Shown here piece by piece: positions 1 through 64,000 of a DNA stretch of 64,000 bases. Below the pieces are notes generated by a model, which saw only the letters and a program-made list of their open reading frames with translations, searched no databases and was not told the DNA's origin. Within the stretch, counting starts at the first letter, position 1. Every line of letters begins with the position of its first letter. A program made the translations under genes and the position numbers. Origin of the DNA: Pseudomonas sp. F(2018) (GTDB lineage Bacteria > Pseudomonadota > Gammaproteobacteria > Pseudomonadales > Pseudomonadaceae); the NCBI RefSeq assembly GCF_005508865.1, contig NZ_SCOM01000003.1, positions 372,001 to 436,000 on the forward strand, in the 5' to 3' direction.

Positions 1-180
1 CTCGTTACGCACTGAAGAACCGAACATGTTCCACCTCGTCATCCGTTGAGAGAAGTTTGGCTAGCAATAGACCAAGCAACGCCGTTCCCTGGCCATCGGT
101 AGTTCGCGCAACATCTTGATACATTCAGCGTAGCCGGCCTTACCGGCCGCGTATCCCGCGCCGGCAAATATTCCGCGCAT
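1..180. other. Left-edge stretch without a supported gene
   Basis: No open frame here has a ribosome binding site or a recognisable family. The frames that cross it are reverse readings of the desaturase gene to its right. It lies beyond the 3' end of that gene, so it probably holds the end of an intergenic region whose other gene is outside the window. Confidence 0.4.
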
Positions 181-204
181 AAAAAAGCCCGCCAATTGGC
201 GGGC
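181..204 (-). terminator. Rho-independent terminator of the desaturase gene
   Basis: Read on the minus strand, the perfect palindrome GCCCGCCAATTGGCGGGC (187-204) is followed by six T residues. It sits 20 bp past the desaturase stop codon. Confidence 0.9.
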
Positions 205-223
205 TCTTCGGAGGGGACTCGAC

Positions 224-1408
224 TCAGGCCGCGGTCGGGCGCAGCGAGTAGGTCTTCAGTTGCTCGGCGAAGTCGCGCAGCGACTGGATGCCGCTGGCCT
301 CGGCCTCGTGCACCCACTGCTTGATGGCTTCGAGCATGTCGTGGCCGTTGCTGCTGGTCTTGACCCAGATCTGCTGCAGGGCGATGCGCTTCTCGTAGAT
401 CACCTTGAGCGCCTGGCTCTGCTCCAGCATCGCGGCGATGCGTGCCTGGTGGCTCTCGTCGAGCAGGCTGGTCTCGCGCGACAGCAGACGCTTGGCGCGA
501 CGGAACAGGTGGCGCACCGACTCGTCGGCCTTGGCCAGTTCCTGCTTGACCAGCGGCTTGATCACCAGCTTGCGGTACTGGGCCATGATCTGGAAACGGT
601 TGTTGAGGATGGCCATGGCGGTGTCCATGTCCAGGCTGCGCTTGCCCTCGACGCGGTGGGCGATGGGCGCCACGCGCTGCACCTTGGCCAGGCGCAGGAA
701 GCTGAACAGCTTGATCCAGGCCCAGCCCATATCGAACTCCCACTTCTTCACCGACAGCTTGGCGCTGTTGGGGTAGGTGTGGTGGTTGTTGTGCAGCTCT
801 TCGCCGCCGATCAGGATGCCCCAGGGCACCAGGTTGGTGGCGGCGTCGCGGCACTCGAAGTTGCGGTAGCCGACGGCATGGCCGAGGCCGTTGATCACAC
901 CCGCCGCCCACACCGGAATCCACATCATCTGCACCGCCCACACGGTCATGCCGAGTACGCCGAACAGGGCCAGGTCGACGACCGCCATGAGGATGATGCC
1001 GCCCATCGGGAAGCGGCTGTAGACGTTGCGCTCGAGCCAGTCATCCGGGCAGTTCTTGCCGTAGATGCGCAGGGTCTCCTCGTTTTTCGCCTCTTCCTGG
1101 TACAGCTCGGCGCCTTTGCGCAGCACGGTGCCCAGGCCCTTGATCACCGGGCTGTGCGGGTCATCGACGGTCTCGCACTTGGCGTGGTGCTTGCGGTGGA
1201 TGGCGGTCCACTCGCGGGTGTTCTGGCCGGTGCTGATCCACAGCCAGAAACGGAAGAAGTGCTTGAGGGCAGGGTGCAGTTCCAGCGCGCGGTGCGCGGA
1301 GTAGCGGTGCAGGTAGACGGTGACGCTGACGATGGTGATGTGGGTCATCACCAGGGTGACCGCCACCAGTTGCCAGGGTGACAGGTCGAGAAAGCCGTTG
1401 TACCACAT
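224..1408 (-). CDS. desA: Membrane acyl-CoA / fatty acid delta-9 desaturase
   Basis: A 394-aa integral membrane di-iron desaturase that would introduce a cis double bond into acyl chains for membrane fluidity control. The three histidine boxes of the family are present: HRYSAH at residues 34-39, HRKHH at 71-75 and HNNHH at 206-210. Hydrophobic segments flank them (about 12-32, 133-175). The roughly 100 residues after the last box form a charged, probably cytosolic extension. It is monocistronic, with its own terminator, and divergent from a c-di-GMP protein. The enzyme class is secure. The symbol is by analogy with Pseudomonas DesA, and position specificity cannot be read from sequence. Confidence 0.87.
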   Translation of the reverse strand: MWYNGFLDLSPWQLVAVTLVMTHITIVSVTVYLHRYSAHRALELHPALKHFFRFWLWISTGQNTREWTAIHRKHHAKCETVDDPHSPVIKGLGTVLRKGAELYQEEAKNEETLRIYGKNCPDDWLERNVYSRFPMGGIILMAVVDLALFGVLGMTVWAVQMMWIPVWAAGVINGLGHAVGYRNFECRDAATNLVPWGILIGGEELHNNHHTYPNSAKLSVKKWEFDMGWAWIKLFSFLRLAKVQRVAPIAHRVEGKRSLDMDTAMAILNNRFQIMAQYRKLVIKPLVKQELAKADESVRHLFRRAKRLLSRETSLLDESHQARIAAMLEQSQALKVIYEKRIALQQIWVKTSSNGHDMLEAIKQWVHEAEASGIQSLRDFAEQLKTYSLRPTAA

Positions 1409-1489
1409 GAAGGGTGTAGCCTCGCGGGGAGAAATAGAGCGGCCGGGGCCCTGGCCTTGCGGGCATTATCACCAAGACGGGAGATAAAG

Positions 1490-1519
1490 CCAGTGCACCA
1501 TTAGACGAGAATGCACTGG
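1490..1519. promoter_or_regulatory. Inverted repeat in the divergent desaturase / GGDEF-EAL promoter region
   Basis: CCAGTGCA (1490-1497) and TGCACTGG (1512-1519) are perfect 8-bp arms separated by 14 bp. A TATAAT hexamer reading rightward lies just downstream at 1533-1538, without a good -35 partner. The placement between two divergent starts fits an operator. No binding protein is identified. Confidence 0.5.
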
Positions 1520-1576
1520 ATGACGACTTATCTATAATGTGCCGCAGCTCACACCGACAGGGCCGACCCCATCTCA

Positions 1577-3829
1577 ATGAAATTCCAGCGTAGCCCGCTG
1601 CAGCTCTCTCTGTTCTACCTGATCGTCGCCGCACTGTGGATTTTCTGCAGCGACGCCCTGCTACTGTGGCTGGGTCTGGACCGCGATACGCTGAACCGCT
1701 ATCAGACCCTCAAGGGCGTGTGTTTCGTGCTGGTCACCGGCTTCGCCCTGTACTGCGCACTGAACCAGTACCGTCTCGAACAGCGGCGCGCGCGCAGCGC
1801 CCTGAAACACAGTGAGGAACGCCTGGCACTGGCCCTGGAATCGGCCCAGGAGGGGCTGTGGGACTGGGACATGCAGAGCGGCCAGGTGTACTACTCACGG
1901 CAGTACTGCGACATGCTCGGTTACACACTCGAGGAATTCGGCGCGACCAACGACTCCTGGCTGTCGCGCCTGCACCCCGATGACCGCGAACGTGCCGGAC
2001 AACGCCTGAAGACCCTGCTCGCCGGCCGCAGCACGCACGACGAGAGCAGCTTTCGCATGCGCCACCGCGACGGCGGATACCGCTGGCTGCATTACCGTGG
2101 CCAGATGCTGCTGGATGCCCAGGGTCAGCCCAGCCGCTTCATCGGCACCGCCAGCGACGTCACCCGGCGCCGCGCCGACGAAGACAGCCTGCGCCAGGCC
2201 GCCGCCGTGTTCGACAGCACCCTGGAAGGCGTGCTGGTCACCGACCGCGAGCAGCGCATCGTCCACGTCAACCCGGCCTTCAGCCGTATCACCGGCTACG
2301 CCGCCGACGAGGTGCTGGGCAAGCTGCCGAGCCTACTCAAGTCCGGGCGCCACGACGACGCCTTTTATCAGAGCCTGTGGCACGCCCTGGACAGCCGCGG
2401 CACCTGGAGCGGCGAAGTGTGGAACCGGCGCAAGGGCGGCGAGGTGTTCCCCATGTGGCAGTGCATCCGCAGCATCCGCGACGAGAGCGGCACCTTGACC
2501 CACTACGTAGGGGTGTTCTCCGACGTCAGCGCGATCAAGCATTCGCAACACGAGCTGGACTACCTGGCCCACCACGACGCACTGACCACCCTGCCCAACC
2601 GCCTGCTATTCGGCGAGCGCATCGAGCAGGCCATCCAGCGGGGCGGGGCCCTGCTGCTGCTCGACCTGGACCATTTCAAGATCGTCAACGAGAGTCTCGG
2701 CCACAACATCGGGGACCAGTTGCTCAAGCTGATCGGCGAACGCCTGAGCGAGGCCATCGGCGCCAACGTCACCCTGGCGCGCCTGGGTGGCGACGAGTTC
2801 GGCCTGCTGAGCTGCGACTGCAGCGAAGCAGACCAGGCCTCACAACTGGCCCTGGAGCTGCTGGACAGCCTCGCCCAGCCCTTCGCCATCAACGGCGAGA
2901 CCCTGTTCATCGGCGCCAGCATCGGCATCAGCCTGTTCCCCGACGACGGCGACAGCGTCGAGCAACTGATGCGCAACGCCGACTCCGCGCTGGCCCGCGC
3001 CAAGAGCAGCGGCCGGCAGACCTTCAGCTTCTACAGCCAGGACATGACCGCCCTGGCCCAGCAGCGCGTGCGCCTGGAGGCCGAGCTGCGCCAGGCCCTG
3101 GAGCAGGACGAGCTGCGCGTGCACTACCAGCCGATCCACCGCCTGGATGACCGGCGGATGATCGGCGCCGAGGCCCTGGTGCGCTGGCAGCATCCCGAGC
3201 GCGGCCTGGTGCCACCGGGCGAATTCATTCCGGTGGCCGAGGACAGCGGGCTGATCGGCGCCATCGACGCCTGGGTGCTGGAGCAGGCCTGCAACCAGAT
3301 GCGCCGCTGGCAGGCCCTGGGCCTGGAGCTGGAGTTCATCGCGGTGAACGTCTCCAGCCGCCTGTTCAGCCGTGGCGAGCTGGACCTGCGCGTGGAGCGG
3401 GTGCTGCGCGAGACCGGACTGGATCCGGCGCAGCTGGAGCTGGAAGTGACCGAGAGCGCGGTGATGGACGACCCGCAGCGGGCCGAGGAGCTGCTCACCC
3501 AGCTGCATCGCCTGGGCGTGCGCCTGGCCATCGACGACTTCGGTACCGGCTACTCGTCCCTGGCGCGCCTGAAGAGCCTGCCGGTGCACAAGCTCAAGCT
3601 CGACCAGAGTTTCGTCCGCGGCCTGCCCCAGGACGGCAAGGACGCAGCCATCGCCCACGCGGTGATCACCCTCGGCCAGAGCCTGGGGCTGCGCGTGCTG
3701 GCGGAAGGCATCGAGACCGAAGAGCAGGCCACCTATCTACGCGAGATTGGCTGCCCGTTCGGCCAGGGCTACTGGTTCGGCCGCCCACAACCAGCCGAGC
3801 GGCTGCTGGAGCAGGCCGGCACTCCGTAG
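1577..3829 (+). CDS. PAS-PAS-GGDEF-EAL cyclic-di-GMP turnover protein
   Basis: A 750-aa membrane-anchored protein of cyclic-di-GMP signalling. Two hydrophobic helices (about 12-31 and 47-63) are followed by a PAS domain (about 85-198), a second PAS domain (about 205-320), a GGDEF domain with intact GGDEF at 404-408, and an EAL domain with EAL at 532-534. Both catalytic signatures are intact, so it may make or degrade c-di-GMP. In many such hybrids the GGDEF part only regulates the phosphodiesterase. The signal sensed by the PAS domains is unknown. The start has a weak ribosome binding site but gives a sensible N-terminal anchor. Its stop codon lies inside a large inverted repeat. Confidence 0.9.
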   Translation: MKFQRSPLQLSLFYLIVAALWIFCSDALLLWLGLDRDTLNRYQTLKGVCFVLVTGFALYCALNQYRLEQRRARSALKHSEERLALALESAQEGLWDWDMQSGQVYYSRQYCDMLGYTLEEFGATNDSWLSRLHPDDRERAGQRLKTLLAGRSTHDESSFRMRHRDGGYRWLHYRGQMLLDAQGQPSRFIGTASDVTRRRADEDSLRQAAAVFDSTLEGVLVTDREQRIVHVNPAFSRITGYAADEVLGKLPSLLKSGRHDDAFYQSLWHALDSRGTWSGEVWNRRKGGEVFPMWQCIRSIRDESGTLTHYVGVFSDVSAIKHSQHELDYLAHHDALTTLPNRLLFGERIEQAIQRGGALLLLDLDHFKIVNESLGHNIGDQLLKLIGERLSEAIGANVTLARLGGDEFGLLSCDCSEADQASQLALELLDSLAQPFAINGETLFIGASIGISLFPDDGDSVEQLMRNADSALARAKSSGRQTFSFYSQDMTALAQQRVRLEAELRQALEQDELRVHYQPIHRLDDRRMIGAEALVRWQHPERGLVPPGEFIPVAEDSGLIGAIDAWVLEQACNQMRRWQALGLELEFIAVNVSSRLFSRGELDLRVERVLRETGLDPAQLELEVTESAVMDDPQRAEELLTQLHRLGVRLAIDDFGTGYSSLARLKSLPVHKLKLDQSFVRGLPQDGKDAAIAHAVITLGQSLGLRVLAEGIETEEQATYLREIGCPFGQGYWFGRPQPAERLLEQAGTP

Positions 3830-3878
3830 GGCGGGTGAAACCCGCGTTTGCAACCCACGCGGGTTTCACCCGCCCTAC
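3826..3878. repeat. Large perfect inverted repeat, intergenic repeat / bidirectional terminator
   Basis: The arms 3826-3846 and 3858-3878 are 21 bp each and perfectly complementary, with an 11-nt loop. The core is TAGGGCGGGTGAAACCCGCG. It sits between convergent genes, and the TAG stop of the GGDEF-EAL gene is part of the left arm. I know similar GGGTGAAACCCGCG-type sequences as scattered repeats in Pseudomonas intergenic regions. It could end transcription from both sides. Confidence 0.75.
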
Positions 3879-3901
3879 CGTCGACGCCCGGCAAGCCCAT
3901 C

Positions 3902-4117
3902 TCAGAGCTTGGCGATCGACACTTCGGTGGATTTCACGAAGGCGATCACTTCGCTGCCCACCTGCAGGTCCAGCTCGCGCACGGAGCGGGTGGTGATCAC
4001 CGAGGTGACGATGCCGGCGGCGGTCTGCACGTCGATTTCCGAGAGCACGTCGCCGATCACGATCTCCTTGATGTTGCCCTTGAACTGGTTGCGCACGTTG
4101 ATGGCTTTGATGGTCAT
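3902..4117 (-). CDS. ssuF: Molbindin-like TOBE domain protein of the ssu operon
   Basis: A 71-aa single-domain Mop/TOBE protein, the size of bacterial molbindins. The sequence starts MTIKAINVRNQFKG and contains the family pattern of alternating beta strands (GNIKEI, VTSVITTRSVREL, VGSEVIAFVKSTEVSIAKL). It is the last gene of the lsfA-ssuEADCBF order, matching ssuF of Pseudomonas putida. A clear AAGGAG-type ribosome binding site precedes the ATG. Family members bind molybdate or similar oxyanions. Its job in sulfonate use is not established, since SsuD uses FMN and no molybdenum cofactor. Confidence 0.88.
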   Translation of the reverse strand: MTIKAINVRNQFKGNIKEIVIGDVLSEIDVQTAAGIVTSVITTRSVRELDLQVGSEVIAFVKSTEVSIAKL

Positions 4118-4138
4118 GGTGTTGCTCCTTGGGTCGTT

Positions 4139-4939
4139 TTACAGGGCCCAGCGCAGTTGCGTGGGCAGAGGGGATAGGGGTTCCGGTTGCGGCGGCAGCG
4201 GTGGCAGCGCCAGCACCCGGTTGAGCACTTCGGCCTCCAGCGCGGCCAGGCGCGCCGAGCCGCGCTGACGCGGGCGTGGCAGGTCGACGGTGAGGTCGAG
4301 ACCGATCTCGCCGTCCTCGATCAGGATCACCCGGTCTGCGATGGCCACGGCCTCGGCCACGTCGTGGGTCACCAGCAGCACGGTGAAGCCATGCTGCTGC
4401 CACAGACGCTCGATCAGCTGCTGCATCTCGATGCGGGTCAGCGCATCCAGGGCGCCCAGCGGTTCGTCCAGCAGCAGAAGACGCGGCTGGTGGATCAGCG
4501 CACGGGCCAGGGCCACGCGCTGCTTCTGCCCGCCGGACAGGGCCGCTGGCCACTCCTGGGCACGCTCGGCCAGGCCGACGGCGGCCAGCGCCTCGCGGGC
4601 CTTGGGCTTCCAGTCACCGGACAGGCCGAGGCCGACGTTGTCGATCACCCGCTTCCACGGCAGCAGGCGCGAGTCCTGGAACATCAGCCGGGTGTCGTCG
4701 CGCACCGCCGCCAGCGAACCCTTGCCCGCCAGCAGCGCGCCGCCGCTGGGTGCATCGAGGCCGGCCAGCAGGCGCAGCAGGGTGCTCTTGCCGCAACCAC
4801 TGCGGCCGACCACGGCGACGAACTGCCCGGCCGGAATATGCAGGTCGATGCCCTTGAGCACCTCGCGATCGCCGAAGGCCTTGCGGATGCCCTCGATGCT
4901 CAGCGGGATGCCGCGGTGAATGCTGTGCAGGGCGGTCAT
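4139..4939 (-). CDS. ssuB: Aliphatic sulfonate ABC transporter, ATP-binding subunit
   Basis: A 266-aa ATPase that powers sulfonate import with SsuA and SsuC. Walker A GRSGCGKS is at residues 45-52, the signature is ALSGGQKQR, Walker B is [12 protein letters not shown], and a conserved switch histidine follows in LLVTHD. The start chosen is the ATG at 4939, whose ATGA overlaps the ssuC stop. This implies translational coupling. An open frame continues upstream only because it is a reading of ssuC. The C-terminal extension after about residue 210 is proline- and leucine-rich, as in other Pseudomonas SsuB proteins. Confidence 0.93.
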
Positions 4940-5730
4940 TGCGCACCTGCCTTGGCCTGGTAGGCCGGGTGCCAACGCAGCCACAGGCGCTCGAGCAGGC
5001 GCGCGGCAACGTCGGCCAGCTTGCCCAGCACCGCGTACAGCAGGATGGCCAGTACCACCACGTCGGTCTGCAGGAACTCGCGAGCGTTCATCGCCAGGTA
5101 GCCGATGCCGCTGCTGGCAGAAATGGTCTCCGCCACGATCAACGTGAGCCACATGAAGCCGAGGGCGAAGCGCACGCCGACCAGGATCGACGGCAGCGCG
5201 CCGGGCAGGATCACCTGCCAGAACAGGCTGAAGCCCTTGAGGCCGTAGCTGCGCGCCATCTCCACCAGGGCCGGGTCGACGTTGCGGATGCCGTGGTAGG
5301 TATTCAGGTAGATCGGGAACAGGGTGCCGAGGGCGACCAGGAAGATCTTCGCCGCCTCGTCGATGCCGAACCACAGGATCACCAGCGGGATCAGCGCCAG
5401 GTGCGGCACGTTGCGGATCATCTGCACCGAGCTGTCGAGGAAGCGCTCGCCCCAGTTGGACAGGCCGGTGATAAAGCCGAGCAGCAGGCCCAGGCCGCCG
5501 CCGATGGCGAAGCCGATGGCCGCGCGCTGGCCGCTGATGGCCAGGTGGGTCCAGATCTCGCCGCTGGCCAGCAGGCTCCAGCCGGCTTCGATCACCGCGC
5601 TGGGCGCCGGCAGGATGCGGGTGGACAGCCAACCGGCCACCACCGCGCCCTGCCAGATGGCCAGCAGGGCCACGGGCAGTGCCCAGGGCGCCAGACGGTG
5701 ACCGATGTTGTGTAGCGTCTGCGTCGACAT
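4936..5730 (-). CDS. ssuC: Aliphatic sulfonate ABC transporter, permease
   Basis: A 264-aa inner-membrane permease with about six hydrophobic helices. It carries the EAA-type loop for contact with SsuB (around [20 protein letters not shown]). Strong similarity to the SsuC/TauC family is visible in [20 protein letters not shown]. It lies 60 bp downstream of ssuD and overlaps ssuB by 4 nt, in the standard ssuD-ssuC-ssuB order. Confidence 0.93.
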
Positions 5731-5763
5731 GGCAACGCTCCTTCTCTCGTGTTGCAGGGAACC

Positions 5764-5781
5764 GGGGCGGTGGGCCGCCCC
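5764..5781 (-). other. Intercistronic hairpin between ssuD and ssuC
   Basis: GGGGCGG (5764-5770) pairs with CCGCCCC (5775-5781) around a 4-nt loop, just after the ssuD stop. No U-run follows, so mRNA processing or stabilisation is more likely than full termination. Confidence 0.4.
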
Positions 5782-5790
5782 GTTGTCGGG

Positions 5791-6939
5791 TCAGCTGGCC
5801 GCAGCGGCCTTGGGCAGGATGTCGCTGGAGATCATTTCGCCGAACGGGCTGACGTAGCCACGCGACTCCGGGCGCTCCGGCTGGGCCACGTCGATGTGCG
5901 GGAACAGCAGCTCGGCGACCCGGTACGACTCTTCCAGGTGCGGGTAGCCGGAGAAGATGAAGGTGTCGATGCCCAGCGCGGCGTATTCCTTGACCCGCGC
6001 GGCCACGGTCGGGCCATCGCCGACCAGGGCGGTGCCGGCGCCACCACGCACCAGGCCGACGCCGGCCCAGAGGTTGGGGCTGACTTCCAGCTTGTCCTTC
6101 TTGCCGCCGTGCAGGGCGGCCATGCGCTGCTGGCCGACCGAGTCGAAGCGCGCCAGGGACGCCTGGGCGCGGTCGATGGTGTCCTGGTCCAGATGGCTGA
6201 TCAGGCGATCGGCAGCGGCCCAGGCCTCCTCGTTGGTCTCGCGCACGATCACGTGCAGACGGATGCCGAAGCGCACTTCGCGGCCCTGGGCAGCGGCTTT
6301 CTCGCGCACGGCGGCGATCTTCTCGGCCACCGCGGCCGGCGGCTCGCCCCAGGTCAGGTACAGCTCGACCTGCTCGGCGGCCAGGTCCTGGGCGGCCTCG
6401 GAGGAACCACCGAAGTACAGCGGCGGACGCGGTTGCTGGATCGGCGGGTAGAGCAGCTTGGCGCCCTTCACCTGCAGGTGCTTGCCGTCGTAGTCGACGG
6501 TCTCGCCCTCCAGGACCCGGCGCCAGATGCGGGTGAATTCGACGGAGGCCTCGTAGCGCTCCTCGTGGGACAGGTGCAGGCCGTCGCCGGCCAGCTCGTC
6601 CGGGTCACCACCGGTGACCAGGTTGAACAGTGCGCGGCCGTTGGACAGGCGGTCCAGGGTCGCCGCCTGGCGCGCGGCCACGGTGGGCGAGATGATCCCG
6701 GGGCGCAGCGCGACCAGGAACTTCAGGTTCTGCGTCACCGGAATCAGCGAGGCGGCCACCAGCCAGGAGTCCTCGCAGGAACGCCCGGTGGGAATCAGCA
6801 CGCCGCCGAAGCCGAGGCGGTCGGCGGCCTGGGCGATCTGCTGCAGGTAGCCGTGATCGACGGCGCGCGCGCCTTCGCTGGTGCCGAGGTACTTGCCGTC
6901 ACCGTGGGTGGGCAGGAACCAGAAGATATTGAGGCTCAT
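5791..6939 (-). CDS. ssuD: FMNH2-dependent alkanesulfonate monooxygenase
   Basis: A 382-aa bacterial-luciferase-family enzyme that uses FMNH2 from SsuE and oxygen to cleave the C-S bond of alkanesulfonates, giving aldehyde and sulfite. Recognised by [15 protein letters not shown] at the N-terminus, the conserved Cys54 in GRSCEDSW, and [16 protein letters not shown]. The length matches known SsuD proteins (about 380 aa). The ribosome binding site AAGGAGACCACTCC precedes the ATG. It lies between ssuA and ssuC in the operon. Expression is expected when sulfate and cysteine are scarce. Confidence 0.96.
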
Positions 6940-6961
6940 GGAGTGGTCTCCTTGGTCAGGC

Positions 6962-7012
6962 GTAGCCCGGATGCAATCCGGGACTGGATTTCCCGGATTG
7001 CACCCGGGCTAC
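6962..7012. repeat. Imperfect inverted repeat between ssuA and ssuD
   Basis: The arms 6962-6983 and 6991-7012 are 22 bp each with one mismatch and a 7-nt loop. The core is GTAGCCCGGATGCAATCCGG. This type of sequence recurs in intergenic DNA of Pseudomonas and other gammaproteobacteria. Here it interrupts the operon between the binding-protein gene and the monooxygenase gene, and may set their relative expression. Confidence 0.75.
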
Positions 7013-7078
7013 TCGAATCGTTCGGCGCTCCCGCCCCCCTCCAGCAAGCAGGCGGGAGAAGGGCTGGAAGGCTTCTGG

Positions 7079-8047
7079 TTATTGCTGGGCCACCTTGGCC
7101 GAGGCCGGCGGGGTCCAGATCACGTCCTTGATGGTCAGGCGCTTGGGAATCAGCTTGAGGTCGCTGAAGGTGTCGGCGATCTTCTGCTGCGCCGCGATCA
7201 CATCCGCACCGATGAACTGGGCGCCGTAGGCCTGGCGCTCGACCGCCGTGCGGGTGATTTCCGGCGACAGGCCGAGCAGCGGTGCGACCTGCTTGGTCGC
7301 CTCGTCGCCGTTCTCGCGGATCCAGCCACCGACCGAGCGAATCTCCTCGACCAGTACGCTGACCACTTCCGGGTGCTTCTCGGCGTATGGCTTGGCGGCC
7401 AGGTAGAACTGGTGGTTGGCCACCAGGTCCTTGCCGTCACGCAGGGTGCGGGCCTGCAGCTGATGTTCGGCGGCGGCCTGGAAGGGATCCCAGATTACCC
7501 AGGCGTCGACGCTGCCGCGCTCGAAGGCGGCGCGGGCATCGGCCGGCGGCAGGTACACGGGCTGGATGTCGCTGTACTTCAGGCCGGCGTCTTCCAGGGC
7601 ACGCACCAGCAGGTAGTGCACGTTGGAGCCCTTGTTCAGAGCAATTTTCTTGCCCTTCAGCTCGCTCACCGACTTCAGCGACGAGTCCTTGGGCACCAGG
7701 ATCGCCTCGCTGGTCGGCGCTGGCGGCTCATGCGCCACATACAGCAGGTCGGCACCGGCGGCCTGGGCGAAGATCGGCGGCGCTTCGCCCGTGGTGCCGA
7801 AGTCGATCGAGCCGACGTTCAGCCCTTCCAGCAGCTGCGGGCCGCCGGGGAATTCGGTCCACTGCACCTCGATGCCCTGCTCGGCCAGGCGCTTCTCCAG
7901 CGACCCCTTGGCCTTGAGCAGCACCAGGGTGCCGTATTTCTGATAGCCGATACGCAGGGTCTCGGCCTGAGCTTGGGTGATGGCGCCGAACGAGATGGCC
8001 GCGGCAAACAGGGCGACCAGGCTCCGACGCAAAGTAATGGTGCGCAT
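7079..8047 (-). CDS. ssuA: Aliphatic sulfonate-binding periplasmic protein
   Basis: A 322-aa solute-binding protein that delivers alkanesulfonates to SsuBC. An N-terminal signal peptide of about 28 residues ends in ITQAQA before ETLRIGYQK, the usual first strand of the SsuA/TauA family. Further family landmarks are LKGKKIALNKGSNVHYLLVRAL and FERGSVDAWVIWDPF. It is preceded by an AGGAGAGCGCC ribosome binding site and follows ssuE by 83 bp. An orphan paralogue is at 17888-18868. Confidence 0.94.
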   Translation of the reverse strand: MRTITLRRSLVALFAAAISFGAITQAQAETLRIGYQKYGTLVLLKAKGSLEKRLAEQGIEVQWTEFPGGPQLLEGLNVGSIDFGTTGEAPPIFAQAAGADLLYVAHEPPAPTSEAILVPKDSSLKSVSELKGKKIALNKGSNVHYLLVRALEDAGLKYSDIQPVYLPPADARAAFERGSVDAWVIWDPFQAAAEHQLQARTLRDGKDLVANHQFYLAAKPYAEKHPEVVSVLVEEIRSVGGWIRENGDEATKQVAPLLGLSPEITRTAVERQAYGAQFIGADVIAAQQKIADTFSDLKLIPKRLTIKDVIWTPPASAKVAQQ

Positions 8048-8130
8048 GGCGCTCTCCTTTGCTGTGGTTTCTTGGTTGGCTACCTGCTGGCCCGTTGGCG
8101 GGCGAGTAAGGCGGGGTCTAGCGAGTTGGC

Positions 8131-8724
8131 TCAGATACTCCAGCGGGCGTTCACCAGCCGGTCGTTCAACAGTTGCGGGTCGATCGGTTTGGGCCGGCGC
8201 GCCAAGGCGGCGAGCAGCTGGTCCACCGATTCGTCGAGACGTTCGCGCAGCTCATCGTCGAACTGCGCGGGACGCTCGCCCTCGGGATAGGCGATCTGCT
8301 TGTCCACGGCGAACACGCCGGGCAGCATCTCCTGGGCCTTCAGCGCGGCCAGTACCGGCTTCAGCGCATAGTCCACGGCCAACAGGTGAGCCGGGCTACC
8401 GCCGCTGGCGATGGGCAGCACCACCTTGTGCGCCAGGGCGCGCTCCGGCAGCAGGTCGAGCAACACCTTCAGCGCACCGGTGAAGGACGCCTTGTACACC
8501 GGCGTCGCCACCACCAGGCCATCGGCGCTGGCCACCGCAGCCTGCAGCTGCTGCACGGCGGGGCTGGCGAAGTCGGCGTGCAGCAGGGCGTCGGCCGGGA
8601 AGTCGCGCACCCGTAGCAGGCTTACCTCCAGGCCATTGGCCTGCAGGCGCTGGCTGACATACTCCAGCAGCAGTTCGGTGCGTGAGCGCGCCGATGGGCT
8701 GCCGGACAACAGGACAACGTGCAT
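8131..8724 (-). CDS. ssuE: NAD(P)H-dependent FMN reductase
   Basis: A 197-aa flavodoxin-fold reductase that supplies FMNH2 to SsuD. The phosphate-binding loop [11 protein letters not shown] and the [21 protein letters not shown] segment are typical of SsuE. The length matches the family (about 190-200 aa). It follows lsfA by 9 bp and precedes ssuA, which puts both components of the two-component monooxygenase on one transcript. Confidence 0.95.
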
Positions 8725-8733
8725 GCTCTGTCC

Positions 8734-9372
8734 TTAGCGGTTCGGCTGCGGTGTCAGACGCAGGTAAGGCTTCACCGCGCGATAGCCTTTCGGGAAGCGG
8801 CGGGCGATTTCCTCCTCGTCCTTCAGCGATGGCACGATCACCACTTCATCGCCGTCCTGCCAGTTGGCTGGGGTGGCGACCTTGTGATTGTCGGTGAGCT
8901 GCAGCGAGTCGATCACCCGCAGGATCTCGTGGAAGTTGCGCCCGGTGCTGGCCGGGTAGGTGATGATCAGGCGCACCTTCTTGTTCGGGTCGATGATGAA
9001 CAGCGAACGCACGGTGAGGGTGTCGTTGGCGTTCGGGTGGATCAGGTCGTACAGGCCGGAGACCTTGCGGTCGGCGTCGGCCAGGATCGGGAAGTTGACC
9101 CGGGTGCTCTGGGTCTCGTTGATGTCGTCGATCCACTTGATGTGCGAATCCACCGGGTCCACCGACAGGGCGATGGCCTTCACGCCGCGCTGGGCGAACT
9201 CGTCCTTCAGCTTGGCGGTGAAGCCCAGCTCGGTGGTGCACACCGGGGTGAAGTCGGCGGGGTGGGAAAACAGCACGCCCCAGCCGTCGCCCAGCCAGTC
9301 GTGGAAACGGATGCGACCCTCGCTGGAGTCCTGCTCGAAGTCGGGGGCGATATCGCCCAGGCGAATGCTCAT
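8734..9372 (-). CDS. lsfA: Sulfate-starvation-induced 1-Cys peroxiredoxin
   Basis: A 212-aa Prx6-type peroxiredoxin that reduces hydroperoxides. The peroxidatic Cys45 lies in DFTPVCTTELGF and there is no obvious resolving cysteine. The C-terminal extension (LTPQPNR end) is typical of 1-Cys enzymes. The ATG at 9372 has an AAGGAG ribosome binding site 7 bp upstream, so the frame's further upstream extension is not used. It is the first gene of the ssu operon, as in P. putida, where LsfA was found as a sulfate-starvation protein. It may protect against peroxide from flavin uncoupling, which is inference. Confidence 0.93.
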   Translation of the reverse strand: MSIRLGDIAPDFEQDSSEGRIRFHDWLGDGWGVLFSHPADFTPVCTTELGFTAKLKDEFAQRGVKAIALSVDPVDSHIKWIDDINETQSTRVNFPILADADRKVSGLYDLIHPNANDTLTVRSLFIIDPNKKVRLIITYPASTGRNFHEILRVIDSLQLTDNHKVATPANWQDGDEVVIVPSLKDEEEIARRFPKGYRAVKPYLRLTPQPNR

Positions 9373-9578
9373 GGTGCTGCTCCTTGGCTGTTCGTTGCGT
9401 GGGCTCACTATGCTCAGGAACGAAATGGAATAAAAAGAATAAATAACGATTTATTTATTCCATAAAGAGCTATAAAGAGTCTCGACAGAAAAGCATAAGC
9501 ATCTAATCAATTATTCTTTCAAAGAATAAAAGTCGCCTTCTATAGTCGGCGGCGCTCTCTATCTTCCAAGGACGTCAG
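9373..9578. promoter_or_regulatory. Divergent lsfA-ssu / sbp control region with AT-rich dyads
   Basis: This is unusually AT-rich for the window. GGAATAA (9427-9433) faces TTATTCC (9455-9461), with an inner pair AATAAAT/ATTTATT (9438-9444 and 9449-9455). A second perfect palindrome, TTATTCTTTCAAAGAATAA, covers 9511-9529. The first dyad is nearer lsfA and the second nearer sbp. The TTATTCC half resembles sites I recall for CysB, so joint control by sulfur starvation is likely but inferred. Confidence 0.65.
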
Positions 9579-10574
9579 ATGAAACGCCTATTGCCCCTCT
9601 CGCTGTTGGCCGCCGGCTTCGCTCTCGCCACCTCCGCCCAGGCGGCGAGCCTGCTCAACGTCTCCTACGACGTGATGCGCGACTTCTACAAGGACTACAA
9701 CGCCGCCTTCCAGAAGCACTGGCAGGCCGAGGGCGGCAAGCCGCTGCAGATCCAGATGTCCCACGGCGGCTCGAGCAAGCAGGCCCGCGCCGTGATCGAC
9801 GGCCTGCAGGCCGACGTGATCACCATGAACATGGCCACCGACATCAACGCCCTGGCCGACAACGGCGGCCTGGTGCCCAAGGACTGGGCCGAGCGCCTGC
9901 CGAACCACAGCGCGCCGTTCACCTCGGCCACCGTGTTCATCGTGCGCAAGGGCAACCCCAAGTCCCTCAAGGACTGGCCGGACCTGCTCAAGGATGGCGT
10001 GCAGGTGGTGGTGCCGAACCCCAAGACCTCGGGCAACGGCCGCTACACCTACCTCTCCGCCTGGGGCTACGTGCTGCAGAACGGCGGTGACGAGACCAAG
10101 GCCAAGGCCTTCGTCGGCAAGCTGTTCAAGCAGGCCCCGGTGCTGGACACCGGCGGCCGTGCCGCCACCACCACCTTCATCCAGAACCAGATCGGCGACG
10201 TGCTGGTGACCTTCGAGAACGAGGCCGAGATGATCGCCCGCGAATTCGGCCGCGGCAGCTTCGAGGTGGTCTACCCCAGCGTCTCCGCCGAGGCCGAGCC
10301 GCCGGTCACGGTGGTCGACAAGGTGGTCGACAAGAAAGGCACCCGCGCCGAGGCCGAGGCCTACCTCAAGTACCTGTGGTCGCCGGAAGCCCAGCGTATC
10401 GCCGCCAACAACTACCTGCGTCCGCGTGATCCGCAGATCCTCGCCGAATTCGCCGACCGTTTCCCCAAGGTCAGCTTCTTCAGCGTGACCAAGACCTTCG
10501 GCGACTGGCCGCAGCTGCAGGCCACCCACTTCAAGGACGGCGGCGTGTTCGACCAGATCTACACCGTTCAGTGA
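9579..10574 (+). CDS. sbp: Periplasmic sulfate-binding protein, orphan copy
   Basis: A 331-aa Sbp/CysP-family protein that captures sulfate or thiosulfate for the CysTWA importer. A signal peptide of about 22 residues ends in SAQA. Family signatures are [55 protein letters not shown] and VLDTGGRAATTTF. It has no transporter genes beside it; the cysTWA set with its own sbp lies about 17 kb away. A strong terminator follows. It is divergent from lsfA-ssu and shares the AT-rich control region, which suggests co-induction. Confidence 0.93.
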   Translation: MKRLLPLSLLAAGFALATSAQAASLLNVSYDVMRDFYKDYNAAFQKHWQAEGGKPLQIQMSHGGSSKQARAVIDGLQADVITMNMATDINALADNGGLVPKDWAERLPNHSAPFTSATVFIVRKGNPKSLKDWPDLLKDGVQVVVPNPKTSGNGRYTYLSAWGYVLQNGGDETKAKAFVGKLFKQAPVLDTGGRAATTTFIQNQIGDVLVTFENEAEMIAREFGRGSFEVVYPSVSAEAEPPVTVVDKVVDKKGTRAEAEAYLKYLWSPEAQRIAANNYLRPRDPQILAEFADRFPKVSFFSVTKTFGDWPQLQATHFKDGGVFDQIYTVQ

Positions 10575-10580
10575 CACCGC

Positions 10581-10604
10581 GAAGCCCGGCATATGCCGGG
10601 CTTC
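10581..10604 (+). terminator. Terminator after the orphan sbp gene
   Basis: A perfect 24-nt palindrome with halves GAAGCCCGGCAT and ATGCCGGGCTTC starts 7 bp after the stop. A short mixed T stretch (TTGCTATTG) follows. Confidence 0.8.
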
Positions 10605-10669
10605 TTGCTATTGCTCCTGAAATACCGAGCCGGTAGCGTCCGAACCTGGATTAATTCGGAGCAAGGGAT

Positions 10670-11503
10670 ATGCACAAGGTGCTAGGACTGGCGTTCACGC
10701 TGGCAATGGCCAGTGCAGGAGCGATGGCACAGGAATGCGACGGCGTCTTTCTGCACTTCACCACTCGCGGGGAGGTGAGCAACGACGACGGAGTAGCATC
10801 TGTCGATGAGCAGCTCCTGCTCAGCCAAAATGGACTATTCCAGTACAGCAAGTCAGTAGCGGTGTTGGGCAGTAATACAGACAACGCCACCAACTCGAGC
10901 CTGGACTACAACCGCTTCTATCCGAACCAGCCAGGCCCCAGCACCGAGGAAATGCTGGCTCTCTCACAGCGACTGAAGAGCCTTGGTATCTTCGAGCTGC
11001 ATAGCGATTCCTCAGCAGCAGATACTTCACCACAGCAGACCGAGCTCATCTTCCAGGCTGACTGCCAGGAAACCCGACTGTCCTTCGCCACCTCCGATGC
11101 TCTCGACGCACGTCGCCACGTGATTGCCGAGATACGCAACTTCTTCGATGAGCAGGCTTCACGACACTCGCTGAAAAAGCGAGAGCGTGTCTCACAAGGC
11201 GACAAGGGCCAGCCGCTCATCGTTAGCATTGAGGAGTTGCTCAGACATCCCCAGCGCTACGATGGCAAGCGAGTCACCACGCATGGGACCTACCACCTAG
11301 GTCATGAGTCTTCGGCCCTAGGAGATGGTGGCCATTCGATCTGGGTGGGCGGTTGGTCCGCCGTCGCCAAAGCGACCACTTCTCTCGAGTACTTAGATGG
11401 CCACCAGCTGACAGTCGACGGCATCTTCTTCGCCGGCCCCAGCGGGCACCTAGGAGGCTACCCGGGTGAGATAGTGCGTCTGACCCGGGTTACCACTCGA
11501 TAG
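10670..11503 (+). CDS. Secreted protein of unknown function
   Basis: A 277-aa protein with a signal peptide (about 20 residues ending AMA before QECDG). The N-terminal half is not recognised and has Cys23 and a second cysteine in QADCQET. The C-terminal part begins LIVSIEELLRHPQRYDGKRVTTHGTYHLG, a pattern seen in OB-fold-like domains of uncharacterised exported proteins. Codon use is more relaxed and more AT-rich than in its neighbours, so recent acquisition is possible. The ATG follows GGAGCAAGGGAT. It lies alone between sbp and a convergent membrane protein. No function is assigned. Confidence 0.75.
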   Translation: MHKVLGLAFTLAMASAGAMAQECDGVFLHFTTRGEVSNDDGVASVDEQLLLSQNGLFQYSKSVAVLGSNTDNATNSSLDYNRFYPNQPGPSTEEMLALSQRLKSLGIFELHSDSSAADTSPQQTELIFQADCQETRLSFATSDALDARRHVIAEIRNFFDEQASRHSLKKRERVSQGDKGQPLIVSIEELLRHPQRYDGKRVTTHGTYHLGHESSALGDGGHSIWVGGWSAVAKATTSLEYLDGHQLTVDGIFFAGPSGHLGGYPGEIVRLTRVTTR

Positions 11504-11507
11504 GCCA

Positions 11508-11909
11508 TCAGGCCAGCACCGGCTCCGAGCGCTTCAGGCCGATCAGCTCCAGCTCCAGGAACAGCAGCACCAGCGCAGCCTGGCCGATGACGAAGACCTG
11601 GCCGAGCAGGTTGGGCGAGATCCAGCCGGAGAACAGCAGCACCAGGCTGTCGATGGCCCACATCGCGTTGATCGCCAGCACCACCCACACCAGGCGGCGA
11701 CTGACCGTCTCCTGGCTGCCCAGCCACATGAGGAACAGGCCGAGTGGCAGCAGGGTCAGCCCCGCGGCCAGCAACAGATCGCCGGGCAGGGCCAGCAGAT
11801 TGGCGTACCAGCCGTTGAGCAGGATCAGCAGCGAACCGCTGGCGATCCCCATCAGGCCATCGGCGAGCAGGGCGCGACGCAGCAGCGGAGAAGCGTTCAG
11901 GGTAGTCAT
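11508..11909 (-). CDS. Small four-helix membrane protein
   Basis: A 133-aa integral membrane protein with four hydrophobic segments (about 12-35, 38-60, 70-92 and 97-118). No catalytic motif is visible. The ATG at 11909 has a strong GGAGG ribosome binding site; the frame extends further upstream, but through the operator region. It is divergent from an XRE regulator with a perfect palindrome between them, so it is probably that regulator's target. The function is unknown. Confidence 0.7.
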   Translation of the reverse strand: MTTLNASPLLRRALLADGLMGIASGSLLILLNGWYANLLALPGDLLLAAGLTLLPLGLFLMWLGSQETVSRRLVWVVLAINAMWAIDSLVLLFSGWISPNLLGQVFVIGQAALVLLFLELELIGLKRSEPVLA

Positions 11910-11981
11910 GGCAAAACCTCCAGATGACAGCGCCGGATTGGCGCCTGGCCATAGAGTTCTCCCTGCGTGGGATGCCAGTCG

Positions 11982-11998
11982 ATTACCTGCCAGGTAAT
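11982..11998. promoter_or_regulatory. Perfect 17-nt palindrome, probable operator of the XRE regulator
   Basis: ATTACCTGCCAGGTAAT is a perfect palindrome around a central C at 11990. It lies 37 bp upstream of the XRE gene and 73 bp upstream of the divergent membrane-protein gene. ATTACCT/AGGTAAT dyads are, from memory, associated with MmyB-type XRE regulators. Confidence 0.75.
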
Positions 11999-12034
11999 GG
12001 TCGCGATGACGCTCCTGGGCTATCGTCCGCAACC

Positions 12035-12820
12035 ATGAACACAGCCAATCACCCCGTCGGCGCCCTGTTGCGCCAGTGGCGCCAGCGCCGCCGCCTGAGC
12101 CAGCTCGACCTCGCCTGCGAGGCGGATATCTCCACCCGCCACCTGAGCTTCGTCGAGACCGGCCGCGCCCTGCCCAGCCGCGAGATGCTGCTGCACCTGG
12201 CCGAGCAGCTGGAGATCCCCCTGCGCGAACGCAACCGCCTGCTCAGCGCCGCCGGCTACGCACCGCTGTACAGCCAGCATGGCCTGAACGACCCGGCCCT
12301 GGCCGCCGCCCGCGCCGCCATCGAGCAACTGCTCAAGGCCCACGAGCCCTATCCGGCGCTGACCATCGACCGCCAGTGGAACCTGGTGGCGGCCAATGGC
12401 TCGGTGGCGCCCTTCCTCGCCGGCGTGCCGGCCGAGCTGCTCGGCCCGCCGCTCAACGTGCTGCGCCTGTCGCTGCACCCGGACGGCCTGGCGCCGCGCA
12501 TCCTCAATCTGGCCCACTGGCGTGCCTACCTGCTGATGCGCCTGCAGCACGACATCGATATCAGCGGCGACCCGCAGCTGATGGCCCTGCAGGAAGAACT
12601 GCTGAGCTACCCGGCCCCGACCGAGAAGGCCGAACCGATGCCGGAGAGCGTGCTGATGCCGCTGCAGTTCCAGACCGAGCAGGGCGTGCTCAGCCTGATC
12701 AGCACCACCACGGTATTCGGCACGCCCAACGACGTGACCCTGGCCGAGCTGGCCCTGGAGACCTTCTTCCCCGCCGATGCCGAGAGCGCCGAGTACCTGC
12801 GCCAGCTGGCCCAAGGCTAA
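12035..12820 (+). CDS. XRE-family regulator with MmyB-like ligand domain
   Basis: A 261-aa regulator. An N-terminal helix-turn-helix (residues about 8-65) carries the very conserved LSQLDLACEADISTRHLSFVETGR and PSREMLLHLAEQLEIPLRERN. A C-terminal MmyB-like PAS-type domain (about 95-260) starts YPALTIDRQWNLVAAN. Such proteins usually repress a divergent gene and respond to a fatty-acid-like ligand in the one structurally studied case I recall. The ATG at 12035 starts at the family's normal N-terminus. The palindrome 37 bp upstream is probably its own operator. Confidence 0.87.
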   Translation: MNTANHPVGALLRQWRQRRRLSQLDLACEADISTRHLSFVETGRALPSREMLLHLAEQLEIPLRERNRLLSAAGYAPLYSQHGLNDPALAAARAAIEQLLKAHEPYPALTIDRQWNLVAANGSVAPFLAGVPAELLGPPLNVLRLSLHPDGLAPRILNLAHWRAYLLMRLQHDIDISGDPQLMALQEELLSYPAPTEKAEPMPESVLMPLQFQTEQGVLSLISTTTVFGTPNDVTLAELALETFFPADAESAEYLRQLAQG

Positions 12821-12881
12821 CGGCTTGCAGGATGGCGAATCTGCCCTCATCTTGAGCAGCCCACCCGGAGCGGACTGCGCC

Positions 12882-13502
12882 ATGCTCGAACTCGTCTCGG
12901 TCGTCACCATCACCCTGCTCGCCGTGATCAGCCCCGGCGCCGACTTCGCCATGGTGAGCCGCAACAGCATGTTCCTCTCGCGTCGCGCCGGCCTGCTCAC
13001 GGCGCTGGGCATCAGCCTCGGCGTGCTGGTCCACGTGACCTACTCGATGCTCGGCATAGGCATGCTGATCTCCCAGTCGATCCTGCTGTTCAACCTGGTC
13101 AAGTTCGCCGGCGCCGCCTACCTGATCTGGCTCGGCATCGGCATGCTGCGCAGCCGCAAGGTCGACCCGCAGCAGGTGGTGGCCGCACCGCAGCTGAGCG
13201 ACTGGCAGGCGCTGCGCATCGGCTTCCTGACCAACGCGCTGAACCCCAAGACCACGCTGTTCGTGGTCGCCCTGTTCACCCAGGTGATCAGCCCGGACAC
13301 CGCCACCCTGACCCAGCTCGGCTACGGCCTGTTCATGTCCGTCGCGCATCTGTTCTGGTTCGCCCTGGTGGCCTATGGCTTGTCTTCGGAGGCGGCGCGC
13401 GGCTTCGTCGCCCGCAGCCGGCACCTGATCGAACGGGCCATCGGCGGCGTGCTGGTGGCGCTGGGTCTGGGTCTGGCAGCCTCCTCGCTGCAGCGCAGCT
13501 AA
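12882..13502 (+). CDS. LysE/RhtB-family exporter
   Basis: A 206-aa membrane exporter of amino acids or related metabolites, with six predicted hydrophobic helices. The family signature is near the N-terminus (ISPGADFAMVSRNSM), followed by GISLGVLVHVTYS and FLTNALNPKTTLFVVALFTQ. The start at ATG 12882 follows CCGGAGCGG. It is 61 bp downstream of the XRE gene and may be co-transcribed. The substrate cannot be inferred. Confidence 0.88.
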   Translation: MLELVSVVTITLLAVISPGADFAMVSRNSMFLSRRAGLLTALGISLGVLVHVTYSMLGIGMLISQSILLFNLVKFAGAAYLIWLGIGMLRSRKVDPQQVVAAPQLSDWQALRIGFLTNALNPKTTLFVVALFTQVISPDTATLTQLGYGLFMSVAHLFWFALVAYGLSSEAARGFVARSRHLIERAIGGVLVALGLGLAASSLQRS

Positions 13503-13525
13503 AAAAACCGGGCCATGGGGCCCGG
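13501..13525 (-). terminator. Terminator of the sulfonate-type ABC operon
   Basis: Read leftward, the arms 13519-13525 and 13508-13514 (CCGGGCC and GGCCCGG) are followed by seven T residues. The T-run overlaps the stop codon of the convergent LysE gene. Confidence 0.85.
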
Positions 13526-13551
13526 AAATAGCTTCCACCTTGAGGAATCGT

Positions 13552-14274
13552 TTACAGCGTCAGCTCGGTCAGTGCCTCGCCACGCAGGTAGGCCAGCTCC
13601 ACCGCGCGGCGGTCGCGCGGGTGGGGTAGCGGCACGGCGAGTTCGCGCTGGATGCGACTGGGGCTGCCGCCGAGGATCAGCACCCGGTCGCTGAGGTAGA
13701 ACGCCTCGTCCAGGTCATGGGTGACCAAGAGCAAGGCGATGCCATAGCGCTCGGCCAGGCTCACCACCAGGTCCTGCAGTTTCATGCGGGTGAAGGCGTC
13801 CACCGCGCTGAAAGGCTCGTCCAGCAGCAGCACCTGCGGACGCTGGTACAGGCCGCGGGCGATGGCCACGCGCTGGGCCATGCCGCCGGAGAGCTGTTTG
13901 GGCAGTTTGTCGCCCTGGCCGGCCAGGCCGACGTCACCCAGTAGCTGCTCGATCCAGGCCGCATCGGCGCGGCGACCGTCGGCGAAGCCGATGTTCTGCG
14001 CCACGTTCAGCCAGGGCAGCAGGCGCGGTTCCTGGAACACCACGCCGATGCCACTGCCGCCACCGAAGTCCAGCAACGGGTTATGTGCCAGGCCACCGGT
14101 GAAGTCGTCATCCAGGCCGGCGGCGATGCGCAGCAGGGTGCTCTTGCCGCAGCCGCTGGGGCCGAGCAGGCTGACGATCTCGCCCGGGGCCAGGCTGAGG
14201 TCGATATCGTCGAGCACCCGTTGGCCGGCGAAGGCCTTGCGGATGCCGCGAAGTTCCAGCAGTGCGCTGCTCAT
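13552..14274 (-). CDS. ABC transporter ATP-binding protein, sulfonate/sulfate-ester type
   Basis: A 240-aa ATPase with Walker A GPSGCGKS (residues 38-45), signature QLSGGMAQR, Walker [13 protein letters not shown] and switch LLVTHD. Similar to SsuB/TauB/AtsC subunits. The ATG at 14274 lies 2 bp after the permease stop. It is the last gene of a porin, binding-protein, permease and ATPase operon. The order matches atsRBC-like sulfate-ester importers of Pseudomonas, but the substrate is not proven. Confidence 0.87.
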   Translation of the reverse strand: MSSALLELRGIRKAFAGQRVLDDIDLSLAPGEIVSLLGPSGCGKSTLLRIAAGLDDDFTGGLAHNPLLDFGGGSGIGVVFQEPRLLPWLNVAQNIGFADGRRADAAWIEQLLGDVGLAGQGDKLPKQLSGGMAQRVAIARGLYQRPQVLLLDEPFSAVDAFTRMKLQDLVVSLAERYGIALLLVTHDLDEAFYLSDRVLILGGSPSRIQRELAVPLPHPRDRRAVELAYLRGEALTELTL

Positions 14275-14276
14275 CT

Positions 14277-15125
14277 TCAGCCCTCCCCGCCGGCGAAGCT
14301 GTCGCGCCAGTGCAGGGCGCGCGCCTCGATGCTCTTGAGCAGGCCGTCGCTGAGCTTGCCGAGCACGGCCAGCAGCAGGATGGCGGCGATCACCAGGTCC
14401 GGGCGCGAGGTCTCGCGGCCATCGCTGAGCAGGTAGCCGAGGCCACGGGTGGCGGCGATCAGCTCGGCCGCCACGAGGAACATCCAGCTCAGGCTGAGCG
14501 CCCCGCGCAGGCCGGTAAACAGGCTCGGCAGGGCCGCCGGCAGGAGGATGCGCCGGGTCAGCTCGACAGCGGACAGGCGATGCAGGCGACCCACCTCGAC
14601 CAGCTTGCGGTCGACATTGCGGATGCCGGCAAGCAGCGCCAGGTAGACCGGGAAGAAGGCGCCGAGGGCGATCAGCACCACCTTGGGCGTCTCGTCGATG
14701 CCCAGCCACAGCAACAGCAACGGCACCCAGGCCAGGCTGGGGATTGCGCGCAGGGCCTGGAAAGTCGGCTCCAGATAGCTCTCGGCGCGCCGGCTGAGAC
14801 CGACCCAGGCACCGATCAGCACGGCCAGAGCCGCGCCGATGACGAAACCGGCGGTGACCCGCGCCAGACTGACGCCGATATGCCCCCACAGCTCGCCACC
14901 GGCGGCCAGCCACCAGAGGGTCTGGCCGATCTGGCTGGGCGCCGGCAGCTGGTGGGCGGGAATCCAGCCCAAACGCACCAGCACTTCCAGCAGCACCAGC
15001 AGGGCCAGCGGCAGCACCAGCCCGCGCCAGTTGCCCGGCAACAGCCGAGCCAGGCCACCGGCGACGGCCGGACGGCTCGCGGCGCGGGCGGCCAGCAGGG
15101 CAAGCAGGCTGGTGCCGATCACCAC
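14277..15125 (-). CDS. ABC transporter permease, sulfonate/sulfate-ester type
   Basis: A 282-aa permease with about six to seven hydrophobic helices. The SsuC/TauC landmarks are clear: FQALRAIPSLAWVPLLLLWLGIDE and the EAA-like loop VGRLHRLSAVELTRRILLP. The frame starts with GTG directly abutting the TGA of the binding-protein gene, so coupling is likely. It pairs with the ATPase gene downstream. Confidence 0.88.
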   Translation of the reverse strand: MVIGTSLLALLAARAASRPAVAGGLARLLPGNWRGLVLPLALLVLLEVLVRLGWIPAHQLPAPSQIGQTLWWLAAGGELWGHIGVSLARVTAGFVIGAALAVLIGAWVGLSRRAESYLEPTFQALRAIPSLAWVPLLLLWLGIDETPKVVLIALGAFFPVYLALLAGIRNVDRKLVEVGRLHRLSAVELTRRILLPAALPSLFTGLRGALSLSWMFLVAAELIAATRGLGYLLSDGRETSRPDLVIAAILLLAVLGKLSDGLLKSIEARALHWRDSFAGGEG

Positions 15126-16118
15126 TCAGCGCTCCGTCTTGGCCAGCGGCTGGCCGATGACGGCGGCCGCCACCTGCGGGCTGATCAGCTGGTCGACCAC
15201 CGCGGCCACGTCGGTACCGGGGCGTACCAGCTGCTCGTCGAGCAGGATCGGCGCGGCGGCCTTCAGCGCAGTCACGTGTTCGGCGCCGGGCTGCGAGTTG
15301 CTGAAGTCGGTGCGCGACAATTGCAGCTTGGCCACTTCCAGCGGCAGCTTGGCTTCCTTGGCCAGCAGCGCGGCGGTTTCCTGCGGGTGGGCGATGGTCC
15401 ACTGGCGCGCTTCCTCATAGGCGGCGATGACCTTGCCGATCAGCTGCGGCTGCTGCTTGAGGAAGCTGTCGCTGACGTTGAGCACGCCATAGCTGTTGAA
15501 CTCGAGGTTGCGATAGAGCAGGCGCGAGCCGGCCTGCAACCGGCTGGCGGCCAGGTGCGGATCGAGACCGGACCAGGCGTCCACGTCGCCGCGCTCCAGA
15601 GCCACGCGGCCGTCCGGATGCTGCAGGTGGACGATCTCCACGTCGCCCTTGCCCAGGCCGACGCTGTGCAGGCTGCGCAGCAGGAACAGATACGGATCGG
15701 TGCCCTTGGTGGCGGCGACCTTCTTGCCCTTGAGGTCGGCCAGGGTCTTGATCGGCGAGTCTTTGGGCACGGCCAGGGCGGTCCATTCCGGACGGCTGGC
15801 AATGTAGACGGTCTTCACCGGGCTGCCGTTGGCGCGGCTGAGCACGGCGGCCAAGCCGGCGGTGGAGGCGAAGTCGATGCTGCCGCCGTTGAGATATTCG
15901 AGGGAGCGGTTGCTGCCCTGGCTGAACACCCATTTGACCGCGATGCCGTCGGCGGCCAGGCGTTTCTCCAGGATGCCCTGGTCTTTCAGCACCAGGCTGG
16001 TGGGGGCGTAATAGGCGTAGTCCAGGCGGACTTCCTTGGGCTCGGCGGCGTGCGTGGTAACAGGCAGGGCGGCGGCCAGCAGGGCGGCGAGCAGATGACG
16101 GGGCTTGAAGCTTTGCAT
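15126..16118 (-). CDS. ABC transporter periplasmic binding protein, sulfonate/sulfate-ester type
   Basis: A 330-aa SsuA-family protein with a signal peptide of about 24 residues ending THA. Key segments are VRLDYAYYAPTSLVLKDQGILEKRL, GSIDFASTAGLAAVLSRANG, LKGKKVAATKGTDPYLFLLRSL and LERGDVDAWSGLDPH. The typical SsuA VIWDPF is changed to SGLDPH, which points to a different ligand than in SsuA. It lies between the porin gene and the permease gene and is preceded by AAGGAGATTCCC. AtsR, the sulfate-ester binding protein, is the best guess. Confidence 0.85.
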   Translation of the reverse strand: MQSFKPRHLLAALLAAALPVTTHAAEPKEVRLDYAYYAPTSLVLKDQGILEKRLAADGIAVKWVFSQGSNRSLEYLNGGSIDFASTAGLAAVLSRANGSPVKTVYIASRPEWTALAVPKDSPIKTLADLKGKKVAATKGTDPYLFLLRSLHSVGLGKGDVEIVHLQHPDGRVALERGDVDAWSGLDPHLAASRLQAGSRLLYRNLEFNSYGVLNVSDSFLKQQPQLIGKVIAAYEEARQWTIAHPQETAALLAKEAKLPLEVAKLQLSRTDFSNSQPGAEHVTALKAAAPILLDEQLVRPGTDVAAVVDQLISPQVAAAVIGQPLAKTER

Positions 16119-16177
16119 GGGAATCTCCTTGGACTCTGGATGAGACCTTCCCGACCGATGGCGGACGGGTCAGGAGA

Positions 16178-16201
16178 AGGCGGGGCCGCAAGACCCCGCC
16201 T
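16178..16201 (-). other. Intercistronic hairpin between porin and binding-protein genes
   Basis: AGGCGGGG (16178-16185) pairs with CCCCGCCT (16194-16201). It stands 8 bp after the porin stop with no strong T-run. It could lower read-through or protect the porin message 3' end. Confidence 0.5.
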
Positions 16202-16208
16202 GGGTCGA

Positions 16209-17543
16209 TCAGAGGAGCGACAGGGTGTAGCTGACGATCAGGCGGTTTTCATCGGCATCGGTCGCGGTGGTGTTGCCACGCAGCGAGGCGTTGCGCCAGG
16301 AGAAGCCGAGGCCCTTGAGGGCGCCTTCCTGCAGCACGTAGTCGAGGCGGAAGTCGCGTTCCCATTCCTTGCGGTCAGCGCCAACGGCATCGATGTTGTC
16401 ACCGGACAGGTAGGTGGCAGTGGCCTTCAGGCCCGGCACGCCGACCTTGGCGAAGTCATAGGCGTATTCGGCCAGCCAGGTGCGCTCGCCGGCGGAGAGG
16501 AACTTGCCGATCTGGCGGTCGGTGATCAGGTAGGCGGTGGAGCCGTCGCCCTGGTTGAGGAACGGGAAGGCGCTGTCGCCCGAGACCTGTTGGTAGCCGG
16601 CGCTCAGAGCATGGCTGCCGAGGGTGTAGGTGAACAGGGCGCTCCAGGTGTCGTTGTCCACCTCGACGCCGGTCACCCGGTTGGCGCCGTTGATCTCGCC
16701 CTGGGCCAGGTAGCCGTCGGCGCGGCCGGCAACGCTGCCGTTCTTGCCATCGGAATCGCTGTGGAAGTAGCGCAGGTCGGTCTTCAGCGCGCCCGGGCCG
16801 ATCGCCAAGTTATGGGTCAGGCCGAGGAAGTGCTGCTTGTAGAAGTCGTCCAGGTTGCCGTAGTAGTACTGCGCCAGCAGGTCCTTGCTGATCTTGTAGT
16901 CGGCACCGCCGTAGTAGAACTTGTTGCTGTCGGCCTGCACGCCTCTGACCGCGGTGGCACCGGCGATGCGCAGGGAGATGTCGTCGGTGGAGGAGCGGGT
17001 CTTGGTGTGCTCCAGCTGGCCGGCGGTGAGGGTCAGGTTGTCGATCTCGTTAGAGGTGACCTGGCCACCCTCGAACAGTTGCGGCAGCAGGCGACCGTCG
17101 TTGAAGGTCACCACCGGCAGCTTCGGCTGCAGGGTGCCGAGGCGGGCTTCGGTCTTGGACAGGCGCGCCTTGGCGGTCACGCCGGCCTTGCTGTAGTCGT
17201 CCACGGCCTTGCCATCGCTGTCCAGCGGGAACAGCTGGCCAGGCTTGCGGCTGTCACTGAGGTCGCCATCGCCACCGCCATCCAGCTTGAGGCCGAGCAG
17301 GCCGACCGCGTCCAGGCCGAAGCCGACGGTGCCTTCGGTGAAGCCGGAGGTGTAGTTGAACAGGAAGCCCTGGCCCCACTCGTTGGCTGCGCCGCGGTCG
17401 TCGGCGGTGTTCTTGGTGTTCAGGTCGTAATAGAAATTGCGCAGACCGATGGTGGCCTTGCTGTCCTCGATGAAACCGGCGGCGGAAGCCTGCTGGGCGA
17501 TCACGCCGAGGGCGATGGCCAGGGCCAGGGACGACTTGTTCAT
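16209..17543 (-). CDS. OprD-family outer membrane porin
   Basis: A 444-aa outer-membrane channel. A signal peptide of about 21 residues (ending ASA) is followed by the OprD start GFIEDSKATIGLRNFYYDLN and the conserved EWGQGFLFNYTSGFTEGTVGFGLDAVG. The family segment KLPVVTFNDGRLLPQLFEGG is present, as is a beta-strand C-terminus (RLIVSYTLSLL). It is the first gene of a sulfur-type ABC operon, so it probably admits the same organosulfur compound through the outer membrane. The promoter region is AT-rich and shared with the divergent binding-protein gene. Confidence 0.92.
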   Translation of the reverse strand: MNKSSLALAIALGVIAQQASAAGFIEDSKATIGLRNFYYDLNTKNTADDRGAANEWGQGFLFNYTSGFTEGTVGFGLDAVGLLGLKLDGGGDGDLSDSRKPGQLFPLDSDGKAVDDYSKAGVTAKARLSKTEARLGTLQPKLPVVTFNDGRLLPQLFEGGQVTSNEIDNLTLTAGQLEHTKTRSSTDDISLRIAGATAVRGVQADSNKFYYGGADYKISKDLLAQYYYGNLDDFYKQHFLGLTHNLAIGPGALKTDLRYFHSDSDGKNGSVAGRADGYLAQGEINGANRVTGVEVDNDTWSALFTYTLGSHALSAGYQQVSGDSAFPFLNQGDGSTAYLITDRQIGKFLSAGERTWLAEYAYDFAKVGVPGLKATATYLSGDNIDAVGADRKEWERDFRLDYVLQEGALKGLGFSWRNASLRGNTTATDADENRLIVSYTLSLL

Positions 17544-17887
17544 GCTCGATGCTCCAGATGCTGTTCTAGTTGTCTGGGGCTCGGGTTGGCAATGGAGCCC
17601 CTTATAGAGTTCGGGCTCGGTGCGGTGGTCCGCTGGCGGCTTGGCGGCAAATCTAGGGGATTTTCATAATCTCCAAAAAGAATTGTTTTTCACTTTTATG
17701 TAACCAAAAAGAATATAAGTCGTCATCGAACCGACTCATAAGCTAATTCCCGAAAAGTATTTGCAGCCTGTTTTTTAGATCGACTAGCTTGTGCCTACCG
17801 GATCACCGGACTTCACGCTGTTTCTTCTGAAGTTTCCGTGTTCCGCCGCCTCGCACCGCCGGGACGCGCCCTAACAAGAGGCCTGTC
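17544..17887. promoter_or_regulatory. 344-bp divergent control region, porin / SsuA-like gene
   Basis: No gene is seen here. The middle is AT-rich and carries a direct repeat CCAAAAAGAAT at 17673-17683 and 17704-17714, spaced 31 bp apart, about three helical turns. Similar AGAATA elements occur before lsfA and oscA. An AAGAGG ribosome binding site sits next to the rightward ATG. The layout fits joint sulfur-starvation control of the two divergent organosulfur units. Confidence 0.55.
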
Positions 17888-18868
17888 ATGTCCCGCGCTC
17901 TGCTTTCCCGCCGCACCCTGCTCGGTCTCGGCCTGAGCCTCGGCCTGTTCGCCAGCCTGCCCACCTCCGCCGAGGCGGATACCGCCCTGCGCATCGGCTA
18001 CCAGAAGTCCTCCACCCTGATCAGCCTGCTGAAGAGCCAGGGCACCCTGGAAAAGGCCCTGGCCGGTCAGGACATCCAGGTCAGCTGGCACGAGTTCGCC
18101 AGCGGCCAGCCGCTGCTCGAGGCGCTCAACGTCGGCAATATCGACCTGTCCGCGGATGTCGCCGACACCGTGCCGGTATTCGCCCAGGCTGCCGGCGCCA
18201 AGCTCACCTACTTCGCCCAGGAAGCGCCCTCGCCGGCCGCCCAGGCGATCCTGGTGCGCGACGGCTCGCCGCTGCAGGCGCTGGCCGACCTCAAGGGCAA
18301 GAAGGTGGCGGTGACCAAGGCCGCCGGCGCCCACTACCTGCTGATCGCCGCGCTGGCCAAGGCCAACCTGAAGTTCAGCGATATCCAGCCGGCCTACCTG
18401 ACCCCGGCCGACGGCCGCGCCGCCTTCGAGAACGGCAAGGTCGACGCCTGGGTGATCTGGGAACCCTTCCTCAGCGCCGCCCAGCGCCAGCTGCCGACCC
18501 GCACCCTGGCCGACAGCAAGGGCCTGGCCAGCTACCAGCGTTACTACCTGACCAGCACCAGCTTCGCCGCCCAGCATCCCCAGGTGCTGCAGACCGTGTA
18601 CGCCGAGCTGGTCAAGGCCGGCGACTGGCTGCGCGCCAACCCGGCCGAGGGCGCGCAGATCCTCGGCCCGCTGTGGGGCAACCTCGACCCGGCCATCGTC
18701 CAGCAGGCCAACGGCCGCCGCAGCTACCAGGTGCGCGCCGTGCAACCGGGCAGCCTGGCCGAGCAGCAGAAGATCGCCGACGCCTTCTTCGCCGAGGGCC
18801 TGCTGCCCAAGCGCGTGGACGCCAGCCAGGTGGCCATCTGGCAGCCGGAGCCCCGCGATGGCCAGTGA
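17888..18868 (+). CDS. Orphan SsuA-like sulfonate-binding protein
   Basis: A 326-aa periplasmic protein with a signal peptide containing SRRTLLGLGLSLGLF, which resembles a twin-arginine motif only loosely. It matches SsuA closely: LRIGYQKSSTLISLLKSQGTLEK, LKGKKVAVTKAAGAHYLLIAAL and FENGKVDAWVIWEPF. It has no permease or ATPase of its own. It overlaps the next gene, a flavin monooxygenase, by 11 nt. It probably feeds the SsuBC or the 13.5-16.1 kb permease with a substrate for that enzyme, which is inference. Confidence 0.9.
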   Translation: MSRALLSRRTLLGLGLSLGLFASLPTSAEADTALRIGYQKSSTLISLLKSQGTLEKALAGQDIQVSWHEFASGQPLLEALNVGNIDLSADVADTVPVFAQAAGAKLTYFAQEAPSPAAQAILVRDGSPLQALADLKGKKVAVTKAAGAHYLLIAALAKANLKFSDIQPAYLTPADGRAAFENGKVDAWVIWEPFLSAAQRQLPTRTLADSKGLASYQRYYLTSTSFAAQHPQVLQTVYAELVKAGDWLRANPAEGAQILGPLWGNLDPAIVQQANGRRSYQVRAVQPGSLAEQQKIADAFFAEGLLPKRVDASQVAIWQPEPRDGQ

Positions 18869-20084
18869 AGCCCGTCATCTGCATCCGCAGGCCGAACCGC
18901 TGCTGGATGCACGGCTGTTCCCAGTCGACTTCGGCAACCTCACCGCGCGGGTCGAACGACTGGCCCGCAAGCTGGCCGAGAGCGCCGTGGAGCGCGACCG
19001 CCGCGGCGGCCATGCGCGCGCTGAACGCGAGCTGATCCGCGATAGCGGCCTGCTCGGCCTGGCGATCCCGCAGCGCTTCGACGGCCAGGAACGCGCCTGG
19101 CCGGAGATCTACCGCATCGTCCGCCACCTGGCCGCGGCCGACAGCTCGCTGGCCCACCTGTTCGCCTTCAACCACCTGCAGGTGGCGACCATCCTCCTGC
19201 ACGGCAGCGCCGAGCAGCAGCGTCACTGGCTGACCCGCGCGGTGCGCGAGCGCTGGTTCTGGGGTAACGCCAGCAATGGCCGCGACCTCGGCCTGAGCCT
19301 GGCGCCACGCGAGGAACACTTCGAGCTGAACGGGCGCAAGTCATTCTGCTCCGGCGCCCTCGGCTCGGACGCCCTGGTGGTCAGCGCGCCGCGTGGCAAC
19401 AGCGCCACGGAGCGGGTGTTCCTGGTGCTGCCGGCGCAGCGCGAGGGCCTGGCGATCAACGACGACTGGGATGCCTTCGGCCAGCGCCAGACCGACAGCG
19501 GCACGGTGCAGTTCGAGAATGTCTTCGTCGACCGCGACGAGCTGCTGGTGTCCGGCGGCCAGAGCCCGCGCAGCAGCCTGCGGGTCTGCGTGTCGCAGCT
19601 GACCCTCACCCAGCTCTACCTGGGCAACGCCCAGGGCGCACTGGATGGCGCCCTGCGCTACACCCGCGAGCAGGCCCGCCCCTGGCCCGGCGCCGGGGTC
19701 GACGAAGCGCGCGAAGACCCGTTTATCCAGAAACGCTACGGCGAACTGTGGCTGCTCTATCGCGGCGCCCTGCTGCTGGCCGAACAGGCCGCCGAGCGCC
19801 TGCAGCAGGCCTGGGACAAACCGGCCCTGGGCGCCGCCGAGCGTGGCGAGGTGGCGCTGCTGATCGCCGAGGCGCGAGTGGCCTCGGCCCGCGCGGCGCT
19901 GGAGATCACCAGCCAGGTGTTCGAGGCCATGGGCGCCCGCGCCACTGCCGCGCGCTACGGCTTCGACCGCTTCTGGCGCAACGTGCGGGTACACAGCCTG
20001 CATGACCCGCTGGACTACAAGGTGCGCGACATCGGCCAGTGGCTGACCAGCGGCGTGGCGCCGACGCCGTCGCTGTACTCCTGA
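18858..20084 (+). CDS. Acyl-CoA-dehydrogenase-fold flavin monooxygenase, SfnB/DszC-like
   Basis: A 408-aa protein with the acyl-CoA dehydrogenase fold: N-terminal helical part (residues about 20-120), beta domain (about 125-235) and C-terminal helical bundle (about 245-390). The catalytic glutamate region of true dehydrogenases is not evident, and YGFDRFWRNVRVHSLHDP is typical of the DszC/SfnB monooxygenase branch, which uses reduced flavin to oxidise sulfur compounds. It overlaps the SsuA-like gene by 11 nt, and the nearby ssuE could supply FMNH2. A terminator follows. The substrate is unknown. SfnB-type dimethyl sulfide/sulfone metabolism is one option. Confidence 0.85.
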   Translation: MASEARHLHPQAEPLLDARLFPVDFGNLTARVERLARKLAESAVERDRRGGHARAERELIRDSGLLGLAIPQRFDGQERAWPEIYRIVRHLAAADSSLAHLFAFNHLQVATILLHGSAEQQRHWLTRAVRERWFWGNASNGRDLGLSLAPREEHFELNGRKSFCSGALGSDALVVSAPRGNSATERVFLVLPAQREGLAINDDWDAFGQRQTDSGTVQFENVFVDRDELLVSGGQSPRSSLRVCVSQLTLTQLYLGNAQGALDGALRYTREQARPWPGAGVDEAREDPFIQKRYGELWLLYRGALLLAEQAAERLQQAWDKPALGAAERGEVALLIAEARVASARAALEITSQVFEAMGARATAARYGFDRFWRNVRVHSLHDPLDYKVRDIGQWLTSGVAPTPSLYS

Positions 20085-20098
20085 TTCCTGCTTTATCT

Positions 20099-20134
20099 CG
20101 GGAGCCGTTACCAAGCAGGGCGGCTCCCGTTTTT
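20099..20134 (+). terminator. Terminator of the SsuA-like / monooxygenase operon
   Basis: CGGGAGCCG (20099-20107) pairs with CGGCTCCCG (20121-20129), followed by TTTTT. Confidence 0.87.
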
Positions 20135-20203
20135 GCCCGGCATCTTTGCAGTCGCCCGAACATGCACTAGCCTCGCCACTCGTTGCGGAACAGGGACCAG
20201 GCA

Positions 20204-20704
20204 ATGTTCAAGGAAATTATCTCGGCAGCCGTTCTCGGCGCATTGCTGCTCATGGGCAGCAATGCATCGGCGGACAGCAAGGACGAAGTGCTGGAGGCCA
20301 TTGCCAATGCACAGGAAGTTGCCTTCTTCTCTCTTTCTCCAGCCGATCCCAAGCGCTATTTGGAAGGAATCTGTGCCGGTGATTGCTACCTAGGCTGGCC
20401 ATCGCTAGGTCATTCCGAGCTTTCCGGCCAACCCCGCCAGACAGTACTGGACGGCCTGGTGGCTTGGGTCGAAGCACCAGAGCCTCAGTTCATGGCAATG
20501 TGCTTTTCTCCGAGGCATGGAGTCAGTATTAAGGCTCGTGGGCACGTCTATGACTTCGTCGTCTGCTACGAATGTGGCAGCGCTAGGGTGAGCAAGGACT
20601 CGGTCCACCTAGCGACGCTGTACAGCCCTGCATCAAACAATCAACTTGAGAAAGAGTGGGATGGGATTCTCTCCTCTCACAATCTGCCCTTGGCCGAAGA
20701 TTGA
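20204..20704 (+). CDS. Small exported protein of unknown function
   Basis: A 166-aa protein with a signal peptide (about 27 residues, ending ASA). A central block reads FMAMCFSPRHGVSIKARG followed by YDFVVCYECGSARV. I have seen this CF-PRHGI plus VCFEC pattern in unrelated hypothetical proteins from many bacteria, but it has no assigned function. The ATG at 20204 follows CAGGGACC; a TTG start 21 bp upstream is possible but weaker. Base composition is lower in GC than the flanking genes. Confidence 0.72.
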   Translation: MFKEIISAAVLGALLLMGSNASADSKDEVLEAIANAQEVAFFSLSPADPKRYLEGICAGDCYLGWPSLGHSELSGQPRQTVLDGLVAWVEAPEPQFMAMCFSPRHGVSIKARGHVYDFVVCYECGSARVSKDSVHLATLYSPASNNQLEKEWDGILSSHNLPLAED

Positions 20705-20864
20705 ACCTGGCTGCCATTCAGCAGAGCTCTAGTGCCTGAAGCAATCGCTGCCCTCCTCTGCTGCCAGATAAGCGAGCCGCTCGACCCGTGCCTTTCATCC
20801 GCCATCCCGACAGCGGCCCCTGGCCTGGACTAGGGTTCACTACCCGACCAGACCGGAGGCCGTC

Positions 20865-21494
20865 ATGCAACAGGATCGCCGCATCACCTTCTTTCACTCG
20901 CCGCGCAGCCGCTCCACCGGCACCGCCATCCTGCTCCAGGAGCTGCACGCCGATTACCGCCCGCGCCTGCTCAGCATCAAGCAGGGTCAGACGCGCCAGG
21001 CGGAGTACCTGGCGATCAACCCGATGGGCAAGGTGCCGGCCATTCTCCACGGCAACACCCTGATCACCGAGCAGGGCGCGGTATTCATCTACCTCAGCGA
21101 TCTGTATCCGGAAGCCGGCCTCACCCCGCCGCTGGGCGACCCGCAGCGCGGCGCCTGGCTGCGCTGGCTGGTGTTCTACGGTTCGAGTTTCGAGCCGGCC
21201 ATCGCCGACCGCGCCCAGCAGCATGTGCCGCCACAGTCGATGAGCCCCTACGGCGATTTCGATACCATGCTCGGCACCCTGGTGCAGCAGCTGGAACAGG
21301 GGCCCTACCTGCTCGGCGAGCGCCTGAGCAGCGCCGACATCCTCTGGGGCACAGCGCTGAAATGGACGGTCGGTTTCGGCGTGGTGCCGGCGCTGCCGGT
21401 GATCCAGGCCTACGTCGAGCGCATCGCCGCGCGCCCCTCGGTGGCCAAGGTCGCCGAGCTGGAAGCGCAGTGGCTGGAGCAGCTCGGCGACTAG
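20865..21494 (+). CDS. Glutathione S-transferase family protein
   Basis: A 209-aa cytosolic GST. The thioredoxin-like N-terminal domain has SPRSRSTGTAILLQEL, the cis-proline in NPMGKVPAI and the glutathione-binding LITEQGAVFIYLSDLYP. A helical C-terminal domain follows with LSSADILWG. The ATG follows a GGAGG ribosome binding site. Its stop codon overlaps the stop of the convergent sigma-54 activator gene (shared CTAG). The role is not evident; conjugation or detoxification is generic for the family. Confidence 0.88.
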   Translation: MQQDRRITFFHSPRSRSTGTAILLQELHADYRPRLLSIKQGQTRQAEYLAINPMGKVPAILHGNTLITEQGAVFIYLSDLYPEAGLTPPLGDPQRGAWLRWLVFYGSSFEPAIADRAQQHVPPQSMSPYGDFDTMLGTLVQQLEQGPYLLGERLSSADILWGTALKWTVGFGVVPALPVIQAYVERIAARPSVAKVAELEAQWLEQLGD

Positions 21495-22396
21495 ATCGCC
21501 AGGCGCTGGCGCAGCAGCTCCAGCTCCGCGCCACTGAGCAGCGCCAGCTGGCGCTCGATGGCCTGCAGCGGTGAGCCCGCCGGCAGGTTGAGGTGCTGCG
21601 GCAGGATCTCCTCGCCGCTGCTCACCAGCAGGGCGAAGTGGATGACGTTCTCCAGCTCGCGAGTATTGCCGTGCCAGGGGTGGCCCTCCAGCGCCGCCTG
21701 GGCATCCAGGCCGATCTGCGGGATATCCAGACCCAGGCGCTGGGCATAGATGCCGAGGAAGTACTCGGCCAGCGGCAGGATGTCGCCGGGCCGCTCGCGC
21801 AGCGCGGGCAGCTCCAGACGCCCCTCGTTGAGGTAGAGGAACAGCCGCTCGTTGAACTTGCCGGCGGCCACCGCCTGGGCCAGGTCGATGCTGGTGGCGG
21901 CCACCAGGCGCGCGTCCACCGGCGTCGCCTGCTGTCCGCCGACACGCTGCACCTCGCGGGTCTCCAGGGCGCTGAGCAGCTTGCCCTGCAGGGCCAGCGG
22001 CAGGTCGCCGATCTCGTCCAGGTAGAGGGTGCCGCCGTTGGCCGAACCGAACCAGCCGGCGCGGCTGCTGGCGGCGCCGGAATAGGCCCCGGCGGCATGG
22101 CCGAACAGCTCGGCCTCGCCCCACTGCGGGCTGATCGCACCGCAGTTGACGGCGACGAACAGGCCGCCACGCTCGCTCTCGCGGTGCACGTGACGGGCCA
22201 GCAGCTCCTTGCCGGTGCCGGTCTCGCCGAGGATAAGCACCGGCAGTTCGGCGACGGCCAGGGCATTGGCCTGCTCGCGCAGCTGGCGCGAACGCGGGTC
22301 GACGAACACCAGCGCCTTGGCGCGGATGCTCAGCGGGCTCTTCTCGGTGTCGGCAAAGGTCAGCAGGGCTTGCTGGGGGAAATCTGGGCGGCTCAT
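21491..22396 (-). CDS. Divergent sigma-54 activator AAA+ protein lacking a DNA-binding domain
   Basis: A 301-aa protein that is nearly all AAA+ enhancer-binding-protein domain. Walker A GETGTGKE (residues 57-64), Walker B GGTLYLDE (121-128) and the sensor II segment WHGNTRELEN (241-250) are intact. The sigma-54 contact loop reads GAYSGA (103-108) instead of GAFTGA. The positions of the two trans-acting arginines (PspF R162 and R168) are Asn182 and Tyr188. There is no N-terminal receiver and no C-terminal Fis-type helix-turn-helix; the chain ends LLRQRLAI. The N-terminal SPLSIRAKALVFVDPRSR recalls SfnR-type activators of organosulfur use. ATG 22396 is preceded by AAGAGA. It could be a degenerate gene or a regulator that works in a hetero-oligomer. 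Confidence 0.85.
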   Translation of the reverse strand: MSRPDFPQQALLTFADTEKSPLSIRAKALVFVDPRSRQLREQANALAVAELPVLILGETGTGKELLARHVHRESERGGLFVAVNCGAISPQWGEAELFGHAAGAYSGAASSRAGWFGSANGGTLYLDEIGDLPLALQGKLLSALETREVQRVGGQQATPVDARLVAATSIDLAQAVAAGKFNERLFLYLNEGRLELPALRERPGDILPLAEYFLGIYAQRLGLDIPQIGLDAQAALEGHPWHGNTRELENVIHFALLVSSGEEILPQHLNLPAGSPLQAIERQLALLSGAELELLRQRLAI

Positions 22397-22503
22397 TGCG
22401 GAATCTCTTGTCACGGCGAGCCGCCGGCTGGCGGCGGCTCAGATGGGAATGGGCGGGACGCGGCGCCGCGGCGGGCACATTCGTGGCGCACGGCACCCGG
22501 CGT

Positions 22504-23085
22504 TCATGCGCGCAGGCGTTCCTGCTGCTCGATCTGGCGCTGCAGGCGGTACAGGTAGGCGAAGCCCTGCTCCCAGCGCTGGTGGCCGGACTTCACGTTG
22601 ATATGTCCGGCGCCCGGCAGGATGGCCGCCTGGGCGCCCCAGGCGCGGGCCAGTTCGAGGGCACGCGGTGCGCTGGCGGCGTGGTCGTTGTCCGAGCCGA
22701 CCAGCAGGCTGGGGAACGGCAGCAGCTCGCGGGAGATCGGGGCAAAGCCGCGCAGCGCCTCGGGGCAGCCGGCCCGTTCGACATCGGCCGGCGCCACCAG
22801 CAGGGCGCCGCGCACCTTGCGCAGGGACGCCAGCGGTGCCTGGACGGCCCAGCGGGCCACGGTGACGCAGCCGAGGCTGTGCGCCACCAGGATCAGCGGG
22901 CCGCGGGCGGCGGCCACCTGCTGTTCCAGCGCGGCGACCCAGCTCTGCGGGTCGGGATTGTCCCAGTCCGCCTGTTCGACCCGGCTGGCGTGTGGCAGAT
23001 TGCGCTGCCAATGACTCTGCCAATGGTCGTCCGGCGAACCCTGCCATCCTGGCAGGATCAGGTAACTGGTGGTCTGGCTGGCCAT
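22504..23085 (-). CDS. RBBP9/YdeN-family serine hydrolase
   Basis: A 193-aa alpha/beta hydrolase of the small RBBP9/YdeN type. The nucleophile is in VAHSLGCVTVARW, the acid probably in VGSDNDHAAS and the histidine in LPGAGHINVKSG. The N-terminus YLILPGWQGSPDDHWQSHW is diagnostic. It is the first gene of a two-gene unit with the sigma-54 activator-like gene. Its control region carries the GGAATAAG/CTTATTCC dyad found before lsfA, so a role in sulfur starvation is plausible. The natural substrate is unknown. Confidence 0.87.
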   Translation of the reverse strand: MASQTTSYLILPGWQGSPDDHWQSHWQRNLPHASRVEQADWDNPDPQSWVAALEQQVAAARGPLILVAHSLGCVTVARWAVQAPLASLRKVRGALLVAPADVERAGCPEALRGFAPISRELLPFPSLLVGSDNDHAASAPRALELARAWGAQAAILPGAGHINVKSGHQRWEQGFAYLYRLQRQIEQQERLRA

Positions 23086-23332
23086 GACGGGCCTCCTCGA
23101 TACGTTCCGGAGGCCAGTCTAGGCAGGGATGGATTACAAGTTAAGGAATAAGAATTCATTTACTTATTCCATTTATACCAACACTCGTCTGCCGAACGGC
23201 CTGGCAGCCGCCAGCATGCTCGTCTTTGCTTGAGCCTGTTCGCATCGTCCCGATGTCGTTCCAGTGGCGCCCTCCGGTCTTGCTCGCTCACTCCAACGTA
23301 GGACCGTTTCCACTCACGGAGGAGGCGCCGCC
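23086..23332. promoter_or_regulatory. Divergent control region with GGAATAAG/CTTATTCC dyad
   Basis: The perfect arms GGAATAAG (23145-23152) and CTTATTCC (23163-23170) lie 60-85 bp upstream of the hydrolase start. They match the outer dyad before lsfA. The rest towards 23332 shows no clear promoter until the GGAGG ribosome binding site of the rightward gene. Confidence 0.6.
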
Positions 23333-25015
23333 ATGCCCGATGCCGCGGCCATCGCCTGGTTCAAGCAAGAGTTCCGCCCGCGCATCGAGCCTGCGCTGCG
23401 CGGCACGCCCCTCACCCTCGACCTGCTCACCGCCATCGCCTGTCAGGAGACCGGCTACCTGTGGAACCGCCTGCGCAAGCAGATGCCGGTGGCGCGGGTG
23501 CTTGAGCTGTGCGTCGGCGACACGCTGGACGCCAGCGCCGGGCGCCGCGCCTTCCCGCAGACCAAGGCCGAGCTGCTCAGCAAGCCCAACGGCCAGGCCA
23601 TGTTCGACCTGGCGCGCCAGGCCCTGGTGGAGATGGCCGAGCACATTCCCGACTACCGCAAGGCGGCCGCCAATCCGAACAAGTTCTGCCACGGCTTCGG
23701 CATCTTCCAGTACGACCTGCAGTTCTTCCTGCAGGAGCCGGACTACTTCCTGCAGCGCCGCTACGCGGACTTCGACGCGGCCCTGGACAAGGCGGTCGGC
23801 GAGCTGCGCGCCAAGCTGCACCGCCTCGGCTGGGCGGACAAAAGCAGCCTCAGCGACTTCGAAATGGCGGCCCTGGGCATCGCCTACAACCGCGGCAGCT
23901 TCACCCCATCCAAGGGCCTCCGGCAGGGCTACTTCGATGGCACCCGCTACTACGGCGAGGCGCTGTTCGACTTCATCCGCCTGTGCCACAGGGTCGACCC
24001 CGACGGCCCGAGCGCGCCAACGGCCCCCGGCCAGGCGCCGCTACCGCCGATGGCCGAGCCAAGTGCGGCGGGCAAGCTGTTCGAGGTACAGGTCAGCAGC
24101 GGCATGCTCAACCTGCGCGCCAGCCCAGAGATACCCGCCAGACCGGCGAGCAACCTACGCGGCTCGCTGCCGGACGGCCAGCTGGTACAGGCCGTGGGCG
24201 GGCGCCAGGAAAACGGCTTCCTGGAGATCCAGACCCGGCTCAACGGCGCCCTGCTGCAGGGCTTCGTCGCCGCGCGCTACCTCAAGCCGGCGCCCGCCGG
24301 CAGCGTGCTGGCGCCACCGGCGAGTGCTGCGCAGGGCCTGCCCGAGGCGCATATGCCGCGCAAGAGCGACTCGCTGAGCAGACGCAGCGAGGCGGCCAAC
24401 GCCCATTCGCTGAACGAGAAGAACCAGCCGGGCCGCCAGGGCGGCGACGCCACCCAGCGCCGTGCAGAGCTGGCGGCGATCATCGCCTGGCTGGCGGTGG
24501 ACGACCCCGCCCACCTGCGTTACCAGCCGGGTAACGGCCGCACCTACTGCAACCTGTACGCCCACGACTACTGCCACCTGGCCGGTGCCTACCTGCCGCG
24601 GGTCTGGTGGAGCGCCGGCGCGCTGCTGCGCATGGGCCGTGGCGAGACGGTGGCGGCGCATTACGGGCAGACGATCGAGGAGCAGCGGGCCAACGATCTG
24701 TTCCGCTGGCTGCGCGATTTCGGCGAGGGCTTCGCCTGGCGTCGCGCCGCCGACCTGGAGGAACTGCAGCTGGAAGCCAACCAGGGCGCCATCGGCCTGA
24801 TCGTGGCGCGGCGCAAGGTCGACGGCAAATCCGGGCATATCGTGGTGGTGGTGCCGGAGTCAGGCGAGCTGCATGCCCGTCGCGACAGTGCTGGGCGCAT
24901 CACCGCCCCGCTGCAGAGTCAGGCCGGGGCGAGCAACTTCCGCTATGGCACCGGCAGGAGCGACTGGTGGCGCGACGAGCAGTTCGCCGAGTTCGCCTTC
25001 TGGCTACACCCCTAG
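23333..25015 (+). CDS. Multidomain cell-wall enzyme: lysozyme-like, SH3 and cysteine-peptidase-like domains
   Basis: A 560-aa protein with three parts. Residues 1-220 look like a lytic-transglycosylase or lysozyme-like domain (AIACQETGYLW with Glu39, then GFGIFQYDLQFF and ALGIAYNRGSF). Residues about 250-318 are an SH3-like repeat (SSGMLNLRASPEIP through AARYLKPA). Residues about 380-555 resemble a CHAP/NlpC-type cysteine peptidase with Cys406 in YCNLYAHDYC and His502 in KSGHIVVVVPE. No signal peptide is visible, so export would need another route. A strong GGAGG site precedes the ATG. Domain names are from motif reading only. Confidence 0.68.
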   Translation: MPDAAAIAWFKQEFRPRIEPALRGTPLTLDLLTAIACQETGYLWNRLRKQMPVARVLELCVGDTLDASAGRRAFPQTKAELLSKPNGQAMFDLARQALVEMAEHIPDYRKAAANPNKFCHGFGIFQYDLQFFLQEPDYFLQRRYADFDAALDKAVGELRAKLHRLGWADKSSLSDFEMAALGIAYNRGSFTPSKGLRQGYFDGTRYYGEALFDFIRLCHRVDPDGPSAPTAPGQAPLPPMAEPSAAGKLFEVQVSSGMLNLRASPEIPARPASNLRGSLPDGQLVQAVGGRQENGFLEIQTRLNGALLQGFVAARYLKPAPAGSVLAPPASAAQGLPEAHMPRKSDSLSRRSEAANAHSLNEKNQPGRQGGDATQRRAELAAIIAWLAVDDPAHLRYQPGNGRTYCNLYAHDYCHLAGAYLPRVWWSAGALLRMGRGETVAAHYGQTIEEQRANDLFRWLRDFGEGFAWRRAADLEELQLEANQGAIGLIVARRKVDGKSGHIVVVVPESGELHARRDSAGRITAPLQSQAGASNFRYGTGRSDWWRDEQFAEFAFWLHP

Positions 25016-25022
25016 GCGCGGC

Positions 25023-25991
25023 TCAGCCGAGGACGATGCAGTCCTTGCCCTGGCGCTTGGCCTGGTACATGGCGGCGTCGGCGCGGGCGTAGAGGTCCTC
25101 CAGCTCGTCGCCCTCGCGCAGGCTGGTGATGCCCTGGCTGATGGTCACGCCGAAGCTTTCGCCGTCGTTGTGGAACTGCAGGCGCTGCACCTCACGCTGC
25201 AGACGCTCGGCCACCTGGCGCGCCTGCTCGCTGTCGCAGCCGGGGAAGACGATGGCGAACTCCTCGCCGCCGATGCGCCCGAACAGGTCGTCGCGGCGCA
25301 CCACATAGGCGCCGCAGTGGGCCACGCGCTGCAGCACGCGGTCACCCATCTGGTGGCCGTGGCCGTCGTTGATCTTCTTGAAGTCGTCGATATCCAGCAG
25401 CAGGAACGACAGCGGCCGGCCGTTGGCGACCGCCTCGTCGAACAGGGTGCCGGCCTGGTCGAAGAAATGCCGGCGGTTGCTCGCGCCGGTTAGCACGTCG
25501 CTGGTGGCCAGGCGATGCAGCTCGCTCTGCAGCACCTTCTTCTCGGTGATGTCCTCGGCGATGCCGACGATCAGGGTCTGCCCGTCGAACAGGTTGGGCG
25601 GGCTGATGAAGCACTTGTCGCTGAGCCAGCGCACCTCGCCGTCGCCCCGGATGATGCGGTACTCGCGCTGCTCAACCGAGCCCACCTCGAGAACCGACGC
25701 CAGGCTCTGGGCGGCGTACTCCATGTCGTCCGGGTAGATGCTGTTGAGCCACTCGTTGTAGTCGGCCAGCAGCAGCGCGGCGCTGCGGCCGAAGATCTGC
25801 TCGTACGCCGGGCTGACGTAGACCACCTTCTGCTGCTCCCAGTCGAAGGCCCACAGCACCGCGTTGAGACCGGCCAGCAGGCTGCTCACCAGCAGCTCGC
25901 GTTCACGCAGGCGCTCAACCTCGCCGCGGCTGTGCAGCAGCGCCAGGGTCAGGGTTTCCAGCTCGCTGGGAGCCTGCTCGTTGTCGTCCAT
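25023..25991 (-). CDS. PAS-GGDEF diguanylate cyclase
   Basis: A 322-aa soluble cyclase that makes c-di-GMP. A short coiled N-terminus (about 10-35) leads into a PAS domain (about 38-155) and a GGDEF domain (about 160-322) with an intact GGEEF in FGRIGGEEFAIVF. The substrate loop LLDIDDFKKINDGHGHQMGD is complete. The ATG at 25991 is supported by AAGGCGA upstream; another ATG 24 bp further up has no ribosome binding site. It is convergent with the cell-wall enzyme gene and divergent from oscA. Confidence 0.92.
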   Translation of the reverse strand: MDDNEQAPSELETLTLALLHSRGEVERLRERELLVSSLLAGLNAVLWAFDWEQQKVVYVSPAYEQIFGRSAALLLADYNEWLNSIYPDDMEYAAQSLASVLEVGSVEQREYRIIRGDGEVRWLSDKCFISPPNLFDGQTLIVGIAEDITEKKVLQSELHRLATSDVLTGASNRRHFFDQAGTLFDEAVANGRPLSFLLLDIDDFKKINDGHGHQMGDRVLQRVAHCGAYVVRRDDLFGRIGGEEFAIVFPGCDSEQARQVAERLQREVQRLQFHNDGESFGVTISQGITSLREGDELEDLYARADAAMYQAKRQGKDCIVLG

Positions 25992-26259
25992 CGGACGTCG
26001 CCTTGTCACATTCATGAACTGAAGACTATGCGCCCAGCCGACTCGCTGGCGATGGTGGCAACCGGGTGTTGTGACGAGTGGCAGAAATTTCGACTCCGCA
26101 GTCAGGAAGCGGGAACCCGAAGCAGATTCTGCGGTATACCGAGGCCTTATAGATCTCAAGAGAATAAATAAAGAAATAAACATTCTTTTTAAGAATATGC
26201 ATCTCCCCCTACTATCCGCTCCACGCCCAACCCCGGGCCACCATCCAAGGAGCAGAGTC
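25992..26259. promoter_or_regulatory. AT-rich control region upstream of oscA-sbp
   Basis: The part from about 26160 to 26200 is AT-rich, with repeated AGAATAAA/GAAATAAA elements and the inverted repeat ATTCTT (26182-26187) and AAGAAT (26191-26196). The style matches the lsfA-sbp region. The oscA ribosome binding site AAGGAG is next to its ATG. Confidence 0.55.
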
Positions 26260-26442
26260 ATGAGCGCCACTCTCAGAAGCGTCGAAGGCCAGGACGAAGC
26301 CGGCATCCTGCGCGAAATCCAAGTAGCCCTGCAGAACCTGCGTTTCGGTTCGGTGGAAATCACCGTGCACAACGGCCAGGTGGTGCAGATCGAGCGCAAG
26401 GAAAAATTCCGCCTGCAGGCCCAGAACGCCAAGCAGGCCTGA
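26260..26442 (+). CDS. oscA: OscA/YezD-type small protein, organosulfur utilisation
   Basis: A 60-aa protein of the DUF2292 family. The core EILREIQVALQNLRFGSVEITVHNGQVVQIER-type sequence is present: a predicted helix followed by a beta hairpin. In Pseudomonas corrugata oscA lies upstream of sbp and was linked to organosulfur use and chromate tolerance. The same position is seen here. The ATG at 26260 follows AAGGAG; frames extending further upstream run into the promoter. The molecular function is unknown. Confidence 0.87.
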   Translation: MSATLRSVEGQDEAGILREIQVALQNLRFGSVEITVHNGQVVQIERKEKFRLQAQNAKQA

Positions 26443-26481
26443 TCACCGCGAAACCCGACTGGACGACCGGAGGGCGCCACC

Positions 26482-26556
26482 ATGAAAGTCAGCACACCCG
26501 CCACGAGCATGCCCATGCAGCGGCCCAGTCTTTGCCCAGCGCGAATGCGTCAGTGA
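26482..26556 (+). CDS. Possible 24-codon leader peptide before sbp
   Basis: A short open frame lies between oscA and sbp. It has an excellent GGAGGG ribosome binding site (26469-26474) 7 nt before the ATG and ends in TGA at 26554-26556. The product begins MKVSTPATSMPMQRPS and contains one cysteine, one leucine and three further methionines besides the start. It ends 68 bp before the sbp start. Position and size suggest a translated leader that could sense sulfur-amino-acid supply, but there is no terminator hairpin clearly tied to it. Confidence 0.42.
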   Translation: MKVSTPATSMPMQRPSLCPARMRQ

Positions 26557-26624
26557 GCGCCACGGCACCTCCGCAACGCCCATAAGCCAACACAGAACAA
26601 CACCCGAGATTCAGGAGCTGCACC

Positions 26625-27623
26625 ATGTCCATTCGTCGTTTCGCCCTGGCCGCACTGGCCTCCGCCCTGTTCGCCGGCCAAGCCGCCGCTGCCGCGGAAA
26701 TCCTCAACGTGTCCTACGACCCGACCCGCGAGCTGTACCAGGAGTACAACGCCGCCTTCAACAAGCACTGGACCGCCCAGGGCAAAGAAGCCGTGACCAT
26801 CCAGCAATCCCACGGTGGCTCGGGCAAACAGGCCCGCGCCGTGATCGACGGCCTCAAGGCCGACGTGGTGACCCTGGCCCTGGCCGGCGACATCGACGAG
26901 CTGAACAAGATCGGCAAGCTGATCCCCGCCGACTGGCAGAGCCGCCTGCCGCAATCCAGCACCCCGTACACCTCGACCATCGTGTTCCTGGTGCGCAAGG
27001 GCAACCCGAAAGGCATCAAGGACTGGGGCGACCTGACCAAGAAGGGCGTGGAAGTCATCACCCCGAACCCGAAGACCTCCGGCGGTGCGCGCTGGAACTT
27101 CCTGGCCGCCTGGGCCTGGGCCAAGCAGCAATACGGTAGCGACGCCAAGGCGCAGGAATACGTGCAGGAGCTGTACAAGCACGTGCCGGTACTGGACACC
27201 GGCGCCCGTGGCTCGACCATCACCTTCGTCAACAACCAGATCGGCGACGTGCTGCTGGCCTGGGAAAACGAGGCCTTCCTGGCCCTGAAGGAACAAGGTG
27301 GCGACCAGTTCGAAATCGTCGCGCCGAGCCTGTCCATCCTGGCCGAGCCGCCGGTGGCCGTGGTCGACAAGAACGTCGACAAGAAAGGCACCCGCGAAGT
27401 GGCCACCGCCTACCTGCAGTACCTGTACAGCGAGGAAGGCCAGCGCATCGCCGCGAAGAACTTCTACCGTCCGCGTGACGAGAAGGTCGCCGCCGAATAC
27501 GCCAAGCAGTTCCCGCAGCTGAAGCTGGTCACCATCGACAAGGACTTCAACGGCTGGAAAGAAGCACAGCCGAAGTTCTTCAACGACGGCGGCATCTTCG
27601 ACCAGATCTACCAGGCGCAGTAA
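26625..27623 (+). CDS. sbp: Periplasmic sulfate-binding protein of the cysTWA operon
   Basis: A 332-aa Sbp with a signal peptide of about 23 residues (ending AAA). Family motifs are [58 protein letters not shown] and [13 protein letters not shown]. It is clearly paralogous to the orphan copy at 9579-10574. An AGGAG site precedes the ATG. A terminator-like hairpin between it and cysT should give more binding protein than permease. Confidence 0.94.
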
Positions 27624-27635
27624 GCGACTGAAAGC

Positions 27636-27670
27636 AGCCACAGGCCGATGACCTCGACCTGTGGCTTTTT
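27636..27670 (+). terminator. Terminator / attenuator between sbp and cysT
   Basis: AGCCACAGG (27636-27644) pairs with CCTGTGGCT (27658-27666), followed by a T-run. Because cysT follows in the same direction, it probably acts as a partial terminator. Confidence 0.78.
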
Positions 27671-27766
27671 GGTGTGTAGGTCGGAACAATCGCGTGCTCA
27701 CCGCAACACCGGCTCACGCGGGTGTGTTCCGCCCTCGGCGCTTCACAACGGAATAAGGGACAGACA

Positions 27767-28585
27767 ATGTCACGCCGCATTTCCCCCGTCATACCCGGCT
27801 TCGGGCTGACGCTGGGCTACACCCTGGTGTACCTCAGCCTGTTGGTGCTGATTCCCCTGGGTGCCATGTTCGTCCACGCCGCCCAGCTCAGCTGGGAGCA
27901 GATCTGGACCATCGTCACCGCCCCGCGCGTGCTCGCCGCGCTGAAACTGAGCTTCTCCACCGCCCTCGCCGCCGCCGTTCTCAACGGCATCATCGGCACG
28001 CTGCTGGCCTGGGTGCTGGTGCGCTACGACTTCCCCGGACGCAAGCTGATCGACGCCATGATCGACCTGCCGTTCGCCCTGCCCACCGCCGTCGCCGGTA
28101 TCGCCCTGACCGCGCTGTACGCTCCGGCCGGCCTGGTCGGCCAGATCGCCACCTGGCTCGGCTTCAAGATCGCCTACACCCCGCTGGGCATCACCCTGGC
28201 GCTGACCTTCGTCACCCTGCCCTTCGTGGTGCGCACCATCCAGCCGGTGCTGGCGGACATCCCGCGCGAAGTCGAAGAGGCCGCCGCCTGCCTGGGCGCC
28301 AAGCCGTTCCAGGTGTTCCGCCACATCCTGGTGCCGGCCCTGCTGCCCGCCTGGCTGACCGGCTTCGCCCTGGCCTTCGCCCGCGGCGTCGGCGAGTACG
28401 GCTCCGTCATCTTCATCGCCGGCAACATGCCAATGAAGACCGAGATCCTGCCGCTGCTGATCATGGTCAAGCTCGACCAGTACGACTACCACGGCGCCAC
28501 TACCATCGGCGTGCTGATGCTGGTGGTCTCCTTCATCCTGCTGCTGCTGATCAACCTGCTGCAGCGCCGCATCGAACGCCCGTAA
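27767..28585 (+). CDS. cysT: Sulfate/thiosulfate ABC transporter permease CysT
   Basis: A 272-aa permease, also called CysU, forming the membrane channel with CysW. About six hydrophobic helices are visible. The family blocks [30 protein letters not shown] and [18 protein letters not shown] are present. The EAA loop is [20 protein letters not shown]. The ATG at 27767 follows AATAAGGGACAG; the open frame upstream of it lies in the attenuator region. CysW starts 10 bp downstream. Confidence 0.94.
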
Positions 28586-28595
28586 GGAGGCCGCC

Positions 28596-29468
28596 ATGAC
28601 GACTACAACCCTGTCGGCCAGTGCCGCCGCCAACGCCGCCCGACGTGGCAGCGCGGCCGGGCGCATCGCCCTGATCGTCGGCGCCTGGCTGGCCTTCGCG
28701 ATCTTCCTGCTGCTGCCGCTGCTGGTGGTGCTGCACGAGGCGCTCAAGCTCGGCCTCGGCACCTTCTTCACCGCACTGATCGAGCCGGACGCCATCAGCG
28801 CCCTCAAGCTGACCCTGCTCGCCGTGGGCATCTCGGTGCCGCTCAACCTGGTGTTCGGCGTGGCCGCCGCCTGGTGCGTGAGCAAGTACGAGTTCACCGG
28901 CAAGAGCATCCTGGTGACGCTGATCGACCTGCCGTTCTCCGTCTCCCCGGTGATCGCCGGCCTGATCTACGTGCTGCTGTTCGGCGCCCAGGGCTTCTTC
29001 GGCGAATGGCTGCAGGAGCGGGATATCCAGATCATCTTCGCCCTGCCCGGCATCGTCCTCGCCACCGTGTTCGTCACCGTGCCCTTCGTCGCCCGTGAAC
29101 TGATCCCGCTGATGCAGGAACAGGGCACCCAGGAAGAAGAAGCCGCGCGCCTGCTCGGCGCCAACGGCTGGCAGATGTTCTGGCACGTGACCCTGCCCAA
29201 CATCAAATGGGGCCTGATCTACGGCGTGGTGCTGTGCGCCGCGCGGGCCATGGGCGAGTTCGGCGCGGTGTCGGTGGTGTCCGGCCACATCCGTGGCTAT
29301 ACCAACACCCTGCCGCTGCATGTCGAGATTCTCTACAACGAATACAACCACGTCGCCGCGTTCAGCGTGGCCAGCCTGCTGCTGGCCCTGGCCCTGATCA
29401 TCCTGCTGCTCAAGCAGTGGAGCGAAGCGCGTCTGTCCCGCCTCAAATCGAATGCCGACGAGGAATAA
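28596..29468 (+). CDS. cysW: Sulfate/thiosulfate ABC transporter permease CysW
   Basis: A 290-aa permease partner of CysT. Diagnostic sequence: [51 protein letters not shown] and the EAA loop [28 protein letters not shown]. An AAGGAGG site precedes the ATG. It is separated from cysA by 3 bp. Confidence 0.95.
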
Positions 29469-29471
29469 GCC

Positions 29472-30461
29472 ATGAGTATCGAAATCCGTAACGTCAGCAA
29501 GCATTTCGGCGCCTTCCGCGCGCTCAACGACATCAACCTGGACATCAACAGCGGCGAGCTGGTGGCCCTGCTCGGCCCGTCCGGCTGCGGCAAGACCAGC
29601 CTGCTGCGGATCATCGCCGGCCTGGAAACCCCGGACAGCGGCAACATCGTGTTCCACGGCGAAGACGTGTCGCGCCACGACGTGCGTGATCGCAACGTCG
29701 GCTTCGTGTTCCAGCACTACGCGCTGTTCCGCCACATGACGGTGTTCGACAACGTCGCCTTCGGCCTGCGCATGAAGCCCAAGGGCGAGAAGCCCAGCGA
29801 ACCGGAGATCGCCGAGCGCGTGCACGAGCTGCTCAACATGGTCCAGCTCGACTGGCTCTCCGACCGCTACCCGGAGCAGCTGTCCGGCGGCCAGCGCCAG
29901 CGCATCGCCCTGGCCCGCGCCCTGGCGGTGAAGCCCAAGGTGCTGCTGCTCGACGAACCCTTCGGCGCCCTCGACGCCAAGGTGCGCAAGGAGCTGCGCC
30001 GCTGGCTGGCGCGCCTGCACGAGGAAGTGCATCTGACCAGCGTGTTCGTCACCCACGACCAGGAAGAAGCCATGGAAGTGGCCGACCGCATCGTGGTGAT
30101 GAACAAGGGCGTGATCGAGCAGATCGGCTCGCCGGGCGAGGTCTACGAGAAGCCGGCCAGCGACTTCGTCTACCACTTCCTCGGCGACTCCAACCGCCTG
30201 CATATCGGCGAGGACCAGCATCTGCTGTTCCGCCCGCACGAGGTCTCGCTGTCGCGCCAGGCAGTGGAAGAACACCGCAGCGCCGAAGTACGCGATATCC
30301 GCCCGCTGGGCGCGATCACCCGGGTGACCCTGAAGGTCGAGGGCCAGGACGAGCTGATCGAGGCCGAGGTGGTCAAGGATCACGACAGCCTGACCGGACT
30401 GGCCCGCGGTGAGACGCTCTACTTCAAGCCCAAGGTCTGGCAACAGCAGCCGTCCCTCTGA
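29472..30461 (+). CDS. cysA: Sulfate/thiosulfate ABC transporter ATP-binding protein CysA
   Basis: A 329-aa ATPase. Walker [10 protein letters not shown]-loop [19 protein letters not shown], signature QLSGGQRQR, Walker [13 protein letters not shown] and switch [10 protein letters not shown] are all intact. A C-terminal TOBE-like regulatory part begins near residue 240 ([12 protein letters not shown]). It is the last gene of the sbp-cysTWA unit. SsuB and the ATPase at 13.5 kb lack this extra regulatory domain. Confidence 0.96.
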
Positions 30462-30475
30462 GCCCGTTAGCACAG

Positions 30476-30496
30476 GCGGAGCCGCGCCGGCTCCGC
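30476..30496 (+). terminator. Hairpin after cysA, weak terminator
   Basis: GCGGAGCC (30476-30483) pairs with GGCTCCGC (30489-30496), 15 bp after the cysA stop. An A-rich stretch follows and there is no T-run, so termination is uncertain. Confidence 0.4.
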
Positions 30497-30636
30497 GACG
30501 CCAAAAATGCGATGCAAATCACTCTTTTGGCTCATCCTTTGCTATGGCAAGCGCAGTAGGCTGTTGCGACTGCGCTGACGGCCATCTGGCCAACCCATAC
30601 ATACGCGCCGACAAGAATAATAAGGAGCGACCGGGG

Positions 30637-31401
30637 ATGAATCGTAATCCTTTGATTCGATTGATTTTTTCCATAACGCTAGGGATTCTGACGACGGTTT
30701 CAGCCGTGGCTCAGGCTGCCGCCATGACCGCGGCCGAACAGGTACAGGTGTACGCCAGCCGCGCCACCAGCAGCCTGCTTCTGATCCGTGGCGAGGGCTT
30801 CCAGGAGGAGTATCTGACTCGTCTGGAGAAGGATATTGCCGATCTGGAGACTGCCTCCCAGGCGGCCATGAGCGCCAGCTCGGAAATTCCCGGATTGACC
30901 ACCAAACTTGTTACCCAGTTACGCCTAGGTGTTTCCTTTGGCCCCAAAGAAGACGACATGCCCTGGAGCTATCCGCAGGATCTGGCGCAATCCCTGCGTG
31001 ATCTGCTGACCGTGGCGCGTGCCGTTCCGGATGCCGACCCGGTCGGCGAACTGCCGGCCCAGGTCGAATATCTGGCCGTGCAGTACCTCAGCCGCTCCTA
31101 CATCGGCAGCTTCGAGATCGCCCGTGAACAGCCGGACAACTACGTTGGCCAGGACGAGCGCATCCTGGTGCCGCAGATCGACAAGGAGCTGGGCGCCCTT
31201 GACGGCAAGGCCAATCCGGTGGTGGCCAAGCTGCAGACCCGCTGGAAGTTCCTGCGCGCCGCGCTGATGGACATGAACAGCGGCAGCAACGCCCTGGCCA
31301 GCACCTCCGGCCGCGCCTTCGCGCCGACCACGGTGGACCGCCACACCCGTTCCATGACCGGCCAGTGGATGTCGCTGGGCCAGGTCGCCGGTTCGCCGTA
31401 A
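30637..31401 (+). CDS. Exported protein of unknown function, paralogue of 44265-45032
   Basis: A 254-aa protein with a signal peptide of about 28 residues (ending AQA). No enzyme motif is seen; it looks mostly helical. The segment LGVSFGPKEDDMPWSYPQDLAQSLRDLL matches LEEGLSYGPSENDLPWRYPEQLSRALVDLL of the gene at 44265-45032, and RWKFLRAALMDMNSG and RHTRSM also have counterparts, so the two are paralogues. A strong TAAGGAG site precedes the ATG. It is followed by a clear terminator and seems monocistronic. Likely periplasmic. Confidence 0.77.
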   Translation: MNRNPLIRLIFSITLGILTTVSAVAQAAAMTAAEQVQVYASRATSSLLLIRGEGFQEEYLTRLEKDIADLETASQAAMSASSEIPGLTTKLVTQLRLGVSFGPKEDDMPWSYPQDLAQSLRDLLTVARAVPDADPVGELPAQVEYLAVQYLSRSYIGSFEIAREQPDNYVGQDERILVPQIDKELGALDGKANPVVAKLQTRWKFLRAALMDMNSGSNALASTSGRAFAPTTVDRHTRSMTGQWMSLGQVAGSP

Positions 31402-31420
31402 GCGAGACGGCAATGCACTG

Positions 31421-31445
31421 AGCCGGGCCAATGCCCGGCTTTTTT
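31421..31445 (+). terminator. Terminator after the exported protein gene
   Basis: AGCCGGGC (31421-31428) pairs with GCCCGGCT (31433-31440) around a 4-nt loop, followed by TTTTT. Confidence 0.9.
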
Positions 31446-31467
31446 ATGCCTGCTCGATCGACCTCGG

Positions 31468-32367
31468 CTATGCGCCGCGGTATTCGCCGGCCGCCTGCAG
31501 CAACCAGTCGCGAAACGCGCGCAGGGCGGCGGACTCGGCCTTGCGCTCGGGAATCATCAGGTAATAGGCCTTGTCGCTGCTGTGCAGCGCCGCCGGATGC
31601 GCCGGCACCAGCCGTCCCTCGGCCAGCTCGCGCTGGATCAGGAAGGGCGGGATCAGCGCCACCCCCATGCCGTGGCTGGCCGCCTGGGCCAGCATGGAGA
31701 ACAGCTCGTAGCGCGGCCCGCCGAGGTCGTGTGGCACGCTCAGGCCCTGAGCCGCGAACCACTGGCGCCAGGCGTAGGGCCGGGTGCTCTGCTGCAGCAG
31801 CGGCAGGCTGGCCAGTTCGGCGGCCTCGAACTGCCCACGCCCGGCCAGCAGTTCCGGGCTGCACACCGGTTGCGGCTCCTCGGGCATCAGGAAGTGCGCC
31901 TCGGTACCCGACCACTCGGCATCGCCGAAATAGATGGCGGCATCGAAGGCGGTATCGGCGAACAGGAACGGCCGGGTGCGGTTGGTCAGGTGCACCGTCA
32001 CCTCGGGGTGCAGGCGCTGGAAGTCCTTGAGGCGCGGCACCAGCCACTGGGTGGCGAAGGTCGGCACCACGGCCAGCTCGATGGCCACCGCGCCCTGCTG
32101 GCCCATGGCGGCCAGAGTATCGCGCTCCACCGCATCGAGCTGCGCCGCCACCTTGCGGCTGTACGCCAGGCCCGCCTCGGTCAGCTTGACCCCGCGCCGC
32201 GAGCGGCGGAACAGCTCGATGCCGAGGAATTGCTCCAGCCCGGCGATCTGCCGGCAGATCGCGCTCTGGGTCAGCACCAGCTCGTCGGCGGCCTTGGTGA
32301 AGCTCTGGTGGCGGGCGGCCGACTCGAAAGCCACCAGGGCGGCGGTACTGGGAATCCTGCGGCGCAT
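31468..32367 (-). CDS. gcdR: LysR-family regulator, GcvA-like, of glutarate catabolism
   Basis: A 299-aa LysR regulator with an N-terminal winged helix (residues 1-65: LVAFESAARHQSFTKAADELVLTQSAICRQIAGLE) and a substrate-binding domain. The SAICRQI recognition helix is typical of the GcvA subgroup. It is divergent from gcdH, as gcdR is in P. putida, where it activates gcdHG in response to glutarate. An inverted repeat in the gap is a likely binding site. The symbol rests on gene context. Confidence 0.83.
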   Translation of the reverse strand: MRRRIPSTAALVAFESAARHQSFTKAADELVLTQSAICRQIAGLEQFLGIELFRRSRRGVKLTEAGLAYSRKVAAQLDAVERDTLAAMGQQGAVAIELAVVPTFATQWLVPRLKDFQRLHPEVTVHLTNRTRPFLFADTAFDAAIYFGDAEWSGTEAHFLMPEEPQPVCSPELLAGRGQFEAAELASLPLLQQSTRPYAWRQWFAAQGLSVPHDLGGPRYELFSMLAQAASHGMGVALIPPFLIQRELAEGRLVPAHPAALHSSDKAYYLMIPERKAESAALRAFRDWLLQAAGEYRGA

Positions 32368-32430
32368 CTATGCCATGACCTCACTCGAAAACCAATAAAT
32401 TGCCTGCTCAGGCTATCTCGGAGTGAGTTA

Positions 32431-32450
32431 TTCGCACAACAGCGTGCGAA
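32431..32450. promoter_or_regulatory. Inverted repeat, probable GcdR site
   Basis: TTCGCAC (32431-32437) and GTGCGAA (32444-32450) are perfect arms 6 bp apart. They lie 64 bp before the regulator start and 95 bp before gcdH, and contain T-N11-A geometry as expected for LysR-type sites. Confidence 0.6.
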
Positions 32451-32544
32451 ATCCTCGTTTGCCCGCAGCCGTCACCGGGCCTAGTCTCTCTCCATCGCCC
32501 GGCCAAGCGCCGGTTTTCACTGCCACCGTTTCGAGGATTCGCTC

Positions 32545-33726
32545 ATGGCCGCCAAGGCAAGCTTCAACTGGATCGACCCGCTCCTGCTGGACCAGCAGCT
32601 GACCGAGGAAGAGCGCATGGTGCGCGACAGCGCCCAGCAGTTCGCCGCCGACAAGCTGGCCCCGCGCGTGCTGGAAGCCTTCCGCCATGAAAAGACCGAC
32701 CCGGCGATCTTCCGCGAGATGGGCGAGACCGGCCTGCTCGGCGCCACCATCCCCGAGGCCTACGGTGGCAGCGGTCTGAACTACGTGTGCTACGGCCTGA
32801 TCGCCCGCGAAGTGGAGCGCATTGATTCCGGCTACCGCTCGATGATGAGCGTGCAGTCTTCCCTGGTGATGGTGCCGATCTTCGAGTTCGGCAACGAGGC
32901 CACCAAGCAGAAGTACCTGCCCAAGCTGGCCAGCGGCGAGTACATCGGCTGCTTCGGCCTGACCGAGCCGAACCATGGCTCCGACCCGGGCTCGATGATC
33001 ACCCGCGCCAAGAAGGTCGACGGCGGCTACCGCATCAGCGGCAGCAAGATGTGGATCACCAACAGCCCGATCGCCGACGTGTTCGTGGTCTGGGCCAAGG
33101 ACGACACCGGCGAGATCCGCGGCTTCGTCCTGGAGAAAGGCTGGGAAGGCCTGAGCGCCCCGGCGATCCACGGCAAGGTCGGCCTGCGCGCCTCGATCAC
33201 CGGCGAGATCGTCATGGACAACGTGTTCTGCCCGGAAGAGAACGCCTTCCCCGACGTGCGCGGCCTGAAAGGCCCGTTCACCTGCCTCAACTCCGCGCGC
33301 TACGGCATCAGCTGGGGCGCCCTGGGCGCCGCCGAGTTCTGCTGGCACACCGCGCGCCAGTACACCCTGGATCGCACCCAGTTCGGCCGCCCGCTGGCGC
33401 AGACCCAGCTGATCCAGAAGAAGCTGGCCGATATGCAGACCGAAATCACCCTGGCCCTGCAAGGTTGCCTGCGCCTGGGTCGGATGAAGGACGAGGGCAC
33501 CGCCGCGGTGGAAATCACCTCGATCATGAAGCGCAACAGCTGCGGCAAGGCGCTGGATATCGCGCGCATGGCCCGCGACATGATGGGCGGCAACGGCATC
33601 AGCGACGAGTTCGGCGTGGCCCGCCATCTGGTCAACCTCGAGGTGGTCAACACCTACGAGGGCACCCACGACGTGCACGCGCTGATCCTCGGCCGCGCGC
33701 AGACCGGCCTGCAGGCGTTCTTCTAA
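32545..33726 (+). CDS. gcdH: Glutaryl-CoA dehydrogenase
   Basis: A 393-aa flavoenzyme that oxidises and decarboxylates glutaryl-CoA to crotonyl-CoA in lysine, tryptophan and glutarate degradation, passing electrons to ETF. The FAD-binding [16 protein letters not shown] and [18 protein letters not shown], and the catalytic glutamate in [19 protein letters not shown], are intact. [17 protein letters not shown] at the N-terminus is typical of GcdH. The next gene encodes the CoA transferase that makes its substrate. Confidence 0.96.
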
Positions 33727-33733
33727 GCCCAGC

Positions 33734-33827
33734 CTCCCTCTCCCTCCGGGAGAGGGGCGGGGGTGAGGGCCCCTGCAGGCCACGCCGAGCTCCTCTCACC
33801 CCAACCCTCTCACGACGGGAGAGGGAG
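33734..33827. repeat. Imperfect long inverted repeat between gcdH and the CoA transferase gene
   Basis: CTCCCTCTCCC (33734-33744) is matched by GGGAGAGGGAG (33817-33827), and the similarity continues inwards for roughly 40 bp per arm (GGGGTGAG against CTCACCCC). The form resembles CCCTCTCCC-type intergenic repeats known to me from pseudomonads. It interrupts an otherwise tight two-gene operon. Confidence 0.65.
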
Positions 33828-33856
33828 CTATCCGTGCTTATTCAAGGAGTCTCGCC

Positions 33857-35080
33857 ATGCCCGGCGCCCTGTCCCATATCCGTGTCCTCGACCTGTCCCG
33901 CGTACTGGCCGGCCCCTGGGCCGGGCAGATACTCGCCGACCTCGGCGCCGAGGTGATCAAGGTCGAGCGTCCCGGCAGCGGCGACGACACCCGCCACTGG
34001 GGCCCGCCCTATATCAAGGACGCCGACGGCAACGACAGCCGCGAGGCGGCGTACTTCCAGTGCGCCAACCGCAACAAGCAGTCGCTGACCCTGGACTTCA
34101 CCCAGGCCGAGGGCCAGCGCCTGGTGCGCGAACTGGCGGCGCAGTGCGACGTGGTGCTGGAGAATTTCAAGGTCGGCGGCCTGGCCGCTTACGGCCTCGA
34201 CTATGAATCGCTGAAGGCGGTCAATCCACGGCTGATCTACTGCTCGATCACCGGCTTCGGCCAGGACGGCCCCTACGCCAAGCGCGCCGGCTACGACTTC
34301 ATGATCCAGGGCCTCGGCGGGCTGATGAGCCTGACCGGCAAGCCCGATGGCGAGGACGGGGCCGGACCGATGAAGGTCGGCGTGGCGCTGACCGACATCC
34401 TCACCGGCCTGTACGCCACCGTCGGCGTGCTGGCCGCGCTCAGCGCCCGCGAGCACAGCGGCCAGGGCCAGTACATCGACGTTGCCCTGCTCGACGTGCA
34501 GGTGGCCTGCCTGGCCAATCAGGCGATGAACTACCTGGCCACCGGCAGCGCGCCCAAGCGCCTGGGCAACGCCCATCCGAACATCGTGCCGTACCAGGAC
34601 TTCCCCACCGCCGACGGCGACTTCATCCTCGCCGTGGGCAACGACGGACAGTTCCGCAAGTTTTGCGAGGTCGCCGGACTCCCGGCTTTGCCCGACGACC
34701 CGCGTTTTTCCACCAACAAGGCACGCGTCGCCCACCGTACCGAGCTGATCCCGCTGCTGCGCCAGGCCACGGTGTTCAAGACCACCGCCGAGTGGGTCGC
34801 GCTGCTGGAGGCGGCCGGCGTGCCCTGCGGGCCGATCAATGATCTGGCCCAGGTGTTCGCCGACCCGCAGGTGCAGGCCCGCGGCCTGCGCGTGGACATG
34901 GCCAACGGCATGGGCAGCAGCACCCCGCAGGTGGCCAGCCCGCTGCGCCTGTCCACCACCCCAGTGGACTACCGCCTGGCCCCGCCGCTGCTGGGCGAGC
35001 ACACCGATGCCCTGCTGCAGCGCCTGCTCGGCCTCGACGCCGAACAGATCGCCAGCCTGCGTGCCGCTGCAGTGATCTAG
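33857..35080 (+). CDS. gcdG: CaiB/BaiF CoA transferase, probable succinyl-CoA:glutarate CoA-transferase
   Basis: A 407-aa class III CoA transferase. Family features: VLDLSRVLAGPWAGQILADLGAEVIKVERPGSGD at the N-terminus, NRNKQSLTLDF, and the catalytic aspartate in MKVGVALTDILTGLYATVG. It lies directly after gcdH, where P. putida carries gcdG, so glutarate is the likely acceptor. The C-terminal half keeps the LLEAAGVPCGPINDLAQVFADPQV block. Confidence 0.9.
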   Translation: MPGALSHIRVLDLSRVLAGPWAGQILADLGAEVIKVERPGSGDDTRHWGPPYIKDADGNDSREAAYFQCANRNKQSLTLDFTQAEGQRLVRELAAQCDVVLENFKVGGLAAYGLDYESLKAVNPRLIYCSITGFGQDGPYAKRAGYDFMIQGLGGLMSLTGKPDGEDGAGPMKVGVALTDILTGLYATVGVLAALSAREHSGQGQYIDVALLDVQVACLANQAMNYLATGSAPKRLGNAHPNIVPYQDFPTADGDFILAVGNDGQFRKFCEVAGLPALPDDPRFSTNKARVAHRTELIPLLRQATVFKTTAEWVALLEAAGVPCGPINDLAQVFADPQVQARGLRVDMANGMGSSTPQVASPLRLSTTPVDYRLAPPLLGEHTDALLQRLLGLDAEQIASLRAAAVI

Positions 35081-35111
35081 GCGAATGGCCTAAGCCTTCT
35101 CGGTGCCCAGC

Positions 35112-36584
35112 CTAGTCCTCGACCAGGCCGAAGCCGGTCTCGATCAGGCGGATATGGTCGAGCATGCGCCGCCGCGCCAGGCTGGCATCGCCGGCCAGCA
35201 CCGCGGCGCCCAGGCGCGCCTGGTGCTCGCCGAGGCGCTGCAGTATCCATTGCGCCACATCGCCGCTCGGGTAGCTCTCCGCCACCGCACTGAGCACCCT
35301 GGCGAACAATGCCAGGGCACGGTTGCCGCTGAGCTCGGCGATACAGCGATCCAGCTCGCCGCTGCGGCGCAGACGCTCCATATCGCTGGCCGCGTGCAGG
35401 CGCTCCAGCTGCGCCTGCAGGCGCTGGCGCCCGTCGTCACTCAGGCGTGACGCGGCGAGCGCCACCACCGCCGGCTGCAGGTTCTTCCATACCGCATGGA
35501 AATGCGGCCCCAGCGACGGCGCCTGGCCCAGGTACTCCACGGCCAGGCGCACCGTGTAACTGGGGTCCGGCGTGTCCACCAGCAGGCCCCCACCGGGGCC
35601 GCGCCGGCTGCGCAGGATGGCATGCAGTTCGAGGGTGCGCACCGCCTCGCGCAACACCGCGCGGCTGACGCCGTGCAGCGCCTGCAGGTCCGGCTCGGCG
35701 CCGATGCGCGAGCCAGGGCCGAGGCCGGAGGCGGCGATGTTGCGCGCGATGACCACGGCCAGGCGGTGGCCGCTCTTGTCGTAGACCTTGCCGAAGGCGA
35801 AGTCCGGCGCCGCCGCCAGATGACTCATGGCCGAAGTGGGGCCGCGCTGCAGGCTGCCGCGCTGCTCGATGATCAGCTCACGGGTCAGCCGTAGCTTGTC
35901 GTGCACTCGCTCGCGCGCCTCCAGACCGTTACCGGCGATCAGCGCCTCCAGCAACTGGATCTTCAGCCGCCGTACCTGGCCGAACACCTCCTGCACCCTC
36001 AGCCAGGCATGCGGATCACGCGGTGTACGGCCACTGACGGTGACGTATTGCAGGGCCTCGAACAGCAGACTGATGGCCGGGTTGCCGGCCACCTGACAGA
36101 TGAATTCGCGCACCTTGGTCAACAGCTGCAGCTCGGTGTTGAAGCAACCCGGCTGCTCCTCGCCCAGCTCGGCGATCAGCAGGCGCGCATGGGGAATGTC
36201 CGGCTCGTCCAGGCGCTCGGCCGCCAGCATCACCGCCTGCGATTCGACCAGCTCACGCGCCTCGTACAGCTCGTCGAAACTGACGTCGGTCAGCTCCAGG
36301 TAGGTGGCCAGCGCCAGCGCCGCCGAGTCCCGCGCCGGGCGGCTGATCACCAGGCCGCCGCCGCTGCCACGGCGCATGCTGGCCACCCCGTGGCGCTCCA
36401 GCTGGCGCACTGCCTCGCGCAGGGTGGAGCGACAGACGCCGTAGCGCTCCATCAACTGCGCCTCGGAGCCGAATACCCGACCCACCGGCCAGCCAATGGC
36501 GGCGATGTCGCGCTGCAGCGACTCGGCCACCCGCTCGGCCAGCTTGGCTGGCCGTACGGCATCGATACCTGACGTACCCGACAT
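35112..36584 (-). CDS. Tandem-duplicated GntR (FadR/FCD-type) regulator
   Basis: A 490-aa protein, twice the usual 230-250 aa. The first unit has a winged helix at about 15-80 (FGSEAQLMERYGVCRSTLREAVRQLERHGV) and an FCD-like effector domain to about 245. The second has another winged helix at about 270-337 (IGAEPDLQALHGVSRAVLREAVRTLELHAI) with a shorter FCD-like domain after it. Both carry LREAVR and a GGGL wing turn, so both could bind DNA. It is divergent from an MFS transporter, its likely target. Confidence 0.88.
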   Translation of the reverse strand: MSGTSGIDAVRPAKLAERVAESLQRDIAAIGWPVGRVFGSEAQLMERYGVCRSTLREAVRQLERHGVASMRRGSGGGLVISRPARDSAALALATYLELTDVSFDELYEARELVESQAVMLAAERLDEPDIPHARLLIAELGEEQPGCFNTELQLLTKVREFICQVAGNPAISLLFEALQYVTVSGRTPRDPHAWLRVQEVFGQVRRLKIQLLEALIAGNGLEARERVHDKLRLTRELIIEQRGSLQRGPTSAMSHLAAAPDFAFGKVYDKSGHRLAVVIARNIAASGLGPGSRIGAEPDLQALHGVSRAVLREAVRTLELHAILRSRRGPGGGLLVDTPDPSYTVRLAVEYLGQAPSLGPHFHAVWKNLQPAVVALAASRLSDDGRQRLQAQLERLHAASDMERLRRSGELDRCIAELSGNRALALFARVLSAVAESYPSGDVAQWILQRLGEHQARLGAAVLAGDASLARRRMLDHIRLIETGFGLVED

Positions 36585-36645
36585 GTTTGCCGCCCAATCC
36601 GTGGAGAAGGCGACACATTAGTCCAGTTTTTTCCGATTTAATACG

Positions 36646-36655
36646 GCACCGGTGC
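36646..36655. promoter_or_regulatory. Short palindrome in the GntR / MFS divergent region
   Basis: GCACCGGTGC is a perfect 10-bp palindrome 62 bp upstream of the tandem GntR start. It is short, and the only candidate operator I see in the 219-bp gap. Confidence 0.3.
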
Positions 36656-36803
36656 ACAGATATTCGCCATAGGGCATCAGCCCAATTCAGCTCGCTGATA
36701 ACACCTTCGTGCGATATTAAGCCGCGCTTATACGGACCTAAGCTGGGTTCACACCCGTCACCCCCAACGCGTGCCAGGATGGCGCCGCGGAGAGCCTTGA
36801 CCC

Positions 36804-38135
36804 ATGTCCAATAACAACAACGGTTATCCCTCCAGCCTTTCTGCCTGGATCACCGTGACCATTCTGATGGTCGCCTACGTGCTGTCGTTCATCGACCGAC
36901 AGATCCTCAACCTGCTGGTGGGCCCGATCCGCCGCGACTTGGTGATCAGCGACACGCAGATGAGCCTGCTGATGGGCTTGTCCTTCGCCCTGTTCTATAC
37001 CGTCTGCGGCATTCCCCTCGGGCGCCTGGCCGACACCAAGAGCCGCCGCGGCCTGATCGCCATCGGCGTGCTGTTCTGGAGCGCCGCCACCGCCGCCTGT
37101 GGCATGGCCAAGCTGTACTGGCAATTCCTCATCTGCCGGGTCGGTGTCGGCGTCGGCGAAGCGGCGCTGTCGCCGGCCGCCTATTCGCTGATCGCCGACA
37201 GCTTCCCGCCCAATCGCCGCGCCACCGCCATGGCGGTATACGGCATGGGCGTGTACCTGGGTTCGGGCATCGCCTTCCTGCTCGGCGGCCTGGTGATCCA
37301 GTTCGCCTCCGCCCAGGGTGACGTGCATCTGCCCGTGCTCGGCGAAGTGCGGCCCTGGCAGCTGATCTTCCTGATTCTCGGCGCCGCCGGCGTGCTGTTC
37401 ACCCTGCTGATGCTGGCCGTGCGCGAACCGGCCCGCCGCGGTGTGGGCGCCGGCGTGGCGGTACCGCTGGCCGACGTCGGCCGCTACATCCGCAGCAACC
37501 GCCGCACCGTGCTGTGCCACAACCTCGGCTTCGCCGGACTGGCCTTCGCCGGCTATGGCAGCGCCGCCTGGATTCCCACCTTCTACATCCGCACCTACGG
37601 CTGGGATGCCGGCCAGGTCGGCATCATCTACGGCTCCATCGTCGCCGTATTCGGCTGCCTCGGCATCGTCTTCGGCGGGCGCCTGGCGGACTGGCTGGCC
37701 AAGCACGGGCGCAGCGACGCCAACATGCGTGTCGGCCTGTATGCCGCCATCGGCGCCCTGCCCTTCGTCCTGGCCTTCCCGTTGATGGGCAGCGCGTTCT
37801 GGTCGTGCGTACTGATGGCGCCAACGGTGTTCTTCCTCAGCATGCCGTTCGGCGTGGCGCCGGCGGCGATCCAGGAGATCATGCCCAACTCCATGCGCGG
37901 CCAGGCCTCGGCGCTGTACCTGTTCGTCATCACCCTGATCGGCCTGGGCCTGGGCCCGACCGCCGTGGCCCTGGTGACCGACTTCGTGTTCGCCGACGAC
38001 AACGCCCTGCGCTATTCGCTGCTGATCGTCACCGGCATCGCCGTGTGCGCCTCCGTGCTGCTGCTGTGGCGCGGCCTACACCCCTACCGCGAGAGCCTGC
38101 AGCGCCTGCAGCAGTGGTCGCTGAACCCGGCCTGA
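36804..38135 (+). CDS. MFS transporter, spinster-like
   Basis: A 443-aa major facilitator with twelve predicted helices. The first helix contains VAYVLSFIDRQILNLLVGPIRRDL, typical of the spinster/hexuronate-like branch, followed by GRLADTKSRR, the loop 2-3 motif A. GVGVGEAALSPAAYSLIADSFPPNRR is the motif around helices 4-5. The substrate is unknown; neighbours (GntR regulator, outer-membrane DUF1302 pair) give no firm clue. A terminator follows. Confidence 0.89.
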   Translation: MSNNNNGYPSSLSAWITVTILMVAYVLSFIDRQILNLLVGPIRRDLVISDTQMSLLMGLSFALFYTVCGIPLGRLADTKSRRGLIAIGVLFWSAATAACGMAKLYWQFLICRVGVGVGEAALSPAAYSLIADSFPPNRRATAMAVYGMGVYLGSGIAFLLGGLVIQFASAQGDVHLPVLGEVRPWQLIFLILGAAGVLFTLLMLAVREPARRGVGAGVAVPLADVGRYIRSNRRTVLCHNLGFAGLAFAGYGSAAWIPTFYIRTYGWDAGQVGIIYGSIVAVFGCLGIVFGGRLADWLAKHGRSDANMRVGLYAAIGALPFVLAFPLMGSAFWSCVLMAPTVFFLSMPFGVAPAAIQEIMPNSMRGQASALYLFVITLIGLGLGPTAVALVTDFVFADDNALRYSLLIVTGIAVCASVLLLWRGLHPYRESLQRLQQWSLNPA

Positions 38136-38156
38136 AGCGCAACTTGCGATGCTTCC

Positions 38157-38182
38157 AAAGCCCCGCCTCGGCGGGGCTTTTT
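38157..38182 (+). terminator. Terminator after the MFS gene
   Basis: AAAGCCCCGC (38157-38166) pairs with GCGGGGCTTT (38171-38180) and continues into a T-run. Confidence 0.9.
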
Positions 38183-38365
38183 CATTGTCCACGGCGTTTC
38201 GCTGATGACCCTGCATTCAGACAATTTCTGGACAGCGCCAGAGGCCGCCGCAGAGGCCGCTTAATCCTTTCGGGCGACAGCACGAATACGTCCTTGGTGC
38301 GCTTATGCGCCTGTCATCCGCTGGGTAGTGTGCGGCCAGTTGCACCCCCATTCACGGAGAGCCTC

Positions 38366-40141
38366 ATGACAAAAACAACAAGGCCCGGAATCTTCCAGCC
38401 GCACACCCTCGCCCTGGCCGTCGCCCTCGGAACCATTGCTCCGGCGCATGCCGTCAACTTCAACATCGGGGAGATCGAAGGCCAACTCGACTCGTCCATC
38501 TCGGTCGGCGCAAGCTGGTCCACTGCTAGCCCGGACAAGGATCTGATCGGCAATGCCAACGGTGGAACCGGCTTCACCCAGACCGGTGACGATGGCCGCA
38601 TGAACTTCAAGAAGGGCGAGACCTTCTCGAAGATCTTCAAGGGTATTCATGACCTCGAACTGAAATACGGCGATACCGGCGTATTCGTTCGCGGCAAGTA
38701 CTGGTACGACTTCGAGCTGAAAGACGAGCATCGCCTGTTCAAGGATATCGACGACTCCAACCGTAAGCAGGCGGCTCAGGCTTCTGGCGCCGAGATTCTC
38801 GACGCCTTCGTCTATCACAACTACGCCATTGGCGAGATGCCCGGCTCGGTTCGCCTGGGCAAGCAGGTGGTCAGCTGGGGTGAAAGCACCTTTATCGGCA
38901 ACGGCATCAATGCGATCAACCCCGTCGATGCTGCCGCGTTCCGCCGCCCAGGTGCGGAGATCAAGGAAGGCCTGATTCCGGTCAACATGTTCTACGTGTC
39001 GCAGACCATCACCGATCAACTGTCGGCCGAAGCCTTTTATCAGTTGGAATGGGAACAGACCGTCGCCGACAACTGCGGAACGTTCTTCTCCTCCAGCGAC
39101 GTAGCCGCGGACGGCTGTGACACCAACTACAACATCCTCGATGCAGCTACCGTTAGAACTCTGCAAGCAGCCAAGGCCGGTCCGGCTGGTGCTTTGCTGA
39201 CTGGCGTGACCATCGACAATGAAGGTCTGGTTGTGCCGCGCGGAGGCGACCACGATGCACGTGACTCCGGCCAGTGGGGCACTGCGCTGCGCTGGTTAGG
39301 CGACGATACCGAGTACGCTGCCTACTTCATGAACTACCACAGCCGTACACCCAACGCGATGTTCCAAAATGCCAACGCCGCTGCTATCGGCAGAGCAGGG
39401 GTAGTCCCCTCTCTCCGCTCCCCGATTCTGCTAGGTAACGGCGAGTACTATCTCGAGTACCCGGAAGATATTCGTCTGTATGGCCTGAGCTTCTCCACAA
39501 CACTGCCTACCGGCACAGCATGGGCTGGCGAAATTAGCTATCGCCCGAACATGCCTATCGGTATTAACGGTACCGACATGACTGCCAAGCTGACCACCGC
39601 CACCGCGGCAACAGCAGGGCACATCCATAAAGGCTACAACCGTAAGGAAGTCACCCAGGCACAAACCACTCTGACCCACTTCTTCGATCAGGTGCTCGGT
39701 GCCTCGCGCCTGACATTGGTAGGTGAGGTTGGCATGACCAGTGTCGGCGGTCTGGAAAGCCGCGACGAAGTGGCCTACGGAAGAGACTCCATTTACGGTT
39801 CGCCTCATGGCACCCAGGCATCCAACATTGCCGCCCGCAACGAATACGGCACTCACGGTTTCTATACCAATACATCCTGGGGCTACCGCGCTCGCGGCAT
39901 CCTCGAATACAGCAACGTGTTCGCCGGCATTAATTTGAAGCCCAACGTGGCTTGGTCGCATGACGTCGACGGCTACGGCCCGGTGTTCAACGAAGGCTCC
40001 AAAGCCATCAGCATCGGTGTCGATGCCGATTACCTGAACACCTACAACGCCAGCCTGAGCTACACGAACTTCTTCGACGGCGACTACAACACCCAAACCG
40101 ACCGAGACTTCCTCGCCCTCAGCGTCGGCGTGAACTTCTAA
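38366..40141 (+). CDS. DUF1302-family outer membrane protein
   Basis: A 591-aa predicted beta-barrel with a signal peptide of about 29 residues (ending AHA). The DUF1302 start is VNFNIGEIEGQLDSSISVGASWSTASPDKDLIG; further landmarks are VRLGKQVVSWGESTFIGNGINAINPVD and a C-terminal strand ending in Phe (LALSVGVNF). The ATG at 38366 has a CACGGAGAG site; the frame is open far upstream only as a reading of the MFS gene. It is followed by a DUF1329 gene, its usual partner. Such pairs occur with hydrophobic-compound or lipid transport and catabolism. The central part is less GC-rich than its neighbours. Confidence 0.88.
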   Translation: MTKTTRPGIFQPHTLALAVALGTIAPAHAVNFNIGEIEGQLDSSISVGASWSTASPDKDLIGNANGGTGFTQTGDDGRMNFKKGETFSKIFKGIHDLELKYGDTGVFVRGKYWYDFELKDEHRLFKDIDDSNRKQAAQASGAEILDAFVYHNYAIGEMPGSVRLGKQVVSWGESTFIGNGINAINPVDAAAFRRPGAEIKEGLIPVNMFYVSQTITDQLSAEAFYQLEWEQTVADNCGTFFSSSDVAADGCDTNYNILDAATVRTLQAAKAGPAGALLTGVTIDNEGLVVPRGGDHDARDSGQWGTALRWLGDDTEYAAYFMNYHSRTPNAMFQNANAAAIGRAGVVPSLRSPILLGNGEYYLEYPEDIRLYGLSFSTTLPTGTAWAGEISYRPNMPIGINGTDMTAKLTTATAATAGHIHKGYNRKEVTQAQTTLTHFFDQVLGASRLTLVGEVGMTSVGGLESRDEVAYGRDSIYGSPHGTQASNIAARNEYGTHGFYTNTSWGYRARGILEYSNVFAGINLKPNVAWSHDVDGYGPVFNEGSKAISIGVDADYLNTYNASLSYTNFFDGDYNTQTDRDFLALSVGVNF

Positions 40142-40155
40142 GGGATCCGATCACC

Positions 40156-41523
40156 ATGAGAAAAACAAAACAACTGATCACTGCCCTCACTCTCTCCCTG
40201 CTGGCCGGCAGCGTGCTCGCTGCCGTGTCGCCGGAAGAGGCCGCCAAGCTCGGTGACAGTCTCACTCCGGTGGGTGCGGAGAAATCCGGCAACGCCGACG
40301 GCAGCATCCCGGCCTGGACCGGCGGCCTGGCCAAGGATGCCGCGGCCGTGCTGCCCGGCGGCTTCCTCGGCGACCCGTTCGCCAACGAACAGCCGCTGTT
40401 CACCATCACCGCGCAGAACCTGGACCAGTACAAGGACAAGCTGGCCGAAGGCCAGATCGCCATGTTCAAGCGCTACCCCGAGACCTACAAGATGGTGGTC
40501 TACCCCAGCCATCGCAGCTCGGCGATGCCCGCGCAGATCTACGAAGCCGCCAAGAAGAGCGCGACCAACACCAGCCTGATCGAGGGTGGCAACGGCCTGG
40601 CAGGCTTCGCCGACAGCCGCTACTACGCCTTCCCGATTCCGCAGAACGGCCTGGAAGTGGTGTGGAACCACATCACCCGCTACCGCGGCGGCAACCTGCG
40701 TCGCAGCACCGTACAGGCCGCCCCGCAGACCAATGGCGCCTATACTCTGGTGCACTTCGAAGACGAAGTGGCGTTCCCCAGCCAGACCAAGGGCCTGGAC
40801 CCGAAGAAGGCCGAGAACGCCCTGCTGTTCTTCAAGCAGCGCGTGACCGCGCCGTCGCGCCTGGCCGGCAACGTGCTGCTGGTGCACGACTCGCTGGACC
40901 AGATCGCCGAACCGCGCATGGCCTGGCTGTACAACGCCGGTCAGCGTCGCGTGCGCCGTGCACCGCAGGTGGCCTATGACGGCCCGGGTACCGCCGCCGA
41001 CGGCATGCGTACCTCGGACAACTTCGACATGTACAACGGCGCCCCCAACCGCTACGACTGGAAGCTGGTGGGCAAGCGCGAGCTGTACATCCCTTACAAC
41101 AGCTACAAGCTGCAGTCGCCGGACGTGAAGTACGACGACATCATCCAGGCTGGCCACACCAACCAGGATCTGGCGCGCTATGAGCTGCACCGCGTGTGGG
41201 AAGTCGAGGCGACCCTGAAATCGGGCGAGCGCAACATCTACGCCAAGCGCCGCTTCTTCGTCGACGAGGACTCCTGGCAGATCGCCGTGTCCGAGCACTA
41301 CGACGGTCGCGGCCAGCTGTGGCGCGTAGGCCAGGCCATGCTGGTGCAGCAGTTCGAACAACAGGTCCCGGTGTATGCCTTCGAGGCCCTGTACGACATC
41401 ATCGCTGGCCGCTACATCGCCGTTGGCATGGCCAACGAAGAGAAAGTCGCCGTGCAGTACGGCATCCAGGCCTCGGCGGTGGACTTCACCCCGGCGGCTC
41501 TGCGCAACGCCGGCGTCCGCTGA
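40156..41523 (+). CDS. DUF1329-family exported protein
   Basis: A 455-aa protein with a signal peptide of about 22 residues (ending VLA). Diagnostic sequence: AVSPEEAAKLGDSLTPVGAEKSGNADGSIPAWTGGL at the start and, later, KRELYIPYNSYKLQSP and VWEVEATLKSGERNIYAKRRFFVDEDSWQI. The fold recalls LolB-like outer-membrane lipid handling proteins, as reported for this family as far as I recall. It is 14 bp after the DUF1302 gene and ends at a strong terminator, so the two form an operon. Confidence 0.9.
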   Translation: MRKTKQLITALTLSLLAGSVLAAVSPEEAAKLGDSLTPVGAEKSGNADGSIPAWTGGLAKDAAAVLPGGFLGDPFANEQPLFTITAQNLDQYKDKLAEGQIAMFKRYPETYKMVVYPSHRSSAMPAQIYEAAKKSATNTSLIEGGNGLAGFADSRYYAFPIPQNGLEVVWNHITRYRGGNLRRSTVQAAPQTNGAYTLVHFEDEVAFPSQTKGLDPKKAENALLFFKQRVTAPSRLAGNVLLVHDSLDQIAEPRMAWLYNAGQRRVRRAPQVAYDGPGTAADGMRTSDNFDMYNGAPNRYDWKLVGKRELYIPYNSYKLQSPDVKYDDIIQAGHTNQDLARYELHRVWEVEATLKSGERNIYAKRRFFVDEDSWQIAVSEHYDGRGQLWRVGQAMLVQQFEQQVPVYAFEALYDIIAGRYIAVGMANEEKVAVQYGIQASAVDFTPAALRNAGVR

Positions 41524-41551
41524 GTTCCATCGCAACGCTGCTCCAACTTGA

Positions 41552-41576
41552 GGCGACCCCAGTGGTCGCCTTTTTT
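41552..41576 (+). terminator. Terminator of the DUF1302-DUF1329 operon
   Basis: GGCGACC (41552-41558) pairs with GGTCGCC (41564-41570), followed by TTTTTT. Confidence 0.92.
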
Positions 41577-41663
41577 GTCTGCACGGCCAACTAAGCGGCG
41601 CGATTGGGTAACATCGACCCCATCCCGACGCCCACAATCACAACAAAAGCCGAGGCCACGACC

Positions 41664-44258
41664 ATGCAAGACAAGGTTCGCGCCCTGCATCCGGCCGCCA
41701 TTTCGCGTCAACCGGAGCATCCCTTACCGCGCCTGCCGGCGGCCCATATCGCCCGCCCGCGCCTGACCCAGGCATTGCTCGCCGGCGACTGCCGGCTGAC
41801 CCTGGTCTGCGCCCCCGCCGGTTTCGGCAAGAGCGTGCTGCTCAACGAATGCGCGCGCCAGGCGCCCCACGGCACCCAAGTGGTCTGGCTCGACCTGCTC
41901 GGCCATCCGCACAGCCCCGCCGAACTGCTCGCGCGCCTGGCCGCCGCCCTGCACTTGTCCCACGGCGACGGCGAGCCCTGCGCCGAGCTGGGCCTGCTGC
42001 TCGGCCGCGTCGAACAACCGCTGTGGATCATTCTCGACGACTATCCACGACAACCCTGCGCCGAACTCGACGCCTGCCTCGATCGCCTGCTGGAACGTGC
42101 GCCGCACACCTTGCGCTGGTGGATCGGCGGACGCCGCCGGCCGGCCTGGAACCTGCCACGCCTGCTGCTGCAGGGCGACCTGCAGGAGGTCGACGCACAC
42201 GCCCTGGCCCTCGACCAGGACGAGCTTGGCCGCCTGCTGCAACAGCGCCAGCAGACCCTGCCCGACGAACTCACCGCCCAGTTGCTGCACCACAGCGAAG
42301 GCTGGCCGGCCGGTGTCTGCCTGCTGCTGATCGGCGGTCACGCCGACAACCTCGGCCAGCGCCTGGCCGCCGGGACGCCGCTGCTGCTGGAATACCTCGA
42401 GCGCGAGGTGCTGGCCACGTTGCCACCACCGCTGCAGCACGCGCTGTTCGTGCTGGCGCACATGCCGCGCTTCTCCGCCGCCCTGTGCGAACACCTGCTG
42501 GAAGAACATGGCGGCGCCCAGGTGCTGGAGCAGCTGCGCCAGCGCCAGCTGTTTCTCCACGGCCTGGATAGCTGCGGCGAATGGTTCCGCCTGTGGCGCC
42601 CGCTGGCCGCCATGCTCAAGCGCATGCCGGGCGGACAGACGCCGCTGCAGGCCCACGTGCGCGCCTGCCAGTGGTTCGCCGCCCGCGATGCGGTGCGCGA
42701 GGCGGTGGAGCATGCCCTCTGGGCCGCGCAGCCGGACGTAGCGGCCAACTACCTGCAACGCTATGGCCAGGACCAGCTGCTGATCGGCCAGAGCGTCGCC
42801 CAGTTCCTGCACTGGCGCGACGGCCTGCCGCCGACGCTGTTCAACAGCACGCCGCGCCTGATCATGCTGCAGGCCTGGGCCCTGATCATCTGCGCCCGCC
42901 TGGACGAAGTGGACGCCTGCGTCGCCGAGCTGACCCGCTTCCTGCCGCAGCCCGATGCCCGCCGCCAGCAGCAGCTGATCGCCCAGTACCAGGCGGTGCT
43001 CGGCGTGCTGCAGCGTCAGCGCGGCCAGGCCAGCGCCCGCCAGCACTGCCTGGAGGCCCTGGAAGTCCTGCACGAGTCGGCCTGGTCGCAGCACATTCTG
43101 TGCAACCAGGCCCTGGCCCAGCAGGCCATGGCCGAGCTCGACCTGACCAGCGCCCAGCACTACAGCCACGAAGGCCTGCGCCTGGCGCGCCTGCGCGGCA
43201 GCGTGCTGTTCGAGTCGCTGCTCAGCGTCGACCATATTCACCTGCTGGCCATGCTCGGCGAGCGCGAACGCGCGCTGGAGCAGACCGGACAATGCCTGCA
43301 GCTGCTGCAGGGCGCCGACCAGCGCGGCCCGGTGCTGGCCAGGCTGTTGCTGCTGCGCGGCACCCTGCTGGCCGGACGCGGCGACACCGACGCCGCCCAG
43401 GCGGTGCTGCAACAGGGCATCCAGGAGGCCGAGAGCTGCGAGGACGCCTACCTGCTGTTCGGCTATCTGGGGCTGGCCGAGCTGGCCGGGGCCCAGGGCG
43501 ATACCGAGAGCGCCCAGCACCTGCTGCGCCGCGCCGAACGACAGATGCAGCTGTCCCACGTGCCGGAGGTGCGCTATCGGGAGATGCTGCAGCTGGCCCA
43601 TGGCTGCCTGTGGTTACGCCAGGGTGAGGCCGAAAAGGCCCGCGACGCCTTCGTGCGCGTGCGCCAGCGCCTGCAGAGCGAGCGCCTGCTGGCCCCTTCC
43701 GGCTTCTACGACCTGCTGCCACGGGCGCGCCTGTACCTGGCCCAGGCCGAACTGGCCCTGGGCGAGACGGCGACGGCACTGAGCGACCTGCAGGAGCTGC
43801 ACGACGACTGCCGGCGCAGCGGTCATCACAGCCTGGCTACCCATGCCCGCCTGAGCCAGGCCGAGGCCCTGCACCTCAGCGACCGCGCCGCCGAGGCCGA
43901 GGCACTCCTGCGCATCGCAGTCGGCGAGGCCGAACGCCAGCAGCAACTGCTGCCGCTGCTGAGCCTGCAGCAACGCCAGGCGGAGTGGCTGGCGGGCAAC
44001 CCGGCCTGGCCGCAACAGCTGCTGCAGGGCGCCGACGGCGGTAGCGCAGAGCTGCCCAGCGAGTCGCTGCTGAGCAAACGCGAGCTGGCGGTACTCGGGC
44101 TGATCGCCCAGGGCCACTCCAATCAGCAGATCGCCGAGCAGCTGTACATCTCCCTGCACACGGTGAAAACCCATGCGCGGCGGATCAACGTCAAGCTCGG
44201 CGTGCAGCGCCGCACCCAGGCCGTGGCGCGGGCCAAGGCGGAGGGCTGGCTGGGCTGA
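41664..44258 (+). CDS. MalT-like LuxR-family ATP-dependent regulator
   Basis: An 864-aa LAL/MalT-type regulator. The P-loop CAPAGFGKS is at about 49-57, a Walker B-like LWIILDDYP follows, then a long helical, TPR-like region (about 350-780). The C-terminal LuxR helix-turn-helix (about 800-864) reads LSKRELAVLGLIAQGHSNQQIAEQLYISLHTVKTHARRINVKLGV. It lies directly downstream of the DUF1302/DUF1329 operon, probably its activator; genes of this type accompany such pairs in other pseudomonads. The ATG at 41664 is favoured over an upstream TTG. The inducer is unknown. Confidence 0.9.
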   Translation: MQDKVRALHPAAISRQPEHPLPRLPAAHIARPRLTQALLAGDCRLTLVCAPAGFGKSVLLNECARQAPHGTQVVWLDLLGHPHSPAELLARLAAALHLSHGDGEPCAELGLLLGRVEQPLWIILDDYPRQPCAELDACLDRLLERAPHTLRWWIGGRRRPAWNLPRLLLQGDLQEVDAHALALDQDELGRLLQQRQQTLPDELTAQLLHHSEGWPAGVCLLLIGGHADNLGQRLAAGTPLLLEYLEREVLATLPPPLQHALFVLAHMPRFSAALCEHLLEEHGGAQVLEQLRQRQLFLHGLDSCGEWFRLWRPLAAMLKRMPGGQTPLQAHVRACQWFAARDAVREAVEHALWAAQPDVAANYLQRYGQDQLLIGQSVAQFLHWRDGLPPTLFNSTPRLIMLQAWALIICARLDEVDACVAELTRFLPQPDARRQQQLIAQYQAVLGVLQRQRGQASARQHCLEALEVLHESAWSQHILCNQALAQQAMAELDLTSAQHYSHEGLRLARLRGSVLFESLLSVDHIHLLAMLGERERALEQTGQCLQLLQGADQRGPVLARLLLLRGTLLAGRGDTDAAQAVLQQGIQEAESCEDAYLLFGYLGLAELAGAQGDTESAQHLLRRAERQMQLSHVPEVRYREMLQLAHGCLWLRQGEAEKARDAFVRVRQRLQSERLLAPSGFYDLLPRARLYLAQAELALGETATALSDLQELHDDCRRSGHHSLATHARLSQAEALHLSDRAAEAEALLRIAVGEAERQQQLLPLLSLQQRQAEWLAGNPAWPQQLLQGADGGSAELPSESLLSKRELAVLGLIAQGHSNQQIAEQLYISLHTVKTHARRINVKLGVQRRTQAVARAKAEGWLG

Positions 44259-44264
44259 GCGCCG

Positions 44265-45032
44265 CTAGCGCGCCTCGGTGACGGCGGCCAGCTGCACCAG
44301 GCGCTCGCTCATGCCGCGCGCATGCCGGCCGACCATCAGTGGCGCCAGCGGACGCCCCGAGCGGCCCAGGCGCGCACGGCCGGCGCGGTCGAAGTCGCCG
44401 AGGGCCATGCGCAGATAGCGCCAGTCCGCGCTCGCCCGCCGGGCCTGGTCCGGCGCGCTGCCCGCCATTAGCGGCAGCAGCTGCGCCATGGCCACATCCA
44501 GTTCTGCCAACAGCTGTTGCTCACCCTGGCTGACATAGGAGCCGTCCGCCCCCGGTGTGGCCTCGAAGTAGCCCAGGTAGGCCTGGGCGGCGTACTGAGT
44601 GGCGAGCAGCTCCAGCTTGATCGCGCTCAGCAGCGGAGCATCGTGCCGATCATCGTCCAGGCCATCGGCCGCCCGCAGCAGATCGACCAGCGCGCGACTG
44701 AGCTGCTCCGGGTAGCGCCAGGGCAGATCGTTCTCGGACGGCCCATAGCTCAGGCCCTCCTCCAGGCTGGCCAGTAAGCGCGCATAAGATTGCTGCAACG
44801 ACTGGCTCTGCGCGGGATTGATAGCGGCGAAGCTGGCCCGCAGCTGCTCGGTGTCGCGCCGCAGCACCTGCAGATGCTCGGGCTGCAGCCCCTCGCCACG
44901 CAAACCGAGAAAGCTGCCGACACTGCGGCAGGCATGAAGCTGCAACAGCTCCAGCTGGACATTGCCCTGCGCTTGCAGCGGCAAGCTCAGGAGCAGGGCG
45001 CAACCGATCAACAACAGGCGAAGTGCAGGCAT
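44265..45032 (-). CDS. Exported protein of unknown function, paralogue of 30637-31401
   Basis: A 255-aa protein with a signal peptide of about 20 residues (ending AQG or LQA). The block GLSYGPSENDLPWRYPEQL and later RYLRMALGDFDRAG and RHARGMSERL match the other exported protein in this window at the same relative positions. The ATG at 45032 follows GAAGAGAACC; the longer frame upstream lacks a ribosome binding site. It ends 6 bp from the convergent regulator. The function is unknown; it may be a secreted partner of the neighbouring outer-membrane system. Confidence 0.75.
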   Translation of the reverse strand: MPALRLLLIGCALLLSLPLQAQGNVQLELLQLHACRSVGSFLGLRGEGLQPEHLQVLRRDTEQLRASFAAINPAQSQSLQQSYARLLASLEEGLSYGPSENDLPWRYPEQLSRALVDLLRAADGLDDDRHDAPLLSAIKLELLATQYAAQAYLGYFEATPGADGSYVSQGEQQLLAELDVAMAQLLPLMAGSAPDQARRASADWRYLRMALGDFDRAGRARLGRSGRPLAPLMVGRHARGMSERLVQLAAVTEAR

Positions 45033-45166
45033 GCCGGTTCTCTTCACTGAGGGGGAGCGACGCCACCGCAACACGCGGCGACCAGTCGATTCTATGGCCA
45101 AGCCCTCGGCCGGCTGGCTTCCGATCTCTCATGGCCATGCACGACGGTAATCGCCAGGCAAAAGAA

Positions 45167-45195
45167 AAGGCCCCAGGTCTTCACCTTGGGGCCTT
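45167..45195. terminator. Bidirectional terminator between two leftward genes
   Basis: AAGGCCCCA (45167-45175) pairs with TGGGGCCTT (45187-45195). Reading leftward, TTTTCTTTT follows the stem, which suits the end of the small gene at 45237. Confidence 0.78.
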
Positions 45196-45236
45196 CTTTC
45201 TATATCTGGAGTGGCAGTGTGGAGCGTGCGATGTGC

Positions 45237-45425
45237 CTACTTCTTTCCGGGAATCGGGAAATGCTTGAACGCCTCGCGCAGGATCTTCTTGGCCACATCT
45301 TCCGGCAGCGACGGCGCGATATCCTTCAGTGCATCCGGCCCGGCATCGTCGGCCTGGGCAGGCTCCTTCGATTCGTCCTGCAGCCGCTCTTCGGCCTCGC
45401 GTAGTTCTTCGTCCGAACCCATCAT
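45237..45425 (-). CDS. Small acidic protein of unknown function
   Basis: A 62-aa, very charged protein. The N-terminal half is acidic ([20 protein letters not shown]) and the C-terminus is more basic ([18 protein letters not shown]). No signal peptide or helix-turn-helix is seen. It has a GGAAATGGG-like ribosome binding site and its own terminator, which supports it being real. No function is assigned. Confidence 0.62.
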
Positions 45426-45596
45426 TTTCTGCGCCGCCCATTTCCTGTCTGCTGTGACGGAATCCTATAGCGAAGCGCCAGACTTGACGAGCCATGCCGC
45501 TGCCATCGGTATGGGTCGCTCGCTGGCCGTCGAAGCCCTTGGATCAGAGGGCACGCAGGCCGTTGCGCCGGCGCGGTGGCAAAACGCAGAAACAAC

Positions 45597-45620
45597 AAAG
45601 CCCGCATCAGGGCGGGCTTT
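45597..45620 (-). terminator. Terminator downstream of tRNA-Arg
   Basis: AAAGCCCGC (45597-45605) pairs with GCGGGCTTT (45612-45620). On the minus strand it lies 36 bp past the tRNA and runs into TTTGTTGTTT. Confidence 0.78.
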
Positions 45621-45655
45621 TCGCGGTGTTTCCGGCAGTGACGGAAACCTGTGTT

Positions 45656-45732
45656 TGGCGCATCCGGCGGGATTCGAACCCACGACCCCTGCCTTCGGAG
45701 GGCAGTACTCTATCCAGCTGAGCTACGGATGC
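45656..45732 (-). tRNA. tRNA-Arg (anticodon CCG)
   Basis: 77 nt on the minus strand including encoded CCA. The acceptor arms are GCATCCG and CGGATGC with discriminator G. The anticodon stem CTGCC/GGCAG encloses the loop CTCCGAA, giving anticodon CCG. The T-loop is TTCGAAT. It lies between the rubredoxin operon and the small acidic protein gene, both on the same strand. No attachment-site duplication is seen beside it. Confidence 0.96.
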
Positions 45733-45787
45733 GTTGCGGGGCGCAATCATACGCATCCGCCTCGCGGGCGTCCATGCGACCTGTCGC

Positions 45788-45952
45788 TCAGAGCTCCTGC
45801 ATGGTGAAGTCGGCCTTGCTCACGCCGCAGTCGGGGCACAGCCAGTCGTCCGGCACCTCGGCCCAGGGCGTGCCGGCGGCGATGCCGTCGTCCGGCCAGC
45901 CCTTAGCTTCGTTGTAGATCAGGCCGCAGACGATGCAGATCCAGGTCTTCAT
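45788..45952 (-). CDS. Rubredoxin
   Basis: A 54-aa one-iron electron carrier. The two knuckles [12 protein letters not shown] and [13 protein letters not shown] give the four cysteine ligands. The length is exactly that of classical rubredoxins. Its ATG overlaps the stop of the flavodoxin-fold reductase gene by 4 nt, so the two are translationally coupled. It probably carries electrons from that reductase or another to the membrane desaturase encoded first in the operon. Confidence 0.94.
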
Positions 45953-46668
45953 GCCGGCACCTCCTGCTGCAGCGGATGCAGGCCACGGTCGAAGTCGGCC
46001 AGCGAGGGGAAGCTCAGCGGCTCGGCGAACTCCAGCTGCAGCAGGTAGTCGCCGTAGCGGCGCAGGATCTCCTCGCGCGCTTCCTGGCTGATGTAGGGCA
46101 CGTGGCAGGCGGGGAAGGGCGGCAGCACGCTCATGCCGACATAGGCCAGGGTGCCGCGCTGCAACGGGCGCAGCATCGGCTCCCAATCGCCGTGCACGGC
46201 AGCCTCGTCGGCGAACATGTGCGCCTGCCCGCCAAGGGTGAAGCTGAGCAGCGCGCGCTTGCCGGCCAGGCCGCCGCGATCATAGAAACGCAGGCCGCCG
46301 TAGCACACGCCGGAGACCAGCACGCGGTCGATCCAGCCCTTGAGAATGGCCGGTACCGAGCACCAGAACAGCGGGAAGTTGAGGATCAGCAGATCGGCCC
46401 ACAGCAGCTTGTCCAGCTCCGCGGCGATGTCGTCGGCGATGCTGTCGGCCTTGACCGCCTCACGCTGCTCCAGGGCATAGACCAGGTAATCGGGGTTGCT
46501 GCGTTGCGGGAAGTCGGCGGCCGAGGCCACCGGGTTCCAGTTCATCGCGTAGAGGTCGGAGACCTGCACGCTGTGGCCGGCGCCGCCGAGGGTGGCGACG
46601 GCCAGGTCTTTCATCGCCGTGCAGAAGGACTGCGGCTCGGGGTGGGCGTGGACGATCAGGATGTTCAT
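45949..46668 (-). CDS. NAD(P)H dehydrogenase (quinone)-like flavoprotein
   Basis: A 239-aa flavodoxin-fold protein of the KefF/NQO1 (Flavodoxin_2) family. MNILIVHAHPEPQSFCTAMKDLA binds FMN or FAD, and FPLFWCSVPAILKGWIDRVL is the active-site strand and helix. It sits between a di-iron desaturase gene and a rubredoxin gene. A role as NAD(P)H-dependent electron source for the rubredoxin is inferred from the operon; the biochemical family usually reduces quinones. Confidence 0.87.
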   Translation of the reverse strand: MNILIVHAHPEPQSFCTAMKDLAVATLGGAGHSVQVSDLYAMNWNPVASAADFPQRSNPDYLVYALEQREAVKADSIADDIAAELDKLLWADLLILNFPLFWCSVPAILKGWIDRVLVSGVCYGGLRFYDRGGLAGKRALLSFTLGGQAHMFADEAAVHGDWEPMLRPLQRGTLAYVGMSVLPPFPACHVPYISQEAREEILRRYGDYLLQLEFAEPLSFPSLADFDRGLHPLQQEVPA

Positions 46669-46740
46669 GCGGTATTCCGAAAAAGCGCGGGGCCCGCAGG
46701 CCCCGGAAGCGCCCCGGAAAACCGGGGCTCACAAGGACGA

Positions 46741-47796
46741 TCAGGCGGTCTGCTGGACCGGCGCAACAGCCTCTTTGCTCGGCGCATCCCAGCGGTTGGC
46801 GCGGGTGAAGGTGCCGAAGTCGTTGAAGCGCACGCCGGCCTCGCGCATCACCCGGTGCGCCAGCGGCGCGGTCATCTGGCGGATGTAGAACGGCTCCTTG
46901 ACCACGAAATGGTGGATCGCGTGGGTGCTGCCGAAGTTGAAGCAGAACGCCTGCAGCGGCCACAGCCACCAGGGGTTGAGCACCTGGGTCTGCTGGATCA
47001 CGTTGCCCAGCTCGACGTCACCGTAGTAGTGCATGTTGGAGCTGACGAAGTGCAGGCAGAAGGTGCGCAGCACGTTGGGGCCGACCAGCACCACCACGGC
47101 GAAGGTCACGCCATCCATCACCGCCAGGGTGGTGGCCGACCAGGCGATCGGCGCGCCGGCTGCGGAGGCGACGAAGTCGATCAGGTGGAAGCCGAGGAAC
47201 ACGTACCAGGTGCCCCAGTTGAGCAGGCCCAGCGGCGCGTAGCCCTTGAGCGTGCGGCTGACGATCATCTTGCGGCGCTCCCAGGTCGGCGCGCGCAGGA
47301 AGCGGATGAGCGAGGACATCACATTGTCGCCGACCATCAGCAGGCGGGCGAAGCCCCAGGGCTCGCCATTGGTGATGGCGCGCTCTTCCAGATCGGTCTC
47401 GGTGCCGGAGACCTTGTGGTGATTCAGGTGCAGGTGACGGCGGATCCATGGGTTGATCGTGCTCGGCCGCGCCATCCACACCAGCGCCATCATCAGGTTG
47501 TGCGGCACGCGCTGCTTGCGGAAGTACATCGAGTGGATCAGGTCGTGTTCCAGCTCATGGGTCAGCGAGGCGAAGAAGGCATTGGCCAGCAGGCACGCCC
47601 CCCAGGCGATGGCGCCCTCGGCATACAGCCAGGCACTGCCGATCATGCCGGCCAGGGCGAAAGCCAGGATGCCGGCACCAAGGGCATCCTGGTGCTGCAG
47701 GATCGGGTAGCGCTGGCGCAGTTCGTCACCACGCGCCATCACCACGGCGCGGATATGCGCCGAGCGTTGCTGGTGGGTTGCAGGAGTCGGGGTCAT
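46741..47796 (-). CDS. Membrane di-iron fatty-acid desaturase / hydroxylase
   Basis: A 351-aa membrane enzyme with the desaturase-superfamily histidine clusters HELEHDLIH (80-88), HLHLNHH (121-127) and HAIHH (292-296), plus His256 in SSNMHYYGD. The hydrophobic segments (about 40-75, 190-245) fit four membrane spans. It differs strongly from the acyl-CoA desaturase at 224-1408. The operon supplies a flavoprotein and a rubredoxin, as with AlkB-type hydroxylases. Whether it desaturates or hydroxylates, and on which lipid, cannot be read from sequence. The ATG at 47796 is the family N-terminus. Confidence 0.85.
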   Translation of the reverse strand: MTPTPATHQQRSAHIRAVVMARGDELRQRYPILQHQDALGAGILAFALAGMIGSAWLYAEGAIAWGACLLANAFFASLTHELEHDLIHSMYFRKQRVPHNLMMALVWMARPSTINPWIRRHLHLNHHKVSGTETDLEERAITNGEPWGFARLLMVGDNVMSSLIRFLRAPTWERRKMIVSRTLKGYAPLGLLNWGTWYVFLGFHLIDFVASAAGAPIAWSATTLAVMDGVTFAVVVLVGPNVLRTFCLHFVSSNMHYYGDVELGNVIQQTQVLNPWWLWPLQAFCFNFGSTHAIHHFVVKEPFYIRQMTAPLAHRVMREAGVRFNDFGTFTRANRWDAPSKEAVAPVQQTA

Positions 47797-47890
47797 GCAC
47801 GCATCCTCTTGTGGCGGCGCCATGCGGGGCGCTACGGATCGTTGTTGGAATCAGGCCAGGCTAGAGTGCGCGCCCCCGCGCCGCGTTGCC

Positions 47891-47931
47891 TGACCGACAA
47901 CGCCAACCTGTTGACCGAGAATGCCAACCTG
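47891..47931. promoter_or_regulatory. AraC-type direct-repeat operator
   Basis: TGACCGACAACGCCAACCTG (47891-47910) is repeated as TGACCGAGAATGCCAACCTG (47912-47931), period 21 bp, two mismatches. Two same-orientation sites one two-turn step apart are the classic AraC-family target. It lies 95 bp upstream of the desaturase operon and directly before the regulator start. Confidence 0.8.
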
Positions 47932-47932
47932 C

Positions 47933-48940
47933 ATGACTGAACCCTCCACCCTGGCCAGCTGGACTCGAGCCCTGCGCCGCCAGCTCGACGCGCTCGGCCT
48001 GGACAGCGCCGCCCTGTGCCGCGAGGCCGGCCTCGACCCGGCACTGCTGGACGACGCCAACGCGCGCTACCCGCTGCACGCCACCACGCGCCTGTGGCAA
48101 CTGGCGGTGGCCGCCAGCGGTGACCCGACCCTGGGCCTGCACACCTCGCGTCACGTCGCGCCGACCACCTTCCACGCCCTGGGCATGGCGGTGATGGCCA
48201 GCGGCACCCTGCGCGAAGTATTCGAACGCATCGTGCGCTACCACCAGGTGGTCAGCGACGCCCTGGAACTGGAGCTGCGCGAGACGGCAGAAGTGTGCGA
48301 GCTGCACCTGCGCCTGCCACCCGGTTCGCCGGCGCCGGCCCCCGAGGCCATCGACGCCTTCGCCGCCATTTACGTGCGCACCTGTCGCAATCGCCTGGGC
48401 CGCGACTATGCACCGCTGGCCGTGCACCTGCGCCGGCCGCTGCCGAGCGATCCGAGCCCCTGGCAGGAGGTGTTCCGCGCGCCGGTGCACTTCGCCGCCA
48501 GCGAGGACGTGCTGTGCTTCGCCCGCGCCGATCTCGACCGCCCGCTGGGCGACGGCAACCCGGAGCTGGCCGCGCACAACGAGGCGGTGCTGCGCAAGCG
48601 CCTGGAAGCGCTGCAGCCGGACACCGTGGCGCGCCGCCTGCGCCGCGCCCTGGAGCAGTGCCTGCCGAATGGCGAACCCTCGGCCGAGGCCCTGGCCCAC
48701 GGCCTGCACCTGAGCCTGCGCAGCCTGCAGCGCCACCTGAGCGACGAGGGCAGCAGCTACGAGCAGGTGCTGGCCGATACCCGTCGCGATCTGGCGCTGG
48801 ATCACCTGCGCGAGGCCGACTGCTCGATCAGCGAAGTCGCCTACCTGCTCGGCTTCGCCGACAGCAGCAGCTTCAGCCGCGCCTTCAAGCGCTGGACCGG
48901 GCAGAGCCCCAGCCAGTACCGCGATTCGCTACAGGGCTGA
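47933..48940 (+). CDS. AraC-family regulator of the desaturase operon
   Basis: A 335-aa regulator. An N-terminal Arabinose_bd-type sensor domain (about 15-200, with FHALGMAVMASGTLREVFERIVRYHQVVSD) is joined to a C-terminal double helix-turn-helix (about 235-332: LSLRSLQRHLSDEGSSYEQVLADTRRDLALDHL and ISEVAYLLGFADSSSFSRAFKRWTGQSP). The ATG at 47933 is chosen because the earlier ATG at 47921 lies within the second operator repeat. Probably activates the divergent desaturase-reductase-rubredoxin operon in response to a lipid-like inducer. Confidence 0.88.
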   Translation: MTEPSTLASWTRALRRQLDALGLDSAALCREAGLDPALLDDANARYPLHATTRLWQLAVAASGDPTLGLHTSRHVAPTTFHALGMAVMASGTLREVFERIVRYHQVVSDALELELRETAEVCELHLRLPPGSPAPAPEAIDAFAAIYVRTCRNRLGRDYAPLAVHLRRPLPSDPSPWQEVFRAPVHFAASEDVLCFARADLDRPLGDGNPELAAHNEAVLRKRLEALQPDTVARRLRRALEQCLPNGEPSAEALAHGLHLSLRSLQRHLSDEGSSYEQVLADTRRDLALDHLREADCSISEVAYLLGFADSSSFSRAFKRWTGQSPSQYRDSLQG

Positions 48941-49268
48941 CCTGTAGCGCGTGGCGAACGGGGCTACAGGCCATCCGACATAAACGTTCTTTATATCGAA
49001 CAGAAGAATTACCAACCCGCAACGCCCGCCCAGCATCTGGAACGCGCGCTCCATCTCGCCTCCCGCGAGGTTGCCGGCGAAATAACCGCGACTCGCCCGG
49101 CATTCATTCTTTTTGGTTATTTTGTTGGTTTTATCGAACATAGCTCTTGCCCTTTGTCGACGCCGGCCCTAGGATTCGTTTGACATTTCAAACGCTGGAC
49201 AGCGAAATCGGCTGCCCGCTATTTGCTTGATCGCCTGCCCCGTCGGCGCTTCGCACCTGGAGACCACC
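48941..49268. promoter_or_regulatory. 328-bp region between araC-like gene and gabD
   Basis: No gene is seen. A hairpin with arms CCTGTAGC (48941-48948) and GCTACAGG (48963-48970) begins right after the AraC stop and may end its transcript. The centre (about 49080-49145) is AT-rich. TTGACA at 49180-49185 is a candidate -35 for gabD, with only a poor -10 (CGAAAT at 49203). A perfect dyad GTTTGA/TCAAAC spans 49178-49193 over this -35. Confidence 0.5.
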
Positions 49269-50720
49269 ATGCAACTGAAAGACGCCCAGCTGTTCCGTCA
49301 GCAAGCCTTCATCGACGGCCAGTGGCTGAACGCCGACAGCGGCCAGACCCTCGCCGTGAACAACCCGGCGACCGGCGAGATCCTCGGCAGCGTGCCGAAG
49401 ATGGGCCGCGCCGAGACCCGCCGCGCCATCGAAGCCGCAGAGCGCGCCCTGCCGGCCTGGCGTGCGCTGACCGCCAAGGATCGCGCCAACAAGCTGCGCA
49501 AATGGTTCGACCTGATCATGGCCAACCAGGACGACCTGGGCCGCCTGATGACCCTGGAGCAGGGCAAGCCGCTGGCCGAGGCCAAGGGCGAGATCGCCTA
49601 CGCCGCCTCCTTCATCGAGTGGTTCGCCGAAGAAGCCAAGCGCATCTACGGCGACACCATCCCCGGCCACCAGCCGGACAAGCGCATCATCGTGATCAAG
49701 CAGCCGATCGGCGTGACCGCGGCCATCACCCCGTGGAACTTCCCGGCGGCGATGATCACCCGCAAGGCCGGCCCGGCCTTGGCCGCCGGCTGCACCATGG
49801 TGCTCAAGCCGGCCTCGCAGACTCCGTATTCCGCCCTGGCCCTGGCCGAACTGGCGCAGCGCGCCGGCATCCCCGCCGGTGTGTTCAGCGTGGTCACCGG
49901 TAGCGCCGGCGAAGTCGGCGGCGAGCTGACCAGCAACCCGATCGTGCGCAAGCTGACCTTCACCGGCTCCACCGAGATCGGTCGCCAGCTGATGGCCGAA
50001 TGCGCCCACGACATCAAGAAAGTGTCCCTGGAGCTGGGCGGCAACGCGCCGTTCATCGTATTCGACGACGCCGACCTGGACGCCGCCGTGGAAGGCGCGC
50101 TGATCTCCAAGTACCGCAACAACGGCCAGACCTGCGTGTGCGCCAACCGCCTGTACATCCAGGACGGCGTGTACGACGCCTTCGTCGACAAGCTGAAGGC
50201 CGCGGTGGCCAAGCTGAAGATCGGCAACGGTCTGGAAGACGGCACCACCACCGGCCCGCTGATCGACAACAAGGCCGTGGCCAAGGTCCAGGAACACATC
50301 GAGGACGCCCTCAGCAAGGGCGCCAAGCTGGTCGCCGGCGGCAAGCCGCACGCCCTGGGCGGCAGCTTCTTCGAACCGACTATTCTGATCGACGTGCCGA
50401 GCAACGCCGCCGTGGCCAAGGAAGAGACCTTCGGCCCGCTGGCGCCACTGTTCCGCTTCAAGGACGAGGCCGAAGTGATCGCCAAGGCCAACGACACCGA
50501 GTTCGGCCTGGCCTCCTACTTCTACGCCCGCGACCTGGGTCGTGTGTTCCGCGTGGCGGAAGCGCTGGAGTACGGCATGGTCGGCATCAACACCGGCCTG
50601 ATCTCCACCGAGGTGGCGCCGTTCGGCGGCGTGAAGGCTTCCGGCCTCGGCCGCGAAGGCTCCAAGTACGGCATCGAGGATTACCTCGAGATCAAATACA
50701 TGTGCCTCGGCGGCGTATAA
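49269..50720 (+). CDS. gabD: Succinate-semialdehyde dehydrogenase, NADP-type
   Basis: A 483-aa aldehyde dehydrogenase that oxidises succinate semialdehyde from GABA to succinate. Family motifs: TPWNFPAAMITRKAGPALAAGCTMVLKPASQTP, the catalytic glutamate in VSLELGGNAPFIVFDDADLD and the catalytic cysteine in NNGQTCVCANR. The length and the MQLKDAQLFRQQAFIDGQWLNAD start match GabD. A GGAG site precedes ATG 49269. gabT follows after 203 bp. Confidence 0.95.
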   Translation: MQLKDAQLFRQQAFIDGQWLNADSGQTLAVNNPATGEILGSVPKMGRAETRRAIEAAERALPAWRALTAKDRANKLRKWFDLIMANQDDLGRLMTLEQGKPLAEAKGEIAYAASFIEWFAEEAKRIYGDTIPGHQPDKRIIVIKQPIGVTAAITPWNFPAAMITRKAGPALAAGCTMVLKPASQTPYSALALAELAQRAGIPAGVFSVVTGSAGEVGGELTSNPIVRKLTFTGSTEIGRQLMAECAHDIKKVSLELGGNAPFIVFDDADLDAAVEGALISKYRNNGQTCVCANRLYIQDGVYDAFVDKLKAAVAKLKIGNGLEDGTTTGPLIDNKAVAKVQEHIEDALSKGAKLVAGGKPHALGGSFFEPTILIDVPSNAAVAKEETFGPLAPLFRFKDEAEVIAKANDTEFGLASYFYARDLGRVFRVAEALEYGMVGINTGLISTEVAPFGGVKASGLGREGSKYGIEDYLEIKYMCLGGV

Positions 50721-50923
50721 GCCGCCCGGGTAGTGAATCCGTGGGTGTCGGGTGACAGGCAGGAGTCGTGGTCACCCGGCGTCGGCGTTTCCGGTGGTGG
50801 CACCGGCTAACCCAGCCGACGGCCAGCGGGTAGGCGACAGTTCGATCATCGTTAGCTGTCACGCCCACCCAGCCCCGTCATCATCCTTGGACCGGGCCGC
50901 CATAAGCGGCTTATGAGGACAAC
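50721..50923 (+). other. Structured gabD-gabT intercistronic region
   Basis: 203 bp with no gene but much potential structure. CGGGTGAC (50749-50756) pairs with GTCACCCG (50771-50778). A second dyad, CATAAGC (50901-50907) with GCTTATG (50909-50915), ends right beside the gabT ribosome binding site AGGA. These may process the message or adjust gabT translation. Confidence 0.45.
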
Positions 50924-52201
50924 ATGAGCAAGAACGAATCCCTCCTGCAACGTCGCCAGGCCGCCGTGGCCCGTGGCGTCAGCCAGATCCACCCGATCGT
51001 CGCCGAGCGCGCCGAGAACGCCACCGTGTGGGACGTCGACGGCCGCGAGTACATCGACTTCGCCGGCGGCATCGCCGTGCTGAACACCGGCCACCTGCAC
51101 CCGAAGGTGATCGCCGCCGTGCAGGAACAGCTGACCAAGCTGACCCACACCTGCTTCCAGGTGCTGGCCTACGAGCCCTACATCGCCCTGTGCGAGCAGA
51201 TCGCCAAGCGCGTGCCGGGCAACTTCGCCAAGAAGACCCTGCTGGTCACCTCAGGCTCCGAAGCGGTGGAGAACGCGGTGAAGATCGCCCGTGCCGCCAC
51301 CGGCCGCGCCGGCGTGATCGCCTTCACCGGCGCCTACCACGGCCGCACCATGATGACCCTGAGCCTGACCGGCAAAGTGGTTCCCTACTCCGCCGGCATG
51401 GGCCTGATGCCGGGTGGCGTGTTCCGCGCCCTGGCGCCGTGCCCGCTGCACGGCATCAGCGAAGACGAGTCGATCGCCAGCATCGAGCGCATCTTCAAGA
51501 ACGACGCCCAGCCCCAGGACATCGCCGCGATCATCATCGAGCCGGTGCAGGGCGAGGGTGGCTTCTACGTCAACTCCAAGCCGTTCATGCAGCGCCTGCG
51601 CGCCCTGTGCGATGCCCACGGCATCCTGCTGATCGCCGACGAAGTGCAGACCGGCGCCGGCCGTACCGGCACCTTCTTCGCCACCGAGCAGCTGGGCATC
51701 GTCCCGGACCTGACCACCTTCGCCAAGTCGGTCGGCGGCGGCTTCCCGATCTCCGGCGTCTGCGGCAAGGCCGAGATCATGGACAGCATCGCCCCGGGCG
51801 GCCTGGGCGGCACCTACGCCGGCAGCCCGATCGCCTGCGCTGCGGCCCTGGCCGTGATGGAAGTGTTCGAGGAAGAGAAACTGCTGGAGCGTTCGCAAGC
51901 CGTGGGCGAGAAGCTCAAGGCCGGCCTCAACGCCATCGCCGCCAAGCACAAGGTCATCGGCGACGTGCGCGGCCTGGGTTCGATGATCGCCATCGAGCTG
52001 TTCGAGAACGGCGACCACAGCAAGCCGGCCGCCGAGCTGGTCGGTAAGATCGTCGCCAAGGCGCGCGACAAGGGCCTGATCCTGCTGTCCTGCGGCACCT
52101 ACTACAACGTGCTGCGCTTCCTGATGCCGGTCACCATCCCCGACGCCCAGCTGGAAAAGGGCATCGCCATCGTCGCCGAGTGCTTCGACGAGCTGGCCTA
52201 A
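50924..52201 (+). CDS. gabT: 4-aminobutyrate (and 5-aminovalerate) aminotransferase
   Basis: A 425-aa PLP-dependent class III aminotransferase, converting GABA and 2-oxoglutarate to succinate semialdehyde and glutamate. Recognised by VWDVDGREYIDFAGGIAVLNTGHLHPKV, TSGSEAVENAVKIARAATGR, IADEVQTGAGRTGTFFA and the PLP lysine in TTFAKSVGGGFPISG. The product feeds GabD. In pseudomonads the pair also serves 5-aminovalerate from lysine, which would link to the gcdHG glutarate genes in this window. Confidence 0.95.
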   Translation: MSKNESLLQRRQAAVARGVSQIHPIVAERAENATVWDVDGREYIDFAGGIAVLNTGHLHPKVIAAVQEQLTKLTHTCFQVLAYEPYIALCEQIAKRVPGNFAKKTLLVTSGSEAVENAVKIARAATGRAGVIAFTGAYHGRTMMTLSLTGKVVPYSAGMGLMPGGVFRALAPCPLHGISEDESIASIERIFKNDAQPQDIAAIIIEPVQGEGGFYVNSKPFMQRLRALCDAHGILLIADEVQTGAGRTGTFFATEQLGIVPDLTTFAKSVGGGFPISGVCGKAEIMDSIAPGGLGGTYAGSPIACAAALAVMEVFEEEKLLERSQAVGEKLKAGLNAIAAKHKVIGDVRGLGSMIAIELFENGDHSKPAAELVGKIVAKARDKGLILLSCGTYYNVLRFLMPVTIPDAQLEKGIAIVAECFDELA

Positions 52202-52312
52202 GCGTCACGGCCCTGCCTTTGCGGGCGGGGCCACATCCTGCGTGCCGCCCCTAGTGCATGGGGGCGGTCCAGATTCGCCCGCGGCTCTCACCAGGCCGGG
52301 CGACTCCCTCAT

Positions 52313-52337
52313 GACCCGCTCCGGCGGGTCTTTTTTT
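52313..52337 (+). terminator. Terminator after gabT
   Basis: GACCCGC (52313-52319) pairs with GCGGGTC (52324-52330), followed by seven T residues. Confidence 0.92.
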
Positions 52338-52403
52338 GCCCGCACGATGGGCTAGGCTGCTTGGGTAACGGTCGCCATGCGGCCATCCCAGGGAAGACTT
52401 GCC

Positions 52404-53621
52404 ATGCCCCAGTCGCAGCGGGTGCCCCGTGTGATCATCGGCGAAGCGGACCGCTGGACCGCCGACCTTATCTGCCAGTTGGTACGCAGCGCCCGCTGCG
52501 ACGCCGACATAGTCGCCCTGGGCGATGGCGCCAGCGTGCTGCAGCAATGCCGCCAGGCCTCGCCGCAACTGCTGATCGTCGACTTCGGCCTGCCCGGCAT
52601 CGGTGGCCTCGACCTGCTGCGCGAGGTGCGCCGACAGAAGGCGCAGCCGCCGCTGCCGTTCTTCCTGATCACCGAGAAGATCGACGCCAGCAGCGTGCGC
52701 GCCGCGGCCCCACTGGCACCCACCGCCTACCTGGCCAAGCCGTTCGACGCCGAGGACCTGCTGCGCCGCCTGCGCCAGGTGCTGCTGCAGCCGGGTGAGG
52801 AAGTCAGCTGCCCGCTGCCCGAGCTGGCCCCGCAGGAATCCCTCGACCAGTACCTGGACAAGGCCCGCGAAACGGCCGCCGGCGCCCCGCTGCTGAACCA
52901 GGTGCACGAGACCCTGGAGCTGCTGCATGGGCCGGCGACGCCCGACCTGGACGAACTGGAGCGGCGTTTCCACAACGATCCGCAGCTCACCGCCCAGCTG
53001 ATCGCCGCCGCCAACAGCGCTGCCGAACACCGCGGCAGCGGCTGCCAGAGCCTGGCCCAGGCGCTGCATCGCCTGGGCACCAAACACAGCCTCAACCTGG
53101 CGCTGGGCCTGGCCCTGCAGCGCGGTGCCAGCCTGGACGATCCGCTGCTGATGGCCGCCGGCCTGAAGATCTGGGCGCAATCCCAGCGCCTGGCCGAGCT
53201 GGCCCACTGGCTGGCCTCCCGCCTGGGCGCCGACGCCGAGCGCTGCTTCACCGCGGGCCTGCTGCACCGCCTGGGCGACCTGGCCCTGCTGCGTACCCTG
53301 CAGGACTGGCATGGCCGCGGCGGCGCGCTCGACGAAGCGCAGCTCGAGGCGGCGCTGCACAAGCATGCGGCGCCGTTCGGCTCGGCCCTGCGCACCCGCT
53401 GGCGCCTGCCGCTGGAACTGCGCCAGCTGATCGCCGCGGTCTACCAGTTGGGCAGTGGCGTGTATTCGCGCGAGGCGCTGGTGCTCAACCTGGCCGCCCA
53501 GGCCGCGCCGCTCGACGCCGGGCAATCCTTCGCGCCACTGGCCGAGCACAAGAGCGCGCGCATGCTGCACCTGGACGCCGCCACTCTGGAACAGTTGCCG
53601 CGGCTGACCGACGTGCGCTGA
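52404..53621 (+). CDS. Response regulator with HDOD-type output domain
   Basis: A 405-aa protein. The receiver domain (about 7-125) has the acidic pair in GEAD, phospho-acceptor Asp60 in LLIVDFGLPG and Lys112 in YLAKPF. The remainder (about 165-380) resembles an HDOD domain (LDELERRFHNDPQLTAQLIAAANSA and FTAGLLHRLGDLALLRTL); metal ligands of true HD-GYP phosphodiesterases are not evident. The ATG at 52404 is preceded by CAGGGAAGAC. No sensor kinase is adjacent. The role is unknown; similar proteins affect signalling or motility. Confidence 0.83.
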   Translation: MPQSQRVPRVIIGEADRWTADLICQLVRSARCDADIVALGDGASVLQQCRQASPQLLIVDFGLPGIGGLDLLREVRRQKAQPPLPFFLITEKIDASSVRAAAPLAPTAYLAKPFDAEDLLRRLRQVLLQPGEEVSCPLPELAPQESLDQYLDKARETAAGAPLLNQVHETLELLHGPATPDLDELERRFHNDPQLTAQLIAAANSAAEHRGSGCQSLAQALHRLGTKHSLNLALGLALQRGASLDDPLLMAAGLKIWAQSQRLAELAHWLASRLGADAERCFTAGLLHRLGDLALLRTLQDWHGRGGALDEAQLEAALHKHAAPFGSALRTRWRLPLELRQLIAAVYQLGSGVYSREALVLNLAAQAAPLDAGQSFAPLAEHKSARMLHLDAATLEQLPRLTDVR

Positions 53622-53622
53622 G

Positions 53623-54216
53623 TCAGGCCTCCAGGGCCTCGCGCACGAAGTCCAGACGATCCTGGCCGAAGAACAGCTCGTTACCGACGAACATCGCCGG
53701 CGCGCCGAATACGCCGCGCTTGATCGCCTCGTCGGTGGTGGCCTTGAGCGCGTTCTTCACGTCCTGCTCGGCGATCAGCGCCAGCAGCTGCTGCGGCTCG
53801 AAGCCACCGCCAGCCAGCACCTCGCCCAGCACGACCGGGTCGCCCAAGTTGCGCGCCTGCACCCACATGGCCTCGAAGATCAGCTTGAGGAAGGCCTCGA
53901 AGCGCTCCGGCATGCGCAGCTGCACCGCCACGGCGGCGCGCATCAGCGGCAGGGTATTGATCGGGAAATGCGGGTTGAACTGCATCGGCACCTGGTAGCG
54001 GCGGGCATAGCGCGCCAGGTCCTGGATCATGAAACGGCCCTTGGCCGGGATGGTCACCGGCGAGGCGTTGCCGGTGGCCTGGAACACGCCACCGAGCAGC
54101 ATGGGCTTGTACACCAGGGCCGCGCCCGTCTCGGCGCACAGCGCCGGCAGCTGGGTCCAGGCCAGGTAGGTGGTGGGGCTGCCGAAATCGAAGTAGAACT
54201 CGACGGTCTTGCTCAT
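53623..54216 (-). CDS. 2-hydroxychromene-2-carboxylate isomerase-like, GST-kappa/DsbA fold
   Basis: A 197-aa protein of the HCCA isomerase family. FYFDFGSPTTYLAWTQLPAL carries the Ser13 that activates glutathione. The DsbA-like C-terminus shows GVFGAPAMFVGNELFFGQDRLDFVREAL. Members isomerise ring-cleavage products or act as kappa-type GSTs. No naphthalene genes are near, so a general glutathione role is likely. It is on the same strand as the SDR gene, 160 bp apart. Confidence 0.88.
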   Translation of the reverse strand: MSKTVEFYFDFGSPTTYLAWTQLPALCAETGAALVYKPMLLGGVFQATGNASPVTIPAKGRFMIQDLARYARRYQVPMQFNPHFPINTLPLMRAAVAVQLRMPERFEAFLKLIFEAMWVQARNLGDPVVLGEVLAGGGFEPQQLLALIAEQDVKNALKATTDEAIKRGVFGAPAMFVGNELFFGQDRLDFVREALEA

Positions 54217-54376
54217 GTTCTTTTGCTCTTCTGCTTTGTTATTGGGGCACGCAACCACGACTGAGCGAGCGGCGGTCAGGCTAGGCGGCGGGCTGGGAAA
54301 AGAGCGGAGTTGGCTGTAGCCAATGAGCATCTTTTACCGGCCCGCCAACAACGCCTCACCGTCGCGCAGCCAGTCG

Positions 54377-55117
54377 TTACCATTTTTCCATCCAGGGGCG
54401 CAGATCGAGTTCGAAGGTCCAGGCATCGCGCGGCTGGCTGTGCAGGAACCAGTAGTTGTCGGCGATATGCTCGGGGTCGAGGATGCCGTCCTGGTCCTTG
54501 CGTGCGTACATGTCCGGGAAGGTGTCGCGGATAAAGGCGGTGTCGATGGCGCCGTCCACCACCACGTGGGCCACATGGATGTTCCGCGGCCCCAGTTCAC
54601 GCGCCATGCTCTGCGCCAGGGCGCGCACGCCGTGCTTGGCGCCGGCGAAGGCGGCGAAGTGCGAGGCACCGCGCAGGCCGGCGGTGGCGCCGGTGAACAG
54701 GATGGTGCCGCGCTCGCGCTTGACCATGCGCCGGGCCACCGCCTGAGCGGAGAGGAAGGCGGCGAAGCAGGCCATTTCCCAGATCTTGAAGTACTTGCGT
54801 GCGGTCTCGTCGAGGATGCTGCACGGCACGTTGGCGCCGATATTGAAGACGAACGCCTCGATCGGCCCGATCGTGCTCTCGATCTGCTCGACCAGCGCCG
54901 TCACTTCCTCCTCCTTGCGTGCATCGGAGGCGAAGCCATGGGCCTCGCCGCCCTCGGCGCGGATGCTGTCCACCAGCGGCTGCAGCTTGTCGGCACTGCG
55001 CCGGGTGACGCAGGCGATGTAGCCCTCGCGGGCGAAGCGCTTGGCGATGGCGCCACCGGTGGCGTCGCCGGCACCAATCACCAGCACCACTTTCTTGTCG
55101 TTGTTGTTGTCGCTCAT
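54377..55117 (-). CDS. Short-chain dehydrogenase-like protein with altered active site
   Basis: A 246-aa Rossmann protein with nucleotide-binding VLVIGAGDATGGAIAKRF (11-28) and FVFNIGAN (89-96). The expected catalytic Tyr-x-x-x-Lys is Phe157-x-x-x-Lys161 (FAAFAGAKHG), and the serine position is Ala144. The family fold is clear, but classical oxidoreductase chemistry is doubtful. ATG 55117 follows GAGGTG. It is divergent from a TetR gene with a strong operator in between, so it is probably induced by that regulator's ligand. Confidence 0.83.
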   Translation of the reverse strand: MSDNNNDKKVVLVIGAGDATGGAIAKRFAREGYIACVTRRSADKLQPLVDSIRAEGGEAHGFASDARKEEEVTALVEQIESTIGPIEAFVFNIGANVPCSILDETARKYFKIWEMACFAAFLSAQAVARRMVKRERGTILFTGATAGLRGASHFAAFAGAKHGVRALAQSMARELGPRNIHVAHVVVDGAIDTAFIRDTFPDMYARKDQDGILDPEHIADNYWFLHSQPRDAWTFELDLRPWMEKW

Positions 55118-55136
55118 ATCGTTCACCTCTTTGATA

Positions 55137-55161
55137 AACGCTCGTTTAGTAAACGGACGTT
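55137..55161. promoter_or_regulatory. TetR-type operator between SDR and TetR genes
   Basis: CGTTTAGTAAACG (55143-55155) is a perfect 13-nt palindrome. Outer half-sites AACG (55137-55140) and CGTT (55158-55161) repeat the symmetry about the same centre at 55149. It lies 39 bp before the tetR ATG and 19 bp before the SDR ATG, where binding would block both. Confidence 0.82.
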
Positions 55162-55200
55162 ATGCTAAGCTCCGGGCATCCGTCAAGCAGGAGTTCTGCC

Positions 55201-55752
55201 ATGCGCTATTCCGCCGAACACAAGGCCCAGACCCGCGAGAAGCTGTTGCTCAGCAGCGGCGCGCTGGCCAAGCGCGGCGGCTTCGCCGGCACCGGCGTGG
55301 ATGGCCTGATGAAGGCCATCGGCCTGACCGGCGGCGCCTTCTACGGCCACTTCTCGTCCAAGGACGAGCTGTTCGCCGCCATCGTCGAACGCGAGCTCAG
55401 CCACAGCCTGGAGCTGCTCGGCAGCGGCGTGGCCAGTCGCGACAAGCTGCAGCGCTGCCTGGCCATCTACCTGAGCATGAAGCACGTAGAGCAGCCGGAC
55501 AGCGGCTGCGCCATTCCCACCCTGGGCGCCGAGATCGCCCGTGCCGACATCGCCGTGCGCGAACTGGCCGAGCACTGGCTGGTGCGCCTGCAACAGGCCT
55601 GGGCCGAGGAGCTGCAAGACCCGCAGCTGGCCTGGGCGATCCTCGCCCAGTGCGTCGGCGCGCTGGTGGTCGCGCGCATGCTGGCCAGCCCGCAGCGCCA
55701 GGAAGAAGTGCTCGAATCGAGCAAGGCGTTGATCAACACCAGCCTGGCTTAA
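55201..55752 (+). CDS. TetR-family repressor
   Basis: A 183-aa regulator. The N-terminal helix-turn-helix (about 10-55) contains GFAGTGVDGLMKAIGLTGGAFYGHFSSKDELFAAIV, typical of the NemR/YxaF-like subgroup. The C-terminal ligand domain has a conserved cysteine in DSGCAIPTLGAEIAR, as in electrophile-responsive relatives. An AGGAG site precedes the ATG. It faces the SDR gene across a clear palindromic operator. A MITE-like repeat begins right after its stop codon. Confidence 0.9.
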   Translation: MRYSAEHKAQTREKLLLSSGALAKRGGFAGTGVDGLMKAIGLTGGAFYGHFSSKDELFAAIVERELSHSLELLGSGVASRDKLQRCLAIYLSMKHVEQPDSGCAIPTLGAEIARADIAVRELAEHWLVRLQQAWAEELQDPQLAWAILAQCVGALVVARMLASPQRQEEVLESSKALINTSLA

Positions 55753-55891
55753 GAACCTGCTTACGAACTCCTGACTGTCGGCCATACGGCGTTAAAAACC
55801 GCCTCGGAATGCTCATTTACAATTCGTAAACTGCGCTTCCTCGGCGCTTTTGCCTTGTCTGGCTCTAATTCAGAAGCTCGTAAACAGGTTC
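55753..55891. mobile_element. 139-bp MITE-like element with 17-bp terminal inverted repeats
   Basis: The left end GAACCTGCTTACGAACT (55753-55769) is the inverted partner of the right end AGCTCGTAAACAGGTTC (55875-55891), with two mismatches. TAA flanks it on both sides (55750-55752 and 55892-55894), a likely 3-bp target duplication. The interior, around GTTAAAAACCGCCTCGGAAT, holds no gene. I recall this interior from repeats common in Pseudomonas genomes. Confidence 0.78.
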
Positions 55892-58767
55892 TAACGCACC
55901 AGCGGCTGCTCGGCGACCAGGGCATCGGCCAGCTCGCCCAGCGGGCGCGGCCGGTCGATGAAGTAGCCCTGGGCGTAGTCGATGCCCAGCTCGCGCAGGC
56001 AGTTCTGCGCCGCCTCGCTCTCGACGAACTCGGCCACCGTGCGCAGGCCCAGCTGGCGGGCGATCTGCACCATGGAGCCGACCATCGCGCGGTTGATCGG
56101 GTCGCGCTCGATGCCGAGGACGAAGGTGCCGTCGATCTTCAGCAGGTCCAGCGGCAGGTGACGCAGGTAGGCGTAGGAGGCGAAGCCGCTGCCGAAGTCG
56201 TCCAGCGCCACCTTGAGGCCGCGTCGGCGCAGGCGCTCGATCCAGCCGGCCGAGCTGCCCAGTTCGGCCAGGGCGACCATCTCGGTGATCTCGATGCACA
56301 GGCGGTCGGCCGGCAGGCAGTGGGTGTCGAGCAACTCGTCGAGCAGCGCGTGGAATTCCGGATCGAGCAGAGACGGCGCGCTGAGGTTGATGTTGACCTG
56401 GGCCAGCACCGCCTGGTGGCGCGGGTTGGCCGCCAGCCACTCGCAGTAGCGGCGCAGCACCCAGCGGTCGATCTGGGCGAGGAAGCCGTAGCGCTCGGCG
56501 GCGGAAAAGAATTGCCCCGGCGCCACCCACTCGCCGGAAGCCGGGTCACGGTAGCGCAGCAGCACCTCGTAGTGCGCGCCCACTTCCTCGCCCTGCAGCG
56601 GCCGCACCGGCTGGTAGAACAGCTCGAAGTGCTGCTGCTCGATGGCCTCGCGCAGGCGGGTGATCCATTGCAGCTGGCGCTGGTGCTCGACCAGCGCGCC
56701 GTCGGCCGGGTTGAACAGGTGCACGCGGTTGCGCCCCTGGGCCTTGGCCATGCTGCTGGCGTTGTCCGCCCAGTTCAGCGCTTCTTCCCAGTCGCGCACG
56801 CCGGACTCCAGCTCCAGCACACCGATGCTGACGCACAGGCGGAACGGCCGGCCGCCGTAGCTGAACACGAACTGCTCCACCGCCAGGCGCAGGCGCTCGG
56901 CCTGTTCCAGTGCCTGCGGCCGGTCGTAGCCGGCCAGCAGCACGGCGAACTCGTCGCCGCCGATACGCGCCAGCTCGGCCTGGCTCGGCAGGCAGCCGAG
57001 CAGATGACCGGCCAACTGGCGCAGCAGCTGGTCGCCGGCCGAGTGACCGCAGAGGTCATTGACCTGCTTGAACTGGTCGAGGTCGAGGAACAGCAGGTGG
57101 CTGAAGTGTCGTCCGCCACCTTCCAGGCTGCCCTGCAGCAGGCGCTCCAGCTCGCGGCGGTTGACCAGGCCGGTCAGCGAGTCGTGGGCGGCCAGGCGCG
57201 CCAGGCGCTGCTCCAGGGCGCGGCGCTCGCTGAGGTCGACGACTATGCCTTCGATGCAATGGAGGTTGGCCTGCTCGTGTAGCGACAGATGCACCCAGCG
57301 GTGGCGCCCGTCGGCCGTCTGCAGCTGCACCTCGCCGCTGGCGGTGGGCTGCTCCGCACTCAGCTGGCCACACAGGCGCTGCCAGTCGCCGGGCGCCAAC
57401 AGGCCCTGGATCGGCTGGGCCTGCAGCAGCTCGGCGTCGGCCTCCTCACGTTTCAGCAGGCGCAGGAAACTGGGATTGGTCTCCAGCAACAGGCCCTGGC
57501 GGTTGCAGCGGAAGATGCCCTCGGCGGCATTGCGGAACAGGCCGCGGTACTGCTCCAGGTTGACGATGGCCTGCTCGCGCGAGGCCAGCAGGGCCTGGCG
57601 CACGTCGTCCAGCTGGCGACCATTGAGCACGCCGAAGAGGAACACGCAGACCACCGGCAGCCAGGCATGCAGCACGTCGACCCAGGCGTTGCGCGGCACC
57701 AGGCCGGCGCGGCTCAGGGCGAGCATCAGCATGAGCAGGATGGCGGCGCTCCAGAACAGCGCGAACCAGCCGGCGTAGGGCCGCCGCAGATGCAGGGCGA
57801 GCAGGGTCAGGCCGAGCTGGAACAGGCCAGTGCTCAGCATCATCAGGTTCATCACCTGCGCCGCCTGGCTGTGCGTCGGGCTCAGCAGCACCCACGCCAG
57901 CACGCCGGCCAGCGTCGCGATCAGCAGGTCGCGCAGGCGCCGCGGCAGTCCCTCATCCAGGCGCAGCGAGGAACTGATGAACAGGGTGCTGAAGATCAGC
58001 GTGAGCGCGCCGAACAGGTTGGTCTCAAACTGCATGGCCGGCGGCCAGTTGCGCCACAGCAGCAGGTTGGTCAGGTCGTTGATCGCGGCGTTGTACCAGG
58101 CCACGCTGAGGATGGTCGCGCAGTAGTAGCCCAGGCGCCGGTCCGGGGCGACGACGAACTTGAGCAGGTGGAACAGCGCCATCACCAGCAGCGCGCCGAC
58201 GATCAGGCCGTTGTTCAGCCAGGTGGTGGCCAGCAGGCGATCCTTGTCGGCAGCCGGCAGCAGCTTGATCGGCAGGCTGATCGAGGAGGTACTGCGCACC
58301 CGCAGGATGACTTCCTGGGCGCCCACGCCCAGGGTCGGCAGCGGCACCAGAAAGGCCCGCAGCGGCTCGTCGCGGCGGGCGAACGGCAGGTGGTCGCCGA
58401 GCTGGCGATAGAGTTGCAGGCGCTCGTCGGCGAACACCCAGACCTGCACGTCGTCGAGGTAGGTGTGGTCCAGCCACAGGTAGTAGCGCTCGCCGGAGCG
58501 GCCCTGCAGGCGCAGGCCGAACCACCAGGCGCTGTCGCTCCAGCCCAGCGAGGGAATGCTCTGCAGGTCGTGACCATCGCTGAGCAGGCGGGCGCGGGCC
58601 TGGTGCAGCGCCAGCTGCTCGGGGGCATCCTCCAGCAGGCGCACGCCGGGCACCGTATCGATATCGGCGTGGCGCAGGTCGAGCAGTGGCAGCTCGGCTC
58701 GCGCGGCACCGCAGAACAGCAGCAGGCACAGCAGGGGCAGGAGCCGGCGGAGGACAGACATCGACAC
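55891..58767 (-). CDS. 7TM-sensor PAS-GGDEF-EAL protein
   Basis: A 958-aa protein. A signal peptide (ending ARA) is followed by a periplasmic 7TMR-DISM extracellular domain (about 35-180, WWFGLRLQGRSGERYYLWLDHTYLDDVQVWVF) and a seven-helix membrane block (about 188-385). A PAS domain (about 410-520), a GGDEF domain with intact GGDEF (ARIGGDEFAVLL) and an EAL domain follow. The EAL motif reads EVL (HYEVLLRY), a variant also found in active phosphodiesterases; DDFGSGFASYAYL and the later catalytic segments are kept. Its stop codon overlaps the TAA flank of the MITE-like element. Confidence 0.92.
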   Translation of the reverse strand: MSMSVLRRLLPLLCLLLFCGAARAELPLLDLRHADIDTVPGVRLLEDAPEQLALHQARARLLSDGHDLQSIPSLGWSDSAWWFGLRLQGRSGERYYLWLDHTYLDDVQVWVFADERLQLYRQLGDHLPFARRDEPLRAFLVPLPTLGVGAQEVILRVRSTSSISLPIKLLPAADKDRLLATTWLNNGLIVGALLVMALFHLLKFVVAPDRRLGYYCATILSVAWYNAAINDLTNLLLWRNWPPAMQFETNLFGALTLIFSTLFISSSLRLDEGLPRRLRDLLIATLAGVLAWVLLSPTHSQAAQVMNLMMLSTGLFQLGLTLLALHLRRPYAGWFALFWSAAILLMLMLALSRAGLVPRNAWVDVLHAWLPVVCVFLFGVLNGRQLDDVRQALLASREQAIVNLEQYRGLFRNAAEGIFRCNRQGLLLETNPSFLRLLKREEADAELLQAQPIQGLLAPGDWQRLCGQLSAEQPTASGEVQLQTADGRHRWVHLSLHEQANLHCIEGIVVDLSERRALEQRLARLAAHDSLTGLVNRRELERLLQGSLEGGGRHFSHLLFLDLDQFKQVNDLCGHSAGDQLLRQLAGHLLGCLPSQAELARIGGDEFAVLLAGYDRPQALEQAERLRLAVEQFVFSYGGRPFRLCVSIGVLELESGVRDWEEALNWADNASSMAKAQGRNRVHLFNPADGALVEHQRQLQWITRLREAIEQQHFELFYQPVRPLQGEEVGAHYEVLLRYRDPASGEWVAPGQFFSAAERYGFLAQIDRWVLRRYCEWLAANPRHQAVLAQVNINLSAPSLLDPEFHALLDELLDTHCLPADRLCIEITEMVALAELGSSAGWIERLRRRGLKVALDDFGSGFASYAYLRHLPLDLLKIDGTFVLGIERDPINRAMVGSMVQIARQLGLRTVAEFVESEAAQNCLRELGIDYAQGYFIDRPRPLGELADALVAEQPLVR

Positions 58768-58826
58768 GACCTGGGAGCGGGAGGGAAAGTGCTGGCGAAA
58801 CGCCTCCTGCCAGCTTAGCCCAAGGC

Positions 58827-59519
58827 TCAGGTCACGCCTGCGGCCTGGCGCAAAGTCCCGAGATCGCTGATCTCGATTTCGCCGTAGGTGAGACGCAGGG
58901 CACCACGTGCCTCCAGGTCCTTGAGGATCTGGTTGGTGGTCTGTCGCGACAGGCCGAGCATCAGCGCCAGCTGCTCCTGGGCCAGGTGCAGCACCCGTCG
59001 CGGGCCGGTCTCGCCGTAGCCCTCGGCCATCATCAGCAGGCGTCTGGCCAGGCGCGGGGCGGCCGGCAGCAGGCTCATCTCCTCCAGCGCGATAAAGGCC
59101 AGGCGCAGCTTCTGGCTCATCAGCAGGGCGAAGTCGCGCCAGTGTCCGGGCTCGCGGGCGAGCAGGGCCAGTAGCGCCGCCTGCGGTATCTGCAGCAGGC
59201 GTGCCGGCCCTTCGGCATAGGCGTCATGAGTGCGCGGCTGGCCATCGAACAAGGAGATCTCGCCGAACCAGTAGGGCGGCTCGACCAGGGTCAGCAGTGC
59301 CTCCTTGCCGTCACGACTGACCGCGCCGACCCTCATCATCCCCTCCAGCACGGCATACAGGCCGCAGGGCGGATCGCCGCGGCGGAACAGACGCTGCCCC
59401 GGCTCCAGGTGCAGCAGGCGCGCCTCGCCCAGCAGCTCGTCGCGCAGGGTAGCGGGCAGGTGGCTAAACCACTGGCCGCTTTCCAGCAGGGGGCGATAGA
59501 GGGTGGGGGATTCGGACAT
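58827..59519 (-). CDS. Crp/Fnr-family regulator
   Basis: A 230-aa regulator with a cyclic-nucleotide-binding-like domain (about 20-135: GQRLFRRGDPPCGLYAVLEGMMRVGAVS and WFGEISLFDGQPRTHDAYA) and a winged helix (about 155-220) with LAQEQLALMLGLSRQTTNQILKDLEARGALRL. The cysteines of Fnr-type iron-sulfur binding are missing. The residues for cAMP binding are not fully conserved, so the ligand is unclear. ATG 59519 gives the normal family start. It is monocistronic. Confidence 0.88.
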   Translation of the reverse strand: MSESPTLYRPLLESGQWFSHLPATLRDELLGEARLLHLEPGQRLFRRGDPPCGLYAVLEGMMRVGAVSRDGKEALLTLVEPPYWFGEISLFDGQPRTHDAYAEGPARLLQIPQAALLALLAREPGHWRDFALLMSQKLRLAFIALEEMSLLPAAPRLARRLLMMAEGYGETGPRRVLHLAQEQLALMLGLSRQTTNQILKDLEARGALRLTYGEIEISDLGTLRQAAGVT

Positions 59520-59598
59520 GGCTTTGTCGCCTAACTGACAGTCGTGCACCGGGGGCTGGCGTGATCATGCCATCAACCTGCCTTGCTGAGACCCCACA

Positions 59599-60123
59599 AT
59601 GAAAACCCTCGTCGATCATCTCGGCCAGTACGCGGAATACCACCGCGACCGGCGCAACATCCTCAGCCACTTCATCGGCATTCCGATGATCGTGGTCGCC
59701 GTCGCCGTGCTGCTGTCGCGCCCGGGCTGGGACATCGCCGGCCTGTGGCTGTCGCCGGCCCTGCTCACGGCGTTGGCCGCCGGCATCTTCTATCTGCGCC
59801 TGGACCTGCGCTTCGGCCTGCTGATGAGCGCCTTGCTCGGCCTGTGCCTGTGGGCCGGCGCCGCGCTGGCGCAACAGAGCACCCTGGTGTGGCTGAGCGG
59901 CGGCCTCGGCCTGTTCGTGGTGGGCTGGATCATCCAGTTCGTCGGCCACTATTACGAAGGCCGCAAACCCGCCTTCGTCGACGACCTGATGGGACTGGTG
60001 GTCGGTCCGCTGTTCGTGGTCGCCGAGCTGGGCTTCCTGCTCGGCCTGCGTCCCGAGGTGCAGGAGGCGGTCGAGCGGCGCGCCGGCCCCACCTGCATTC
60101 GCCAACCCAAGGCCATCGCCTGA
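59599..60123 (+). CDS. Mpo1/DUF962-like membrane protein
   Basis: A 174-aa protein with about four hydrophobic segments. It matches the YGL010w/Mpo1 family by YHRDRRNILSHFIGIPMIV at the N-terminus and FVGHYYEGRKPAFVDDLMGLVVGPLFVVAEL near the end; the histidines in HRDRRNILSH and GHYYE are the proposed iron ligands. The yeast homologue is an Fe(II) dioxygenase acting on 2-hydroxy fatty acids. A similar role in fatty-acid alpha-oxidation is possible here. Confidence 0.87.
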   Translation: MKTLVDHLGQYAEYHRDRRNILSHFIGIPMIVVAVAVLLSRPGWDIAGLWLSPALLTALAAGIFYLRLDLRFGLLMSALLGLCLWAGAALAQQSTLVWLSGGLGLFVVGWIIQFVGHYYEGRKPAFVDDLMGLVVGPLFVVAELGFLLGLRPEVQEAVERRAGPTCIRQPKAIA

Positions 60124-60541
60124 CCGGCCACGCTCTGTCGGTCGCCATACTCGGCGCACAGGCGTAGTCCTGCTGCGCCGGCTACTACATGGCGTCGCCT
60201 CCTCGACCGTTTCTGCCGCCCCTCTCCCGCACTCCGCCATACACGGGCAAATCGACGAACGGCCATTCACGCCCCGAATGCCGCTCTGCGCCGTGATCTG
60301 CCGCAAATTCGCCCTCATCCCAGCAACAACGGCGCTTTGCGAACCCCAGCAGGAACTACAAGTCACGCCATGACTTGTAGTTATCACGGAGTATCGCTTC
60401 AGAATTTCTTGATGGCCTCGGCATTCGCCTGCAAAATGCCGCGCCCGCCCTCTTCCGGTGCGGCTTTGTGCTGATCCCACACACCCGCGTGCCATACGTA
60501 GTGCGCCGGTTCATCAGAACGATCACGCAGGAGATTTTGAA
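60124..60541. promoter_or_regulatory. 418-bp region upstream of pntAA
   Basis: No gene is supported. The main feature is a perfect 12-bp inverted repeat, AACTACAAGTCA (60354-60365) with TGACTTGTAGTT (60371-60382) around a 5-nt loop, 160 bp before the pntAA start. It has no T-run, so an operator or an mRNA structure is more likely than a terminator. No clear -35/-10 pair was found between it and the start. Confidence 0.5.
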
Positions 60542-61663
60542 GTGCACATTGGTGTTCCTCTCGAGACCCACGCCGGGGAGACGCGGGTTGCCGCGACGCC
60601 CGAAACCGTCAAGAAACTGGTTGGCCAAGGCCATCAGGTGACTGTCCAGACCGGTGCCGGCATCAGCGCCAGCATTCCGGACAGCGCCTATGAAGCCGCC
60701 GGCGCGACCATCGGCAACGACGCCTCCGCCTTCGGTGCCGACCTGGTGCTGAAAGTGGTCGCCCCGACCGAGGCCGAACTGGCCCACATGAAGTCCGGCG
60801 CCGTGCTGGTCGGCATGCTCAACCCGTTCTGCAACGACACCATTGCGCGCATGAATGCCCGCGGCGTCACCGCCTTCGCCCTGGAGGCCGCCCCGCGTAC
60901 CTCCCGCGCGCAGAGCCTGGACGTGCTGTCGTCGCAGGCCAACATCGCCGGCTACAAGGCCGTGCTGCTGGCCGCTCACCACTATCCGCGCTTCATGCCG
61001 ATGCTGATGACCGCCGCCGGTACCGTTAAGGCCGCCCGCGTGCTGATCCTCGGCGCCGGCGTGGCTGGCCTGCAGGCCATCGCCACCGCCAAGCGTCTGG
61101 GTGCGGTGATCGAGGCCTCCGACGTACGCCCGGCGGTTAAAGAGCAGATCGAATCGCTCGGCGCCAAGTTCGTCGACGTGCCGTTCGAGACCGACGAAGA
61201 GCGCGAGTGCGCCCAGGGTGTCGGCGGTTACGCCCGCCCGATGCCGGCTTCGTGGATGGAGCGCCAGGCCAAGGCCGTGCACGAGCGCGCCAAGCAGGCC
61301 GACATCGTCATCACCACCGCGCTGATTCCGGGCCGCAAGGCGCCGACTCTGCTGCATGAGGCGACCGTCGCCGAGATGAAACCGGGCTCCGTGGTCATCG
61401 ACCTGGCTGCCGCTCAGGGTGGCAACTGCCCGCTGACCGAGGCCGATCAGGTCGTGGTCAAGCACGGCGTGACCATCGTCGGCCACACCAACCTGGCCGC
61501 GCTGGTGCCGGCGGATGCCTCCGCCCTGTACGCCCGCAACCTGCTGGACTTCCTCAAGCTGGTAATCGACAAGGAAGCCCAGTTCCAGCTCAACCTCGAA
61601 GACGACATCGTCGCAGCCTGCCTGATGTGCAAAGGCGGCGAAGTCGTGCGCAAGAACGGCTAA
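60542..61663 (+). CDS. pntAA: NAD(P) transhydrogenase subunit alpha, part 1
   Basis: A 373-aa soluble NAD-binding domain (dI) of the proton-pumping transhydrogenase. Key blocks: IGVPLETHAGETRVAATPETVKKL, the nucleotide fold VLILGAGVAGLQAIATAKRLGAVIEASDVRP and DLAAAQGGNCPLTEAD. The start is GTG at 60542 with an excellent AGGAG site; a longer open frame upstream lacks one. The alpha subunit is split as in many alphaproteobacteria and pseudomonads; the membrane part is the next gene. Confidence 0.93.
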   Translation: MHIGVPLETHAGETRVAATPETVKKLVGQGHQVTVQTGAGISASIPDSAYEAAGATIGNDASAFGADLVLKVVAPTEAELAHMKSGAVLVGMLNPFCNDTIARMNARGVTAFALEAAPRTSRAQSLDVLSSQANIAGYKAVLLAAHHYPRFMPMLMTAAGTVKAARVLILGAGVAGLQAIATAKRLGAVIEASDVRPAVKEQIESLGAKFVDVPFETDEERECAQGVGGYARPMPASWMERQAKAVHERAKQADIVITTALIPGRKAPTLLHEATVAEMKPGSVVIDLAAAQGGNCPLTEADQVVVKHGVTIVGHTNLAALVPADASALYARNLLDFLKLVIDKEAQFQLNLEDDIVAACLMCKGGEVVRKNG

Positions 61664-61674
61664 GGAGTAGAGAC

Positions 61675-61989
61675 ATGGAACTGATTTCCCCCAGCATCTA
61701 CAACCTGATCATCTTCGTGCTGGCCATCTACGTGGGCTACCACGTGGTGTGGAACGTCACCCCGGCCCTGCACACCCCGCTGATGGCCGTGACCAACGCC
61801 ATTTCCGCCATCGTCATCGTCGGCGCCATGCTGGCCGCCGCGCTGACCGAGACCGTGCTCGGCAAGTCCATGGGCACCCTGGCCGTGGCCCTGGCCGCGG
61901 TCAACGTGTTCGGTGGCTTCCTGGTCACCCGCCGCATGCTGGAAATGTTCAAGAAGAAGGCGCCCAAGGCGGCGGCGGAGAAGCACTGA
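61675..61989 (+). CDS. pntAB: NAD(P) transhydrogenase subunit alpha, part 2
   Basis: A 104-aa membrane domain (dIIa) with an N-terminal helix (SIYNLIIFVLAIYVGYHVVW) and two or three more helices, including TPLMAVTNAISAIVIVGAM. A TAAGGAG site precedes the ATG and the stop of pntAA supplies its TAA. Its TGA overlaps the ATG of pntB (TGATG), so translation is coupled. Confidence 0.95.
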   Translation: MELISPSIYNLIIFVLAIYVGYHVVWNVTPALHTPLMAVTNAISAIVIVGAMLAAALTETVLGKSMGTLAVALAAVNVFGGFLVTRRMLEMFKKKAPKAAAEKH

Positions 61990-63437
61990 TGAGCATGAAC
62001 CTGATCACCCTGCTGTACCTGGTGGCGTCCGTCTGCTTCATCCAGGCGCTGAAAGGCCTGTCCCACCCGACCTCGTCCCGCCAGGGTAACGCCTTCGGCA
62101 TGGTCGGCATGGCCATCGCCGTGGTCACCACCGTGTTCCTGGTGTTCAAGCTGGGCGCGGAAATGGCCGAGGGCGGCGCCGCCAAGGGCCTGGGCTTCGT
62201 GCTGGTCGGCCTGCTGGTCGGCGGCACCGCCGGCTCCATCATGGCCAAGCGCGTCGAGATGACCAAGATGCCGGAACTGGTCGCCTTCATGCACAGCATG
62301 ATCGGCCTGGCCGCGGTCTTTATCGCCATCGCCGCCGTCGTGGAGCCGCAGTCCCTGGGCATCGTGCACGCCCTGGGCGACGCCATCCCGGCCGGTAACC
62401 GCCTGGAGCTGTTCCTCGGCGCAGCCATCGGTGCCATCACCTTCTCCGGTTCGGTGATCGCCTTCGGCAAGCTGTCCGGCAAGTACAAGTTCCGCCTGTT
62501 CCAGGGCGCCCCGGTGGTGTTCAAGGGCCAGCACCTGGTCAACCTGGTGTTCGGCCTGGCCATCCTCGGCCTGGGCCTGTACTTCACCTTCACCGGTGAC
62601 ATCCGCGCCTTCGCCGTGCTGGTGGCCCTGTCGTTCATCATCGGCGTGCTGATCATCATCCCGATCGGCGGCGCCGACATGCCGGTCGTGGTGTCGATGC
62701 TCAACAGCTACTCGGGCTGGGCGGCGGCCGGTATCGGCTTCTCGCTGAACAACTCGATGCTGATCATCGCAGGCTCGCTGGTCGGTTCGTCCGGTGCCAT
62801 CCTCTCGTACATCATGTGCAAGGCGATGAACCGCTCGTTCTTCAACGTGATCCTCGGCGGCTTCGGCGGCGCGGCAGATGCCGGCGGCCCGGCTGGCGCC
62901 CAGGAAGCCCGTCCGGTGAAGTCCGGCTCGTCCGACGACGCCGCCTTCCTGCTGACCAACGCCGACACCGTGATCATCGTTCCGGGCTACGGCCTGGCGG
63001 TAGCCCGTGCCCAGCACGCGCTGATGGAACTGGCCGAGAAGCTGACCCACCGCGGCGTCACCGTGAAGTACGCGATCCACCCGGTTGCCGGCCGTATGCC
63101 TGGCCACATGAACGTCCTGCTGGCCGAGGCCGAAGTGCCTTACGAGCAGGTGTTCGAGATGGAAGACATCAACTCCGAGTTCGGCCAGGCCGACGTGGTG
63201 CTGGTGCTGGGCGCCAACGACGTGGTCAACCCGGCCGCGAAGAACGATCCGAAGTCGCCGATCGCCGGCATGCCGATCCTCGAGGCCTACAAAGCCAAGA
63301 CCGTGATCGTCAACAAGCGCTCGATGGCCAGCGGCTACGCCGGCCTGGACAACGAACTGTTCTACCTGGACAAGACCATGATGGTCTTCGGCGACGCCAA
63401 GAAAGTCATCGAAGATATGGTCAAGGCGGTCGAGTAA
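61989..63437 (+). CDS. pntB: NAD(P) transhydrogenase subunit beta
   Basis: A 482-aa protein with eight to nine membrane helices in the first 270 residues (dIIb) and an NADP-binding domain (dIII) at the C-terminus. Landmarks: AFMHSMIGLAAVFIAIAAV, GADMPVVVSMLNSYSGWAAAGIGFSL and, in dIII, VIIVPGYGLAVARAQHALMEL and KRSMASGYAGLDNELFYLDKTMMVFGDAKK. With PntAA and PntAB it uses proton entry to transfer hydride from NADH to NADP. A terminator follows. Confidence 0.96.
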   Translation: MSMNLITLLYLVASVCFIQALKGLSHPTSSRQGNAFGMVGMAIAVVTTVFLVFKLGAEMAEGGAAKGLGFVLVGLLVGGTAGSIMAKRVEMTKMPELVAFMHSMIGLAAVFIAIAAVVEPQSLGIVHALGDAIPAGNRLELFLGAAIGAITFSGSVIAFGKLSGKYKFRLFQGAPVVFKGQHLVNLVFGLAILGLGLYFTFTGDIRAFAVLVALSFIIGVLIIIPIGGADMPVVVSMLNSYSGWAAAGIGFSLNNSMLIIAGSLVGSSGAILSYIMCKAMNRSFFNVILGGFGGAADAGGPAGAQEARPVKSGSSDDAAFLLTNADTVIIVPGYGLAVARAQHALMELAEKLTHRGVTVKYAIHPVAGRMPGHMNVLLAEAEVPYEQVFEMEDINSEFGQADVVLVLGANDVVNPAAKNDPKSPIAGMPILEAYKAKTVIVNKRSMASGYAGLDNELFYLDKTMMVFGDAKKVIEDMVKAVE

Positions 63438-63454
63438 GTCGCCTTCCAAACTAC

Positions 63455-63483
63455 AAAAAACCCGGCCTAGTGCCGGGTTTTTT
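63455..63483 (+). terminator. Terminator of the pnt operon
   Basis: AAAAAACCCGGC (63455-63466) pairs with GCCGGGTTTTTT (63472-63483). The A-run on the left makes it usable in both directions. Confidence 0.93.
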
Positions 63484-63606
63484 GTGGCGGCCACTATGCT
63501 GCGAAGGCGTGAAGAACCTCGCGCGGCGGGCCATTAACCCTTGAACTGCCGGTACGGTTTTTCGTCCAATAGGCAATCCCATCCGTTTCGCTTGCCTGGA
63601 GCCACC

Positions 63607-63927
63607 ATGCGTCGCCTATTCCCTGTCTTTCTCGCCACCACCCTCTGCCTTGGTGCCAGCGCCCAGGCGCAGACTCTGGTAGCCACCAGCAACATTATCG
63701 TCCGCGCGCTGGACCGCAGCTTCGACTTCACCTCCGACACCACCACCTCGGTACGTGACATGAAGGTCGTTCGCGCCGCCCGTGATGACGCCGCCAGCTT
63801 CGTCGCCAGCCAGGGCGAGATCCGTGGCGCGCAGCTGGAGGCGGCCTTCACCACCCTGCGCGAGCGTCTGCCGGAAGCTCGCCAGGCCGATGACCAGGTG
63901 CTCGCCGAAGCCATTCTCGCCCTGTGA
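63607..63927 (+). CDS. DUF2388-like small exported protein
   Basis: A 106-aa protein with a signal peptide of about 21 residues (ending AQA). The remainder matches the pattern I know as DUF2388 in Pseudomonas: TSNIIVRALDRSFDFTSDTTTSVRDMKVVRAARDDAASFVAS. The function is unknown. The ATG at 63607 follows CTGGAGCCACC. Its TGA overlaps the GTG of the next gene. Confidence 0.8.
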   Translation: MRRLFPVFLATTLCLGASAQAQTLVATSNIIVRALDRSFDFTSDTTTSVRDMKVVRAARDDAASFVASQGEIRGAQLEAAFTTLRERLPEARQADDQVLAEAILAL

Positions 63928-64000
63928 TTCCCCGCGCCGCGTGCTGGCTGGTCGCGCTGCTGCTCGCCGGCGCCAGCGCCGGCCTTCAGGCCGAGCTGCG
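63924..64000 (+). CDS. Partial gene: exported protein cut by window edge
   Basis: A GTG start overlaps the preceding stop codon (GTGA), and the frame remains open to the end of the window. The 25 readable residues form a signal peptide-like stretch (IPRAACWLVALLLAGASAG). Translational coupling to the DUF2388-like gene is likely. Pseudomonas DUF2388 genes are often followed by a DUF4105 gene, but too little is visible to call it. Confidence 0.5.
   Translation, partial: MIPRAACWLVALLLAGASAGLQAEL

Follow-up and report, generated by a model that had tools for sequence, protein, structure and literature searches.

The protein encoded at 21491-22396 (minus strand) of the window, the 64,000-nucleotide stretch of Pseudomonas sp. 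F(2018) DNA analysed here, belongs to a lineage-wide family of short relatives of sigma-54 activators in which, by alignment, the parts that have been replaced are those predicted to complete the site of a neighbouring subunit or to contact sigma-54; the same pattern recurs throughout the family and the ATP pocket is intact. Based on these comparisons, we tentatively favour the reading that the gene encodes a pseudo-activator specific to Pseudomonadaceae, which would have been derived once from an SfnR-like activator, would be made together with sulfur-acquisition genes and would act as a subunit that stays silent within mixed activator rings. A first-pass annotation of this DNA had pointed to the altered catalytic loop and the missing DNA-binding domain; to these our analysis adds sensor I Ser169, Ala101 and Gly117, the serine hydrolase gene upstream and the lineage-wide family itself.

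Motifs kept and motifs replaced

The open reading frame runs from an ATG at 22396 down to 21491 and has 301 codons. In the Pfam scan of the 301-aa protein, residues 33-193 match Sigma54_activat (PF00158, E=2.4e-55) and residues 200-270 match AAA_lid_14, with no helix-turn-helix, no DNA-binding domain and no receiver domain, in agreement with the first-pass annotation, which had described, without giving the strand, a 301-residue chain lacking a Fis-type helix-turn-helix. The stop codon (21491-21493, minus strand) shares 2 bases with that of the GST gene at 20865-21494, which runs toward it, an overlap that had also been reported correctly. The PF00158 domain is present in all 47 members of our alignment A1, none of which matches a helix-turn-helix family at E<=0.1; for members other than these 47, absence of the motif was judged from length and by eye only. 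The helix-turn-helix of the long forms is replaced by a C-terminal tail (residues 271-301; 21494-21586, minus strand) with two predicted helices, and throughout the short family the tail past the lid is short and variable in length between species. The AlphaFold2 model of the protein, built with 47 close sequences, is poor (mean pLDDT 60, pTM 0.46) and was relied on solely for these two helices. None of the 25 NCBIfam matches listed, out of 28, reaches its own cut-off, and the PADLOC matches, which were discounted, are to RtcR-type CARF-AAA-HTH models over the AAA+ part.

Motifs were tallied over 99 distinct short members (the long form L121 excluded), which are not independent, many being closely related; the 59 members below 90% identity, which were set against 27 long forms, give the same picture. 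Walker A (GETGTGKE, residues 57-64, G57-E64; 22205-22228, minus strand), Walker B (LDE, residues 126-128, L126-D127-E128; 22013-22021, minus strand) and sensor II (GNTRELE, residues 243-249, with Arg246; 21650-21670, minus strand) are kept, as had been claimed: the catalytic lysine (K42), the Walker B glutamate (E108) and the sensor II arginine (R227) are each found in 99/99 members and the Walker B aspartate (D107) in 98/99. The switch asparagine N64 is Asn in 70 of the 99 and Ser in 29.

The L1 loop reads GAYSGA rather than GAFTGA (residues 103-108; 22073-22090, minus strand), and in the family PspF F85 is kept in 0/99 members (His in 57, Tyr in 28) and T86 in 2/99. In the arginine-finger segment FNERLFLYL (residues 181-189; 21830-21856, minus strand), R162, D164 and R168 of PspF are replaced by Asn182, Arg184 and Tyr188; alignment bears out the residue numbers that the first-pass annotation had given for the loop, Asn182 and Tyr188. 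Family-wide, R162 is absent from all 99 members (H 39, N 27, D 16, S 11, L 6), R168 has become Tyr in 98, with a single Arg in L120, and D164 has become Arg in 87. Three further positions are also replaced: PspF E97 is Gly117 here (22046-22048, minus strand), with Gly in 99/99 short members and Glu in 27/27 long forms; PspF N149, in sensor I, is Ser169 (21890-21892, minus strand), with Ser in 99/99 short members and Asn (23) or His (4) in the 27 long forms; and PspF E81 is Ala101, Glu being found in none of the 98 short-form residues listed of 99. Several of the replacement residues are themselves invariant across the short family. Of the features of a functional sigma-54 activator, the AAA+ domain is present, and the GAFTGA motif, the R162 and R168 fingers and the C-terminal helix-turn-helix, which is usual rather than universal, are missing. 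The available text of one study describes R162' and D164' as touching E108 and N64 of the adjacent subunit (PMC4132715), and the replacement of these residues therefore suggests that the contribution of the short form to the neighbouring subunit has been rewritten.

A lineage-wide family and its long relatives

The short form is matched at E<=1e-90 in 181 of the 199 genomes of the genus Pseudomonas, and one further genome (G096) has a short gene truncated by a contig end. The first-pass annotation had proposed checking whether the short form and its motif changes are conserved across species; these 181 genomes and the 99 members answer that they are. By our reading of matches and loci, the short form extends to about 12 of the 19 genera of Pseudomonadaceae; the tally at E<=1e-75, with long forms included, is 108/198 genomes and 14/19 genera. 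No short form was found outside Pseudomonadaceae in 293 genomes of the order at E<=1e-72, a threshold that may miss more distant short forms. The sole genome outside the family matched there (G416) has two matches, one read as a long form with fingers (L266), the other with an open frame of 374 aa.

The long forms, which we take to be SfnR-like, share with the short form the AAA+ domain and lid and the lack of a receiver domain; the comparison rests on such SfnR-like sequences rather than on an experimentally tested SfnR. The long paralogue in the same genome, 53% identical to the short protein, has this architecture and a C-terminal helix-turn-helix match. Unlike the short family, the long forms carry GAFTGA (45), GAFSGA (5) or GSFSGA (1) in all 51 sequences, and both R162 and R168, with D164, E97 and F85, in 27/27, E81 being kept in 26 (one Asp). 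In a tree of 92 proteins, the 59 short forms make one clade (100/100 support, branch length 0.75) nested among SfnR-like long forms, with long-form clades as nearest relatives; they stand apart from the long-form clade in which an SfnR orthologue would be placed. One genome (G202) has a long form with an HTH-like tail, GAFSGA and fingers (L121) alongside a short form (L122) with no recognisable GAFTGA in the L1 loop region.

Pairwise dN/dS of this short gene against 18 loci, of which 17 are distinct (L048 and L141 are one genome), was computed by the simple method of Nei and Gojobori, in which distant values are inflated by codon bias. The 10 distinct pairs with at least 84% identity give 0.097-0.257 and the other 7 pairs 0.216-0.559, as compared to 0.074-0.152 for the SfnR-like long form (4 pairs) and 0.071-0.244 for the hydrolase (8 pairs). 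Selection on the short gene, as read from these sequences, is clearly purifying, though the long form is under somewhat tighter constraint, and the relaxed selection that had been raised as a sign of a pseudogene is not seen in the close pairs. In one close relative (L269, G148), whose hydrolase is 87% identical, the short gene is entirely missing from beside the hydrolase gene, which is followed by another gene on the opposite strand.

An SfnR-like protein was considered as the obligatory partner of the short form and rejected. With the long paralogue of the same genome as query, 134 of the 199 genus genomes match at E<=1e-105, and a hand comparison gives both forms in 132 genomes, the short form only in 49, the long form only in 2 (one of them G096, with its short form cut at the contig end) and neither in 16. 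The SfnR-like match is hence missing from 49 of the 181 short-form genomes, and in seven genomes (G028, G154, G286, G338, G354, G385, G388) the short form has no second match even at 1e-75. In G270, both activator matches are short forms. Selection is not weaker where the SfnR-like form is missing: among hand-picked close relatives, with one locus of G270 (L049) omitted, the median dN/dS of the short form is 0.199 without it (4 loci, 6 pairs) and 0.224 with it (5 loci, 10 pairs), and counting L049 among the loci without it gives 0.170 (10 pairs). The SfnR-like activator is therefore one candidate partner and not an obligatory one.

The persistence of the short form in genomes without an SfnR-like match is also what would be expected if the protein had been recruited outside sigma-54 control altogether, for instance as an adaptor that binds ATP and serves a sulfur transporter or another regulator. 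The elements known to be needed for sigma-54 work are gone while fold and ATP pocket are retained, and of the 60 loci that we read, hand-picked from genus and family matches with the window's own locus included, 30 contain a MetQ-type gene. We hold this recruitment to be unlikely on balance, while giving it a real share of our credence.

Gene neighbourhood and promoter element

Directly upstream of the short gene, on the same strand, lies a gene for a 193-aa RBBP9/DUF1234-like serine hydrolase (22504-23085, minus strand; Pfam Ser_hydrolase 1.2e-65, PDB 3bdv 5.3e-28), with which it probably forms an operon. This arrangement holds in 52 of the 60 loci. The eight exceptions are six loci of one genus (g9), the second activator locus of G270 (L094) and the long form L121. 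In the six g9 loci a MetQ/NlpA-type gene lies upstream on the same strand, adjacent in four and one gene off in two; in a seventh g9 locus (L101) the short gene lies between the hydrolase, upstream, and MetQ, downstream, and the g9 hydrolase is found elsewhere in the genome in all 7 genomes searched. The second G270 copy, also a short form, has no hydrolase beside it; it follows a gene that by eye looks SsuC-like, and TTATTCC occurs about 1 kb upstream of it.

At E<=1e-45 the hydrolase is found in 193 of the 199 genus genomes and is missing from none of the 181 with a short form. Together with the conserved position of its gene, this would suit a short protein that serves as ATP-dependent regulator or scaffold of the hydrolase and is no longer tied to transcription. 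Since nearly every genome of the main genus has the hydrolase, the 0/181 is weak evidence, and of the 12 genomes with hydrolase and without a short-form match, 11 have no activator remnant in the stretch read beside the hydrolase (E<=1e-3), the other being G096. With the g9 arrangement in addition, where the activator sits behind MetQ in 6 of 7 loci read, we consider regulation of the hydrolase unlikely; the hydrolase as an obligatory co-factor is weakened by the same 11 genomes and the same arrangement. Taken together, the co-occurrence counts establish neither the hydrolase nor the SfnR-like long form as a partner.

The surroundings are rich in sulfur genes, as the first-pass annotation had recognised: the window holds Sbp-CysTWA, an alkanesulfonate monooxygenase and two further SsuA-type binding proteins, and Sbp occurs in 29 of the 60 loci, on the opposite strand in 25. 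A DszC/SfnB-like oxidoreductase (18858-20084) scores 351 bits against one curated cut-off of 850 and 266 against another of 431, far too low for either, and perhaps represents a separate sulfur-scavenging subfamily. Between the hydrolase and Sbp there is a 583-aa open reading frame (23264-25015) that matches neither Pfam nor NCBIfam at E<=0.001. A PAS-GGDEF protein (25023-26516) is encoded beside the sulfate transporter, and genes of the PAS-GGDEF cluster, a name given by eye, are found upstream of the short gene at 7 of the 60 loci.

Upstream of the hydrolase gene we found a conserved promoter element, GGAATAAGTAAATGAATTCTTATTCC (23145-23170, minus strand), with one match in the window, and by eye a candidate -10 hexamer, TAGACT (23117-23122, minus strand); the 7-mer TAGACTG is over-represented, in 23 of 52 upstream regions. 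TTATTCC or GGAATAA precedes the hydrolase at 40 of 52 loci (shuffled mean 2.4, largest 6) and the shorter TTATTC or GAATAA in 47 of 52 (shuffled mean 8.5). Counted before all genes of the 60 loci, where many neighbour clusters were named by eye, the TTATTCC/GGAATAA 7-mer precedes 33/42 hydrolase genes, 20/27 MetQ genes, 16/52 CysA/SsuB-type ATPase genes and 27/471 of the unnamed rest. It is scarce or absent before most other sulfur genes (Sbp 3/29, TauD-like 2/12, SsuA-like 0/16 and 1/11, DszC-like 0/7, SsuC-like 0/11 and 0/8), and it is therefore no general mark of sulfur genes. A further 17 loci, 16 of which lack the activator at this place, all keep TTATTC in front of the hydrolase, so that the element belongs to the hydrolase gene; as GGAATAA also precedes the MetQ gene in 6/6 loci of the MetQ arrangement, the short gene stands behind an element-bearing gene in both settings. 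A GGAATAA/TTATTCC pair is also present at 9427-9461, ahead of the gene for a second sulfate-binding protein (9579-10574).

CysB was considered as the factor that might act on the TTATTCC element. That reading is unsupported: few of the other sulfur genes have the 7-mer in front of them, and the long element is matched once in the window and 2 times in its own genome, with 2 matches for the reversed control. Kouzuma 2008, according to the reference list of PMC10949508, names a CysB-SfnR hierarchy in sulfate starvation in its title. Control of the hydrolase-short gene operon by sigma-54 was likewise rejected: no -24/-12 promoter was found in the 52 hydrolase upstream regions of about 260 bp each, and in the window matches with one mismatch number one, as against 3.2 expected by chance.

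A proposed silent subunit of mixed rings

In the mechanism that we tentatively favour, the short protein would probably be expressed in sulfur shortage, as its neighbour genes suggest. It would bind ATP but, given the motifs it has lost, would neither hydrolyse it efficiently as a homo-oligomer nor activate the sigma-54 polymerase, and would work on another protein through its ATP-bound surface. Most likely it would insert itself into the rings that other activators form, as a non-firing subunit which takes an arginine finger and gives none, and would thereby lower or reshape the output of the mixed ring. The two gene arrangements, with the hydrolase and, in one genus, with MetQ, both under the same 7-mer, are consistent with such a subunit. 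The replaced finger face could equally mean that ring formation has been lost, and the serine at the N64 switch position in 29 of 99 short forms also speaks against the model; owing to its rarity before most other sulfur genes, the 7-mer lends no support to sulfur control of the unit. With no SfnR-like match in 49 of 181 genomes, mixed rings would call for a different partner or for more than one, and the silent subunit may act on several activators and not on SfnR alone. The suggestion of the first-pass annotation that the protein tunes a full activator by forming a hetero-oligomer with it is thus possible and close to our best model, save that the most obvious candidate for that activator, an SfnR-like protein, is not found in those 49 genomes. 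A more specific form, in which a dedicated, lineage-wide silent subunit without finger, sigma-54 contact or DNA anchor silences one neighbouring site per copy while sulfur limitation sets the dose, is possible but doubtful.

Hetero-oligomers of activators do exist, and the available text of PMC9542535 names HrpR/HrpS, FleQ/FleT and the VnfA paralogues. In HrpR/HrpS and VnfA the paralogous members of the mixed assemblies are described as co-dependent or cooperating activators, whereas here one member would be catalytically silent. FleT of Rhodobacter sphaeroides, like the short form, lacks receiver and DNA-binding domains and is, in the available text of PMC7175178, the only known activator without regulatory and DNA-binding domains; the likeness rests on this absence of domains. 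FleT activates by pairing with FleQ (PMC7277832), and the short protein could in the same manner be a positive co-activator that aids a full activator at particular sigma-54 promoters; alleles of Caulobacter NtrC, which has no GAFTGA, that lack DNA binding are described as activating a subset of sigma-54 genes (PMC12421884, available text). The short family has lost both fingers and the GAFTGA motif, which would make help with hydrolysis or remodelling unlikely, and it adjoins sulfur genes; nor is the unit itself apparently under sigma-54 control, as there is no -24/-12 element before the hydrolase in the 52 loci. We regard a FleT-like role as quite improbable. A decaying gene or a sequencing artefact, both raised by the first-pass annotation and suggested by the absent domain and broken motifs, deserves next to no credence, and pseudogene and frameshift alike are rejected, since the short form with its invariant replacement residues is conserved as one clade over many species and genera and its close pairs give a dN/dS of about 0.1 to 0.26.

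VpsR and YplP bind DNA. With Caulobacter NtrC (PMC12421884), they (PMC3162934) are activator homologues in which, as in the short form, GAFTGA is missing or broken; Caulobacter NtrC has a DNA-binding helix-turn-helix and acts at sigma-70 promoters (PMC12421884), whereas the short family has no such helix-turn-helix. The available text of PMC3162934 gives FleT as the type without both domains and mentions about 110 homologues with minor GAFTGA deviations, which may include members of the short family. Our literature search found no paper on the short family, and a report could exist, for example within studies of SfnR.

These short proteins match sigma-54 activator families strongly, which calls for care in annotation. 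PP5166 of P. putida, which we take to be a member of the short family, is an example. Its label in the available text of PMC4211546, Fis family transcriptional regulator, contrasts with the lack of a Fis-type domain in the 47 short members scanned. How the subunits of an AAA+ activator ring share their work is an open question and the subject of PMC12054792. If our reading is true, a natural family in which the ATP-receiving half is kept and the ATP-completing half is replaced would offer a ready-made tool, and it would provide both a physiological reason for mixed rings and an extra layer in the control of sulfur metabolism in Pseudomonas.
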